Origin: Primula veris
Taxonomy: Eukaryota; Streptophyta; Magnoliopsida; Ericales; Primulaceae
Assembly: GCA_963682055.1 (NCBI GenBank)
Contig: OY821747.1
Span: forward strand, 17,100,258-17,164,257
Direction of reading: 5' to 3'
DNA: 64,000 nt
In this document: piece by piece, positions 1 to 64,000 of the stretch
Layout of the letters: every line of letters begins with the position of its first letter
How positions within the stretch are numbered: the first letter of the stretch is position 1
Program-made: the position numbers and the translations under genes
The notes under the pieces: generated by a model
Databases searched by the model: none
What the model saw: the letters and a program-made list of their open reading frames with translations, nothing else
What the model was told of the DNA's origin: nothing

Positions 1-644
1 ATTATATTCCTTCCCAGCTTGAACGATACAGAGGGCGAACATATTACCCTCACTAAACAATTTCGTCTTCATGAATCATGTCATTTTAATTTTCTGGAAA
101 CCTGTTTTTTTTTACACAAGTATTAGTTTCAGAATCAAAGAACCGCAACAGCTTAACAGAATCACATTTTAGCCCAAAAAACTTCATTAAACTTATCAAA
201 GTTTTATGGAAAATATGCTGCATATTCTTAGTACTTAAAAAAAAGAGCTTCCATCAATGTAGACAAAGGCTTCAACAGATAGGTCATCATCAAGAATGTT
301 TTTCATAGGACAGGGTCCTAATCAAAATATCATAAACAGACGACTATTAGTTTGGATATCTGAAACAAGAGACATCAAACCGAAACAATTACGGAGTATA
401 AAAGAAAAAAACCGGGGGCAATGAAATGAAAACAGTACAGATACGAGCGAGAACCAAACAAAGACAGGTAGTTTTGACTAAAAAGAGAGAGAGCATGCCT
501 TTGGGTCCATCCACAAGTTATTAAGCCAGATTACCAAACAGCTTGTTCATAATAAGCAAATCTACTAAAAAATATAATACTCCAGTACATATCTAACCAC
601 GTTTACATGTCACATTACAAGAAGTCGATAATTCTTTTTCCTAA
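1..644. other. Flank downstream of the BUD31-like exon
   Basis: No open frame of note. On the minus strand this is the position of the 3' untranslated region and downstream flank of the BUD31-like exon at 645-802. I see no other gene and no clear repeat. Confidence 0.5.
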
Positions 645-802
645 TTAGTCGCCACTGGCACAGCCCTTACAACCACAATGCACACACTCGATCACCTTTT
701 CTTCCCTCAGATGCTTTGGGACTCGGCAAACGCAAGTTGTTTGGAAGTTGTGATCACACGAGGTTGCATACACCTTAAACAGCATAAACGTTCATACCCA
801 GG
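645..802 (-). pseudogene. BUD31: Orphan 3' terminal exon of BUD31/G10 (frameshifted)
   Basis: BUD31 (G10) is a small zinc-binding spliceosome protein conserved in eukaryotes. Read on the minus strand, the exon starts after an acceptor (TTTGCAG) and encodes [15 protein letters not shown]. After a 2-base insertion it continues in another frame with [13 protein letters not shown] and ends [16 protein letters not shown] with a TAA at 645-647. These are the cysteine-rich last ~50 residues of the plant protein. The insertion lies between the codons for QPR and the expected DHN and breaks the frame. I looked for the upstream exons (residues ~1-95 of about 145) on the minus strand up to 2610 and found none. 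The most likely reading is a truncated pseudogene or a gene fragment moved by a transposon. A sequencing error in a real gene with remote exons is possible but less likely. Confidence 0.85.
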
Positions 803-2519
803 CTGCAAAAGGAAATGAGGACAAGAATATGAGATAACAGATAACAATTACAAGAAATAGAGATAGGAAGAAAAGAAAAGGAAAGATATATATGGCATTA
901 AATTACAACATGCATGTTTTTGATTGCAAACAGATTTGAAGATGACGATTACGAGACTTTAGAGCAACTGGTTTTTTCCTTATGAACCTCTAGATCAGTT
1001 TATTCCTAAGGAACAATAATAATGCAACTGAACCGATTAGGACTTAAATTCACAGGTCCTACAGATGCTATGTTATATAATGATGGACAAGTTGGATCCA
1101 ATGTAAAATTGAAATGATAATGTTTTCTTCCATAGGATAGAGGTGAGGACCAAGCCATATGTATTGTCACAAACATAAATAGGTATCAAAATTACAATGG
1201 TTACACATTTTTGTTTCCAAAATCAGATTTTAAAAATCTGTTTTGAGAATTCATTGAAAAGATACATCTTAAAAATATGTATTTTTTAGATTTTTCAGCC
1301 TAAAAATTTGATTTTCAAAAGCTGGATAATCTGACTTACCAAACATCTACAAATTTTTTAAATCTAAAATTCAAAATTCCACTAAAAAATCTGTTGCCAA
1401 ACGGACCCAAAGTTGTCATGCTCCTTGACTGATTTGACATCTAACTAGTCCAACAATAGACTTTAAGAATGGCTGGATCTAAACTTAAAAAGTAAGTGCG
1501 ACACCAAGCTTTTTGCAAACATAGATCAAATGTAAAATAATTGCCCTAAATAATATATGAACAATTCGGAAGAATTCATGGCCCAAATAACTTCATTTTA
1601 CATAGTAGTAGTTCATATATTAAACCCCGTGAACGATAAAGGACATGGCCCAATTACGTCTTATAGAACAGTCAACTTACCCGCCGTTAGATTAAAAAAT
1701 GAATTTGATATTTTTTATCTATGTATATATATAATTGTGCTACCGCTTAACCGAAATACTGTATCAGTCTTAGATAAAAGGGTTATTTATGTTATCTAAA
1801 GAGATAGAAAGTAAAACAACAAAATGATTTGTAATTAGTAGGAATTATTGTAATATATGACTCAAAATTAACGGTATTTAGTTTTTTCGTATACAACAAA
1901 ACTTTTTATACATCAAATTTCCTTACTTTTCACCTTGTGGAAGTGACAGATTGAGTACATATTATCACAACTATCACATTAAATAAAAGTACTACTTCAC
2001 GATACCAGCTAGGTTTCCCATAAGACGTAAAAATAATTCCTAGTAGTTTACGGGGTTTCGATTGCCTTTTACCTAGGTAAAAATATAAAAATCGGCAAAA
2101 GTACATATTTATACCCAAATTTCGGGATGGAATTCCGATCTAGATATTACAGGATCAGATCCCATCCTAACGGGTATGATCAAGATCCAAAACTTCGGAT
2201 GCAAATATGGTTCGATCCAGACATAAGTTGTCTTCTTAAAATTAATGCATCTTGGATCCTATACCGGGTCCTATTTTTTCCATTTTTAAATTAAATATCA
2301 CTCGGATCTTTCAGATCTGGATCGGATCAAATATTTCTGGATGGAACCCGTGTGCCATCTCTACCCATATCTTGGAACCAAATATATAATATCTTAAAAC
2401 AAAATGGTTAATAAGTAGACTAACTCAAACAATGAGAACCAAATAGAACAACAAGTAGACCAAATAGAATCTAACTTAGAACACTCGAACACAGACAGAG
2501 AGAGAAATGTGTCTATAGC

Positions 2520-2564
<45 letters not shown>

Positions 2565-2610
2565 AAATCCATATATATTTTCTAATATAGTAAGCAAAAA
2601 TATTTGGAAA
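803..2610. other. Intergenic; AT-rich, no gene seen
   Basis: Only short chance frames are present. 1200-1420 is AT-rich and ends in a motif (GCCAAACGGACCC) often seen at plant MITE ends, but I found no partner end. 2125-2360 is rich in GATCC/GGATC words and looks like old transposon debris. The 3' part is the presumed promoter region of the J-domain gene. Confidence 0.5.
2524..2561. repeat. (TA)n microsatellite
   Basis: About 19 TA units end roughly 50 bases before the start codon of the J-domain gene. Any TATA box of that gene cannot be told apart from the repeat. Confidence 0.95.
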
Positions 2611-5600
2611 ATGCAATCATTATTATTACCAAGATGGAGAAATAATTTTGTGGTTGTTTTACAGTCAGTAAAAGCAGCTTCAATTCATTCCACCGCTGTT
2701 TGTTCTGATAAAAGACGCAAAAACAACAACAACAAATATAAAAACCACTCTGTAACTTATTTTTTTCCCCTCTTTTTAATTGTCTTATTTTTGATCTAAC
2801 AGGTTGTTTCTTTTGTGCAACTCATCTTAGTTTGTATTATCAATTAATTAATTTCTTTGCTGTGACTAAAGGTTTGATGGAATTATCAAAAAGTTATATT
2901 TTTGTTGTAGTTTTACTTTTTTCTTATTTTTGATCAAACAGTTTTCTTTTGTGCAACTAATCTTAGTTTGTATCATCAATTAATTAATTTCATTGCTGTG
3001 ATTAGAGCTTTGATGGAATTATGAAAAGGTTGTAATTTTGTTGTAGTTTTACTTTTTGAATTTTATTAGCATATGTTTGTTTGGACTTTATACGCTTTAA
3101 CGACGCTTTGTTTCTGCGAATTTGTATATTCAATTGCACTATAGTGACTATAGAGCTCTGATGGAATTATGAAAATGTTATATTCGTGTTGTAGTTTTAC
3201 TTTTTGAATTTTATTATTATATGTTTGTTTGGCCTTGTTTTTGCGAATTTGTTATAAGCCGAGGAAAAATACAAACGGGTTTATGGAAATTTGTAATAAA
3301 TTTATCAGAAACTATACAAACCACTCAGTTAGTTATTTTTTTCCTCTTTATTTTTTTTTTATTTTTAATCAAACAGGTTGTTTCTTTTGTGCAATTCATC
3401 TTAGTTTGTATACTTAATTAACAAAATTCATTGTTGTGACTATAGAGCTCTGATGGAATTATTAAAAGCTTATATTTTTGGTGTAGTTTTACTTTTTGAA
3501 TTTTATTAGTATATGTTTGTTTGGACTTTTTTTTTGCAAATTTGTTAAACCTCATCTTTTGTGCAACTCATCTTAGTATGTATACTCAATTGCAATGTAG
3601 TGACGATAGAGCTCTGATGGAATTATCAAATAGTTAAAACTTTTGTTGTAGTTAATTTTTTTTTTTTAATTTTATTAGTATATGTTTGTTTGGACTTGTT
3701 TTTGCGAATTTGTTAAAAGCTCATGTTTGTGAAACTCATCTTAGTTTGTATACTCAATTGCACTAGAGCTCTGATGGAATTATCAAAAGCTTATATTTTT
3801 GTCGTAGTTTTACTTTTTGAATTTTATTAGTATATGTTTGTTTGGAACTTTAGACGTTTTAAGGAGGCTTGTTTCTGTGAATTTGTTAAATGCTGAGAAA
3901 AAACAGATGTGCTTATGGATATTTGTCAGAAAGGCTGTTTTTTTTCGTGCACTCGTTCTTGTTTGTGTACCCAATTCGCCAGTGGCGGAACCAGAAACTC
4001 AAAGCTTAAAGTTAGGAGTATTTATATAAAAAAATGTTGTAAAAGGTCAGTTGTTTCTTAACGTGGGGTTGCTGTAGCCCTGCCTAGCTTACTCTTAGTT
4101 CGTGGCCTGCAATTTGTGCGCTCGTGACTATAGTCTAAAGAGAGTTTGGAACAAGCCTAAGTTTTATTCTTTTGCACTTTTTCTATGAACCGGCGATTTT
4201 TGTTTGGGACCGTCTAAAGAGTGTATTCAAGGGTGACGGATTGTTTTCGCAAGTCTGTTAAAAGCTGAGGATAAAGATGGGTTTATGAAACTTTACGTAT
4301 CTTGGGTTTTTGAGGTTAGAGATAAAAAAAGGTGAACATTTTAGCTGACTACCGAGTACTGAAATAGCATGAAACTATTCTTAAAGCAGACTTTCCGGGG
4401 TAAACGATGCAACCTAAGAATTGTTCATTTACAATTTCAACTTAAAAATATAAGAGTATGTTTTAGTTATTTTGATTCCAATATTATTCTTAAAATGGTT
4501 ATTACTATTGCATATATTTTTGACTTGTGTAAAGAGATAAATCTATAACATGTATATGGACTACTTAAAAATTGTACCTTTTGACCTTAAAAGTAAAGTT
4601 TACTTATGATTTTGTGTGCTTACAAGATGCATCAAAACAAGCTCCAAGTAACATCCCTTACGTGCTCGATATCTGAGAGTGGATTTCACTAAAAAAAGTT
4701 AGGTTTTTAAAGTCACAAGGAGGATTCTGGGTCATGTCGGCTGCTTAGGTTCTGTAAAAACTTCAAAAGAGTTCAAGATAAGGCATAGGATGGTGCTTAG
4801 GATAACTAAATAGGTATTAGCTAAGTAGCTATTTACTTTTGCAACATGTTTGACTAGACTAGTTACACTCTCTGCCTGGTTTGGTAACGTCGTGACATGT
4901 TAGAGACCTTTTCTCAAAGCACTATCCTGGTGTTTTGTAAATTAAATTCTAGAAATTGCATTTGGGAAGAAGTGTAGTATTTGGTAGCACCTCATTTAGA
5001 AAGGATAGAAATAGATACATAAAAATACAACTTCTGTAAAACTGAGTGTGTTGTGGTAACAGAACATCATAGAGGCATTACCGCATAGTTTACTTGTATT
5101 GTATATCACTAGGTACCTCTAAAACTCTGCAAGAAAACAGAAATAAGTTGAGTAACACTGTTTTCATTTTATCAAACACCAGCACATATATTTCTCATCA
5201 GGGGATAAAAATTGAAGCGTAAGTATAAAGCTTTTCACCAGAAGCATTACCAGACTAGTCTTATGACATGGCAAAACATTTTAATTTCCTGCGGGTCTTC
5301 TTTGAAATCAACATAAATATACTTACGCTATGAATCTCGTGCTTTGACTTGTAGGTGTTTGTTTGATATATAAGGTGAACCATACAGATATATGATGTTT
5401 GGCTGTTTTGGGGGGTCAATTGGTTGTTTTGATAACTAGTGCTAACTCTTTAATTTTTTAGTTAATACTACTCCCTGTATGACATTTTGGTTAGTGTTTA
5501 TGCTTTTTAAATGGACCAACTTTAGACACTTGTAGTTTTGCACATAAATGTTTAAGAACACTACTACTTATTAACTTTCTCAAATGGCTGTCTATTTATA

Positions 5601-8600
5601 TCTTACCCTTTCAATGTGGTAGTTAGATCTGGGTGATCATACTTATGCTTATGAGAAGACTTCATTCATTGAGATACTTCATTTTTTGGGAAAGAAATAG
5701 GTGATATTGTTATTCTCTGAAATAGTGGAATTTGCGCTAGGAAAAATAGTATTATCCACAATGATGTAATGTAGTCATCAATATGTAATGTATATTTAGA
5801 CTTTAAATTGGTGAAAAATTAAGGAAAATGAGGATATTCTTAATATGGTTGCACAATGAAACTTGTTCCCAAGTCCCAAGTCCTGATATGCACAAATCAA
5901 CTTCATCCCTTGTTACAACAAGTTAGACGTGAGAGTTCTTAGAAGGAAGAAATTATTCATGATGAAATTTGGCATTAAATATATAGAGGTCAATATTCTT
6001 GTCGGATAGGAGCTCTAGAAGTTGTTTCTTTGTGGAAGAATTAGGGAACCAAAGTATTTCAACACTTTTTATGATTCTCAATTGAAAAAAAAGGAAACAT
6101 TTAGCTTTTACAAGTAGTAAAAAATTGTAGCTAGTAGGATGTTCATTTTGTTTATTGGTATTTGTTCTTTAAATTAATCAAGTCTTCTAGATGAACAACT
6201 CTGAGAGAGAATTCTTATTATTAGGAACAGTTGGACACCAGAGTTGGTTACCACCTTCTTTAGTGTATATATATATATATATATATTTTGCTTCTATCTG
6301 GTTTTATGAAATTGTTTCAGGTTATGCTAGCCCATCTTCTGTCTTACAGTTTGTGTGATATATTGTCTTGCCGTCATGTCATATATGTTAATGGAAATTA
6401 AATGCTTTTGCAGGATGGAGAATCAACTCAACGTCAAAAACCATCTAAGGTACTAATAAAGTTGTTCGTATCAGTCTAATGATGCATCTTATAAGTTAAA
6501 CTTCTTTATTCTTGCATCATCCTGTGGTCTGTCAGTGGTCTGCTGGGTTTGTGCATTCCAAACATCTATTAATCGCTTAAATAATTTCCGAGTTTTTAAC
6601 ACTGTGTGCATGGTGGTACATGATTACTGTATGCATTCGTACCAGTAGGAAAAATATATACAAATTCCGTGACCATGATAACATATTTGGGCGTTAGTCT
6701 TCTAATTCGTTTACCTTGAAATCCCGGCCTTTTGAGTGATACTAATAACTCCTGTACAGTTTTAATTTAATGGCGATCTGCTGGTGCATCATGGTAGAGT
6801 AAGTACCTAAATCAGCTGTTGAAAGCTTTTGTCAATTGGGAACATCAATTTGGAGAAGCTGACGTTACTCGTGATATTGAAATTGGTTCTTAATTGAAAA
6901 AATGATTTAAATTCAAGGATATAAAATGTTCATACCACTATTATTAGTTACATTTTGATATGATGTTAAACACTTTAAATCTATTTGCTTGTATCCAATT
7001 TTGTCAAAAGTTATTCTTTTGGTACCTGGAGTGTATGATATAGAAGAAGAATTAGGATCTTTTAGGAAACCTTGTTGAGCATAAGCTTTGGCAGTTTCAT
7101 ATGGTGCATTAGTAAGGAAGGAAGTGAAATCGAAAGTCCACCACACAGCCAGAACGAATAATTGAAAACACTATCAGGGCACCCTATTATCTGTTTGGAC
7201 CAGCATAGCGAAAACAGATTGTATTTATCAATAAGTTAAGACTTGTGGACGAGTTCAGTAGCATATACAGGATGAGATATATCTGTATTTATGTGAATTA
7301 TGTGGGTAGATGAAATATAAGCCCACAATGAATACACGAACTTGAGTGAGTAGTTCCAGAGAGAGTATGTTGACTTGAATGACAACGACATGCATAGGTG
7401 ATATTCTTAAATAAACCCTTAAAATTGAGAGATTGATAAAACTTAAATAGAAAGAAGTACCAGAATCTTGGCTATTGCTTGGTTTTAAGCTTTGTCGGTT
7501 ATAAAGGTTGGGAAATTAGTATTTATTATTGGTTATGGTAATTAAGGATAGTGGAAAAATGATTTTTTTTTTTGAGTGCCTTGTAATAAGTGCATCCTGC
7601 ATATCCGTTTAAAATGTAACTCAGATATATCCCCAGAAGACCAGCCATGCCTTAGCATAGATACCAGATCGTGTTTGGTTGCAAAAGAAGGGGAAAAAGT
7701 TATCAACAAAAGTCCAATGGAACGATACACCCATTAGGGATTGTGCAGCCATACCCAAAATAAGACTGAATGAATATTGGAGATTTATACTGATTACTTA
7801 AAACAAGGGAATCAGAGGAGCTGTTTCAACTATTTAGGCTGAAAATTTTCAAAATTAATAAGACTGACATAATAGTTTATGCCTCGAGCATAAACTTTTT
7901 CTGTTGAGAAGTAGAATTAACTATTATAGGATAAAAGAAGATTTTTCTGATTTAAGGGTGACATGTCACCACATTAAAGACGTTGTCTTATATAATTGGT
8001 ATAACTGCGTTATTTGTCTTTGTTTGACACGTTTGGGGAACATCGAGGACATAATGTCTGGTTTTGAGCCTGCCACGGTCACCCTATGGCATACTTGAAA
8101 CTTTTCTGTACCATATTCTACTGAGATAATTCATTTGAAAACGCATTGTGCCATCAATTTATTTATATTACAATTTTTCTTGAACTTTTCTTATTAAAAA
8201 GATGTCCATACCGTCAAAATTTCTAGGTAATTTTGCATCATATGAACAATTCTATGATGCCTCTTTTACTGTAATTATGTCAAAGCAAAAAAATCTGTAC
8301 ACCTTAATGATATGAAATTGAAATACTGTTATCCTGTCCTGATTGTCTCATGTCTTTCGTGTTTTCGGTTGTGTCCTGTGCCTCATACTTGAAAAATGCT
8401 ACCTGTGGTCTGTTTCATACTTTCATTTCACGTTTTTGCCCATGTTTCCAAAGTAACCACGTTGTGTCCTGTCCTGATTTGTGACTGTCTTTGTATTGCT
8501 TCCAATCTGATTGCCATTTCTGTGGTTTTGTCTTTCATGCTTTTGCCTCGTAAAGTTTTTATAATGTTATTATGTGGTGGCTGCAGAATTGTATCAGATT

Positions 8601-11600
8601 TGAAATACGTGAAAAGCGAGCCGACGCAAAGAAAGCTCTAAAAGGTCTTCTTTTCGGTGATAGGTTTCAGGTAATATTTATATTGCACAAATGTTATCCT
8701 CTAGAGGGTGGGTAATTCATTCATACTTTTATCTCCAGATGGTTCCAAGTTAATTATGTCATGTAGAATTAGATTCCGTCACACATCTTTTCCTCGAGGA
8801 GGGGGAGGTTTTCATGGGACTTGTATGCAGCCATCAGTTTCTTAATATTTCATTCCTTTCAGTAACTAGTTTTTTCTTTTTGATCTCCTTTTAGAGTTGC
8901 CGTTTCATTTAAGTTAAAGATATTTGAGAAAATTGTCCAAAGAAGTTCTATCTTTTGTTGCATTGGTTGATGCTGTTCTTTTTTTATGCAATTGGGTTAA
9001 ACGTAAGACATTTCTCACTAATTAAGTCACAAAAGTAGTACCTAGAGCTAAGTTTCTCATTGATTTATGCTGTTTTGTTAGCCCAGGCTTAATAATTTGG
9101 TAGATATTCCTATGCATATAAATCTCTGCTTGCCTACATGTTAGTATTCTCTAGAAGAAATATATATGTGAGATTTTCCTTTTGTTTGTCGATAGGAATA
9201 TATTCCCAATATCAAAGACAATGCAGATAAGAAGAACAGCCATTTTAAGTCTTCTCCACGACAGACCCATAAAGCTCATCACAAGAGGATAAAACGTGAG
9301 ACTTGCATTTCCTGTTGCATATTTGTTCTTATTAAATAAAGGGTTAAATTCGTGGTAGTTATATGCCAAAATGATATTGGAAATTACTCCTCACAGATGT
9401 GGCCTGCTCTTTTCTTATTGTCTTGTAAGAAATTGTTCCCTTACTGGATTATACAGTACAAAAGATCATTGTTGATAGACTGGAATTGATATTAGGTCCT
9501 TCAAAAATTAAAGAAAAGTTAGGATTCATCTATCATAATTATGTGCATGTATGATCTACAGTGTCTTAGAGCCTATGAACTAGTTTTTTGTGTAACTTTA
9601 TAGATTATGCCTGCATTATTGGGCAGTTTTTGTGCGTTATTAGCAATTTTATAATCATGCTAGTACAAAAGTATATCTCATAAAATGACTTATTGGCTTT
9701 TTTAGAATAATGTGAAAGCATAGGCTACCTCATGAAAAAAAATCCTGTGCGCTGAGCTTTTTCTCCAGATTTATTGGTTAAGTTAGAAGCTATTTGCTAT
9801 TACATTTACTACCATGACGAGAATCTTCAAGAACTGGGTATAAGCCATAGCACTTGGGTAATATTGTATTGGAAGTCCAGTCGTGTTTGATTTTACCGTT
9901 TAAGTTATCGACATTGTGCTTTTTTGCATGTATCACCACTGTGGTTAGGATCAGATATTTAGTTTTTTTCCCTGGTAAGCAGGAATAACGAACTCAGAAT
10001 TTTGAAGACTGGTATGCTGTGTTTTCATATATCCTCATCTGAAATGATTCCTTCTCTGTTTGTGGATTTATTTCTATATGCATCACCTTCTCTTGAGTTT
10101 TGACCTTGTGAATAATACTTATGTTCCCTTCTCTTTACTCCCAAGTGTTTGCCTTCATAATAGTAAATCTAAAAGTCCTTTTCTTACATGTTTAGGTAAG
10201 CTTCGACGGGAGTGTTTTAGTGATGATGAATGTCCCGAGTTATTTCATGCAACTTTTGGCAATAAATCTTATACTTGGTCTTTTAAGTCTTGGGAGGAAA
10301 TTAGATCTCGAAATATAAACAACGAATTTGAGTGGAAAGAATACTCAAGTTGGACAGACGATAGATATTCAAAATGGCAGAATCCAAGTGACGTTGAATA
10401 TTCTGATGAGGAGTCATGTTCTGTCGGTTTATCTTCTGACAGAAGGTTATTGGGTTTACCCTCAGAAGGACCTTTAAAAATTGAAGACGTCAAAAATGCG
10501 TTAGTGATTTAATATGTTATATTGGGATTTCTATTCTTATCTTTGATTCATTCTGCTCTCTTTTAGTATATTGAGTGACCAAGAAAAAATGTATAATTTC
10601 ATTTCAGTTTTCGCCTATCAGCTTTGAAGTGGCATCCTGACAAGCATCAAGATCCTTCACAGGCAATTGATTACGTCTTTTATTGTATATTAATAATAAT
10701 TTAGAATGAGGATAATTTTATTTACTTATAACTATGAGCCCAAGCTAGCAGTGTATCTGTAGAGAAAACCGCTTTATGTTGGTACAGGTAAGCAGCGTGG
10801 TTAAGTTCTGGTAATGTTCTAATTATACATATTTGTGTCGGTACAAGTTTATGTTTCCTGTCTCGCATCTTTAAGAAGTGGATGTGTAGTAAAATAGTAT
10901 TGTAGTGCATTCTATGTCTTAACTGTAGCGATATTTGGCAATCATGGAGAAGTTTTATGTTGAAGTCGTCATTTTATAGAAACCTAAGATGATTTTTTTG
11001 TTAATTATGACGGAGGTAGTTATCTGAAAGACTTTAAAGACAAATACAAAATATCATTGCCTGGGGTTAAAATTGTATGGAATTATCTGTACAAAGGTAC
11101 AATATTTGATAGATGTACCAAGCGATGGTTCCCTGGCTTTGGTTTTAGATAAATACAACCATTTTCTGTATGTTTATTAGAAGCGGAAGAAAAAAGTAGA
11201 CAAAAAAAGGGCGATGGAAGTATAAGTATGTCAATTTATCAAGGATTTCAGTATATGCTGCTATACTTGACAAATCCGTATTCACTTTATCAACCAGTTG
11301 GTTTGGTTAGGATTTCCTTTGGATAAAATGTATAATTCATAAATAAATAGGATTTGGATTTTGGATATAGTTCAAGACCTCTAGTCACGAAGCATGCTAG
11401 TTTTGGAAGAAATAGAGAGGATGAGTTTATCTTGTGAAATTATTTTCCTGAGTTTATCTTATGAAATTATTTCCTCTGTTCTGCCTTAGTTTTTGCAGGT
11501 ATTCATATTTTTCCTATGAGTTTATCTTATGAAATTATTTTCCTAGGAGTTTATTTTGTGAAATTATTTCCTCTAATCTGCCTTACTTTTTGCTACTACT

Positions 11601-11751
11601 TTTAATCTGCCTTAGTATTCATATCTTACGTTTATTCTGCTACTACTTTTAAATGCTTTTTAACGGATTTGTGCAGGAAACCGCAGAAGAGAAATTCAAG
11701 CTTTGTGTAACTGCCTACAAATCACTCTGTGGTGTTCTCTCCTCAAACTGA
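2611..11751 (+). CDS. Organellar J-domain (DnaJ-like) protein, 7 exons
   Basis: Exons: 2611-2751, 6414-6449, 8587-8670, 9196-9295, 10196-10499, 10608-10662 and 11677-11751. Phases agree at every junction and give 264 residues. The N-terminus (MQSLLLPRWRNN..., rich in R, S and hydrophobics, no acidic residue in the first 30) looks like a mitochondrial presequence. Residues 60-130 are very basic (EKRADAKKALKGLLF, HKRIKRKLRRE). Residues 131-190 hold a Trp-rich segment (TWSFKSWEE). A C-terminal J domain covers about 195-262 with the catalytic HPD at 231-233, then a helix ending YKSLCGVL. J-domain proteins stimulate the ATPase of Hsp70 partners; here the partner would be an organellar Hsp70 (inference). 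The basic stretch may contact RNA or other partners (inference). Intron 6 needs a GC donor at 10663 (CACAG|GCAATT); a GT four codons later would give 268 residues. Intron 1 (3.7 kb) holds a tandem array. Confidence 0.9.
2735..3870 (+). repeat. Degenerate ~150-bp tandem array in intron 1 of the J-domain gene
   Basis: The word TGATGGAATTAT recurs at about 2875, 3011, 3159, 3451, 3615 and 3772 (spacings 136, 148, 292, 164, 157), each followed by a TTTTGTTGTAGTTTTACTTTTTG-like block and preceded by CATCTTAGTTTGTAT. One unit, around 3318-3345, also repeats the end of exon 1 with its donor (ACCACTC then GTTAGTTATTTTTTTCC, against ACCACTCT|GTAACTTATTTTTTTCC). The array therefore grew from DNA that included the exon 1/intron 1 border. 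Confidence 0.85.
3982..4110 (+). mobile_element. Possible hAT-type MITE fragment
   Basis: CAGTGGCGGAACCAGAAACT at 3981-4000 matches the usual start of a plant hAT-derived MITE. A matching terminal inverted repeat is not found downstream; the sequence fades near GTAGCCCTGCCTAGC around 4075. It is probably a decayed or truncated copy inside intron 1. Confidence 0.35.
4111..6413 (+). other. Rest of intron 1 of the J-domain gene
   Basis: AT-rich, T-biased intron sequence with no open frame and no recognisable transposon. A short (TA)n run sits at about 6264-6285. The acceptor is TTTTGCAG at 6406-6413. Confidence 0.6.
6450..8586 (+). other. Intron 2 of the J-domain gene
   Basis: A 2.1-kb intron from GTACTAAT to GGCTGCAG. 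Small frames on either strand (about 6913-7146 and 7542-7730 minus) have no family resemblance and I treat them as chance. Confidence 0.7.
11410..11645 (+). repeat. Short direct repeats in intron 6
   Basis: GAGTTTATCTTATGAAATTATTT recurs four times with small changes, interleaved with TCTGCCTTAG and GCTACTACTTTT words. It is a local duplication cluster just before the last exon of the J-domain gene. Confidence 0.75.
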
Positions 11752-13790
11752 TTTTTCTTTACTTCATTTTCAGTAGCAGAATATGTTACTTTAAATGATA
11801 TTTATATTAATTTCCATCCTTTTCTCAGAGCATCGCTATACGAGTTGTACCATTAAAATGTTGGTCGTCTAATCTTTATAGATGTCAATATTTGACCAAC
11901 ATGGCGAGCCTTCCTAGAAAAAAAAACCCTTCAATTAGCTGCGAGATGTAAAATTTTCCTTGGACTAATATGAAAATAGCTTGTGATTTATTCATGCAGA
12001 TGGAATGTAATACTAATATAGTTGTCCCATGTCTAATATCTGCGAGGCTACTTTACAAATTATACGTCATCTTAAAAGGAAAGCTTGGCTTCTTGAATGC
12101 TGAAAACAAGTAAAATATGGTTCACCCTGAATATACACTTTTACTAACAGCAACCTGAGTTTATCACCATGTCCTCAAATATCACATCCAGGAATTCGGC
12201 AACCTTCGCATTGTATTTTGATATTATTGGTAAATCTCATATTGTATTTTAACTGTACTAAAATGGGAAAATAGTTCGAAGTCGCTTAACCCAAAAGATT
12301 AACTTATTTAGGAATAGAAGTGAAACGTTCTTCTCAACTCTGAAAAACAAATCTTGTGAAAATGGAAATGACAAAAGAAACAGTGAAAAAACTAACGAAG
12401 AGGACAAATTGCTAATAATGTTTGACAATCATCTTCATTATCGTGATCCTCCTCGTCTTCTTGAATTCCTGATATTTTGCTTCAAGTATGTTTTTAAACT
12501 TTACAGTGGAACTGTCAGAGCATGATTAAACTAGTGAGAAGGAAACAACATCCGACGCCACCGCCTCCAAGCACAGTATTTCCACATTGGATGGGTAAGC
12601 GAAAACAATGTTTTCAAATTTTTGATCACGTTAGCAACTACTACATTTTTTCTTAAAGCAATTACATCAATTAATAAATAAATTAATGAAAATTACATCA
12701 TCAAATTAAAAAGAAAACAACATAAGCAAACAATAGTACGTCATATAGGTAAAAAGATTTAAGATGGCTTTTTTGTTTTCCCATTGTAATGCCTGAACAC
12801 AGGGGGAGGGGGGTCCTAGTGGCAGCCGAAACACCCACCAAGCTTAGGCGCCAGCCGTTAAAAGGCACCGAAATGCACAGTACTCGTAGCAATATGGTAC
12901 TCGAGTCTTCCCTCACTTACAAGAAGTCGTAGGTTCAAAATTTCCTGGAAACATCTATTTTTCTTTTGTTGTGAAAGGTAAAAGACTTAAATTATATTAG
13001 GTCATTCACAGGAACTGAACCGATTACCTTTGGGGGGATCTCTACCGATTTGGCTACATGAAATATATTGAAAATTTTGCATTTTCTTAGTTGTCCTAGT
13101 TTCATTGTTTAGATCTTACTCTAAAAGACGTCTTTTCTGTTGTTTGTAAAGTTACGACATAGGTTTTGTTTCATTGGCTTACTCAAGTTGGAATTTCTAT
13201 TACTCAAATTGTACTTGGTTCCTTTATTCATCAGTAAAAGATTTCCCAATTTTCATATTTCCATCTTCTAATCTAGATTCAAGACCCTTTCAATTAGTAA
13301 GGAAAGAACATACAATATGCACATAAAATATATAGAAAGCTTTATACAAGATAGGGTTCAGGAACTCGTTCTAGCTCCCTCTGAAGTGATGGATGGGGAA
13401 TCAAACTTTGACAATCTCACCAAAAATACTATAAATTTGACCTATTGAAAAGAATGCATGCTCTTCAGTTTACTTTGTTTGCTTTGAACTATGAATAACA
13501 AATATTCAAATACTTTTTATATAACTAGTTACGCAAGACGTGGGGTCGATTTTATGGTGCACCATGTCGGACATATTATACATTTTGGCCAAGTTTCTAT
13601 ATGTATCGTAGAAAGTGGTGTGGTTGTCACTATGCGCGTGTCGTCCGAGTTCATGTGATTTGATTTTTCTCACGGAATAGATCTTTCATTTTGAAGTATT
13701 CTTACCCGATACGGCTATGAAATGCGTTCTATATAATGGTCGAGTTTTAAGCTATAATTCCAAAAAATAAAAAGTTGTAACCAAACAAGG
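11752..13790. other. Intergenic, no gene seen
   Basis: 3' flank of the J-domain gene, then AT-rich DNA without coding sequence. 12780-12960 contains a weak tRNA-like B-box word (GGTTCAAAATTTCC) but no convincing SINE structure. Confidence 0.5.
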
Positions 13791-13799
13791 TCTTAAATT

Positions 13800-14250
13800 A
13801 TGTTTCTCCATACTAATAAAAAAAACCAAAATTTGTTCTTTAGGTAAATATTTTATAAATTAACAAAACATAATATTTTTGAAACTAAATTAACAAAAAC
13901 AACCCAAAAATTTATAATTAACAAAAACATACCCAAATTTGTATATTTCATACCCTTATTTCAAAAGTTCATACTCTTATTCCAAAAGTTCATACATTTA
14001 TTTCAAAAGTTCATACCCTAATTTGTATTTTTCATACCCTTATTTCAAAAATTCATACCCTTATTTTAAAAGTTTATATCCTGATTCGTAAAGTTCACCC
14101 TTACTTTTAAAGTTCATACCACAATTTACATAATTCATATCCTTACTTACATAATTCATATACATAATTTTCAACTCTATACCCTTAATTCACGTAATTC
14201 ATACACTTATTTTTCAACATTATACACTAATTAACAAATTTATCTCTTAT
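13800..14250 (+). repeat. Degenerate ~24-26-bp short-period repeat (TTCATACCCTTATTT...AAAG)
   Basis: The word TTCATACCCTTATTTCAAAA and variants recur about 12 times in tandem, with increasing change towards the 3' end. It is followed by a purine tract (14390-14600). No coding sequence. Confidence 0.75.
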
Positions 14251-14389
14251 TTGTCCTTCGATCTCGAACTATCATGTCGCCGTCGTGAGCCTCTCTTTCG
14301 ACGACCGCATCTCTGTCGACATCAACCTCGAATTTTCGAGCTCGCTCTATACCATCGTCGCCCATTCCGACAGATGTGTCCATCTCAAT

Positions 14390-14605
14390 CTACACGGAAA
14401 AAAGCGATTGGAGAGAGAGGGATGAGAAGAAAAAAATCAGAAAAATAGAGTGATGATGGGGAGAGAAATCGGAAAAAGAGATGAAAGATGAGAGATCGAA
14501 AAGAGAGAGAAGAAGAAAGAGAGAGAGAAGGAGGAGAGAGAGAGAGATTGGAGAGAGGGTGAGAGGAGGAGAAAGTGAAATGAGAAGAGATAGAGAAAAG
14601 AGGTT
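14390..14605 (+). repeat. GA-rich purine tract
   Basis: About 200 bases of almost pure purine on the plus strand with runs of GAGAGAGA. It could form unusual DNA structure. No coding sense. Confidence 0.8.
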
Positions 14606-14915
14606 GATACGGATGAATCGGCTTTTTTATTTTTTATTAATTATTAATTGAATGTATGTTTTTGATAATTTAACTTTTGAGTGTATGTTTTTATTAATAT
14701 AATAAGTATTTAGTATGTTTATGTTAATTTCCGCTAGTTAAAATTATATATTACAAAATTCATACTATAAAGTAACAACTATAGTTCAAAATTTATACTA
14801 TATTTTTTTTACATACATATACATATAGAGAGAGACATGACGATAGAGAGAGAGCTGGCAGTGGCCACATATTTTCCCGACGGTGGCAACGTTGCTCAAT
14901 GGTGGGGGAGAGAGA

Positions 14916-15689
14916 TTTTTTCTAAATTGACCTAGTGGCCCACCGAAATTCTCATTTTGGCCTAGGTGAGATGGTAATTGCCAAATTGGCATATTCTATC
15001 TCGCATATCAGATCTGTGAGATAGAAGTCTCCACAATACCCGTCCCACAGCGAGATAGAAGTCTCCACAGATAGAAGTCTCCAAATTAGGTTATAAAACT
15101 TTTTTTTGCCAGTCAATTACCACAACCATTATAAAAAATATCGGAAAAAAAAGCTTAAACAATAATATATATGTTGTATCGAATAAACTTTAATTAAAAA
15201 AGACAACAAAAACAAATAACAACAATTAGTCTATATGCCCTCAATTTTAATTTTTAGCAATTATTATAATAAAACTGGAAAAAAAACCCAATTAGAATTA
15301 AGAATGGCCACATGCTAAAATTTTATTAGATAATTTTTACGAAATTTAAGAGGGATGGAGAGAGAGAAAATTATCTCGGATAATTGGACAAATAAATAGA
15401 GTAAAATGATTCAAAGATAACCCCGATGAGCAGTGCATGTGTAGAGAAACTATTATAGATATGTCTGTTGCTTACTTAGGATTTGTGGGTTTACGGGTGA
15501 GTTTGGTTAAAATAGGAGAGAAAGAGAAATAACTATTTGGTAGGACAAGAGGGGAAGAGCTGGGGTATTTTACTAAACTCTATCTCGCTGATCTGATATG
15601 CATGATAGAGTATACCGATTTTGCAATTACCATCCCACCTAGGCCAAAATAGAAATTTATGTGGGCCACTAGGCCAATTTAGAAAAAAA
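14916..15689. mobile_element. Foldback (MITE-like) element with ~110-bp inverted arms
   Basis: The left arm, about 14916-15026, runs TTTTTTCTAAATTGACC... to ...GAGATAGAAG. It returns as reverse complement at about 15576-15689 (CTATCTCGCTGATCTG... to ...GGCCAATTTAGAAAAAA), at roughly 85% identity by eye. The centre is unrelated AT-rich DNA. Outside the arms a direct repeat (CATACTAYAAAGTAACAACTATAG) occurs at about 14762 and 15827, too long to be a normal target duplication. No ORF inside. Superfamily not determined. Confidence 0.7.
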
Positions 15690-16149
15690 CTCTAGGAAAG
15701 AGATGTAGTTTAGAGAGAGAAAGTGAATGTTATATATGAACCAAAACAGATTTTGAGACCTTTACATATTTATTGGATAAAATTGTTTGAAAAGTAATAG
15801 TTTTTTCTTAGTACTTTTATAAAATTCATACTACAAAGTAACAACTATAGTCTACATAAATACACATAATAAAGTTGCAATCAAACTACCTCTAAATTTT
15901 CATAAGTTGCCCCAAATTTTGTTCTTGAACTACGCTATTAATAACATATATATTACAAAATACAGAACAAGAATAAAAAAATTCAAAATATGCAATTATT
16001 CATTTCGAATAAAAAAACAAGACGCATATTTCTCTTCTCGTCGTGAAAACGTGAATATTTGTATTATTCAAATTTTAATTTGGAGCGCTTTTGCAAAAAA
16101 AATGTCTAAAATTGTGTCTAAGTTGATGTCACTTGATCGCATATATATA

Positions 16150-16480
16150 TATATATACTAGTAATTGTTCCCCACGTGTTGCGTATAGGGCGCGTAATGC
16201 AATAAAAATATAGAAAATATGTATAGTTATGATATAAATATGTGAATAGTACAAAAAAAAAAACATAGTTTAAGATTTAAAATAATGTTTGGTTGTTAAA
16301 GAGTGATAAATAGTTTTATTAGTTTTTACTTTTTATATTTTTATGGGAGTATGGTATTATTGTAATTAATATAAAGGTGTAGGTGTATTTTTGAAAAAAA
16401 TTGGCTAAATTGGGCAAACTCATTTGGCTTGGGTTAACTTATTATAATAGAATGATATATATATATATACATATATAATA
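16150..16480 (-). mobile_element. Helitron-like non-autonomous fragment
   Basis: Read on the minus strand, the end near 16157 is a GC-rich block (CGCCC...GTGGGG) followed by AATTACTAGT, like a Helitron 3' end with a hairpin and CTAG next to T. The inner part, 16361-16460 (TTGGGCAAACTCATTTG, ACTTATTATAATAGAATGAT), is shared with 52200-52295. The 5' end was not found. Confidence 0.4.
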
Positions 16481-18190
16481 TGGGGTACATATATGGACAT
16501 CAACTTGGATATTATTTTGTAAAAACACTCTAAAATTTTATTAATGCAAGTCTCCACGGTTTCACGATGGAAACACAAATATATGTATTATTTTTTTTTC
16601 CGAGATGTATAATGACATGTTTTGAAAATTGCGGTATATATATTTAATTAACATCGACTTTCTCATTATTATTATAAATAATGTGTGTAACTAGTATAGG
16701 AGTCATTGTCATTGGAACAAGCTCCAATGACTAAGAAAATCAAAAATCACATAGCACACAATTCCACGTATAGCTAAAAGTCTATTTAAATAATTTGACA
16801 ATCTAAAACATAATCCAACAAGTCGTAGATACAAAAGATACCGTGACTTAATGAAAAATAAAATATTGTCGTGAGCCAACCTAAACACAGAAAGAAACAT
16901 GTTAATTGATTGTCGTTGAAAAAAGCACAAATGTTATACACGAAAGGCCTAAGATTTACTCACCACAGCTCAAGAAAACATTATCGGGGGTAACAACACA
17001 CTAATAAACCCGATTTAAGAATAAGCTAACCAAGACCAATGACCCAAAAAACCAATGCAACAACTGCAATCGACATTTCCTCCTAAACCAAAATCGAAAA
17101 AGACATAGTTCAAAATTTAGTGAACATTATCGCACAATACTAACAACTAGACATATGAAAAATGCTTATCGTAGAGACGAAACAACTAAACACCCAAGTC
17201 AGCTACAAATTTTCAAAAGTCGCAAGACGGACTAAAAACGGAAGGTGGGGTCTAAGGGCCTTTGTGAATAAGCATGGCGTAGGCGGAAAATCATAATTTA
17301 ACATTTTTTTGAATATTTTTGAATTTCCACTTGGCATAAATGTTGTAAATTTAATTAACAACGTAAATTAAGCACTTATATAACATTACTTTATCGGTAT
17401 ACTATCAAAAAAAAAATGTATGCAACATGCACAATCGAGAATAAACCAAATAAATATTAAAATGTATCCATACACAAAATTTAAGTGTAAATCTTGGTTG
17501 ATTATCAACATGTTTTTTATAATAAGTATTTTTTTTTTATAAAAAAAAATCATATATTTTGACCGGATTGATCCGTCTGATCCGGGTTTGACCATATCAA
17601 AACACGTGGTATTAATCGGGATACCATACTAAGGCCCGAAGCCGAGACGGGGGATTAAGCGGAGGAAGACGGAGTCTTTTGGTTGATATCTATCTATTTT
17701 GTTGGCACAGATCGGTTGGAATTGAAACCCCAGTCAACTGGATTAAATGGTACTAAATTGAATCTTCAGTAATACAAGATAGTAAATTGAATTCGCTGAT
17801 AGAGAGGTTGCAAAATCCCAATTGGAGTTAGGGTAATAATATAGTTTTTATTTTATGCAGTCTGTGCTGTTAATTTGTGACTGATTGTATGAGATAGGAT
17901 AGATATGGACGATTTAAGTTGATAATAAAAAACATGTAAAGTACCCTTCTCATAAAACAGATCAAGTTTTCCTCCATTACTAACAAATCTCATCTCTCTC
18001 TTTATCTTTAGGGCATAATCCTCTGCTTCAAATTAGAAAAATAAAACATCCCAAAAATCATCCTTAAATTCCTCAAATCATTTATATATATTAATATTTT
18101 AAATAAATTTACACACAAATCTAACGCCCCGATCTATATACTAATAATCTTATCAATCCCTTTTTCAGCTAAATCTCCTTTTTTTCTTAA
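16480..18190. other. Intergenic, no gene seen
   Basis: AT-rich DNA. 17630-17850 is less AT-rich than its surroundings but has no open frame. Nothing supports a gene. Confidence 0.45.
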
Positions 18191-18220
18191 TCTTATACAT
18201 CTATTGTTTATCTATGGGTT

Positions 18221-18515
18221 GTTTTGTTTTTGCATATTTTTGGAAGGAATTTCGTGATTTAATTGGTGGGTTTTCTTCATTTTATTGAATTTATCTGTAT
18301 AAAACCTATATTCTGAATTATACTTTCTTTTTAGAAATTCAAATGTATAGGGTTTGTATTAGTTATTTTTTTTTTTAATTATTATGATAAAGGGTACAAT
18401 TATTGTACGCTTCTGTTTTGGCCTTTTGTTTATTAATGGGGTTTCTTCAATTTTTGCATATTTTTGGGAGGAATTTGGTGATTTATTTAGTTGGTTTTCT
18501 CCATTTTATTTAATT
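18221..18515 (+). repeat. Two-copy ~210-bp tandem duplication
   Basis: The block TTTTGCATATTTTTGG(A/G)AGGAATTT...GTGATTTA...GGTTTTCT occurs near 18230-18285 and again near 18450-18510. It looks like an old tandem duplication in non-coding DNA; a small frame at 18384-18584 is a by-product. Confidence 0.6.
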
Positions 18516-18967
18516 ATTTTAGCTGGACTTTTTTATGAATATATTTGTTTAGTGTTTTGTTTTGAATCGGGTATTTTTCTGTAAAAAATTCTGGGCAGTC
18601 CTCTTATTTTTGGATTTACAAAGAGATTGTTTTGCAAAAAAATATTTTCATATTTTTATTATTTTCAACAATATATACTACAGACTATATGCTAAATAGT
18701 CCTTTTATTTCTTTCACCTTTGTAGCTCATTTCCTTCATTACTCACGTGGCTGATTTTAATTTAAAGAATTAATTAGTGGCTATTTTATTAGTGACTGAT
18801 TTGGACCAGTGCCTAAGTTTGGCGCTCGAAAATTAATTAGCTGGAAGGTTATACGATTAAATTAAAATCTATCTTGTTCACACCATTTCAAACTTCATTT
18901 TCAGACTCTTTTGGGGTAAATAAGTTAAGAGTAAAGAAGGAAATTCAGTTCATTTTTTGCCTTTAGA

Positions 18968-19096
18968 ACTTAGATGTTTCTGTAAAAGCCTAGGATGTTA
19001 ATATCCTTTGAGATTTTATTTTGGGATTGTTTTGGACTCTTGTTATACTATGATTTTTCACCTGAGCTTTTGTGTTTATACAATTCACTTGTTTGT
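18968..19096 (+). repeat. Left copy of the 129-bp direct repeat flanking the pararetrovirus
   Basis: It starts ACTTAGATGTTTCTGTAAAAG and matches 23171-23299 over 129 bases with four substitutions and no gap. It holds no viral sequence that I recognise and reads as duplicated host target DNA. Confidence 0.95.
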
Positions 19097-19107
19097 GTTT
19101 AAATACT

Positions 19108-19121
19108 TGGCTCTGATACCA
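19108..19121 (-). promoter_or_regulatory. tRNA-Met primer-binding site of the pararetrovirus
   Basis: The minus strand reads TGGTATCAGAGCCA, the classical initiator tRNA-Met complement that primes minus-strand DNA in Caulimoviridae. It marks the usual discontinuity in the virion DNA, and the insert ends 11 bases beyond it. Confidence 0.92.
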
Positions 19122-19222
19122 AACAAAAATCTTATATTATTCAAACTTGAGCAATTTTTACAATGAGAGAGAGAGAGTTACACGCTTATTAATTGCTTAC
19201 CCTTTGAGACTACCTATTGTCC

Positions 19223-19230
19223 CTTATATA
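19223..19230 (-). promoter_or_regulatory. TATA box of the pararetrovirus promoter
   Basis: The minus strand reads TATATAAG, about 100 bases upstream of the primer-binding site. Transcription would start near 19195 and put the primer site some 75-90 bases into the RNA, as in other caulimovirids. Confidence 0.75.
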
Positions 19231-19243
19231 GGAAACTCACTAA

Positions 19244-19302
19244 AGCGCACTATCAGCGCACTTAAAGCGATAAAATATAAAGAAAACGCACTAGAAGCGC
19301 AC
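19244..19302 (-). promoter_or_regulatory. Four GTGCGYT direct repeats upstream of the viral TATA box
   Basis: GTGCGCT occurs at 19244-19250, 19255-19261 and 19296-19302, with GTGCGTT at 19285-19291 (minus-strand reading). They lie 14-80 bases upstream of the TATA box, where caulimovirid promoters carry activator sites. The binding factor is unknown. Confidence 0.6.
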
Positions 19303-19493
19303 TAGAACAAAACGCCAAAACATGGGCAGTGAGTACAAAATAATGGCCAACATACTGGCCCATATAAAGCATAGATTCGAAACTTTTCCATAAATCACGC
19401 CGGGTGCTCATTGGGCCCCATCGAACACGTGAAAAAATGGTAGTGATTGAAGGAATCTTGTCTTTATAGAATAAAAATAAAAAAATTACATAA

Positions 19494-20780
19494 TTAAGGC
19501 TTAGCTTTGTCTTTATCTTTTTTCACAATATCTTTCTCTTCAATATTGAGAGGGCTGCGCAGAGTGGTGAGGTTATCTAAATAGACCTCCATATCTTCAT
19601 TATATGTTTCGGCATCTTCTTCCATAAGAGACCCGGATTTGGAAGAATTGTCTTGGAAATAATCAGAAAAATCAACATTTAATTGTTGTTGAATAAACTC
19701 TAAGAATTTTTCTTTGAGCTCAATATTGGATGCCAACGGAAATAACTTTTTAAAGCTATTCATTGATGGGATACCCACAGTTTTTTTCTCGGGAGCATAT
19801 TCCCGTTCCATTTTATTGAAGGATTCAATAGCCTCCTGAATTTTTATGAGTACTAGTTTGTAATCAAACTTAGCCCACAATTTATAATAGGATTGCCTAG
19901 ATAAGACCATAATACCAATTTCAGTTGATTTAATGACAAAAGACCATTGCCAAATCCAAGGTAAACTGAACTTGGTAAGAAAACGAAGTAAATTACTTCC
20001 TTTAACAACTTTGACCCCCCGAATTTTTGGGTTACTGGAAAGGTAAAGTTCATACTTTTCAAAAATATCAGAAGGAAGAATATCCTCTTCAGGCCCAATA
20101 AAAGAAAATCAATTATAAAACCAATATGGTAAATCTTGGGCCAATAATGATGGTTCCAAACGAATGAACCAAGTATGTTTTTCGGCCCTATTTTGGTAAT
20201 AGAAGGTATGCCTCCAGGCCGTAATATAATCCCAATAATTAAAATTTTGATGGGAAAATTTGAGCTGCATAGGCTTATTTGGGTTTAAACCCCACTCAGT
20301 AATAGAGATGACCTTTTTAATGAAGGCTTTGCTAAAGGAAATATTCCCAGTGTGTTTATTTTGATTCATATGGTTGAAAACCACTGAACCTGTTTCAATT
20401 AAAATTGACTGAAAATATTTCAGGTCTTTATTATCAATAAGAGGGAAATTTAACTCAGTATCAAAATAACGTTTGGCCAAAATATTGGGGGAGGTTAATA
20501 ACCTCTCATCTCCTTTATGGAGAAGAATAATTATTTCTTCTTCGACTTTCTTTTTACCAGGAAGAACTGGTTCTTTGAGGGATTCAAGGAAGCTCTCTTG
20601 AGTTTTTCCAGAGGATAAATAATCCTCATAATCAGCAGGCTCCTTTTTGGAGTGAGCCGCAGAGCTCTTTGATGAACTAGAACCTGCAATAGATGGGGAA
20701 GAGGAATATCTCTTCTTGTCAAATTCATGTTTATCATGTGAAGAGGAAAGTCCCCTTCGTCCGCGACTGGACTGGCTCAT
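19494..20780 (-). pseudogene. Pararetrovirus ORF2, unknown function, one internal stop
   Basis: Reads from an ATG at 20780 to a stop at 19494, 428 codons with one in-frame TGA at 20109-20111, after codon 223. The N-terminus (about 60 residues) is Ser/Lys-rich and probably disordered. The middle is rich in Trp, Tyr and Phe, and the C-terminus is acidic, then Lys-rich. I recognise no enzyme motif. An uncharacterised ORF downstream of RNase H is known in florendoviruses. Its start codon overlaps the ORF1 stop as ATGA, which suggests translation by termination-reinitiation. A small frame at 20531-20737 is a shadow of it. Confidence 0.75.
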
Positions 20781-23170
20781 GTGGAGCAGCCAATATGGCC
20801 AAGAATATATTCCCTGGTCAGAAAATCAGGAAGAGAATTATTTTCTCCTTTAATATATTCAATATCGAAATCAAAAATAGACAAAATAGATTGCCATCTA
20901 GCAAATATTTGTTTGGAAGCCAAATTTTTGACATCCTTTTCTAAAACATCTTTAGCTGCCTTACAATCAATTCGCAGCAAGAATTTTTGATTTAATAATC
21001 ATCCTGGAATTTGGTAATACAATTTACTATGGAAAGAATTTCTTTCTTAATAGTTGAATAGTTTTGCTGTGCACTATTCTATTTACCGAAAGTATATCGA
21101 GACAATATCTCTTTGTTTTTTGATGGAAATTTTTGTTTTAAAATACCACCATAACCAATATCAGATGCATCGGTTTCAACAATTTTAAAACTAGAGGGGG
21201 AAATAAGAGCCAAACAATGTAGGATTTTAACTTTTGACTTAATAAGTCGTACTGCATTAGTATGAATATCACTCCACATAAGTGGATTCTTTTTTAGCCT
21301 TTCATACAAGGGAGAACCATCAATAGAAAGGTTTTTTGTAATAGTCAGCAATATAATTGAGACTCCCCAAAAATCGCTGTAATTGGGTTTTTTCCTGTAA
21401 AATATCAGGGAATTTGTCCGCAAATTGAATTGCTCTATCAATAGGAATAATTTTCCCGTGGTCTATTTCCTGACCTAAAAAGCGAATGTGTGTCTGAAAT
21501 AAAGACATTTTACTAGCAGAAACTACTAAGCCAGCATTTCTTATTAATTTTATAAAAATATGAATGTGTTTAAAATGTTGGTCTAGATCATTAGAAAAAA
21601 TGAGAATGTCATCAATATAAACAATACTGAATGAAGAATAAGGATAAAAAATATCATTCATAATATTCTGGAATTCAGAAGGAGCATTTTTTAAACCGAA
21701 TGGCATAACATTCCATTCATAGTGTCCCATAGGAACAACAAAAACAGTTTTATATCTGTCTTTTTCATCAATCTGAATTTGTCAGTAGCCTGATTTTAAA
21801 TCAAATTTGGAAAATATATTGGCAGATTGGATTCTAGTTAATAAATCCTTTTTATTAGGAATATGGTATCTAATCCATTTTAAAACCTTGTTTAAAGGTT
21901 TGTAATTAATTACTAATCTAGGAGCACCACGTTCAATTTCAGCATTTTTATAAACATAAAAAGCAGTACAACTCCAAGGGGAATAGGATTTACGAATAAG
22001 TTTTTTGTTTAATAAAGAGTTGATTTCTTCTTTACAATAATCAATAAGGTCGGGACCCATTTGGGCAGGCCGAGCCATAGTAGTAATATAAGTATCTTTA
22101 AAGTCTTCCACATAGGAAAGGGTGACAATATGCTTTTTCCTATCCCAAAAAGCTGTAGGCATATCACTACAAATTTCTCTTTTGATAAGATTTGTAAGAA
22201 AGCTAATTTTATCTTTTTGAGAAATAAGTTGTTTAGAAATATTCATAAGTTTTAAATCTTTGCTTAAAAAATTGATCTGATTTTCTTTATAAATTAAAGT
22301 TTCTTTTATCATATCAATTTCTCTTGTTTGTGGTTTGGAAATAAAATCAAACATAATATTTTGACCATTTGTTTCGAAAATAATACCTTTTGATGTAACC
22401 GTAAAAGGTTCAATTAAATTTAAAAAGGGAGTACCCAAAATGATTTGTTGGGTAAGGCCTTTAACCATAACAAAAGTTGTCAGGAAACATATGCCAGAAT
22501 TACAAATATACGCATTAGAAAGTTTATAATGGATCTTCATACGCGACCCATCTGCAGTATTCAAAGACTGCGTAGTTTTATCATAATAGTGTGTAGGAAT
22601 TAATCCTTTACAAATACAATTTAAATCAGCCCCACTATCAATAAGAGCTGGACCAGAGAAAGTAAACTCTTTGTTTACTATAATAGTGACATGAGAATGC
22701 CATTTCTGATATGTAATTTTATCAATAATATTCAAAAAAGTGTCATTATTGGAAATAAGAAAAGTGTCATTATTGGAAATAAGACTATCCTTTTCTTCTG
22801 TCAAAGAAATATTCTTTTCTGTTTGAATGAAATTTTTAAGAAATTTAACTTCATCTTTCAATATATGAATTTCACTATGTAAATCAGCACTGGAAATATT
22901 TTTACTTTTGAGAATAGTAATATCCTCTTTAAGAGTTTTTACGTCTGAATGAATTCCCTCAATAGAAAGCTGTTTAGAAGGAGGAGATTGGAGTCCTTGA
23001 AAAACATGTTTTAAAGAATAAGCTTTTTTAGGGATATAAGGAGTTTCCTTTTGCTTACCTTTTGTAAAAACATCTAAATAATGTTCAATCATTTTTTTCT
23101 TTACCTCAGAATTATCAATTTCATTAATAAGATCTAATATTGATCGTTCTTGAGAAGCAAGAACATTAAG
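20777..23170 (-). pseudogene. Pararetrovirus ORF1 remnant: protease, reverse transcriptase, RNase H
   Basis: The 5' end is cut at the repeat junction (23170). The order on the minus strand is: a Lys/Glu-rich coiled-coil-like stretch (about 22780-23090) with an internal eight-residue tandem repeat, a retropepsin-type protease with DSGAD near 22640 and a later ILGTPF, then reverse transcriptase with its YIDD box near 21620. RNase H follows with TDAS near 21165 and RIDCK near 20965. Breaks: TGA at 21782-21784 in the RT fingers, a one-base insertion in an A-run near 21335, TAG at 21079-21081 in RNase H, and a one-base loss near 21000. Both stops are at positions where a Trp codon is expected, consistent with G-to-A changes. 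The reading ends at 20777-20779, overlapping ORF2. Confidence 0.88.
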
Positions 23171-23299
23171 ACTTAGATGTTTCTGTAAAAGCCTAGGATG
23201 TTAATATCCTTTGAGATTTTATTTTAGGATTGTTTTGGACTCTTGTTATACTATGATTTTTCACCTGGGCTTTTGTGTCTATACAATTCACTTGTCTGT
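23171..23299 (+). repeat. Right copy of the 129-bp direct repeat flanking the pararetrovirus
   Basis: Same orientation as 18968-19096, four substitutions. It joins directly to the truncated ORF1 on its left side. Confidence 0.95.
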
Positions 23300-23960
23300 T
23301 ATAAAAAGTTCTTTTATTATTCTCTTTCTATTTCATTTCAAATTGTATATGTGGTTTTCAAATGTTGTTTGAGATATTAGTGGATGCTAATTTTTTAATT
23401 ATTAACAAGGTTGTAGGTCATTTTTCACTCTCTGTGTTTAAATTAAGGATTGATTTTGGATTTAGTGTGTTTGCTACAAACTTTTTTCCATTCCTTTTTA
23501 GAAATTTTTTGCTATGAAAAAACATTGGGTAACTTGTATCAAAATTGTCGAAATGATTTTTTTTTAAATCTAATCATGAAATTTAACATCTGAACTATAT
23601 GATCAAATTTTGAAGATTTTCATTCCGATAATTTTGATACAAGTTATTGGCCGGTTAAAATTGCACGTAGTTTTATAATGGACAATTAAATAGAAACGAA
23701 GGAAGTACATGTACAAACCATAAATAGCCAAATCTAGCTTCGATTCCTACACAGCTGGACAGAAAATGGTACCTGTTGACATTAATTTCTTCTTATTGGT
23801 ATATCTCTCGCTTCTTTTTTGTAGGAGGATATCCTTTTCTGTTTCCGGCATTTGAGCATATTTTGTTCTTTGAGCTGCATTTCTTAGCATTTTCTTCTTG
23901 GTATCTCCTATTTATAAATATGTCCAATGGCGTTATTCAATAATAGTGATTTTCTACAAA
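23300..23960. other. Intergenic with a short hairpin
   Basis: No gene. 23529-23550 (GTAACTTGTATCAAAATTGTCG-like) and 23626-23647 are inverted copies with two mismatches and a 75-base loop, a possible remnant of a small foldback element. Confidence 0.55.
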
Positions 23961-24179
23961 TCATTTCATCCGCAAGTGAAACGTAACAACATCAGGTTCT
24001 AGGTAATTTTGGTTTCGACACCTTCGATCATTACAAGGACACCTTATCTTACTTCCGTCCATACAGCCAGGTTGATTTACCGCAAAATGAATAAAATCTT
24101 GTACTCCGCTCTTAAATTCTTCACTGATATATGAATCGGAATCAAGACGTTGGTACATGCATTGTCTATATCTGCTCAT
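23961..24179 (-). pseudogene. CACTA-type transposase-associated domain fragment
   Basis: A 72-residue frame, MSRYRQCMYQR...FIHFAVNQPGCMDGSKIRCPCNDRRCRN..., with the Cys pattern and GV.DFI.FA spacing of the N-terminal transposase-associated domain of plant En/Spm (CACTA) transposons. It stops at 23961 and nothing of the transposase itself follows. The first residues normally carry W at the position that is C here. It is a broken fragment; no CACTA terminal repeats were seen nearby. Confidence 0.65.
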
Positions 24180-26055
24180 CTTTATCCTATTTAAGAAGTT
24201 TATTAAAAAACAAGATTTAAGTTAAGATTAACTATGCCAAATTTAAAAATAAGTACAAAACAGAGTAAAACATATCAAGTTAAGATCAACTGTGCCAAAT
24301 AATAGTATTTGTCAAACAAATTAAGAACCTTCTACAATATAAACGTGATACTCGTATCATTTTGTAATCTTGTATAAAAAGATGTGTAATCTCATTCATG
24401 TTCTACTGTTTTTTTTTTTTTTTGGGAATCAATTTCTAAAAATTTCTAGTCTCATTGAGTTTTTTTGTTGTTGGACTTGATAACTTATTTTTGGTTAGAT
24501 TTTAGCCTTCCCAGGGTTGCTTCTGCAACTCCCTTTTATGTATGTGATTGAGAACTGCCTAATGGTTCCGATTTTTTCCCCCTAATCTTCAACCGGTAGT
24601 TCCATTAAGTTGAAAACTATATTACAAAAATTAACGGGAAAATCACAGTTAAAATCTCCTTTTAAGAAAAGAGATAGTACATATTCATACTTAATAAAAT
24701 TAATTTCTATTTTTAAATTTTAGAAGCTTAGAGTTAAAGTATTATTTGAAAATAAATGAATAACATAGCATGTTTTTTTTAAAAGGTAGAAATTTAACGG
24801 GTTATTACTGTATTTCTTTCCTCTCATCAATACAAGCACTCATCCCAGTAAGTTCCCAATGATAGCAAGTTAATTGATAGCAAGTTGAAGAAACAAGGTG
24901 AAGATAATAAAGGTGAAGATAAATCCATACAAGTTTGGGAGAAGTTTAGAGAAATAAGTTAACGATGATAGCAAGTTAACCAGAACAGAGCCATTTCAGT
25001 AAATGGATGAAAACAGAAATTAAATCCTAACTATAAATTTTATTTGATACAGCGGCTAAATCTTCATAAGTTAAGATTATAGAGTTGGGTTATTTCAGAA
25101 CTCAATCAAGGTAAACTTACAAACTTAACAACAAAAGATATTTTCAATTACTAAATGCATATAAAATAATATTATTAAATAATTAACTAGCTATAAGCTA
25201 TTTGAAAAAATATCTAACCTGATGGTAGACTAAAGTTCACAAAATAACACAAAGTGAAGTGGTGGTCTATTAAAGGAAGGTTTTTTCTTTCTTTTTTGCT
25301 TTTTTATGAATATATGAAAAGATAATCACTATGAATTAGTTTCCTGGTATACATGCACCTAACAAAATTTAATACTACCAGACAATTGAATGCAACGGGT
25401 TAAATGGATCCATAGGTAGTTGTAGCTATAAATTTCAATGAGATAGTGCCCGTCCGGTATATCCGAATCTTTAAGGTTCGAATTTTTTTTATTGTTCCAT
25501 AAATACAATTTTTGTTTGAAAATGTAGCTAAAAAGTTCTGAACTCATGATATATTATGTGAATAAATAAAACGATTCTACCATTTGAGCAACAACAACAT
25601 TATGTAAAAAAAATTGCTTTTTAAATTGTTATCTTTTACCTACCAAGTACCAAGTATATAAAAAAGTAATCCGAGGTTAGCCGTAATATTTTTACCGAAT
25701 CCATTGCTCTAAGTCTTACTCGAGTTGGGTCTAGGCCTTTCCATGATACTATTTTCTTTATTTAAGTTAGATTCAAAATGATTTTGTTGTTAAAAAAAAC
25801 ATAAATTAGCAACATAAACAATAAACAATTATGATGCTCAAGTGTAACTACGTTACTTTGCTAGTTCTTCGGTGACATATTCTATATTTCTATTTTTAGG
25901 ATTGGTTATGTTAGTTAATTTTGTTGATATTGTGTTGCTAAAGTTAGACGGAAAACACCGGTAACTCATTTACCAACATATTTTTGTTGCTATTAAATAA
26001 ATGTTGGTAAAATGTTGCAATTATGTTGCTAATGTTCTATAGTAAAATATGTTGT
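24180..26055. other. Intergenic, transposon debris
   Basis: AT-rich. 25380-25600 has weak SINE-like words (GCTCAAATGGTAGAATCG on minus, GGTTCGAATTT on plus) that do not form one coherent element. 25790-26050 is full of TTGTTGCTAA/TAGCAACATAA words that continue at 26300-26340, so the MITE below probably sits inside an older repeat. Confidence 0.45.
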
Positions 26056-26064
26056 TGTTAAGTT

Positions 26065-26289
26065 GGAAATGGGGTAGCTCATGTAATTATTATTTTTACA
26101 TGAGTGGCTCATGTAGCCCATCTGAACCGTACAACTATCATCAAATGGTTGACAAAATTATATATTATTTAGATTTAATTTTTTAAATTTTAACTTGTTA
26201 TTTATAAGGATCATTAAATCAAAATTGGAGGGTTAAGATTTTACATGAGCAGCTCATGTAATTTTTTTTACATGAGTTACCCCGTTCCC
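26065..26289. mobile_element. 225-bp Mutator-type MITE with perfect 9-bp TSD
   Basis: Terminal inverted repeats GGAAATGGGGTAGCTCATG (left) and, as reverse complement of the right end, GGGAACGGGGTAACTCATG. TGTTAAGTT flanks both sides (26056-26064 and 26290-26298). A 9-bp duplication fits the Mutator superfamily. The core is AT-rich and non-coding, and TACATGAG/CTCATGTA words repeat just inside both ends. Confidence 0.85.
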
Positions 26290-26298
26290 TGTTAAGTT

Positions 26299-27127
26299 GC
26301 TATATTGTTGCAATTTATCAACATAAATACTGTTGTTCCTTTTTATGTAAGTAAATGAACGTTTTATTAGGGTGGTTATTGATTATGGTTATCTTTGTAC
26401 TAGCAAGTAATAAAAAAATTACCAGCTTCCGCCACTTCCATCTTCTAGTTTATAACTTAGGCTAAGTCGTGCTTCCGTAAATTCTGTTGCAGTGGAAAAG
26501 TTGGGGATTCGGTCAACAGGGATTATGAACTAAACTTGAAATATGAAAGAGCATGACTAAATTGGAATAAAAAATGAGTAATTATATAAGAAAAGACTAA
26601 AAACCATACACTTTTATAGAGACAGCTGATGTGACAAAATTTTGAGGTGTAATCTTGTTTTTTTACAAACACTTAAGTGCATGACATAAATGAACTTATC
26701 ATTCTTTGTTCAACCTACCGTCCGTTGCGAGACTTATATATGACCGCGGGTTGATGTAATTTTTAATAATTTGATATTTTTTATGGTGTTTTTCAGTAAT
26801 TTGTAAATAAAATATTTCAGCAACCCTTTAAATTTTATTTCTGATAACCTCTTTCAAAATTAAAATTTGTTTACCAAAAATCTGAAAAAGAAAGAGAAAA
26901 AAAAATTAAAAAGTGATTATAGTGACTTTAAATACAATAACAACTAACTATGAATGTCTTATTGACAACTGTTATCACATAAACTAAATTTAACATGATT
27001 CTGAATGATTATATATACCATTCATATTGTAGCATGTTCGAAACTTGATATCTAATTAATCAAATTTTTATTTCAAAAATTAAAAACACAACTCTCAAAA
27101 TTAAGATTAAATATTTTTCTATTTATT
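26299..27127. other. Intergenic, no gene seen
   Basis: Very AT-rich; only chance frames. Confidence 0.5.
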
Positions 27128-27693
27128 AAAAAACATTTATATAAATCATGCATATTTAAATTTAAAAAAAACAATAAAGTTATAAATCTAGAAATTCTAT
27201 ATTTTAATCAATATATTATTCATAAATTATGAAAATCCTCAATAATAAATTATAAATTTCATAAATATTTTTTTAAAATTTTAGAAAGAAAATAAAAACA
27301 ATGCTATAAATTTATTTACTCGATATTTCGGAAACTTGAATATAAAAAAACTTTTTGTTCTCTACTAAATTATCGTTTTAGGTTTTTTTTTTTTGTATTT
27401 AATTTATGAAAAAAAACATTTATATAAATCATGCATATTTAAATTTAAAGAAAACAATAAAGTTATAAATCTAGAAATTCTATATTTTAATCAATATATT
27501 GTCCATAAATTATGAAAATCCTCAATAATAAATTATAAATTTCATAAATATTTCTTTAAAATTTTAGAAAGAAAATAAAAACAATGTTATAATTTTATTT
27601 ACTCGATATTTCGGAAAGTTGAATATAAAAAAACTTTTTGTTTTCTACTAAATTATCGTTTTAGTTTTTTTTTTTTTTGTATTTAATTTATGA
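27128..27693 (+). repeat. 283-bp tandem duplication, two copies
   Basis: AAAAAACATTTATATAAATC starts both copies (27128 and 27411). They match end to end at about 95% by eye, up to the T-run and GTATTTAATTTATG. Non-coding, extremely AT-rich. Confidence 0.93.
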
Positions 27694-28171
27694 AAAAAAA
27701 TTAAGTGAGATGTCTTTAACTAGCCAAAACAACCGGTTGGCCGAGTGACGCTGTAAATTTTTTTTTATATCCACACTAAAATAAGGAAATTTAGTGTCGA
27801 TATTTTTTTCGGCAGCGCCAAAATTAATATACCGACTCCGCCCCTTCCTACATTCTTCTCGAAAGACGCATGCACCCTCCATATTTGTGAATTTCAACTT
27901 TTTACAAGTAAATAAACATTTTCTAAGTAGAATTTGTAGCGAAGAAAATAATATCTAATATCTAATTACTAAAAGTTCGAATGAGAAAATCGGTAAAGAC
28001 AAACGAATAAAGAATCGATTTCTATAAAAATAAAAGGAATTGAAAAGCATGAAGAAGATATGGTATAGAATTGAACCGGTGCAATGAGAAGATCGGAGAT
28101 GATACATGCAAATAGGTACCTTGATGGTATTCAAAAGAAGAATCCCAAGTTTATTTTCCCTGTTTCTCTAT
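27694..28171. other. Intergenic up to the Tat retrotransposon
   Basis: No gene supported. A minus frame at 27688-27897 (GGAGTCGGTATATTAA region) has no family resemblance. The TSD TCTAT of the Tat element is at 28167-28171. Confidence 0.45.
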
Positions 28172-28730
28172 TGATAAAGCATAATCTTTGAGGGGTGCGA
28201 TATACTTTTCAACGATAATATAATAAGTAAAATACGATAATTATTGAACACTTGTTGGATCTTTATTATTGCTCATCAATTATAATTGCTCGGTTTACAA
28301 TTTTCTATTGCACTTGTGCTCGGATTAATAATTTAATCTAAATCTTGGTTTTTCTCCTTCTCTTCGGTACTCGGTTCTTTATCTTGCTCGGCATGCTTTA
28401 TAGTGTGATAAGCTTTGACAAGTTTTTCTATTTTCTCTCATTCTCTCTATATTTTGTGATATATTTCTGGGGGAGGGGGGGGTACTTGGCTATTTATAGG
28501 CAATTGTGCTTCATCGGATGTTGACAAATGTCGCCATCTTAGGCGCCACCTCATGGGCTTTTCCATTGTGGACCTTTACTACTGGGCTGGACCTTTATAG
28601 ATAATGGCCTGTTAGGAAAGCTCTGTTTGACCATGGGTTTTTGGGTTTTAGCATTGGGTACCCTCTAATAATGGGTGGGTCAATTCATACCCGAATAGAC
28701 ATATTCGGGTCCAATTTTTATGTTCTATCA
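28172..28730 (-). repeat. 3' LTR of the Tat element
   Basis: TGATA...TATCA with the same sequence as 51163-51774 apart from about 15 substitutions and a shorter G-run (28471-28482). It lies downstream of pol in the minus direction. Confidence 0.97.
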
Positions 28731-28742
28731 AGTGCTCCCTGA
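28731..28742 (-). promoter_or_regulatory. Polypurine tract of the Tat element
   Basis: Just upstream of the 3' LTR in the element's direction, the minus strand reads CAGGGAGCACT next to TGATAGAAC. It is a short purine tract in the position where plus-strand priming is expected. Confidence 0.6.
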
Positions 28743-28943
28743 CTTGCTCGGTGTGGTCTCCACGTCGAGGGAGTCATGATCAGTCTGTCGAGGATGTTAC
28801 TTCGGTCTTGCTGTTCCCAATGCTTCATCGAGAAATGCAACAGATTTATGACTGTTCCCTGGGGCCCATTTGAGGTCATTTAAGAGGTTTTATTTTGATA
28901 TTTTTCTTCGAGGAAAACCCTTGACTTTCCCACATTTATCTAC

Positions 28944-28952
28944 TATAAAAGG
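28944..28952 (+). promoter_or_regulatory. TATA box of antisense coiled-coil gene 1
   Basis: TATAAAAGG, 60 bases before the ATG at 29004. Confidence 0.7.
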
Positions 28953-29003
28953 AAGTGCCCCATCCTCACTCATCCAATTTATTATTACTTTTACTGTGAC
29001 GCA

Positions 29004-29315
29004 ATGGCTTCTTCCCAAGGTTCCACAGGAGCTAACTCTTCAGATTACATCGCATATTTGGAGAATAAAGTCCAGAAAGCTCGTGTTGCGAAGAGGAAGC
29101 TGGCTATTGCGACCAAAAAAATATCTGATATGGATGCGGCTCATCATTTGACGATGGCTGATCTGGATTGGGCCTTTGAACGGATAAAGAGGCTCGAAGC
29201 CGCTCTGGGTAAGCAAATGGCAGCAAAAAGAGCCTATAAGCTTGCCTTCAAGGAGCTGCATGATCGGTCCAAACCGGGGTCGGATGACGTTGAAACAAGC
29301 TCTTCCTCGGAATAA
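29004..29315 (+). CDS. Antisense coiled-coil ORF 1 of the Tat element, 103 aa
   Basis: An intact frame, MASSQGSTGANSSDYIAYLE... to a Glu/Ser-rich end. Residues 15-80 are charged with a hydrophobic heptad pattern, so a coiled coil is likely. There is no enzymatic motif. It is a paralogue of the next ORF: both have MAS at the start, (D/E)Y(I/V)A(Y/H)LE near residue 15 and SKRAYKLA- or AKRAYKLAF-type words near residue 80. A TATA box precedes it by 60 bases and an AATAAA follows at 29380-29385, so it looks like a complete small transcription unit. It runs opposite to gag-pol. An upstream frame (28870-29151) overlaps in another phase and is probably chance. Function unknown; a structural or Gag-modifying role would be speculation. 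Confidence 0.7.
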   Translation: MASSQGSTGANSSDYIAYLENKVQKARVAKRKLAIATKKISDMDAAHHLTMADLDWAFERIKRLEAALGKQMAAKRAYKLAFKELHDRSKPGSDDVETSSSSE

Positions 29316-29547
29316 TTAGCTTTTGTAATTTCTTTTGTATTGGGTATCATCACCAAGTTGTAATCGAATCATTGGAATTAATAAAATATTTCCTTATTCT
29401 CGTTCTTGTCTGTTTATCTTCTTAATACTTCATTGGATGACTTTAATTGGACTTGAATTGTTGTTAGTTTGCCATAAATGTCCTTGGAAAGTTCAAGAGG
29501 GTTAGTCTTTCTTTGAGATGACCTTTGATCTATCCCTTATTTCTTCA

Positions 29548-29556
29548 TATAAAAGG
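29548..29556 (+). promoter_or_regulatory. TATA box of antisense coiled-coil gene 2
   Basis: TATAAAAGG, 55 bases before the ATG at 29603. Confidence 0.7.
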
Positions 29557-29602
29557 GGGTTGTACCTGTCTTCTTTGTATAACTCTCCTTATTAACGAAC
29601 AA

Positions 29603-29941
29603 ATGGCTTCTACTCGTGAAACTAGTGGTGACAACCTTCCTGAGTATGTTGCTCATCTAGAGGAGGAGGTGAGGAAAGCTCGTATTCTTGAAAGGAGGGT
29701 CGCCTCTTTGACCATGGAGGCTCGTCGTGCGGTTGAAATGGACGAACGATTGGATGCCTTGGAGAGTGAATACCAGTGGTCTTTGATCGACAATGTTTGG
29801 GCGCATGCTCGGATCAAAGAGCTTGAGGCTTCTAGGAACATGCATATTGCGTCCAAGAGGGCTTATAAATTGGCCCTCAAGGAAGTGTATGCTCGGTCTA
29901 AAAAGAGGCCGGGTGATGAAGCAGGCCCTTCCATCAAATAA
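29603..29941 (+). CDS. Antisense coiled-coil ORF 2 of the Tat element, 112 aa
   Basis: Chosen start ATG 29603 (MASTRETSGDN...), because it aligns with the start of ORF 1 and lies after the TATA box. The frame is open upstream to 29525, but that part would be promoter and leader. Residues 12-100 are heptad-like and highly charged (LEEEVRKARILERRVASL...), then a Lys/Arg tail. Clearly related to ORF 1, so a tandem gene duplication within the retrotransposon. No A-rich signal as clear as in ORF 1; AATGAAAA at about 30005 is the likely poly(A) signal. Function unknown. Confidence 0.7.
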   Translation: MASTRETSGDNLPEYVAHLEEEVRKARILERRVASLTMEARRAVEMDERLDALESEYQWSLIDNVWAHARIKELEASRNMHIASKRAYKLALKEVYARSKKRPGDEAGPSIK

Positions 29942-30391
29942 TTCTCTTTTCTTTTTGTAATTTTCCTTTGTTGACTAGCATCTTGTAATGAAGTTCCCAT
30001 TAATCAATGAAAATTCTTCTCTTTCTTGTTCTTATCTGATTTATTTTCCCAATGCACTTTACCTTTACTGCGCGCGCGTGTGGCTTCATTAATGGGTTTT
30101 ATTGAGCCTTGTGTTTGACCTTATCCACTGGGTTTTCTCGAGCCCAGTGCAAAGAATATATTCAATGTTATTGGAGATTGTTACACTTCCTTATATGGAC
30201 ACGTGTGTAAATGCACTTTCCTATATGGACACGTGTGTAACTGTTTTTCCCATAAATATTAAAATATTAAAATAATGGCACAAATCCAAGAGTTTCTTTT
30301 GAACAGTCGTGTCTCTTTTAATGCCCACGCTTTTTCAAACCCTTTTGGCTAACGGTTGCGATTCTTCAGCTCACGCCTTTATCAATTTCTC

Positions 30392-30399
30392 TATAAATA
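30392..30399 (+). promoter_or_regulatory. TATA box of antisense coiled-coil gene 3
   Basis: TATAAATA, 86 bases before the ATG at 30478. Confidence 0.65.
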
Positions 30400-30477
30400 C
30401 CCCTTCGAAGCTTGTATCTTTTCATAATCTCTTAATACCAGTTTCTTTCTACATATATTCTTATTCTATATATTGCG

Positions 30478-30774
30478 ATGACTTCCCCCTTTTCCAATCC
30501 CTCCTTGACTTTGCAAGTGGAAGCTTTTAAGGCATCTTATGGCAATGCCTTGAAGCTTTTGAGAGATGCCGAGGTGGAGTTAGAGACAATGCGTGGCCAT
30601 CATAAGGAGATGGTGAGGGAGTTGACTTGGTTGAGGGCCGAGCTGGAATATTGCCGGCGTGCTCATCAGTCCTTGATCGATGAGAACGAAGTTTTGAGGA
30701 GGAATCCCTCGCTACAAGATGCTGCAAGACCTGCGGGGCCTTCTCATCAATACCGACCATCTTCGCCCTCATAA
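30478..30774 (+). CDS. Antisense coiled-coil ORF 3 of the Tat element, 98 aa
   Basis: MTSPFSNPSLTLQVEAF... then a charged heptad stretch over residues 15-80 (LLRDAEVELETMRGHH, LRAELEYCRRAHQSLIDENE) and a Pro/Ser tail. Intact, own TATA box, followed by a T-rich, non-coding 3' stretch. It shares composition and coiled-coil character with ORFs 1 and 2, but clear sequence homology is not visible by eye. Frames at 30527-30772 (minus) and 30719-31072 are shadows or low-complexity. Function unknown. Confidence 0.65.
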   Translation: MTSPFSNPSLTLQVEAFKASYGNALKLLRDAEVELETMRGHHKEMVRELTWLRAELEYCRRAHQSLIDENEVLRRNPSLQDAARPAGPSHQYRPSSPS

Positions 30775-31454
30775 TTTCTTTATTTTATTGCACTCTTCTT
30801 CTTTTCCTTTTTTATACTTTCTTCTCTCACATTTTTTTTCCTTTTTCTCTTTTTTTTTGTGTTCTCTCTATTTGAGCACTCTTAGTTTTTCTTCTTCATT
30901 TTCTTGCTTGTTTAATATTTTCTTCTCCCACACTTTTGTGGGCTTTCTTCTTTTTCTTTTTCTTCTGTCTTATGTTTCTTTTCTTCGTATTTCTCTTTTC
31001 TTCTTTATGTTCCTCTTTTTTTTTTATGCTTCTTTCCTTCGCGTCTCTTGTTCGTTCGGCTCGTTGATATAGTCAATCTTCTTTGGACATTGTCCTCTGA
31101 TGTAATCGACCTTCTTTTGATGTCCTCTGATGTAATGAACACCGATGTAACATATTTTCTTTTGGAGTTGTCCTCTGATCTAATGAACACCGATGTAATA
31201 GATTTTCTTTTGGGGTTGTCCTCTGATGTAGTGAATTATCTATGTAATCCCATTAATGAAATATATATTTGCATCTTTTGTTGTTCTTTTTATGTTGCTT
31301 TTGTGGTTTGCCGTTTTCTGCCCTTGTCAGAATCATCAAGTACTTGTCTTTTCTTCTTGTATAGTGTTGTACCATACCCACATGAAATCTAAGTCATGGC
31401 AGGTTAGTCAAAGATGCATGTTCCCAAGCATGTCAGAACATATCATATTTGCTC
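30775..31454 (+). other. T-rich spacer between antisense ORFs 3 and 4
   Basis: Strong pyrimidine bias (TTCTTC/TCTTTT runs) at 30775-31060, then short direct repeats built on TCCTCTGATGTAATGAACACC (31095-31240, about four copies of a ~50-bp unit). The frames that span it look low-complexity, not protein-like. Confidence 0.6.
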
Positions 31455-31462
31455 TATAAATA
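31455..31462 (+). promoter_or_regulatory. TATA box of antisense coiled-coil gene 4
   Basis: TATAAATA, 106 bases before the ATG at 31561. Confidence 0.65.
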
Positions 31463-31560
31463 CTCCTCAACCTTTCTTTAGGATATTATCCTTTTTCATA
31501 AACTTTTGTTTGCTTCTCCCTCATCACTCATCTCCTTCTGTATTATAACAATTTTCAAAA

Positions 31561-32040
31561 ATGTCTGAGCCCGTGGTGAGATATCATGCCCAGAAGAAGG
31601 ACTTGGATGATGAGGTATCGCGGGTCCGTCATCGAATGGCTATGCTTGAGAAGGAGTATGGTGCCCTGGCTTTGAGCTTGTTCAACTCGCACCCCGAGGA
31701 GACCATTAAATGGACCGATATTTTGGCCTTGAGTCGTCAGCTCGATCGCTTGTTGGCGCGTAAAAATTATTTGGCCAACTCCTGGTATGAGGCCGAGGAG
31801 ATTTGGGACCATGCCCAGGATGAGTTTGACAACTCTCCTCAAGGCCTAGCTAGCATGACGGTCAAGAATGCTCGGCTTAAAGAACAAGTTACTGCCCTTA
31901 TTGGTGAGAATGCCTATCTTGCCAGGGAGAATGAGTGCTTGGTCGTTATGAACGACTCATACCAAGCTCGGTTAAATTGTTCTGCTCGGGTAGCCCTTTC
32001 TCGGTCCGGCAGTTCGGTTTTCCCGCCCATTAATCCTTAA
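31561..32040 (+). CDS. Antisense coiled-coil ORF 4 of the Tat element, 159 aa
   Basis: MSEPVVRYHAQKKDLDDEVSRV... intact to TAA at 32038-32040. Two charged helical stretches (about 8-50 and 65-140) with heptad-like Leu/Ile/Ala spacing and a Ser/Pro tail. No catalytic motif. Own TATA box upstream; the 3' flank repeats GTTGCAACGYCTCGTACTT (about 32130-32200). Function unknown. It is the longest of the five intact antisense ORFs. Confidence 0.68.
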   Translation: MSEPVVRYHAQKKDLDDEVSRVRHRMAMLEKEYGALALSLFNSHPEETIKWTDILALSRQLDRLLARKNYLANSWYEAEEIWDHAQDEFDNSPQGLASMTVKNARLKEQVTALIGENAYLARENECLVVMNDSYQARLNCSARVALSRSGSSVFPPINP

Positions 32041-32234
32041 TTTTATTGGGCTTGTTTTCTGATGTATTTTTATCACTTAGGAAATTGTATCAAGTGTTGT
32101 ACATTTTCGTATTTCGTGCCTTTTTTTGTTATTCTGAACTGTTGCAACGTCTCGTACTTTGTGTCTTTTATGTTGTGAATTGTTGCAACGCCTCGTACTT
32201 GGTGCCTTTTCGTATTTCGTGCCCTTTGAGTCTT

Positions 32235-32242
32235 TATAAAAT
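32235..32242 (+). promoter_or_regulatory. TATA box of antisense coiled-coil gene 5
   Basis: TATAAAAT, 112 bases before the chosen ATG at 32347. Confidence 0.6.
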
Positions 32243-32346
32243 GCTCCCTATTGTTTGCATTCCATTATTAACTCTTGCATTCTCTCTCCTGTTTTATAAT
32301 TTTTGTTCTGTTTTATAATTTTTGTTTCTTCTTACTTTTATCTAAG

Positions 32347-32715
32347 ATGGCTCCCATCACTAGATCTGCTGCCAAAAAGAAAGGCCTTCTTGAACAGAAG
32401 CCTACTTTTATGCTACCCCGTCCCCCTGGTTTCGGGGAAGAGGAATTGACTCCTCTTCAGTTGAAAGAAATTCAGATGTCGTGGCTGAAAGCCGATCTCA
32501 AGTGCGCTCAGACTGAAGTCGGGAGGTTTAAACAATATTGGGACGAGGAGGGTACTGCTCGTTTTGAAGCCGAGCAGAAATGCAAGTCTCAGTCTTACGC
32601 TTTGCAACAGGATGAGATGGGTATTTCTCGCTTGATCAAGGAGAGGGATCATCTCAAAGAGATCTTGGCAAAGAGGGACGCCGAGGAAGGGGGTAGTTCT
32701 AGGGTTCAAAAATAA
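32347..32715 (+). CDS. Antisense coiled-coil ORF 5 of the Tat element, 122 aa
   Basis: Starts MAPITRSAAKKKGLLEQ, a basic N-terminus, then ELTPLQLKEIQMSWLKADL and a charged helical region to the end (LIKERDHLKEILAKRDAEEG). An in-frame ATG at 32275 would add 24 hydrophobic residues; I prefer 32347 because that upstream stretch looks like T-rich leader. AATAAAAG at about 32798 is a likely poly(A) signal. Intact and free of stops, unlike pol on the other strand. Function unknown. Confidence 0.65.
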   Translation: MAPITRSAAKKKGLLEQKPTFMLPRPPGFGEEELTPLQLKEIQMSWLKADLKCAQTEVGRFKQYWDEEGTARFEAEQKCKSQSYALQQDEMGISRLIKERDHLKEILAKRDAEEGGSSRVQK

Positions 32716-33084
32716 AGAAGTATTTTATTGTTGCTATCTTCTTTTGTAGTGTTTTATTTTATCCGTTGTAACTGGTTGTTTTCCCCCTTGTGGATGAATA
32801 AAAGTACTTTGTTATATGCTTACCTTTGCATTTTTCATCTCTTTTATGACTATGTTCTTATCCTCGGTTATCCCCCCAGAGAGCGTTGCTAGACAAGAGG
32901 CTAAATTGCCGTCGAGTTAGGAACGGTCTTCGTTCATCTTGTTCGTTGTTCCTGTGTGAATAAACTGTTTGGCGTCGAGGAACTTGTACGGTGTGTGTCC
33001 TCGGTGGTAATTATTGTGCCACATTGCCCGTATGAATATTGGTAGCGTATGTTGTAAGCTTTTAGTGGTGGGGTCCACTGGCCG

Positions 33085-33094
33085 TTTATATAGG
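33085..33094 (+). promoter_or_regulatory. Candidate TATA box of the large antisense gene
   Basis: TTTATATAGG about 365 bases before the two-codon first exon at 33451. A CTCTCTCT/AGGGTTTG leader follows at 33330-33350. Weakly supported. Confidence 0.4.
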
Positions 33095-33450
33095 TTCAAT
33101 GATGTGAACTGTATGGGTTAGTGGGCTTAGATGTTGACGTGGCAAGATCTGGAGCGTTGAATTATAAAATATCTGTGGGCAAGTTGACTTTTCTGTGGCT
33201 GAGAAGAGGGAAACCTCTGTGACACGAAAGGATGGTTAATATTTTATTCACTTTATTGCGGCTCCACTCCCTTATCGTTCCCCAGTAATTCTTTTTGATC
33301 TTACCTTTCTCCCATAATTTTCCCACCTTTTTCTCTCTCTAGGGTTTGTCCTTCTCTTTACAAAAAAATATCATCTGCTATCGACGCTATACTCTCCCCA
33401 TCACATCGTAAGAGAAAGGTGATCTCCAAGGCTGTACTCTCCCCATCATA

Positions 33451-36115
33451 ATGACTGTAAGTGTATTCATGATTCCTAGAATCCTTCGTAGGTTTATTTG
33501 CTTGTTGGCTTAGTTTATTGGTCTTTATTAGCAAGTCTTCTATTGATTTGTTCGTTATCCCAATATATGTGTATATTGATATGCTGTTGGTGGGTTTTTC
33601 TGTATTGTAGTGGAATTTTGTGGTGAGATTTGTGTTTAGGCATAGATTGTATATACTTGTGAGGTTCTTTGGTGTTTGTGGGGTTGGTGGACGGTAAGTA
33701 TGGAATTGGAATTTTATGTTTAGGATTTTGTGGTTAGGTTGAGATTGTGGATGGGAAACCGTAGGTGCTGTTGGATTTTTGGTGTGGTTGTTTTATTTGT
33801 GATTCGTCTCTATAGGTTGTGTATTAATGGTTGGTGTGTTGATATCTCAGGATCTTCTCTCCCAATGCCTGGCCCAACTTGGGGTTTTCAATGAAGTGGA
33901 TTTTAAAAAGCGAGCAGGAATAACTGCCGACGTGCACATCTGGCCTCCGAGGACTGTGGAGGAGGCGCAGGGGCATGTGGCCGCAAACGAGGTGGCTCTT
34001 CGGTCATCGTCCCTATTGACTGGTGGTTTAACGCTCCCGCTGTAGGATTGGATGGTCTCTTTCTTTGAGGCCTTCCAAATTGCTCCTTTCCAACTTGGGC
34101 TGAACACGTACCGTATACTCAACGGTATAAGAAGCTGTCGGAGTTGGCGAACGTGCCCGTGGAACTAAAGGATGTGCTTGGCATCTATGGGTTCAATTTT
34201 GAGTTGCGGAGCTCATATTTGAAGTCTACGCGTTCATTTACCCGACTGGTGATTGATTTGCCCGACACGAACAAGGAACACAACCTTGGTCTTGTGATCG
34301 TGTCGGGGAACTGGTGTCCTGCTGGTCGCCACATTCCTGCTCCCGTTGAGGCTGCTCCCGAGATGCCTATCCTCAGGGCTACCAATTTGGATAGACTGCT
34401 AGCTCTCTGGGGTTGGTGGGGGCCTGGTCCCACGAAGCAGTCCGAGAGCCGGGCTGCTCCCAAGCTACTTGGGTATGTCGCTGAGCCGGGGAATAGGTGC
34501 ACCAACGTGCCTGTAATCCCCAAAGAGACTGAGGCTGATTTCCTGTCGATTGTTAGGCCTCGTGTCGTAGCGCTGAGTAAAAAGTTTGCTCGGCGATGAT
34601 CAGCTGAGCCTGCTAAGAAGGCAAGGGTCACCGGCTCAGCAAGAATTGATACGGTGCCGGATGAGGGTACCGATGTGGAGGTGGTGCTAGCGTCCCCAAT
34701 ATCAGCCTTCCCCCCTTTGGACAAGACACCCCAATCTGAGGAGGTGTCTGCTCCCTCAAAGTAGAGCGCAAACTTGCTTGTCTCCCCTGAGGATAAAAAT
34801 GTTGTGGTCGCGGTATGTATAATTTTTCTTTGTGATTGGGCTTTCGTTTTTCCCTTCTTTATCTGTTATTTGTCTTTCAGTCATTGATGTCTCTGTTGGT
34901 TACGCTTTCCCTTGCCCGGTCTATGGGCGTTATTTTGTATCAGGGGTCGTACAGTGACTTGTTCAATTATATGAACCTGGATGTGGACATGGAAGAGAAT
35001 ATGATGATTCTTCCCACTGTCTCGCCACCGGAAAAGGTGAAGGTGGCTGAGGATAAGACCTCTGAGACTGGTGGGGTAGATACTGAAGAGGCGGATGCCG
35101 ATAAGGATTTGGAGGTCACCGGCAAAGAGGTTGAGGTGGCCGGCGAGAAGGGGGCCGAGAAAGTGGGCGAGGGGAGTGCTGAAATAGTAGAGGTGGACAT
35201 GGTGGCTATGTCCCGTTATATCGCTAGGTGCGGCGGGCATCTGTTGGGGCAGCCCCGAGCATTAGGATGAGGTATACTGCACTAAGACCTCTGACATACA
35301 AGGATGTGGAGGAGATGGTTGCTAAGTCCACGGTGCCGGCCATAGAGCAGGTCAATGCTGATGCTCTCCGGGTATGTTGAATTGCTGTCAGATTTTATTT
35401 GTGACGTCCTTTGTTGGTATCTTAGGAGGTTTTCTTGCAGGCTTTTCTGGGCACCGTTGAGATGAGGGATCGGTTTTCGGTGCTAGAGGCCGAGAAGACG
35501 AAGCTAGAGGCCGAGATGGCAGTGCTGGCGGAGCAGAATGCCAAATTGTTGGCCAAAGAAAAAGCTGTCGCCGAGGAGAGGGCCCAGGCCCTGAGTGTGG
35601 CCGATAGTTATGCCAAATTGTCGGCCGACAATATATGTTTCTACCAGGAAAAAGAGAAGCTGGAGGCTGAGAATGTGCGGCTGGCTGATGATAAGGCAAA
35701 ACTGGAGGCTGAGAAGGTGATCATGGCCGAGGAGAAGGCCAATGTGGAGTCTGAAAAGCAAGTGTTGGAGGACCGGGTAGCCCTGTTGGAGAAAGGCCGA
35801 GCAGAGGATCATGACCAGTTCACGAAGATCGTCAATTTCTATGCATATAGCTGTCATGTCCGTGCATTGAATCTGGCGAGGGTGCCCCTGTCTGATCGTG
35901 CCTGGTCGGGATTGAAGTACCCGGTCCGAGATGTTGCACCTCCATTGCCGAAGGATTGGGCTAACATTCACGATGAGGAGATGCCTCGCTTGCTGGGGCA
36001 ATCGTCCTCTTCTGCGCTCCGACCTCATTCTGGGTCAGGCTCTTCGACCCCCCGAGCTGTGACCCCTCAGGGACCTACAATTCCTCCGTCTTCTCCCCCT
36101 CAGGTTGATCCTTGA
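33451..36115 (+). pseudogene. Large spliced antisense gene of the Tat element (gypsy-type antisense ORF family)
   Basis: Proposed exons: 33451-33456 (ATGACT before GTAAGT), 33851-34812, 34881-35371, 35441-36115, with good GT/AG borders (TATCTCAG, TCTTTCAG, TTTTCTTGCAG). Exon 2 keeps the frame: MT then DLLSQCLAQLGVF... Around 34040-34200 comes a segment (FFEAFQIAPFQLGLNTYRIL) that resembles the Pfam family called putative gypsy-type transposon (Transposase_28), found in antisense ORFs of Tat elements. Exon 4 (from 35441) is a long Glu/Lys/Ala coiled coil (EKTKLEAEMAVLAEQNAKL...) and a Ser/Pro tail. The copy is dead: in-frame TAG at about 34044, a shift near 34140, TGA at about 34599, and another shift near 35260. 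The stops fit C-to-T change. Role in the element is unknown. Confidence 0.65.
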
Positions 36116-36341
36116 TTCAATGCCATTTTTGTAAATGTTTTTAGCTGATGTAGGTATTGTTTTGGAGCCTGGCTTGTGGGCTATTGTATAAACACGAAAC
36201 TCTTGTAAAGGTTTATAATATCTTGCATCATTGTCATTTGGCTTTGTTTATCGTTTTTGGTTGTTGCTTATTGCTTGTTAGTAGTCTTCATCTGTTTGAA
36301 GGTCATGACGATCATGTCAGGTACCGGTTAATCCTTTAGCC

Positions 36342-36845
36342 ATGGTGGTCTGGTCACGACCAAGTGGTAGTGTAGGTGATCGGTTAGATATTTATGAGGA
36401 ACCTAGTGCGTCTTGTATTGCAGAACTTAGCTCGGCCCGTCATGAGATTAAGGATTTAAAAGCCCATATTGTTGACTTATCTACTCGGTTGCACAAGTTG
36501 GGTGAGAAGTTCAGCAAGAAGATCACCCACTATACTGCAAACAAGGGAAAGGGCAAAGAGCTTCTTGGTGCACTTCGGTGCTCTCGGGATGAAGCCCGAG
36601 GCCGGGTAATGAACTTGAACTTGAACTTGGTGTTGGGGGCCATTTATGAGGATGTCGACTTGCTGCTATCTTTTGTCAAGGCATATTGGGCCCGAGGTCG
36701 TGCACTAGAGGTGTATGAGCATGCGAAAGGTAGGCATGGTGTTGTCCGAGCAGAGCGTATGGTTGATGCTATGGCTAGGGTAACTGAGACCACGACTGCC
36801 TTGAACCGCTTGGATGCGACTGTGAAGGATCGTTTGGGGACGTAA
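36342..36845 (+). CDS. Antisense ORF downstream of the large antisense gene, 167 aa
   Basis: MVVWSRPSGSVGDRL... with a charged helical middle (CIAELSSARHEIKDLKAHIV...) and DEARGRV, EDVDLLLSFVK further on. Intact. A weak TATA-like word (TATAAACA) is at 36188. It could be an independent gene or a further exon of the large gene, because 36125-36340 shows no clear splice sites. No family recognised. Confidence 0.5.
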   Translation: MVVWSRPSGSVGDRLDIYEEPSASCIAELSSARHEIKDLKAHIVDLSTRLHKLGEKFSKKITHYTANKGKGKELLGALRCSRDEARGRVMNLNLNLVLGAIYEDVDLLLSFVKAYWARGRALEVYEHAKGRHGVVRAERMVDAMARVTETTTALNRLDATVKDRLGT

Positions 36846-37053
36846 ATAGTCTCGCTGCGAGATATTCATTTTGTTGATGCCTTAGAGACCTCGTCTTCTG
36901 TCGAGGGCTTATCAGACTAAGATTGAGTAGCTTGTATTGTTTTTTACTTGCAGCTTAATATAAAAGTATTCTCTATTTCGATTTCCTGTCTTTTCTTTAT
37001 TTTTTTGACGAATATTCATCTCCTCCTTCCTTCTCATCTTTTTGGTTTTATAG

Positions 37054-37700
37054 GCACATGCTACTACGTCACACCAGGCCGATTCTCCGGGCCTTGTTAG
37101 ACCAGGACAAGGACCTACTGGGGCTGCCCAGGACGAGGCCTCATCTGGTGTGGCTAGTGAAGTGCGTGCCAATTGGCGTTATATCGACCTAATGGGCAAA
37201 AATGACAAACTGCATGGTTGGTGTGCCCGACTTAAGGTAAAGTTGAAGACCCAGGCGGCGTCTTTTCGTGAGTACGTTCAACGTGCGAGCATGTGGTTAA
37301 AGTTCAGGAGCGCCGGTTAGACCGATATTGGCGTTTAAAAGGCAACTAATTTGGCAAATTAAAGTCGTTGGTCACCCGAGCCAATGTGTTGGTGAAGTAT
37401 TTTCGTTTGTCCCGAGCTAGGTATGATGCATCTGCGGTCATGGACGAAGTCCGTCAGCTTCCCTTTGACGACGCTCATCGTAAGGAAGTTGCGGATGCTC
37501 ATGAGATCGCAAAAGTAGCCGAGTTCTCCGCTCGACTTGAGGTGTTGAGATGTGTGGGTTCTCATACGACCAACTTTAATGCCCACATTTCTGAGGAACG
37601 TTTTGATGGTGAGGAGACCGATGGGGATACGTCGACGGATGACGAAAAGGTCGTGCTCGGTCAGTTACCATCGTGCTCCTCATGCAGTAGCTCCTCTTAG
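37054..37700 (+). pseudogene. Antisense coding remnant with splice acceptor
   Basis: GTTTTATAG precedes 37054. From there an 88-codon frame (AHATTSHQADSPGLV...CARLKVKLKTQAASF) runs to TAG at 37318-37320. After a frame change, coding sense returns at about 37368-37700 (VLVKYFRLSRARYDASAVM... and an acidic, then CSSCSSSS end). The composition matches the neighbouring antisense coiled-coil proteins. Probably the 3' exon of one of them, broken by a stop and a frameshift. Confidence 0.5.
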
Positions 37701-37901
37701 CTGATTTCTTTATTTTTCTTCGAACATTGGTGCCTCCGTAATGCGGGCGAGGACTATTTGCTTTATTTCTTTATTCATGTATTTGATCTTCTCATTGTCT
37801 TGTTGATATTTCATTGACTGGACTGCGTTTCCTTTGTTGTTTTCGTCGTTGGGTACTTTGTCGCCTCCGTAACGCGGGCTAGAACTATTCAATAATCTTG
37901 G

Positions 37902-38262
37902 TTGACTCTTGCTCATTGGTACCGGCATATTTGCCTCTTTGTTTGGCTTTTCTTTGTTTGACTTTTGCTTACTGGTACCTGCATATTTGCCTCTTTGTTT
38001 GGCTTTCCTTTGTTCGACATTTGCTTACTGGTACCTGCATATTTGTCTCTTTGTTTGGCTTTTCTTTGTTCGACTTTTGCTTACTGGTACCTACATATTT
38101 GCCTCTTTGTTTGGCTTTCCTTTGTTTGACTTTTGCTTACTGGTACCTGCATATTTGCCTCTTTGTTTGGTTTTCCTTTGTTCGACTTTTGCTTACTGGT
38201 ACATGCATATTTACCTCTTTGTTTGGCTTTCCTTTGGTTGACTTTTGCTTATTGGTACCTGC
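37902..38262 (+). repeat. 56-bp minisatellite, six copies plus a partial
   Basis: Unit TTGACTTTTGCTTACTGGTACC...TTTGTTTGGCTTTCCTTTG. The first and seventh starts (37902 and 38238) are exactly 6 x 56 bases apart. As 56 is not a multiple of 3, the same unit is read in all three frames, which makes three overlapping spurious frames here. Confidence 0.95.
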
Positions 38263-38340
38263 ATGTGTGCTTCCGGTACATTGGAGGACTTGCTAGGGAC
38301 TCAAACCCTATCGCCTCCGATACGTTGGAGGACTTATGAT

Positions 38341-38709
38341 TCCTAGGCACTTTCTTAGACATGCCATGTTGGGAATTAGTAACAATATTCCTAGGCACTT
38401 TCTTAGACATGCCATGTTGGGAATTTCACAGTATTCCTAGCCACTTTCTTAGACATGCCATGTTGGGAATTTCACAGTATTCCTAGGCACTTTCTTAGAC
38501 ATGCCATGTTGGGAATTTCACAGTATTCCTAGGAACTTTCTTAGACATGCCATGTTGAGAATTTCACAGTATTTCTAGGCACTTTCTTAGACATGCCATG
38601 TTGGGAATTTCAAAGTATTCCTAGGCACTTTCTTAGACATGCCATGTTGGGAATTTCACAGTATTCCTAGGCACTTTCTTAGACATATCATGTTGGGAAT
38701 TTCACATGC
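38341..38709 (+). repeat. ~47-bp minisatellite, eight copies
   Basis: Unit TCCTAGGCACTTTCTTAGAC...GCCATGTTGGGAATTTCACAGTAT. Eight copies in tandem, contiguous, mostly one or two substitutions apart. It lies just 3' of the integrase stop codon (minus reading). Confidence 0.95.
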
Positions 38710-38814
38710 CTCCTTGGAGGACTTGTTAGACAGCATGACAAAATATTTCATTTATTCAAAAGATAATGTCATGACAAAGCAGAGGTAAGGTAGTACCTGG
38801 GATGGCAAGCTAGC

Positions 38815-38839
38815 TTACACGTAGTACTTATTAAGATTA
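38815..38839 (-). pseudogene. Last codons of the Tat integrase, cut off by the copia insert
   Basis: The minus strand reads ...NLNKYYV and TAA at 38815-38817. This is the usual end of Tat integrases and joins across the insertion to the C-terminal part at 45191-45448. Confidence 0.85.
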
Positions 38840-38844
38840 GCTAC
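38840..38844 (+). repeat. Left TSD (GCTAC) of the copia palindrome
   Basis: GCTAC directly before TGTTGG; identical to 45186-45190. Confidence 0.95.
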
Positions 38845-40104
38845 TGTTGGCCCGTGTGGCTAAACCTTAGAGGGGGTAAGTGAATAAGGTTTTTAGGCGT
38901 TTTTGCAGAATTAAAATTCTAAGCGCAACTAACAACCCAACTAGCTCAATATATATTTGCGATAATAAATATGCGATGATAATGTATGAATAAATTGAAA
39001 CATGCGCACAATCACAAAAATATAAGTTGCGGAAAGTAAAAGTTAAGGAAAGAAATTGACACCGCGATTTATAGAGGTTCGGCAAAACGGCCTACGTCAT
39101 CTCCTCGGTATTCAAGCTACCGAGTATTTCACTAAAAATCTTCTTTCCGATTTTACAAATCCTATCGAGCTCAATCAATCGATTGGCTCACCCTCTACCC
39201 AAGGTTCCTACTCTTGATACAAGTGCAAGCAAACACGTTTATGAGTCAACGACTCCCCCTCACTCTATGAGTACCCAAGTGTTTAACCTAGAACTTTTAA
39301 CCAACACTTTGGCTTAAAAGCTTCTACCCAAACACTCACTCACAAATGAGCTTATAAAACGCTCTTTACAAAATTGTTGAAATTAAAACAACTCTCACAA
39401 TTTGATTGCTTCTAAATAAGCTAATTTGTGATTTTGATGTTGTTCGATCTTGGTTTGAGCTTGTATTCGCTTTCTTTTCAATTTCTCTCTTTTTGAGCTT
39501 TTTCTCACCAATGGTGATTTTAAGTGTTTAGGATGGAGAGAGGTTGAAGGATTGATTGTGTATCTCTTGGGATCTCTCAAACAATGAATTTGGGAGGTAT
39601 TTGAAGGATAAATGACCTTGTTACCGTCGTATGAGGTGTTATGCTTTTATCCATTGGTTTTAAGCAATTTCTCAGAATAAGCTGAAAAGCTGCTTTTGAA
39701 ATATGCAGAAAACGATTGGTCGTTTTCTGCATTCGATCGGTCGTTTTCAGAAAATGATCGGTCGTTTTATAGATTCGACCGGTCTTTTAAAAGACAACCT
39801 CACTGGAAGAATTTTTGCCAAAACGATCGGTCGTTTTTGTCCAGACGATCGGTCGTTTTCTGGCAATCTTCAGTATTTCCGCTTTACTTCGAATGCTCGT
39901 AACTCCTTCGTTTTAGCTCCGATTTTGGTTCCACTCGGTCCGTTGGCTTCGTATTTTATTACTCTATCTTTCTGGCGCTGAAATTTACATTTTCTCTTTT
40001 TTGGAAAAGACAAAGCATTATATCATCGAATAGAGAAATCGTAAAATCATTAAAACATAATCAAACTTATAATCAAAATCAATTATTGAACCCATAGTTC
40101 AACA
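38845..40104 (-). repeat. Left LTR of the palindromic element (1260 bp, inverted)
   Basis: Reads TGTTGAAC...CCAACA on the minus strand. Its outward end is the U5 end. It is the reverse complement of 43967-45185 at about 90% identity. Confidence 0.95.
39711..39862 (-). repeat. Six-copy AAACGACCGATCG motif array in the left LTR
   Basis: Six copies (with GG/GA/AA variation at the centre), seen on the plus strand as CGATCGGTCGTTTT. They lie upstream of the LTR's presumed TATA box in the LTR's own direction, that is in U3. Confidence 0.85.
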
Positions 40105-40120
40105 ATCTCCCCCATTTTGA
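40105..40120 (-). promoter_or_regulatory. Polypurine tract of the left arm
   Basis: AAAATGGGGGAGAT on the minus strand immediately before the left LTR start; the same word occurs at 43953-43966 on plus. Confidence 0.9.
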
Positions 40121-40376
40121 TTATGACAAAATAATGATAATTTTACAAAAAAATATCTCCTCCATTTTAACAAATCGCATTTCTCTAAATATCATTTTTC
40201 TTCCACTTTGGCATTATAAAAATGCAAATAAAAAGAATTTGGGATTATGTGGAGGGTTTTCAAAGAAAAAATCAAAACATGAAAAATGTTATTATGATGC
40301 ATATGCCCCAACTAATCACATATATGTAAATATTATAGAGTAGAGTATACCGAATATGTGATGTTGAGTCCGCTCT

Positions 40377-41548
40377 CTAATGGCATTTGCATTGAGCGTT
40401 TCCAAGTCCAAATAAGTGGTACCATTGGTTGGTATGCCTTCCACCTTTGTCGATCAATGGTGCTTCATTCTTTATGGTGGAGTCGATTTTCTTGACTTCC
40501 TCGACTTTTGCCGGTGTTGTCAACCACTTGTTGATTTTCTCCTTTTGGATGGAGATACCTACAACACGAGATTTGTCTTTTTGTCCCCAATTTCTTTTGG
40601 GTCCGACATTGTTAGTGACTTGGGTCTTTACTACCCATTTCAAATCGCTTCTACTAACACGAAAACGATAAGGACATCTAGAAGAATTATGCTTATTTCT
40701 ACTACAATGTACACAATGCATAAACTTTTTCGCATAACGAGAGTTATACGAAGTTTTGGGAAGGTTTTTCGTAGTATCCAATTTGGTTTGAAAACCTAAA
40801 CCTTTTCTATCATTAAAAGATTTTTGAAAAATCTTGGAAGTACTCCCTTTGGTAAAAACAACCTCTTGTTTAGGCGGGGTAGGAGTTTTAGAAATGTTAG
40901 AGGATTTGAGGAAGTGAGTTTTGTTTGTATTAGAACTAATGCAATCATAACCTAAACCACTTTTGTCATTGAAATCCTTTTGACAACTCAAAATGTTATC
41001 TAAAACGGTTTTACCTTTAGAAAACTTTGAAATTGTTAAATCAAGTTTTTCAATGGAAACGACAAGCTTGTTGTTTTTAGTTTTTAAAGTGTCATTATCG
41101 GTTTCTAAAAGCTTGACCTTGTCATTTAAGTTAAAAGCATGAGAACTCAAACCTTGTTTTTGCTTTTAACTTTATCGAAAGCATCCTTTAACTCTTCAAA
41201 ATTTTCTAATAAGTCGCAATCTAAAGAAGATGGTTTTGAAAGAGTTTTAGCAAGTCTAGACATCTCATTTTTAAGAAAGTTGATCTCGGTTTGTAAAGAC
41301 TCGTTTTGAATAATGAGATCATTGTTTTTGTCTTTCAACTCTTCCTTTTCGTCATCTACATCATGTAAAGAAAATGACGATTTCGAAATAGACTCATTTT
41401 CAATTTCATCCCTTTTTAAGGATCTTATTTCTTCATTGAGAGAAGAATTTATCCTTTTAAGAGATTTAACCTTCTCTACATGCTTAGGAAGTTTTTCAGA
41501 ATAAATTCCACACATGTGAATTAATTCATCATGGAATAAATTTTTCAT
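40377..41548 (-). pseudogene. 3' half of copia-type gag, left arm
   Basis: Two frames joined by a one-base loss near 41150. 41548-41147 is a coiled coil (SLKRINSSLNEEIRSLKRDE...), and 41150-40377 (257 aa) carries on to a second zinc knuckle (CVHCSRNKHNSSRC, CX2CX4HX4C) and ends NAQCKCH-stop. It equals 42528-43687 of the right arm in inverted orientation. The C-terminal 80 residues are intact here but frameshifted in the right arm. Confidence 0.85.
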
Positions 41549-43687
41549 ATTAGAAGGATAGGATGAGTATGTTTTTACAAAGTTATAATGTTAAACTTTG
41601 GATGACCATAAAAGTAGGATATTCCGCACCTATATCCCAAAATAGCGAGAACCCAATCCCCGTAGAGGACTTAGATAACGCTCAACTAGAAGCCTACTCT
41701 ACTAACGCTAAAGCGATGTACGCTATTGTTTGTGCCGTTTCCCTTAACGAGTACAACAAAATTTCCGCTTGTAAAACGGCTAAGGGTATGTGGGATAAGT
41801 TAGTGGTTATGCACAAGGGAACTTACCAAGTTAAGGATTGCAAACTCCAACTATTAGTTCATGACTACGAGCTTTTTAAGATGAGCGAGGGAGAAACTAT
41901 TTTCGATATGCTTGCTAGATTTACTACTATTACTAATGGATTAACATCTCTTGGTAAGTGTTTGTCTTGTAAGGAAATGGTTTCAAAGGTGATTCGGAGC
42001 TTACCGAAAGAATGGGAACCAAAGGTCACCGCAATTCAAGAGACGCACGACATGAATACATACACTCTTGATGCATTGACGGGTTCACTTATTACTCACG
42101 AGATCACCCTCAATAGTCACAAGCCAATCTTGAAAAAGAAGGAAATATCTTTCAAAGGAACAACTTGTGACGAAAGCGATGTGTTATCCGATGACGAGAA
42201 AAATTCGATGCAAACCATTTGAATCGTCAAGGAAATACTAAAGCTTAAAGGCAAATGCAAACATAAAGGTAAATCGTCAAATACTTCAATTATTTCTAAC
42301 GATTTTGTTTGCTATGCTTGTGGCAAAGAAGGACATATGGCGAGAGATTGCGGCAAGAATCGCAAGAGCAAAGGCAAGAAGAAAATATCCGCTTCAAGCT
42401 CTAGCGATAGCTCCGACCAAGATGAAGTCGATCATCTTGCTTGCTATGTGGCCTTGGAAGACAACAATGAGCCTAACCAATCGTCTTCAAGGGAAAGTGA
42501 AAGTGAAACCGGTGAGGTAAATGACCTATCCTACGATGATTTACTTCATATGTGTGATATTTACTCTAAAAAGTTTCCTAAACTTTCGGAAAAGGTTGAA
42601 TCTCTTAAAAGGATAAATTCTTCTCTCAATGAAGAAATAAGATCCTTGAAAAGAGATAAAATTAAAAATGAGTCTAGTCCGACATCGTCATTCTCTTTAC
42701 ATGATGTAGATGACGAAAAGGAAGACTTTAAAGATAAAAACAATGATCTCGTCATTCAAAATAAGTCTTTACAAACCGAGATCAATTTTCTTAAAATTGA
42801 AGTCTCTAGACTTACCAAAACTCTTTCAAAACCATCTTCTTTAGATTGTGACTTATTAGAAAATTTTGAAGAGTTAAAGGATGCTTTCGATAAAGTTAAA
42901 AGCAAAAACAAGGTTTTGAGTTCTCAAGCTTTTAACTTAAATGACAAGGTCAAACTTTTAGAAACCGAGAATGAAACTTTGAAAACTAAAAACAACGATC
43001 TTGTCATTTCCATTGAAAAACTTGACTTAACAATTTCAAAGTTTTCTAAAGGTAAAACCGTTTTAGATAACATTTTGAGTTGTCAAAAAGATTTCAATGA
43101 TAAGAGTGGTTTAGGTTTTGATTGCATTAGTTATACCTCAAACAAAACCCGCTTCATCAAAGCCTCTAACATTTCTAAAACTCCTACCCCGCCTAAACAA
43201 GAGGTTGTTTTTACCAAAGGGAGTACTTCCAAGATTTTTCAAAAATGTTTTAATGATAGAAAAGGTTTAGGTTTTCAAACCAAATTGGATACTCCGAAAA
43301 ACCTTTCCAAAACTTTGTATAATTCTCGTTATACTAAAAAGTCCATGCATTGTGTATATTGTAGTAGAAATGAACATATTTCTTCTAGATGTCCTTATCG
43401 CTTTCGTATTAGTAGAAGCGTTTGAAATGGGTAGTAAAGACCCAAGTCACTAACAATGTCGGACCCAAAATAAATTGGGGACAAAAAGACAAATCTTGTG
43501 TTGTAGGTATCTCCATTCAAAAGGAGAAAATCAACAATTGGTTGACAACACCGGCAAAATTCGAGGAAGTCAAGCAAACGACTCCACCATAAAAAATGAA
43601 GTACCATTAATTGACAAAAGTGGAAGGCATACCAACAAATGGTACCACATACTTGGATTTGGAAATGCTCAATGCAAATGTCATTAG
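41536..43687 (+). pseudogene. Copia-type gag, right arm, truncated at the palindrome junction
   Basis: The frame is recognisable from about 41536 (NFSY, then a TAG where Trp is expected, then KDRMSMFLQSYNVKLW), the usual N-terminal region of copia gag. The first ~20 residues are missing. After the gag domain (to ~42190) there is a TGA at 42220-42222, then the same frame continues to a zinc knuckle (CYACGKEGHMARDC, 42310-42351), a Lys-rich linker, a long coiled coil (42570-43080), a second knuckle near 43346 (CVYCSRNEHISSRC) and a stop at 43425 caused by a one-base loss. The remainder (to 43687) is in another phase. No pol follows; the polypurine tract is 266 bases on. Confidence 0.88.
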
Positions 43688-43952
43688 AGAGCGGACTCAA
43701 CATCACATATTCGGTATACTCTACTCTATAATATCTACATATATGTGGTTAGTTGGGTCATATGCATCTTGATAACATTTTTCATGTTTTGGTTTTTCTT
43801 TGAAAACCCTCCACATAACCCCAAACTTTTTATTTATTGCATTTTGATAATGCCAAAGGGGGAGAAAAATGATATTGAGAGAAAATGTGATTTATTATAA
43901 AATGGAGGAGATATATTTATACTTGTAAAATCATCATTAGTTTGTCATAATC

Positions 43953-43966
43953 AAAATGGGGGAGAT
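43953..43966 (+). promoter_or_regulatory. Polypurine tract of the right arm
   Basis: AAAATGGGGGAGAT directly before TGTTGAAC, the LTR start. Confidence 0.92.
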
Positions 43967-45185
43967 TGTTGAACTTAGAGTTCAATAATTGATTTTGATT
44001 ATAACTTTGATTATGTTTTTAATGATTTTACGTTTTCTCTATTTCGATGATATAATGCTTGTCTTTTCCAAAAGTAGAAAATGTAAATTTTAGAACGTCA
44101 GAAAGATAGAGCAATCAAATACGAAGCCAACGGTCCAAGCGGAACCAGAATCGGAGCTAAAACGAAGAAGATACAAGCATGCGAAGTTTAACGAGAAAAC
44201 CGAGAAACTGCCAAAGAAAAACGACCAATCGAAATGGCAGAAACGACCGATCGTTTTTGGTCCAAATTCTTCCAGTGAGGTCGTCTGAAAAACGACCGGT
44301 CGACTGTGAAAAACGACCGATCTTTTTCTGCAGATTTCAAAAACGACCGGTCGACTGAAAAAACGACCGATCGTTTTTCAGCCATTTTCAGAAACAGCTT
44401 TTTAGCTTTTTTGAATAAGCAGCTTTAAACATTGGATAAAAGCCCTCAACCTCTACCAACGGTCATAAAACAAAAAAAGACTTTGATGGCCATATAAACC
44501 ACCCCAATCACTCTCCAATGACATCCATTCGTAACCATTCATCATCCTTCAACCTCTCTAAATCAAAACTCTAAAAATCACCATTTTGGTGAAATAATTC
44601 GAAAAAGAGGAAAATTGAAGAAAAAGCGATTCAAGCTCAAATCAAGAGCAAACATCATCAATATCACAAATTAGCTTATTTAGAAGCAATCAAAGTGTGA
44701 GTGTTGTTTTACCTTCAAAATTTTTGTAAAGAGTGAATTATAAACTCATTTGTGAGCGAGTGATCGGGTAGAGGCTTTGTAAGCGAACGTTGCTTAAAAG
44801 CTCTAGGTCTTTTCATTCGGGATACTGATGGAGTGAGGGGGAGCTTAATCGGTCGATTAGCTCATTAGGATTTGTAAAATCGGAAAGAACATTTTAGTGA
44901 AATACTCGGTAGCGTGAATACCGAGGAGAGGACGTAGGCCGTTTTGCCGAACCTCTATAAATCGCGGTGTCAATTTCTTTCCTTAACCTTTACTTTTCGT
45001 AACTTATATTATTGCTTATTTTCTTGCTTGCGTTTAGGACTTCTAGCATTTCATTAACGTTTATTAAACGCTTAAGCTTAGAATTGCGAATAGTTGGGTT
45101 GTTAGTTGCCATTAATTTTAATTCCGCGAAAAACGCTAAAAACCTTATTCACCCTCCCTCTAAGGTTTAGCCACACGGGCCAACA
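43967..45185 (+). repeat. Right LTR of the palindromic element (1219 bp)
   Basis: TGTTGAAC...CCAACA. CATATAAACC at about 44487-44496 is the likely TATA box, so the R-U5 part would be the last ~650 bases and transcription would leave the element rightwards. Confidence 0.95.
44217..44385 (+). repeat. Six-copy AAACGACCGATCG motif array in the right LTR
   Basis: AAACGACC(A/G)(A/G)TCG occurs six times in 170 bases, 100-270 bases upstream of the LTR TATA box. The core alternates between CGACCGATCG and CGACCGGTCG. It is a candidate binding site array for the LTR promoter. Confidence 0.85.
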
Positions 45186-45190
45186 GCTAC
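45186..45190 (+). repeat. Right TSD (GCTAC) of the copia palindrome
   Basis: Identical to 38840-38844. Confidence 0.95.
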
Positions 45191-46600
45191 GTTCCAAGAA
45201 TTCTTTTCTCCTCGGCTGTTGTCGAACAGGACGCTTTTGATCTTGTAGGATACTGGGCTTGTTCTTTTAACAATTTCGTATGGGCCTTCCTAGGTGGGGC
45301 TCAGTTTGCCGTGTATCTCGTTTCTGGTATAGACCATTACTCGCCGTAGCACCAGTTCTCCTACCATGAATTCCTTGGTCCCTTTCACCCTCTTGTCATA
45401 GGTTTGCTTGACGTTTTGTTCATACTTTGCTAGGGTAAGGGCTGATATCTATCGTTTCTCGTCTAACATGTCGAGCTCCTCTCTCATTCTTTGTTCATTG
45501 TTTCCCTGCTCGACTAAAGTTGTTTGGAGTGTGGGTAGTCTGATTTCCGTTGGTATGATGGCTTCGACGCCGTACGCTGAGCTAAACGGGGTTTCCTTGG
45601 TGCCCGTCTTCGGCGTAGTTCGGCACGACCATAAGACGTTAAGTAGTCGCTCGGGCCATCTCCCCTTTGCTTGTTCCAGGGTTGTATTTATTCCATCTAG
45701 GATAATTCGGTTTGAAACCTCTGCTTGGCCGTTACCTTGTGGGTACGTTGGAGTCGAATAGAACTTTCTAATACCAAGTTCTTCGTACCAAAGCTGCAGC
45801 TTGGCGTTCTTGAACTGGGTGTCGTTGTCTGCGATGATGGCGTATGGTATACCGAACCTAGTGATGACGTGCTCCCAGATGAACTGCTTGACATTGCTGG
45901 CTTTAATTTCTCGGAGAGGTTTAGCTTCCACCCACTTGGTGAAGTAGTCCGTCGCTACGATCAAATATTCAACGCTGCCGGTTGCCTTAGAAAGCTTCCC
46001 GACTAGATCAATTGCCCATTGGGCAAATGGCCATGGTGCCGATATCGGGGTCATCATAGAGGATGGGAGCCGAGGTATCTTGGCGAATCGTTGGCACTTG
46101 TCGCATCTTTGGACATAAATGTCGGCATCTCTTTTGATATAAGGCCACCAATATCCCTGTGTGATTGTCTTGTTAGCGAGGGACCTTCCTTTGATATGTG
46201 CTCCGCATGATCCTTCGTGGATCTCTTCCAAGACTGGTTGTTGCAGTTCGGGACGGACGCACAGAAGGTGGGGTCCTCGGTAACTAGACTTATACAGTTT
46301 GTCGTCATCGGATAGCCATAATCGAGGGGCCTTTCTCGTGATTTTCAACGCTTTTATCTTGTCCGCCGGGAGCGTCCCGTTTCGCAAATAGTGAATCATG
46401 TCGTCCATCCACCCTAGTTCGTATTGAATTGACGTTACTCGGTCTATTCTTCTGGTGATGCTCGGGGTTTCCAAAAGTTCCACTGTGATTGACCGAGTGT
46501 TGGCAAATGTTAATGTCAAGGCTAAGGTCGCCAAGGCATCGGCTTGTGCGTTTTCGGTGCGATTGATCCTTATTAATTCGCACTGCTCGAACGTGGCCAT
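45191..46600 (-). pseudogene. Tat integrase
   Basis: 46600-45449 holds an open frame of 383 codons. It starts in the linker after the second RNase H (NAQADALATLA) and has the HHCC zinc finger (H near 45995, then CQRF words at about 46100: QRCDKCQRFAK). The catalytic core follows with D (WAIDLVG), D (IIADNDTQF) and the E region (GNGQAEVSNR). A TAG at about 45448 interrupts it. The C-terminal domain goes on in the same frame to 45191 (MVGELVLRRV..., LSPTWEGPYEIV) and would end at 38815 across the copia insertion. The third catalytic position should be checked in an alignment. Confidence 0.88.
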
Positions 46601-46615
46601 TAAGCTCTGGACTTT

Positions 46616-46985
46616 CTACTGGTAGAGGATCATTCTGTCGTCTTTGGCCTGGTACTCACTGATGGCTTGATTAACGATCAGGATGGAGTCTGAACTCGCA
46701 GTTAAGTGGGAGCATCCGAGGAACCGGGCAATGAGCATGCCGTTTATCATGGCTTCGTATTCTACCTCATTGTTGGTAGCTCGGAAGCCCAGTTTGATGC
46801 TTTTCTCTATGATCGCGACCTCACTAGACTTGAGGACGATCCCTGCTCCTGATCCGTCCTTGGTTGCTGATCCATCGACATGTATTTGCCAGTGTGACTG
46901 TGGGAATATAGCCAATGGCTTGTCATATCCTTCGGTGAACTCTGCGACGAAATCGGCCAAGACTTGTCCCTTTATGGCATATCGG
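46616..46985 (-). pseudogene. Second (archaeal-type) RNase H of the Tat element
   Basis: IHVDGSATKDGSGAGIVL... then FRATNNEVEYEAMINGM and SSDSILIV, the D, E and D of RNase H. This extra RNase H between the first RNase H and integrase is a mark of the Tat lineage. A stop near 46613-46615 separates it from the integrase frame. Minus strand, about 115 codons. Confidence 0.85.
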
Positions 46986-47425
46986 GGTGCTAACTCGATA
47001 TGAAATTGGGATAGTTCGACCCCCCATGCTGCAACTCGGCCGCTAATGTCCGTCCGTCGAAGAGATTTCTTGATGTGGAATTTTGTATAGACTTGGACCT
47101 AGTGAGCTATGAAGTAGTGTGGCAGTTTCCTGGTAGCAACGACCAATGCCAAACATAGCTTTTCCAATGGTAGTTACCATGTTTCGGCTTCAACCAGAGT
47201 TTTGCTGATGAAGTAGATCGGGAATTGTTCTCGACCTTCTTCTCTTAGGATGACTACGCTCATAGCTGTAGTGGAAACTGCTAGGTAGCATGCCAGAATA
47301 TCTCCTTTGTTTGGACTTACCAGCAGGGGCAGCGTCCTTAAGTACTCCTTGAGGTTGTTAAATGAAGCCTCACACTCCGGGTCCCACATGAATTTTTTAT
47401 CCTTCTTGAGTGATTCAAAAAACGG
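46986..47425 (-). pseudogene. First RNase H and RT connection of the Tat element, decayed
   Basis: 47389-47174 reads FMWDPECEASFNNLKEYL... (the usual connection after RT) up to PIYFISKTLVEAETW and a stop. Further in-frame stops follow (for instance near 47100). The segment AAWGVELSQF at about 47025 still fits the family. Non-functional. Confidence 0.75.
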
Positions 47426-48247
47426 TCATCCCTTGTCGGCGGATCGACTGATGAACCTGCTCAATGCTGCCATCATTCCCATGAGCTCTTGCACCTGGTT
47501 CTTATTCTTGGGTGCTGCTAGATTTTGCAGAGCTGTGATCTGGTCGGGATTAGCCTCTATTGCTCTTCGGCTGACCATATGTCCCAAAAACTTCCCTTTG
47601 TTGATGCCGAACGCGCTCTTGCTCGCGTTGAGCTTCAGTTTATGCTCGCCCAATGTTTGGAAGATGTCTTTAATGTCTTGGAGCTGGGATGTGGCCCTTT
47701 CGCTTTTGACGACCATGTCATCTATATACACCTCCATTGTCTTCCCTATATGCTCTCGGCATACCCTCGTTATCATCCTTTGGTATGTTGCTCCCGCATT
47801 GCGTAGGCCGAACGGCATTACCGTATAGCAATAGTTTCCCAAAGGCGATATGAATGATGTCTTTTATTGATCCTCATGGGCGAGGGGGATTTGGTGATAC
47901 CCCGAGTATGCATCGAGGAAGGTCATCCTTTCCGCTCCCGCTATCGCATCCACCAGTTGATCAATCCTTGGAAGGGGGAATGGATCCCTAGGGCAGGCTT
48001 TGTTCAGATTGGTGAAGTCTATACAGACTCTTTCCTTCCCGTTCTTCTTAGGGACGACGACCGGATTGGATAACCACTTTGGGTAGAACACCTCCTTTAT
48101 AGCTCCGACTTCCAGCAGCTTTCGGACTTCTGCAATTATAGCCGCTCTGTGCTGGACAGATACTTTCCTGCTCCTTTGAGCTATTTGCTTATACTCGGCG
48201 TTTACACTTAGGTGGTGACATGCCGTTTTAGGGTCTAGGCCAGGCAT
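47426..48247 (-). pseudogene. Reverse transcriptase of the Tat element
   Basis: Two collinear frames in the same phase. 48247-47864 has KWLSNPVVVPKKNGKERVCID...LNKACPRDPFPLPRIDQ (fingers/palm), and 47842-47426 has VMPFGLRNAGATYQRM and the YIDDMVV active-site box near 47720. A TAA at about 47864-47866 lies between them. Several family-typical residues remain. Inactive because of the stop. Confidence 0.9.
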
Positions 48248-48485
48248 GTCTTTGGGGCTCCAGGCGAATTTATCGATGTTATTGAAGAGGACGTTTCCAG
48301 CTCCTCGACTTCCCCTTTGGGAAGGCTATCGCCGATGAGGAAGTAGTGTTCCTCATCCATATTAGGGATACTCACCTTCCGGAGCGTCTCTCCTACTTGT
48401 TCTTCAACAACCCTCTCAGATCGGGCTATTTGGTTGAGCAGCTTCCTTGTGCTTGTAGGTTGTTCGACAACAACCAGCTGTCTCT
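48248..48485 (-). pseudogene. Linker between Tat protease and RT, decayed
   Basis: On the minus strand this should hold the segment from protease to RT. I see fragments but no continuous frame, so stops or a frameshift lie here. Confidence 0.5.
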
Positions 48486-49325
48486 TCAGAGTAGCGGTGA
48501 TGTCTTCACAGCGTTTCGAATCCTCTTGACACCCTCGGGCTGTCTCGATCTCCCCTTAGCATTAGGGTATTTCACCTTCTGGTGGTACGTCGAAGGTATG
48601 GCCCGCATGGCATGAAGCCATGGTCGGCCCAAGATCGCATTGTGGCCTGAATTGTCATTGACCACCAAGAATTCTATGGGGACTGATACGGATCCCGTTG
48701 TAACATTAAGGACGATCTTTCCCAATGGTTTAGTCATCTCAGAGATGAACCCGATCAGTGTGACGTCGGTGGGTTGTAGATCTTGCATCTTGAGCTCCAT
48801 TTTGTCGAAAAGCTCCTTGTACATGATATCACAAGAGGCTCCTTGGTCGACAAGCACTCTGCTGATCGTGTCCATGCCAATTTGGATGCGGAGGTTAATG
48901 GCGTCCCCGTGGGGGTATATCCCCCCTTCTTCGTCAAGATCCGAGAAAGAAATGGGCAGGTGTCGCTGCGGCGTGCACTGCCGCTTAGAAGTTGACGCCT
49001 GTGATACCTTGGCTACTTGCCCAAAGTGCGCCAGTTGCCGCTGTTGTGATCTTTCCCCTCCCGTGGTCTTGGGTCTTGACAGATGCACGACGTTAATTGT
49101 TTTGCCTTGTCGGCTTTCGGTTCCCTCGATGGCTAGTTGTTTGCCTTTGTTCCCAGCGCCCTTGATGAACTTGTTAAGGTATCCCGCGTCACCCCATGTG
49201 TTCATCTTCCACCACAGATTGCGACAGTGCTCGGTGAGGTGGCCGTGATCCTCATGATAAGCGCAGAAGAGCTTGGAGGTGGGGTAGCGAACAGTTGTGG
49301 TCGGGAATACCAGCTTTATCTGCAT
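48486..49325 (-). pseudogene. Tat gag C-terminus (zinc finger) and aspartic protease
   Basis: A 279-codon frame. Near its start is CAYHEDHGHLTEHC, the His-rich CCHC-like knuckle of Tat gag. At about 48860 is LVDQGASCDIMY, the protease active-site motif (D-x-G-A/S), then LIGF and ILGRPWLHAM, the flap and second loop. Its phase differs from the upstream gag frame, with which it overlaps from 49252 to 49325, so a frameshift lies near 49300. The active-site residue after D is Q where T or S is usual. Confidence 0.82.
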
Positions 49326-50124
49326 ATATCCTTAAGGTTATCTTCGGCAGACAGGTTGAAAGTGTATAGCATCTCACCGATTCGAAGTTTTTTCGGTGTT
49401 CCCTCTCTTGGAACCGACCTTGTTGAAGTGGTTTGGGGGGCATTGGGTAGGCGATCTGGAGCGGTTTAGGCTCGGGCTCTCGGGGTCGCTCTACCCTTTG
49501 CTGGACCTCGGGACCTTTGTCGCACCTGGTTTGTGGGACCGCTTCCTCCAGATTGTTCTTAGCTCTCTTGCGGTCCACCTGGGCTGCTCGGACCGTCTCT
49601 CTTCTCGGCAGAGTTCGGTTGAGTATTCGCATTTCCTCATTCTTATCGGCGAGGTGGGTGCAATAGGCAAGCAGAGCGTCAGTGGTCGGAAAGCTTTTGC
49701 CTATGAACTTCCTTCTCGCCCAATAGCCGCTGGGGATGGAGTTGATAAAGTTTTGAATGACTATGTTATTTGTGTACTGCGGAATCTGGTTTGCCACGTC
49801 CATAAAATGTATGCAATAATCATTGAGTCGTTCATTCGGCAGCAGCGCCATTTTCAGAAGGGTGTCGATGTTGACCTTCTTCTTCCGATGAGCAGCATAT
49901 CGGGTGGAGTAAGCACGGAGAAGCTTCGTCCATCTTCTTATGGATCCCCGTGGCAGGTTGTGATACCACGACGAAGCCTCTTGGCCCAAACTGTTTTTGA
50001 AAAACTTGCACATCAGTGCAGCGTCATCACTCCACAGCTCAATCCTGGTTTTGTAGTGGCACAGATGATCAATTGGGCAGCTCTTTCCATCATAGAGCCT
50101 GAATTCGGGGATGATGAACCCCAC
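49252..50124 (-). pseudogene. Tat gag, central (capsid-like) part
   Basis: FRLYDGKSCPIDHLCHYKTR...MCKFFKNSLGQEASSWYHNLP...RRWTKLLRAYSTRY is the retrotransposon gag (capsid) signature. It continues through a helical region (FINSIPSGYW...) to a basic, Pro-rich tail. The frame is lost relative to the N-terminal gag frame around 50125-50243, close to a G-run (about 50217-50226), and again near 49300. Confidence 0.85.
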
Positions 50125-50243
50125 AGGATTGCGGTGCCGAGTGATCTGCTTGGTGCATGGAGTTTCTTGACATACGTCCCAAGCCTGTTGGAATGCTTCA
50201 TCCGGTGCTTGGTAGTGGGGGGGGGGTATTCCCCATAGTGAGG

Positions 50244-51083
50244 TTATGGGTAGTATCCTACAACGACCCTGTGCTCGGGGTATCTATCGTTGTTCAGGTT
50301 TTTGTTGGGGATAGGTCCCCGAGGAACGTCTTGGCGACCGACGGCTGTTGGGGTCGTCCTTGGGATATGTTCTCCTTGTCGGGGTATCCTTGTATCATGT
50401 GTTCGGCCCGCCACTAGCATAGCTGCTCGGTAAGCAGAATCTGCCACGTTGTGTTGGGGGTCGATAAGTGCATTGACAGTTTGGGTGGGCGGTATTGTGA
50501 TACCTGCTGCCGCCATGGCCGTCATGCATGCGGTCAGTTGAGCTTGAAGCTGGGCATTGTGACCCCGCTCGGCTAGTGTTAATGCGGCCTCGTTTCCTGC
50601 TTGGGGAACAATGGGTTGTGCTTCCACCGTGGATGGTGTAATTATCCGCGGTGGGAGTATCGGTGGTCGGAACGTTTGTTCGAGTACAAAGTCCTCGGGC
50701 ATGCCAAACCGGTGAGCTTCGTTCGTTTGAAGACGAACATGGTGGAAGCTGGAATTGACCGAGGCTGCTGGCAGGTGGGCCCTTGATCTTGGCCCTGCAT
50801 TGTTGAGGTGGCGGTTGTCTGACAAGGTTTCCCCTGCGCGCCTTGCCGCGGACAACGCTCTTTCGTCTTCTGAGTCTGTTGGGTTCTCGTCGATGAGCCC
50901 GTCGACTGGAGGAGGTCGGTTGGTTGGTATGTTAGAGATGGTCGGTCTAGAGCTGGCCTGGAGCGCCTCGTAGCGGTCTTGGATGTCGATGAGATATGCT
51001 AGCTCGTCTCGGCGGATTGAGACTTCTTGGTTAGATGTTGTTCCTACTTCATCTGGGCTGGTTTCTTCATTGATATTTGCCAT
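50244..51083 (-). pseudogene. Tat gag, N-terminal part
   Basis: Starts MANINEETSPDEVGTTSNQE at 51083, 77 bases inside the primer-binding site. 279 residues, acidic then Ala/Pro/Arg-rich and mostly disordered-looking, ending at a stop at 50244. This low-complexity N-terminus is usual for Tat gag. Downstream gag is out of frame. Confidence 0.8.
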
Positions 51084-51144
51084 TGTTGCTCGTCTGATAG
51101 GGTATTGGTGTTCGATTTCGAAACTATCTAGGAACTAGATGTTT

Positions 51145-51160
51145 CCCGGGGACGGCGCCA
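51145..51160 (-). promoter_or_regulatory. Primer-binding site of the Tat element (tRNA-Asp type)
   Basis: The minus strand reads TGGCGCCGTCCCCGGG, two bases after the 5' LTR end. The TGGCGCCG start fits tRNA-Asp priming, common in Tat and Athila elements. The later bases deviate. Confidence 0.8.
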
Positions 51161-51162
51161 TT

Positions 51163-51774
51163 TGATAAAGCATAATCTTTGAGGGGTGCGATATGCTTTT
51201 CAACGATAATATAATAAGTAAAAGACGATAATTATTGAACACTTGTTGGATCTTTATTATTGCTCGTCAATTATAATTGCTCGGTTTACAATTTCCTATT
51301 GCACTTGTGCTCGGATTAATAATTTAATCTAAATCTTGGTCTTTCTCCTTCTCTTCGGTACTCGGTTCTTTATCTTACTCGGTATGCTTTATAGTGTGAT
51401 AAGCTTTGACAAGTTTTTCTATTTTCTCTCCTTCTCTCTATATTTTGTGATATATTTCTTGTTTGGGGGGGGGGGGGGGGGGGGGGGGGGCTCTTTCTTT
51501 TAGGGGATGGGGGGGATACTTGGCTATTTATAGGCAATTGTGCTTCATAGGATGTTGACAAATGTCGCCATCTTAGGCGCCACCTCATGGGCTTTTCCAT
51601 TGTGGACCTTTACTACTAGGCTGGACATTTATAGATAATGGCATGTTAGGAAAGCTCTCTTTGACCATGAGTTTTTGGGTTTTAGCATTGGGTACCCTCT
51701 AATAATGGGTGGGTCAATTCATAACCGAATAGACATATTCGGGTCCAATTTTTATGTTCTATCATCTATCTTAT
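51163..51774 (-). repeat. 5' LTR of the Tat element, with a 26-G run
   Basis: TGATA...TATCA. It differs from the other LTR by about 15 substitutions and by a pure run of 26 G (51465-51490) followed by a GGGGATGGGGGGG block. The other LTR has GGGGGAGGGGGGGG here. Confidence 0.96.
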
Positions 51775-51779
51775 TTCTC

Positions 51780-52139
51780 TGCTTGTTTTGATCACCGATC
51801 ATCCCATCAAAGTAATGTTTTTTTTGTCTGAGTAGGTGAGTTGAATTAACAACACGTTGTAGACAAGTGTGCATTTTGTTTCGATAAAAAAAAAAGGCGA
51901 GGTTGAACTAATGACACGTTGCAGACAAGTGTGCTTTTTGTCTTTGAATTACACGTTCAAGGATATAGATAAATATAACAATCGAATTACGCCGTTAGAT
52001 ATATTACTAATTGTTATAAATTTTAAAAAAATATATTAATGAATAAATATATTAAATTAGAAATTATGAGTAATATAGTATTCTTGTTATACAAAATACA
52101 TGTAAAACGATTTTATTTGTTATATAATTATAATTGTTT
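51780..52139. other. Intergenic after the Tat element
   Basis: No gene. A ~60-bp word (AC(A)ACGTTG(T/C)AGACAAGTGTGC) is repeated at about 51850 and 51915. Confidence 0.5.
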
Positions 52140-52300
52140 TGAAAATATAATAATTTTTGCGTGTCTTTTATATTTTGAATTGAATAAATGTAAATGAGTA
52201 ATTAGTAAAAAATAGTGGGGGTATTTCCGAAAAAAATGGGTAAAATTGGGCAGACTCATTTGTCTTGGTTGACTTATTATAATAGAATGATATATATAAT
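52140..52300 (-). mobile_element. Second copy of the Helitron-like repeat
   Basis: AAAATTGGGCAGACTCATTTG, GACTTATTATAATAGAATGAT; about 75-80% like 16361-16460 in the same orientation. No ends found. Confidence 0.4.
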
Positions 52301-55300
52301 CCTACTTAAATTACCAAATTTAAGTTTAGTTATTACACGATTATTTCAACTCACACACACCACCATCATAGCTCTCTACACACACACAAAAAAACCAATA
52401 GTTTACTAAATCTCGCTAATAAACACTCTTTGTTGACTAAATCTCCAATAGTTTTTCCCAAAACCGGCTCTGGTGTTTACCATTATAAGTGTTAGACCAG
52501 TTGTAAAAGGTTTTTACAACATCTTTGTTTGTGATCATATTGTCAAAATAAATTGAGTAAACTTCTACAAAACAGTTATTTTATAAACGGTTGTTAGATA
52601 ACGTTTTTTTCAAGTTGTGACTTAGTCACGTGTACATTGAAAAAAAGAAATACTTCCGCTCTGTGTGTGATTAGAATTTTTTGTAAAACTATTATATAAA
52701 GCCTATTAGACTCTATAATTGCGTGGAATTCACGTATACATGCATGATACGAAATATTAGTAATTGATCCACGAAATCATTGAGAGAAAAAAATCTTTCG
52801 AGAGAAATCATAACGGGATCTCACTGATACATTGGTAGTTGATTGCGTAAAAACCGGTAGTTTGATAGACATATACACTAGTGACTGAGTCATTAGTTAT
52901 TGTATTGATCAATTAGATTATCATAGGCTTTTTCAATATGAATAAATACTGATTGAGTGACTCGGAACTTGGTGAAGTCGAACTTCGATAACAAACGCGA
53001 CATGTGATTTACTATTTATGACTGTTGTTACTTCATTATATACGTCAGTTGCAACTCAGTCAACAATTGGTGCGACTAAAACATGTAATTGCCTCCAAAA
53101 GTTAGGCAAACGAAATTTTAATATTAGAGCCTTAAAGTTTTCATCTTAACCCATATCTTTTTGTGTACAAAAAAATAGATAAGAACAAAAGAAAACAAAA
53201 ACAAGCTAGAACCTAAACGCCATTTACCGTATGTTATCGTGTGTAAAAAACCCCCAAAACTATCTCTATGTCCAAACCCGTCTCTCTCCATTGTCAACGA
53301 TGGCCTTCTCAAACCTAACTTCCATCTGATCGACGATGACAACCTACCTATCGGAGAGTGGCCAGAAAATAAGTCCGCACTAAGGTTTCTAAGAAAATGT
53401 CACTGTCTAAGATAACTAAATCTAATCACTTCTCAGTTGAAACGTCGTATATAACCAATAAACCTCGTCCTTAAGAAATGTTCTAATAAGGACAAGAAAG
53501 TGAGTTTTAAAGAGTCGGTTTTTTATTTGTATATAATACTAAATTGTCGGATAAAAGTACTCTCGATTTTGCAGTAAGAAAGTGTTTGGATAGGGTAACA
53601 AAATTCAGTTCTAGGGTTTTGTTTGCTAAAAAAAATGGTTAATTTTGATAACCAATTTTTTTTTAAGGCTATGTGGTTGGTTTGCCTAATACACACCTCC
53701 TTCCACATAGGTTTAAGCTGCCTTAAACTCTGCACGTGGGTTTGCTCCATGGCCGAAAGCTCACGCTCAGCATGCATTAACTAGACACTTTTGTCCATGA
53801 GCGACTTATTTAGGTGATTGATGTACTTGATGCACCCGTCACAATTGAGAGCGCCCATTTGACAAAAAACTATTAAAATAACCAGAAAAGAAGTTACAGT
53901 AATAGCAGAAAGAGAAAAGATGCTGTAATTATGAAAATAATGAATGCAACTACTACATAAAGGAAAATTAAATAATGCAAGTTCAAAAACTTTAATATTC
54001 CGCAAGAAAAAATCAAAACACTTGACAGTGGTAACAAATTCCAATACTTAGAAGTAACAAGGGGCATCAAACTCTCTGACGTATCAAGAATACACCCAAA
54101 AAGTCACGGTTACCGATTGAATATATGTTGAGTACTACCCGAACTATTTTGAAACCGAGTTACGTAATGCTCTAGTGACATGTGTCCACTACCCATCAAA
54201 GGGGTAACACAGTCATACCCCCTTTATGACAGTTAAGCCAAATTCATTTGGGCTAAACTTAATCAAATAAGTTCATTAGCCATGTACTAAATGCGTATAT
54301 TGGCACATGTTAACATCGTACGGTGCACATATCCAAATAAATAAAGGCAGTTAGTACTACAATACTCATATGATTTCGATTACATCACACTAGTTAGTAC
54401 ATGGTTGACAGCTAAAAATAGTGTTTTATAAAAATAAAGACTTTTACCTAACAAGAGTATTAGGGCCAATCGTAGTAATAAAATTTGTAATTCGAAGAGA
54501 TTATGTAAAATAACAAAATTATATTTAAACACAAGTTTTCTAGTTTTTAAATCAACAATACGTCTCGGGACATTGTTTTCTTTATTCTAGACTAATATAA
54601 ACAAAAGAACAATGCATCAATAATGGTTGTCAAACCTTAATTTGAATTATTCTACGAATAATATAAATATAAGCTAAAAACAATAAAAGAAGATATACAA
54701 ATATTAACAAGCAAATATTAAAGTTGAATAAGGATAGAAGTTACCGAGTAGGTGTTGGATATATGTATAACTTAGAGAAATTCTGGAATTCTTCGGAATT
54801 GCTATCCGTCGAATTTTCTAGGCTTAGTTGTATCTTGGAAACGATTTACTAGTAACCCGTTAGCAAATTCTGTGGAGTGGGGTAAATATCGTTTAAGGAA
54901 AACTATCTTCGTGCCTCTAAGCCAAAATACTTTGTTGTTTTCCTTCCGTTTCACTAAAATTCCCAATAGTAGGCGTAATTAAAGGAGAAAAAGCACAATT
55001 AGAACTGAATAAAAGGATTGAAGTACATGCTCATAAAGGTGAGAGAATTTATATTAAAAGTGAGGTTTATTCCGGACAGAGCCTAACAAAAATACTGAAA
55101 TATTACATGTATTAATAGTGTTATTCTCAGAAAAATCCACAAGCTAATTCTTTAAAATTAGTGATCCAGATCAGCCTATATCCGGATCATCATAGGTTGA
55201 TCCAGATCAATGTTGCTTCATCGAATCATAGGCTGTCACGTTATTAAATTTACGTACTCTCCAAGGTAGCTGACCCGGATCACAATGACTCATCCGGATC

Positions 55301-56280
55301 ACTAGCGGTAAGTAAGATTTATCTCTTTCTTTGACGTATTATATGTATACATTTTATTGATTCTTTTCTTGGGCACGAATACAAAACTTATTGATTTAAT
55401 CTTTCTGGTACTTGAAGTCCTCTCATCATCCATTTGAGTCACTCAATTCCCCACATTTACGTATCTTGACCTAAAATGGTCGAAAATACACAAAAATAGA
55501 TAAAATGACTCCAAATGATAAAATACGTAAAACATATATAAAATCAACCATATACGCACTTTAAGATGGATAAATATACCAATATTTAACACAAAAAATA
55601 TACACTTTTACGGTCCAATCAATGGTCTTTTGAGCTTCTTTCTTAGAGTCTCATCAAGTACGCGTGCCGACGTGTGTATCGAAGGATCTGAGTTGAGCTA
55701 ACTCTCAACTCGAAAAACTGAAGATTAGACTAAGTTGTGTAGCATTGTACCGAACAATCTTGTAACTTGTAAACCTCGTCGTCATGTTAATAATAAAGTG
55801 ACTTGTTCATCTATTTACTTGTTTGTACTCGACCTGTTTTATTCATGTGTAGATTATTTGTGAAGTTCATTGCTTCATTAGTTTTCACGATAAACTAATT
55901 TTTTGTAAAAGCTAACCATATAAATAAAGCTATATTGCCATTGTTTTCACAATGTTGATGTTCAAAAGCGAGTCTATTTTGTAATTTGTTATCAATAATA
56001 AATCACTGCCTCAATCAATGTCGCAAAATAAGTAAATTAATGTTTTCTACATCATTTATTGTTACAAATATCATTTATGAGAAGGTAGGAATGATGTAGT
56101 TTTTGATGGGAAGAAATAAAAGGCATGTCTAATTATTCATCATGCTACATAGCTTCATAAAGACTATATCGAAGACATTTTCAATCAAGAAAATAATATA
56201 GAGGTGAATAGTAGTGCGTAGTAACAAACCATCGATGCGTCTTTAAATCTACGAAGATATGGGCCGAAGTATGAGTTGTT
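52300..56280. other. Intergenic, no gene seen
   Basis: AT-rich. 52690-53060 has some LTR-end-like features (CAACAATTGGTGCG) but no partner. 55140-55310 has three or four GATCCGGATCA/GATCCAGATCA words. Small frames at 53124, 53523 and 53781 (minus) show no family resemblance. Confidence 0.5.
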
Positions 56281-56550
56281 ATGAGGAACAAAGTTGAAGA
56301 TTTAGATGATATATGGAGGGTAGGGTTTCAAGTGTCATCGGCATTGACGACAGAGTCTTTTACTTTTTTCGCATGCCAAAAAACTATACGGAAAAAATGG
56401 TCACATGTTGATTTCAAATCAGATAACAATAATCTCATTAAATATTGCAAATTAGTCATTGAGAAGTGGTTATGGGAGACCAAAGCTATTATTGGTGATA
56501 TAAATGAATTAATAGTTGGTAAACGATTAGTGTTTCCGTTCGGTGTATAG
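56281..56550 (+). pseudogene. Possible non-LTR retrotransposon RNase H fragment
   Basis: 89 residues, with DFKSDNNNLIKYCKLVIEKW followed by W.TKAIIGDI, which recalls the RVT_3-type RNase H domain (ESDN, later DI) at the end of plant LINE ORF2s. Too short and lacking the first motif. A remnant at best. Confidence 0.3.
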
Positions 56551-57327
56551 AATGTCAAATAAACTTACGATATTTTGATGTGTCATGCTGGATTAGGCGT
56601 TGTACTCTAATTTTTATTATTTCCATGACATGTCGATGCCTCATCTGTGTAATGATTTAAGATAATAGTAAAAGTATATTTCAGATTCAAAAAGAAATCA
56701 TAGAAAGACTTGAAAGTGGGAAAAATGCTAAACTGTACCCAATTTACCAGTTGTTAGTAATTTAGAAATCAACCTATCTAATTTTTTAAATTGACACCCG
56801 ACCTTAATGTTTTATATTCTAACGAAAAAAAACTGTTTATACTATTATATTTTACTAATTTGGTACTTAACTTATACACGAGACCAAACTAGTATGAAGT
56901 TTTACCAAGTGCATTAGACATGACATGAGTGCCACTTATCTAATGTTAAACACAAAGGTGAATAGCTAATTGAAAAAACAGATAGACCGGTTATTAAATT
57001 GATAATAACTAAGGCCTTGTTTAGTTGAGTAAAATTAGGGTGGGATAGAGGTTCAAATGCAGCGAGTTGCACAAATACTAAGTTTGGATGGGTAAATATT
57101 GTCAGAATTAGTGAAACGCGATAACAAATGACTTAAAAATAATGTATTTACAATAATACAAGGTATGATATTAATAGTTACAAGATTATATATAAACGGT
57201 CATTCCTAAAACCTTTTGGACTTGTAATGCCGGGTCCCCATCCCATAATAGTTTGTTCAAAACTTTTCCATCATATCTTTCACAATAATACATATTATTT
57301 TCTCAATAATTATTGTGATAACTGATA

Positions 57328-57970
57328 AGAGCATCTACAATAAGTGTGTTAAAATGTGTGTTAACTAAAAATGTTAGCTAACGATACAATTTTATCTCTC
57401 AATTAGATGTGTTAAAGTGTGTGTTAACTTTATAACACTTAAAAAGATTGTTAAAGATAACAATCTTTATAAATGTTATAACAATTTTTTTTTGAATAGT
57501 AGTTGCCTCGTTTTATTTTTTGTTCTGTAGATGGTGATGCAAAGCCATTTTCAATTTATTTCTTGTTGTTCTTTTAGCACAACAATATGTTGACAAAGAA
57601 AATACTTAAATAACCAAAAATCATTCCAATAAAAATCCTCACCAAATTATGAAACGTACAAGATATGAACATATACTTCAATTAAATCTAACAAATTGTG
57701 TTTTCTACACCAGATCATATACGAATTAAACTTTTTTTATAAAGATGTGTTGAAAATAAATAACTTATTTTTCTATTTTTAAAATTCTATCTTTTCTCAA
57801 ATTTGACGCTGAAATTTGACGGTAATATATGATTGCTGGAAAAAAAAACAGATAACTACTGTATTTTGAATATTTAATTTTTAATTAAAATAGATAACAT
57901 TGTTAAACTTAAAACTAATATGTGTGTTTAACTGGTCTTTTGATAACAAAAAGTTAACCGTGGATGCTCT
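57328..57970. mobile_element. MITE-like element with AGAGCATC/GATGCTCT ends
   Basis: AGAGCATCTACAATAAGTGTGTTA at the left and GTTAACCGTGGATGCTCT at the right. AGAGCATCYAC is a very common end of plant MITEs. No target duplication is visible (ACTGATA against CATTTGT), so the boundaries or the type are uncertain. Non-coding. Confidence 0.55.
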
Positions 57971-58199
57971 CATTTGTTAATTGTGACACCACCGCTATGG
58001 CTCTTACAAAAAAAAAACAAATAGTTTAATAAATCTCACTAAATCGATCAATACTCACACTAAATCGATTCCGGGCATAACTCTCTCTCTCTCTCTATAT
58101 ATATATATCTATCTATCTATCTATCTATATATATACACATATAATAATATAATACATATAGTCCCTGTATGTATCTATATATGAATCAATAGGATAAAA
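57971..58199 (+). promoter_or_regulatory. Promoter/leader region of the spatacsin-like gene with compound microsatellite
   Basis: (CT)n-(TA)n-(TCTA)n runs at 58081-58137, directly upstream of the start codon at 58200. CT-rich stretches close to plant start sites can act as initiator elements. No separate TATA box can be told apart. Confidence 0.5.
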
Positions 58200-61100
58200 A
58201 TGGAATTAAATTCGGATGGTGAGGGGATAATAGTGGAGTTGCAAAAATGGGATACAAAAACAACGAAATTCGATATATCGGAGTATAAAGAAGCTTTTAT
58301 TTCTCCAACAAAGCAAATCTTGTTACTCCTAAATCACCACTCCCAAGCTCGACTCCTTCCTCTCAATTTTAATCAGATTAATAATAATTTTATTACTACT
58401 CACGGTAATTTCATTTATTTTATTACTTATCTCTCTCCCTTTTTTTTAACTATTTCATTCCTCTTTGTTTCGCTATTTATTTATTGTATATATATATTAC
58501 TGATTGTAGTGAATTGAGCACTTTAGGTTGTTTGGCTCGCTTATTTTTTATTTTGTTCATGTTTTATTGGCAGCGATTTATTTTGCATCCATAAATGAGG
58601 TGAAATTTATATATAATAGTATATTTGTTTAAAGGAAGGAACTAAGTAAATATTAGAGTTCCTCTCAATTATAATACTACTAATAATAAATATTATTACT
58701 ATTCAAGGTAACTTAATTTTTTTTTAATGTCTCTTTCCCTTTTTAATTACTTTATTCCTTTTTGTTTCCGCAATTAATCTGTATAAACTGAATTGAGCAC
58801 TTTAGGTTGTTTGGCTTGGTAAAAGGCTTCCTCTCAATTTTAATACTAGTAATAATATTATTACTCACGGTAATTTCATTTATTACTGTCTCTCTTCCTT
58901 TTTAACTACTTTTGTTTCCGTAATTAATCTGTTTCTGTATAACTGATTGTACTGAATTGAGCATTTTAGATTGTTTGGCTTGGTAAAAGGCTTTTTTATC
59001 AATTTTAATACTAATAATAATATTCTTACTCACGGTAATTTAATTACTTACTTATATCTCTCCCTTTTTAACTACTACTTTAATCGTCTTTGTTTTCGTA
59101 ATTAATCAGTTCTGTATAACTGATTGTACTGAATTTAGCACTTTTAATACTAATAATATTATTATTACTACTTACGGTAATATATTTAATTATTACTTAT
59201 CTGTGTATCTCTCTCCCTTTTGAACTACTTTTGTTTCCGCAATTAATCAGTTTTTGTATAACTAATTCTACTGAATTCAGCACTTTTGGTTGTTTTGCTC
59301 GCTTGTTTGTTTGATTTTCTGTTTATATTTTTTTTTATTTTTTTGATGTTTTTATTCACAGGGATTTTATTTTGCATCCATAGATGAGGTAGATAATTAA
59401 TATATAATATATTTATGTAAAGGAAGTAGTAGAGTTAGGGAATGGTATGAAATTAAGTAAATAGTATTAAAGTTCCAAAAAGTGTATATATATACATCTC
59501 TCTCTCTCTCTCTCTCTCTCTGTATATATATATATTACTGGCATTGATATCTTTAATAATTATCTCTCTCATTTAAATGAATTTAGTGAACAATTAGTGC
59601 TAGTGAACTCGGCAGATTCGACGTTTTGAAAGATTGTTAAGTTTAGGTTGAAGGCTGTTTAATATTCTGTTTAATGTTTTTAAAAATTGTTGATATTTAA
59701 TTTGCAGATATATTTATAGTATGTATCGGCGGATGGGGAAAATAATTAATATTTGTGGTTCTTTTCGAACTCTAGTATCTACACTCGAAAATATGGAAAT
59801 AAATATGGACATCATTTTGTCAAGGTGAACGAGTATGACTCGAAAAAAAAAGTCTCATTTAGTATATAAGTACCGTTCTTTTTGACTATTACGTAGTTTT
59901 ACCACGAAGACTTTTGAGTGAGGTAATATGTAGAGCTCGGCCCGAGCTTCAGAAGCCACTTTAGCAAACCAGACAAGCTCGAACAAGCTGGTTCATACCT
60001 CTAGATTTATGTAGACACGAGTGATGAATAAGAGGTACATGGCTTATGGCACCAAAATGCTTTTTCACTTTAGTAAAATGGATCTGCCTTTCTAAATGTA
60101 ATTGACACTCAACGGAAAATGGGGAAAAAATAAATAAAAAGAAGTAAAAAAAAACTGAAATTTTTATATTCAATTCCAAGCTGTTCTGTTGTCATAAAGT
60201 AGGGTAATGTGGTCAATATGTATAATTTCATGCTTTTGTGCAGGAACCTCGGTGGATTGTTCGGGGGAACATGTCCCAAGCAGTTCTGAATGTGGAAAAG
60301 CAGACTCGACTGCTGATTTTTGTCCTCCGATTAAGAGTTCAATATCTGATAATAACCCTTTTATTTGGGATGTCAATTCACTTGCTTGGGGTATATCTGG
60401 CGATTCGTATGATCGGCATGAAGAAACTTCTTTTCGAGAGTTTTTATTTGTTTGTGGTAGCCAGGGGGTGACAGTCCATGCTTTTTGCAGACCAAAAAGT
60501 TTTAGCGAAACAAATAATCAAATAGAGACGGGTGAGATTGGTGAAGGGAGGTGGAGAGAGTGGGGCCCATCTACTTCCTCAAATGGTGAAGACAATGAGT
60601 CGGAGAAAAGTGCTGGCCCAAAGCGATGGGTTAGAACTTATTTTACGAATGCTAAAGTTACAGAATATGACGGTATTGTATGGACCGGATACCCTGAGAA
60701 ATCATCATATCCGTCTTCTGCTAAGGTTGTTTCTTTCACCATTTTTGATGGGAATTCACCCGTTCTTGATTTCTTGCCTCTCACTTCTGTATTAAATAAA
60801 AATGAGGGTTCTGTGGATGCTAATAATACTTTACAAAATTCAAATTCCAGTTCATACCGGTGTTCCAAAGTTTTCTCTAGCCTTTCCCATCATCTAATCG
60901 GGCTCGTCCTAATATTAACTAGCGATAATGAAGAAAACAGCCAAATTTCAATTCTTGTTGCTAAGATTCTGAGTTGTGGGATCCAGTGGATTTTCTCTGT
61001 GAAGCTTGACGAAAGCGTAAAAGAGGGAATACCAGTCAACTGGTCGGACTTTGGAATTTCTGATAACTTCCTTATTTGCCTCAGTAAGGGTGGAAAAATA

Positions 61101-64000
61101 GTATTCTATGACATTACTACGGGTGAATATGTTGCAACTGTAGATATTGGCCAAATGTGTGGACTTCATCATCAGCTAATACCCAAGGAGCAAGAGAAAT
61201 TGTTCAAAGAAAGCGATTTAGCTGCCACAAGTAGTACACTGAATAATCAACATGGTGTTAATGGCAGGACTTGTTATTCTGGAGATAATTTCAATAGGAG
61301 GTCGTTTAAAAGGTTGTTTATTTCTTCGCATACCTCAGTGTTTGCGGTAATTGACGAGTGTGGGGTGATATATCGTATTCAAGATATACATATAGGGCTT
61401 GGACTAGTTACTGGTTGGGAGATTGGTGGGGTTGATATTGGTCACCAGAGGAGTTTATCTCATTATCCTGATTATTGTCGGGAATCATCCAGTAATAGTA
61501 GAAGTATTTCCTCAATTAACTCTGTAAATACTTGTAAATTTCCGAGAATCCAGAATATATATATAGAGAAAAAAAACATGCATTGTGATTCCTATAATAG
61601 TGGTTTTGCAACTGCATCTAAGTTGGCAAGTGATACATGTTTTAATGATGATAAATCCTTACGGCTTGCAAGAAAAGTTTTTCTTCCTACCGAAAAATCC
61701 AGCGAAGATGATGTTATTTGTTTCTCCTCTTTAGGAGTTACTAGGCTAATCAAAGCAAAAGCTAATGGGGGTTCTCAAATTCTTTATACTAGTTTATATG
61801 TTGATTCTGCGAGTGATTTTGATAGAAATGATCATATCCATGATTGGGAATTTTTTGTTAAAAAATCCATTGGTTGCTGTTTTGAGGGATGTTTGTACTT
61901 GGTGAGAGAAAGTGGAATCTCTGTGGTTCTTCCTTCACTATCTGTTTCTCCAAATACGCTTTCTGTTGAAGTAATTGAATATCCTAAATCAGTTATATCT
62001 GTAACTTCTGAACATCAAATTGGTGACCTTTTCCAAGCTAAAGATTTTAAAAAGCCTTGGCCACCTTGGAAAGTAGAAATTTTGGATAGAGCTCTCTTAT
62101 ATGAAGGCCTTGAAGAAGTGGACCGTTTATGCTCCGAAAATGGTATTATATTTTAGAACCAAGTTATGTTTTCTCTAGTAAGTACTGATTATTTATTTAG
62201 ATGATTATTGTATTATAGTTTGTTTTGCCTATTGTTAGTCCAATTTTGTTGTTGTCGAAGTTATTTTGTTGTATGGGCTACTGTATATACCTACGCAAAC
62301 TTGCTTCATTTAGGTTTTAGCTCTTCAGGAAATATTAAAAGCTTGATTTGAACATGGTCTGCGTAAGTATTCCAAAGTTGCATGGTTTGCTAGTTGGGCT
62401 TTGAAGTGCCATTGCGAGCAGGCAGTATTTTATTCCGATATTAAAAGAGAGCATGAATAGTTTCTTAGAACGTATTTAAATATGCTCTTTTGATTAATTT
62501 TTTTTTTCCTTTTTGCAAGAAAATGTAAACAGATTTAGCAAACAAGATGTAGTACCCATCCTTAAAAAAAGAATTACTGATTTTTAAAATGCTAAAAGAG
62601 GCAGTAAAGTGAAGAGAGTAATATGAGATTCTTCAAAGCTCAGAGAACAAAGGTGTAAATAACCAACCGAGGTTCTTGCTTCTCGCAATGCCTTTTTTTT
62701 TAATTCCCCTGTATCGAATGTATATGCTTTGGCCTTGGAGGAAAATCTTTCTTGCACTCTCGGTGATATTATAAAAATCTTTCTTTATATCTTCCTTGTG
62801 TTACTTTTTTTTCTTTTTGCAACTGTGCTACAAATTTACCAACTGATGTTGAACACGTATAAAATTAGGTATGTCGGGACATCATAGACTTGTACATGTT
62901 ATGGTTCTGGCCAGAACACCTTTTCATTTCGAAAAATGTGAAATTGGTGCTTGTAGAAAGTAAAATGGTGAATTAAATATCAAACAATACTGAATCTTTA
63001 GTATGGAGCTTGGTAATTATTACTTTGGAATCAACTATGGTTGGTGAAAGTTAAAAAGAAACTGGAAGACTTTGACTTCAGGACAACTCCTTTATACCGA
63101 ATAAGGAAGTTCCAGCAATATATAACTGTTGACCAATTATATCTGTGTATCTGATCGATATCTGACATGAGACTGCCAACTTTTTTTGTTATCTGCTCCT
63201 CTAGTTATCAAAAAGCTCTAATTTAGATTGGGTTTTTACATTGCAGGATGGGACCTGAAAATTCCACGGATACGCTGTTTGCAGTTAGCCTTGTATTACT
63301 TGCATTTCGACGAGGTTGAAAAGTAAGCTTTTATATTTCTGTGTTTTAGAATCAACCTTTTGTTTGTAAACAGTGAACAACATAGAATTTATGACACTGG
63401 TCAGTCTTTGTGCTCAATGTTCATCACTGTGCAAGCAAGCCTCCTTCAATGATTGAGTACTATTTGCACTAGAATTATAATCTTACGTTATTGTTATGGT
63501 CGATAAGCAGGTCCCTTGAAAGGCTTGTGGATGTTCATCTAGCTGAAGAAGGGGTTTTGAGGCTGGTTTTTGCTGCTGTTTTTCTGATTTCACATAAACA
63601 TTCCAGTGATAATGAGGTATCCGCTACGTCCAGGTACAGCCACTTCTGAATTTTCTTAAAACAATTTTTTAAAATAAATCTTCCTCTGGCTCTGTGCATA
63701 ACGAGTTACACATAATTGGTAGGATCAATGGTAGATTAACAATTTTAGAAAAAAATGGGGATTATGGGAATCTTGACATTGGAACCAATGGAGAATTTGG
63801 GATGTAGAGAGAATGAGGGAGAGAAGAAGAGGTTTACTTGGGGCGACATGGTTGCATCTTTGAGCATATAAGCTTGGAATTTTGAGTTTCAGGAAAAATC
63901 AAGGTTCTTCCTGGATAAAGGTTCTAGCGTATTCCGAATAAAGAACCCCAATAGCTCCATTTTTAAGCTGGTCAACCAAATGCAGTCAAGCTTTAAGCAA
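58200..64000 (+). CDS. Spatacsin (SPG11)-like large protein, 5' part, runs off the window
   Basis: Exons 58200-58404, 60244-62142, 63247-63322 and 63511-63633, all with GT/AG borders and agreeing phases, give about 767 residues so far. The start MELNSDGEG..., then LQKW (14-17) and a segment EYKEAFISPTKQILLLLN (28-45), is how I recall plant spatacsin-C-terminus proteins beginning (Arabidopsis At4g39420 type). Exons 3-4 (WDLKIPRIRCLQLALYYLHF, then VDVHLAEEGVLRLVFAAVFL, NDNEVSA-like) fit the helical part that follows. Exon 2 (633 codons) has the Ser-rich, beta-propeller-like N-terminal region. In animals spatacsin works with spastizin and AP-5 in lysosome reformation; the plant role is not established. 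After 63633 the gene goes on in an intron. Identity rests on memory of family motifs, not on a search. Confidence 0.75.
58350..59480 (+). repeat. Degenerate 140-165-bp tandem array in intron 1, carrying copies of the exon-1 end and donor
   Basis: CTCTCAATTTTAAT...TTATTACT...CACG|GTAATTT (exon 1 end and donor at 58404/58405) is repeated near 58708, 58870, 59035 and 59177, each with a GT at the matching place. ACTGATTGTACTGAATTGAGCA and TTTAGGTTGTTTGGCT recur between them. A second, longer repeat (TTTTATTTTGCATCCATAGATGAGGT) links 58570-58660 with 59355-59480. Confidence 0.88.
59497..59535 (+). repeat. (CT)n-(TA)n microsatellite in intron 1
   Basis: About 12 CT units followed by a short TA run. 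Confidence 0.95.
62143..63246 (+). other. Intron 2 of the spatacsin-like gene
   Basis: GTATTATA to TTACATTGCAG. T-rich intron with no internal gene or recognisable transposon. Confidence 0.8.

Follow-up and report, generated by a model that had tools for sequence, protein, structure and literature searches.

The primrose Primula veris carries a retrotransposon insertion built from two family members joined in inverted orientation. In the stretch of DNA analysed here (64,000 nucleotides; hereafter the window), positions 38845–45185 form an imperfect palindrome of 6,341 bp that arose by one integration, ends in a U5 terminus on both sides, and has arms which, judging by their sequences, descend from two different members of a gag-only copia family. 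The best model is a head-to-head dimer cDNA, i.e. two minus-strand cDNAs joined 3'-to-3' and integrated once through two U5 ends. We give this model a probability of about 0.75, a figure that also covers host repair joining the ends of two incomplete cDNAs, as this leads to the same product.

The unit and its flanks are composed of the following features, where L and R denote the putative parents of the left and right arm:

38840–38844, no strand: left copy of the target-site duplication GCTAC (end reading; relatives of the host element have one GCTAC where the unit is absent)
38845–40104, minus strand: left LTR of 1,260 bp, TG...CA, U5 end outward (alignment and trees)
40105–40116, minus strand: left-arm polypurine tract (it also precedes the 3' LTR of ordinary copies)
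40117–41534, minus strand: 3' gag and 3' untranslated part of parent L (alignment, trees)
41531–41545, no strand: junction, R side of the imperfect inverted homology, with ATGG at 41531–41534
41535–42526, plus strand: 5' gag of parent R from about codon 23, the unpaired centre of the palindrome, with Retrotran_gag_2 (PF14223) (profile match, alignment)
42527–43954, plus strand: 3' gag and 3' untranslated part of parent R (alignment, trees)
43955–43966, plus strand: right-arm polypurine tract AATGGGGGAGAT (same tract in ordinary copies)
43967–45185, plus strand: right LTR of 1,219 bp, U5 end outward (alignment, trees)
45186–45190, no strand: right copy of the target-site duplication GCTAC (end reading, unoccupied-site matches)

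Alignment and end reading bear out the initial annotation, which had described two outward-facing LTRs, each with a polypurine tract and 3' gag, and U5 ends at both termini. Specifically, the outer ends of the unit both read ...GGGCCAACA, while TGTTGAAC or a close variant marks the U3 start at both inner LTR ends, adjoining the purine tract (AATGGGGGAGAT or its complement). The layout of an ordinary insertion, with direct LTRs and one U3 and one U5 end, is not found; here the LTRs are inverted and both ends are U5. The two halves had been said to meet near position 41535, which is essentially right, and we place the meeting point at ATGG (41531–41534). BLAST aligns the left arm (38845–41538) with the right arm (42527–45185) at 83–86% identity, far over chance. 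The arms are unequal, as the right one holds gag from about codon 23 onward and the left one only gag 3' of mid-gag, and this leaves about 1 kb in the centre (41535–42526) unpaired. The right arm is without a 5' LTR, primer site and gag start of its own, and neither strand of the whole element contains the primer-site motif TGGTATCAG.

The family to which both arms belong has a copia-type gag (PF14223, Retrotran_gag_2, 107.6 bits against a cut-off of 27, in the open reading frame at 41563–42222). Among 20 fetched loci, 10 are readable two-LTR copies of 4,726–5,035 bp from repeat to repeat, with LTRs of about 1.1–1.2 kb; the remaining 10 loci contain truncated, nested, arrayed or rearranged copies, or copies that extend past the fetched DNA. 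In two-LTR relatives TGGTATCAG adjoins the 5' LTR and GGGGGAGAT precedes the 3' LTR, and by eye their 5-bp duplications are perfect in 8 copies, carry one mismatch in L037, and are unreadable in L036. The length of these ten copies suggests that LTR-gag-LTR without pol is the norm of the family, so that the gag-only state, singled out earlier as worth describing, is no peculiarity of the palindrome. TR-GAG elements are non-autonomous LTR elements, and the ordinary relatives resemble them in having LTR-gag-LTR with no room for pol, a primer site, a polypurine tract, and a 5-bp duplication. The palindromic copy differs from TR-GAG in lacking the primer site and a direct 5' LTR and in having two parents. 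Genome-wide, 670 places lie within one mismatch of the family's U5-end pattern; a search of plasmids with the gag query gave no match, which is uninformative here. Sliding windows along the LTRs also show general mosaicism across the family, in view of which we do not claim a reciprocal LTR swap between the arms of the palindrome.

That the whole palindrome is one integration follows from its target site. The GCTAC duplications reported at the outer ends are present at 38840–38844 and 45186–45190. When the flanks are joined around a single GCTAC (243 bases), they match all of the 40 places scored (among 1,210 candidate places) at 89–97%, in every case across the join. Eight unoccupied sites were fetched, and these align free of gaps with 229–236 of the 243 bases identical; the target pentamer is GCTAC in seven and GTTAC in one. 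The unoccupied-site matches bear out the view of one palindromic unit integrated once, and together with one duplication pair round the unit they speak against two separate insertions.

The arms of this unit have diverged, a point that the initial annotation did not mention and that bears on the mechanism. In full alignment their gag parts are 92% identical and their LTRs only 77%, compared with 96–99% in ten ordinary LTR pairs. Bootstrap trees unite the arms in 0 of 200 replicates, both for gag3 (19 and 30 rows) and for the LTR (30 and 38 rows), such that the near-identical sister LTRs of one replication cycle are not seen here. By contrast, the two LTRs of an ordinary copy come together in all 11 of the pairs in a first set of trees, counted after dropping matches outside 85%–150% of query length, and in 10 of 10 pairs in a second set, counted without LTR rows of at least 1,500 bases (i.e. 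both L025 LTRs). The trees use the gag part alone of L041, and the LTR row of L067 ends elsewhere than the normal LTR end. The K2P distance is 0.27 between the arm LTRs, against 0.005–0.037 in the ten ordinary pairs, and 0.086 between the gag3 parts of the arms. Transversions outnumber transitions between the arm LTRs (144 against 125, a count that may be inflated where variable LTR parts align uncertainly), whereas transitions equal or exceed transversions in all ten ordinary pairs. This distance and transversion excess indicate that the difference between the arms is older than the insertion.

Each arm has close relatives at other loci. The left arm is 95% identical to C10:12062156, C5:14571466, and C9:30335076 (among 40 scored of 2,396 candidates), and the right arm 94% identical to C10:21197717 (among 40 scored of 1,035 candidates). 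Among the rows compared, the right LTR is sister to the LTR of L060, and the left LTR is closest to L059 in its body and to L066 in the last ~165 nt of U5. Parent L itself was not found among the relatives compared.

The initial annotation had proposed a genome search for the same central junction. The exact 26-base junction pattern occurs at one place in the genome, and the three other places found carry it with 3 mismatches each, two of them lying in the family copies L023 and L037. With no second copy of the junction found in the genome, a mobile palindromic family is rejected. At the junction, early gag of one parent and mid-gag of the other share an imperfect inverted homology, which we scored on 14 relatives that stand in for the lost parent L. 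ATGG (41531–41534) is common to R and 9 of the 14 and missing in 5. Over R 41531–41545, the match is 14/15 in L023 and L037, 13/15 in L042, L044, and L047, 12/15 in L043, L045, and L012, 11/15 in L046, L048, L049, L027, and L015, and 9/15 in L016. The gag-tree neighbours of the left arm (L059–L063, sites L042–L046) reach only 11–13/15. When the 5' gag of R is compared with the gag of L037 in 15-mers, only the junction reaches 14/15 among 2,382,332 placements; when L027 stands in for L instead, the placements of at least 13/15 do not include the junction. As such, the breakpoint homology, as read from these sequences, depends on the stand-in chosen for parent L. Host end joining or replication-based repair would be compatible with such short homology as well.

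Under the head-to-head cDNA model, two RNAs from different members of the family would have been packaged and reverse transcribed in one particle. Each minus-strand cDNA would start at its tRNA primer site, which would give it a precise U5 end. The R minus strand would have grown to about codon 23 of gag, and its 3' end (..AAAAATTTATTCCAT) would have paired with an imperfectly matching mid-gag stretch of the L minus strand. Reverse transcriptase would then have extended the R strand, the probable primer, by copying the L strand back to L's U5 end before integration. Once the other strand had been completed, starting at the R polypurine tract, the result would be a linear DNA that terminates in a U5 LTR end on either side, which integrase would insert with the usual 5-bp duplication. 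A head-to-head cDNA, as proposed earlier, is supported by the two U5 ends and the single integration, and a switch between two templates, one of two routes then offered, by arms from different family members. The earlier claim that integrase used two U5 ends holds as an observation for the termini, and as a reading for the acceptance of such a pair by the enzyme.

The proposed route rests on a single event, as one U5–U5 insertion was found: neither the first 100 of the 670 U5-end places nor 100 of the 337 places with the A-ending pattern gave a second proven case. The palindrome candidate at C10:4652967/4654614 proved to be a solo LTR that sits in inverted orientation within the gag of another copy. 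The outward U5 pair at C1:12561521(-)/12564056(+), judged by coordinates alone, is probably also a nested solo LTR; a third end lies at 12559042(+) and gag is broken off at 12561521. In L034, an inverted U3 fragment (97% identical to its own 3' LTR, stopping after ~360 nt) is joined to its own primer site exactly at CAACAAT. L034 is rejected as a second U5–U5 copy, with no outward U5 end bearing its duplication in the 8 kb upstream.

Could the inverted arm have been acquired after insertion? A normal R copy would have stood at GCTAC, and an inverted stretch of L would have taken the place of its 5' LTR, its primer site, and the opening codons of gag through break repair or replication template switching, with entry in the 5-bp TGTTG common to both LTR ends and exit at ATGG. 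Such a replacement would leave the target duplication intact, TGTTG/CAACA does occur as an inverted repeat at the two LTR ends, and the L034 join at CAACAAT means that an inverted join at this motif has already happened in the family. However, it needs two separate switches, one of them inside a 5-bp window for the U5 end to abut the duplication exactly, while under the cDNA model this abutment comes free from integrase. We therefore consider later replacement unlikely.

The descent of the arms weighs against the other route offered in the initial annotation, self-primed second-strand synthesis, in which one minus-strand cDNA copies itself into a hairpin that is later opened and integrated. 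The product would look the same, with U5 ends on both sides of an unpaired centre, but the arms would be identical at birth and remain closest relatives, which the trees and the LTR identity contradict. Fold-back is therefore strongly disfavoured, could be revived only if conversion from other copies had later overwritten the arms, and is hardly credible. Equally improbable are two opposite insertions with loss of the intervening DNA, or a nest: an opposite nest is known in the family (the inverted solo LTR at C10:4654614), but no target sequence is missing here and a single 5-bp duplication bounds the whole unit. The hundreds of family LTR ends (670 within one mismatch) could have led the assembly to join two copies of a repeat, yet a misjoin of this kind would hardly come with a perfect 5-bp duplication and an exactly matching unoccupied site, and we consider it very unlikely.

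DIRS-type elements also have inverted long terminal repeats, together with a tyrosine recombinase and no target duplication. The Primula element is like them in its inverted LTRs, and unlike them in its 5-bp duplication and in its ordinary relatives with direct LTRs. No Pfam match to a tyrosine recombinase was obtained in the 3 longest of the element's 6 open reading frames of at least 100 aa, although the element may be non-autonomous. The initial annotation had mentioned palindromic LTR elements as already reported in plants, which a search of the literature outside subscription papers did not confirm; the nearest report found is that of three-LTR complexes in grasses (Sabot and Schulman 2007, PMC1950507). 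These are single insertions with 5-bp duplications and two fused parents, explained there by abnormal template switching between RNAs that had been packaged together, and the Primula element shares with them the duplication round a fused unit and the two parent sequences. The grass complexes, however, have three LTRs, two complete core sequences, highly similar outer LTRs, and a switch in the R regions, and we read their model as placing LTRs and cores in series (PMC1950507). By contrast, the Primula element has two inverted LTRs of 77% similarity, U5 at both ends, a join inside gag, and a lost primer site, and is as such an inverted variant of these template-switch complexes. In Arabidopsis, new Onsen insertions are also mosaics of two members, ascribed to two co-packaged RNAs, and the main text on these pairwise recombinants describes no inverted product (PMC5668417).

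It is a rather unlikely extension of the model that plant LTR retrotransposons repeatedly undergo minus-to-minus strand jumps between co-packaged genomes as a side path of reverse transcription, that integrase accepts the resulting U5–U5 molecules, that L034 is a second, damaged product, and that the inverted-repeat copies left behind could be a source of hairpin small RNAs directed at their own family. A search for outward U5 pairs with one duplication would retrieve elements of this kind, which direct-LTR searches would miss. Many complex LTR insertions are open to explanation as post-insertion recombination, and here one fossil combines an exact unoccupied site, two U5 termini, two-lineage arms, and a short-homology junction. 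If the head-to-head cDNA model is true, two different RNAs were reverse transcribed together in a plant, a cDNA became linked to a second cDNA strand and not to RNA, and a copia-type integrase used two U5 ends.

The element occupies window 38845–45185 on contig C8 of the 436-Mb genome and consists of a minus half (left arm, parent L) and a plus half (right arm, parent R).

Features of the element and its surroundings
Both outer borders of 38845–45185: target-site GCTAC, read in the sequence
38845–40104, minus: left LTR, U5 end outward
Between left LTR and 3′ gag part: left-arm polypurine tract
Up to 41534, minus: left-arm gag, 3′ part
41535–43425, plus: right-arm gag, from about codon 23
Between gag (ending at 43425) and polypurine tract: right-arm 3′ untranslated part
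43955–43966: right-arm polypurine tract
43967–45185, plus: right LTR, U5 end outward
45449–46600, minus: integrase ORF (PF17921, PF00665), right of the insertion site

The arms align in inverted orientation by BLAST (42527–44843 with 41538–39253 at 86%; 44835–45186 with 39195–38844 at 83%). This, with the LTR orientations and the GCTAC read on both sides, bears out the initial annotation of two opposite LTRs, U5 at both termini, and duplications at the outer ends. In Pfam, the plus-strand gag falls in the copia-type family Retrotran_gag_2. Alignment of the right arm to ordinary copies begins only 126 nt inside the 5′ LTR (in relative L021, LTR end 1706, match start 1833), so this arm is missing the 5′ LTR and primer site that should belong to it, together with the opening ~22 codons of gag (counted by eye on the sequence of relative L034). 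The primer-site motif TGGTATCAG was not found on either strand of the element. Two adjacent tandem arrays (periods 56 and 46, 7 copies listed each) lie directly left of the insertion, at 37842–38764.

Ten of 20 fetched relatives are readable two-LTR copies of 4,726–5,035 bp, with direct LTRs of ~1.1–1.2 kb; in these copies the 5′ LTR is followed by TGGTATCAG and the 3′ LTR is preceded by a GGGGGAGAT tract. By eye, their 5-bp duplications are perfect in 8, carry one mismatch in L037, and are unreadable in L036. The element had been described as gag-only, which holds but is not peculiar to it: these relatives are too short to contain pol, so their length, rather than their domain content, points to gag-only as the normal state of the family. 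Other copies vary in structure. In L034 (G000:C7:21000900-21007900), otherwise ordinary, an inverted U3 fragment of ~360 nt (1366–1740; 97% to its own 3′ LTR) stands where the 5′ LTR would be, its fusion to the primer site falling precisely at CAACAAT; the 8 kb upstream show neither an outward U5 end nor a duplication. L041 (G000:C10:4651600-4656100) carries a family solo LTR in opposite orientation within another copy's gag (3015–4179), and the gag pieces on either side share a 5-base overlap, which a target duplication would produce. Direct repeats exceeding one LTR in L026 and L038 (1,547 and 1,429 bp) suggest that the family includes tandem LTR-gag-LTR-gag arrays.

Of 1,210 candidate places for the joined flanks with a single GCTAC (243 bases), 40 were scored, and all of them match at 89–97%, across the join in every case. 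Eight fetched unoccupied sites align without gaps (229–236 of 243 identical; GCTAC in 7, GTTAC in 1), and relative to these no target DNA is missing. The matches, with their one GCTAC, agree with the initial annotation of a single integrated unit; judged from sequence, the element is one integration. Given the integrase ORF beside the site, the element probably inserted into one copy of a gypsy-type repeat.

The arms derive from different parents. With 200 bootstraps, they form one clade in 0/200 trees of either the 3′ gag part present in both arms (gag3, 19 rows) or the LTR (30 rows), and LTR pairs of ordinary copies are sisters in 11/11. Enlarged trees (30 gag3 and 38 LTR rows), with ten relatives near either arm added, plus L041 for gag, are unchanged (0/200; ordinary pairs 10/10). 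In the gag3 tree, L064 is sister of the right arm (98/96), and the left arm groups with L041, L059, L060, L061, and L063 (90/83), with L062 next (95/90). In the LTR tree, the right arm's sister is L060 (100/100), and the left arm groups with L059, L064, and L066 (95/100); the labels cross because the family is mosaic. In 150-column windows the right arm resembles L064 in gag up to ~43423 and L060 in the LTR. The left arm resembles L059 over a large part of gag and LTR; its final ~165 nt of U5 (38845–39010) are L066-like, unlike the remainder of that LTR, which is L059-like. Such a switch would fit first-strand transfer between molecules, but it may have been present in a parent that was itself mosaic.

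Compared directly, the arm LTRs are 77.3% identical (125 transitions, 144 transversions, K2P 0.27) and the gag3 parts 92.0% (75 and 40, K2P 0.086); ten ordinary LTR pairs have K2P 0.005–0.037. Decay after insertion is expected to be equal in LTR and gag and biased to transitions. The arm LTRs show neither pattern, with their variable parts uncertainly aligned, and the divergence between arms therefore most likely predates the insertion.

At the join, the window follows the early gag of ordinary copies, which reads ...TTTTGATGGAATAAATTTTTCATATTGG, through ATGG (41531–41534), then continues as the complement of left-arm subfamily mid-gag (CATCAT...). Written as the growing minus strand, R ends in the 15 letters AAAAATTTATTCCAT. 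Among 14 family copies compared on the L side (L008 being the same place as L027), identity to these letters is 14/15 in L023 and L037; 13/15 in L042, L044, and L047; 12/15 in L043, L045, and L012; 11/15 in L046, L048, L049, L027, and L015; and 9/15 in L016. The left arm's nearest neighbours in the gag tree score 11–13, and ATGG is common to 9/14. Between R 41531–42526 and L037 gag, 1 of 2,382,332 placements reaches 14/15, i.e. the junction; including the whole R gag and 3′ sequence gives further placements of like quality, and with L027 standing in for L the junction is absent from placements of at least 13/15. Among the relatives compared the true L parent did not turn up, and the homology varies with the stand-in; the comparison thus suggests short homology at the join but does not prove it.

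A genome search for further copies of the central junction, as proposed at the outset (26 bases, up to 3 mismatches), returns this element as the single exact match; three further places, among them L023 and L037, each differ by three mismatches. U5 ends within one mismatch occur at 670 places, and by eye no outward pair within 10 kb was found among the 100 matches listed; an A-ending pattern (337 places) gives one outward pair among 100 listed, which looks like a nested solo LTR. The element's own U5 ends lie outside both sets of 100. Among non-subscription papers, no plant U5–U5 insertion was found in titles and abstract openings on inverted or palindromic LTR insertions; one may nonetheless have been described. 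The nearest structures found are complexes with three LTRs (Sabot and Schulman 2007, PMC1950507). New Onsen insertions show pairwise recombination between family members (PMC5668417), and a passage on Cassandra arrays concerns tandem, not inverted, copies (PMC7215508).

How could two U5 termini arise? U5 is made at the start of minus-strand synthesis, from the tRNA primer, so two minus strands linked 3′ end to 3′ end would carry U5 at each terminus with no added assumption, and such a joining is the most likely origin. The simplest route is that an unfinished R minus strand annealed to the L minus strand and was extended along it to its end. Host end joining of two unfinished cDNAs would yield the same product and, on one example, is inseparable from extension of R on L. 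Replacement within an older insertion is less likely, because it requires two switches, one inside five bases. The product has no primer site and its LTR promoters presumably point outward, so the element is predicted not to be copied any further.
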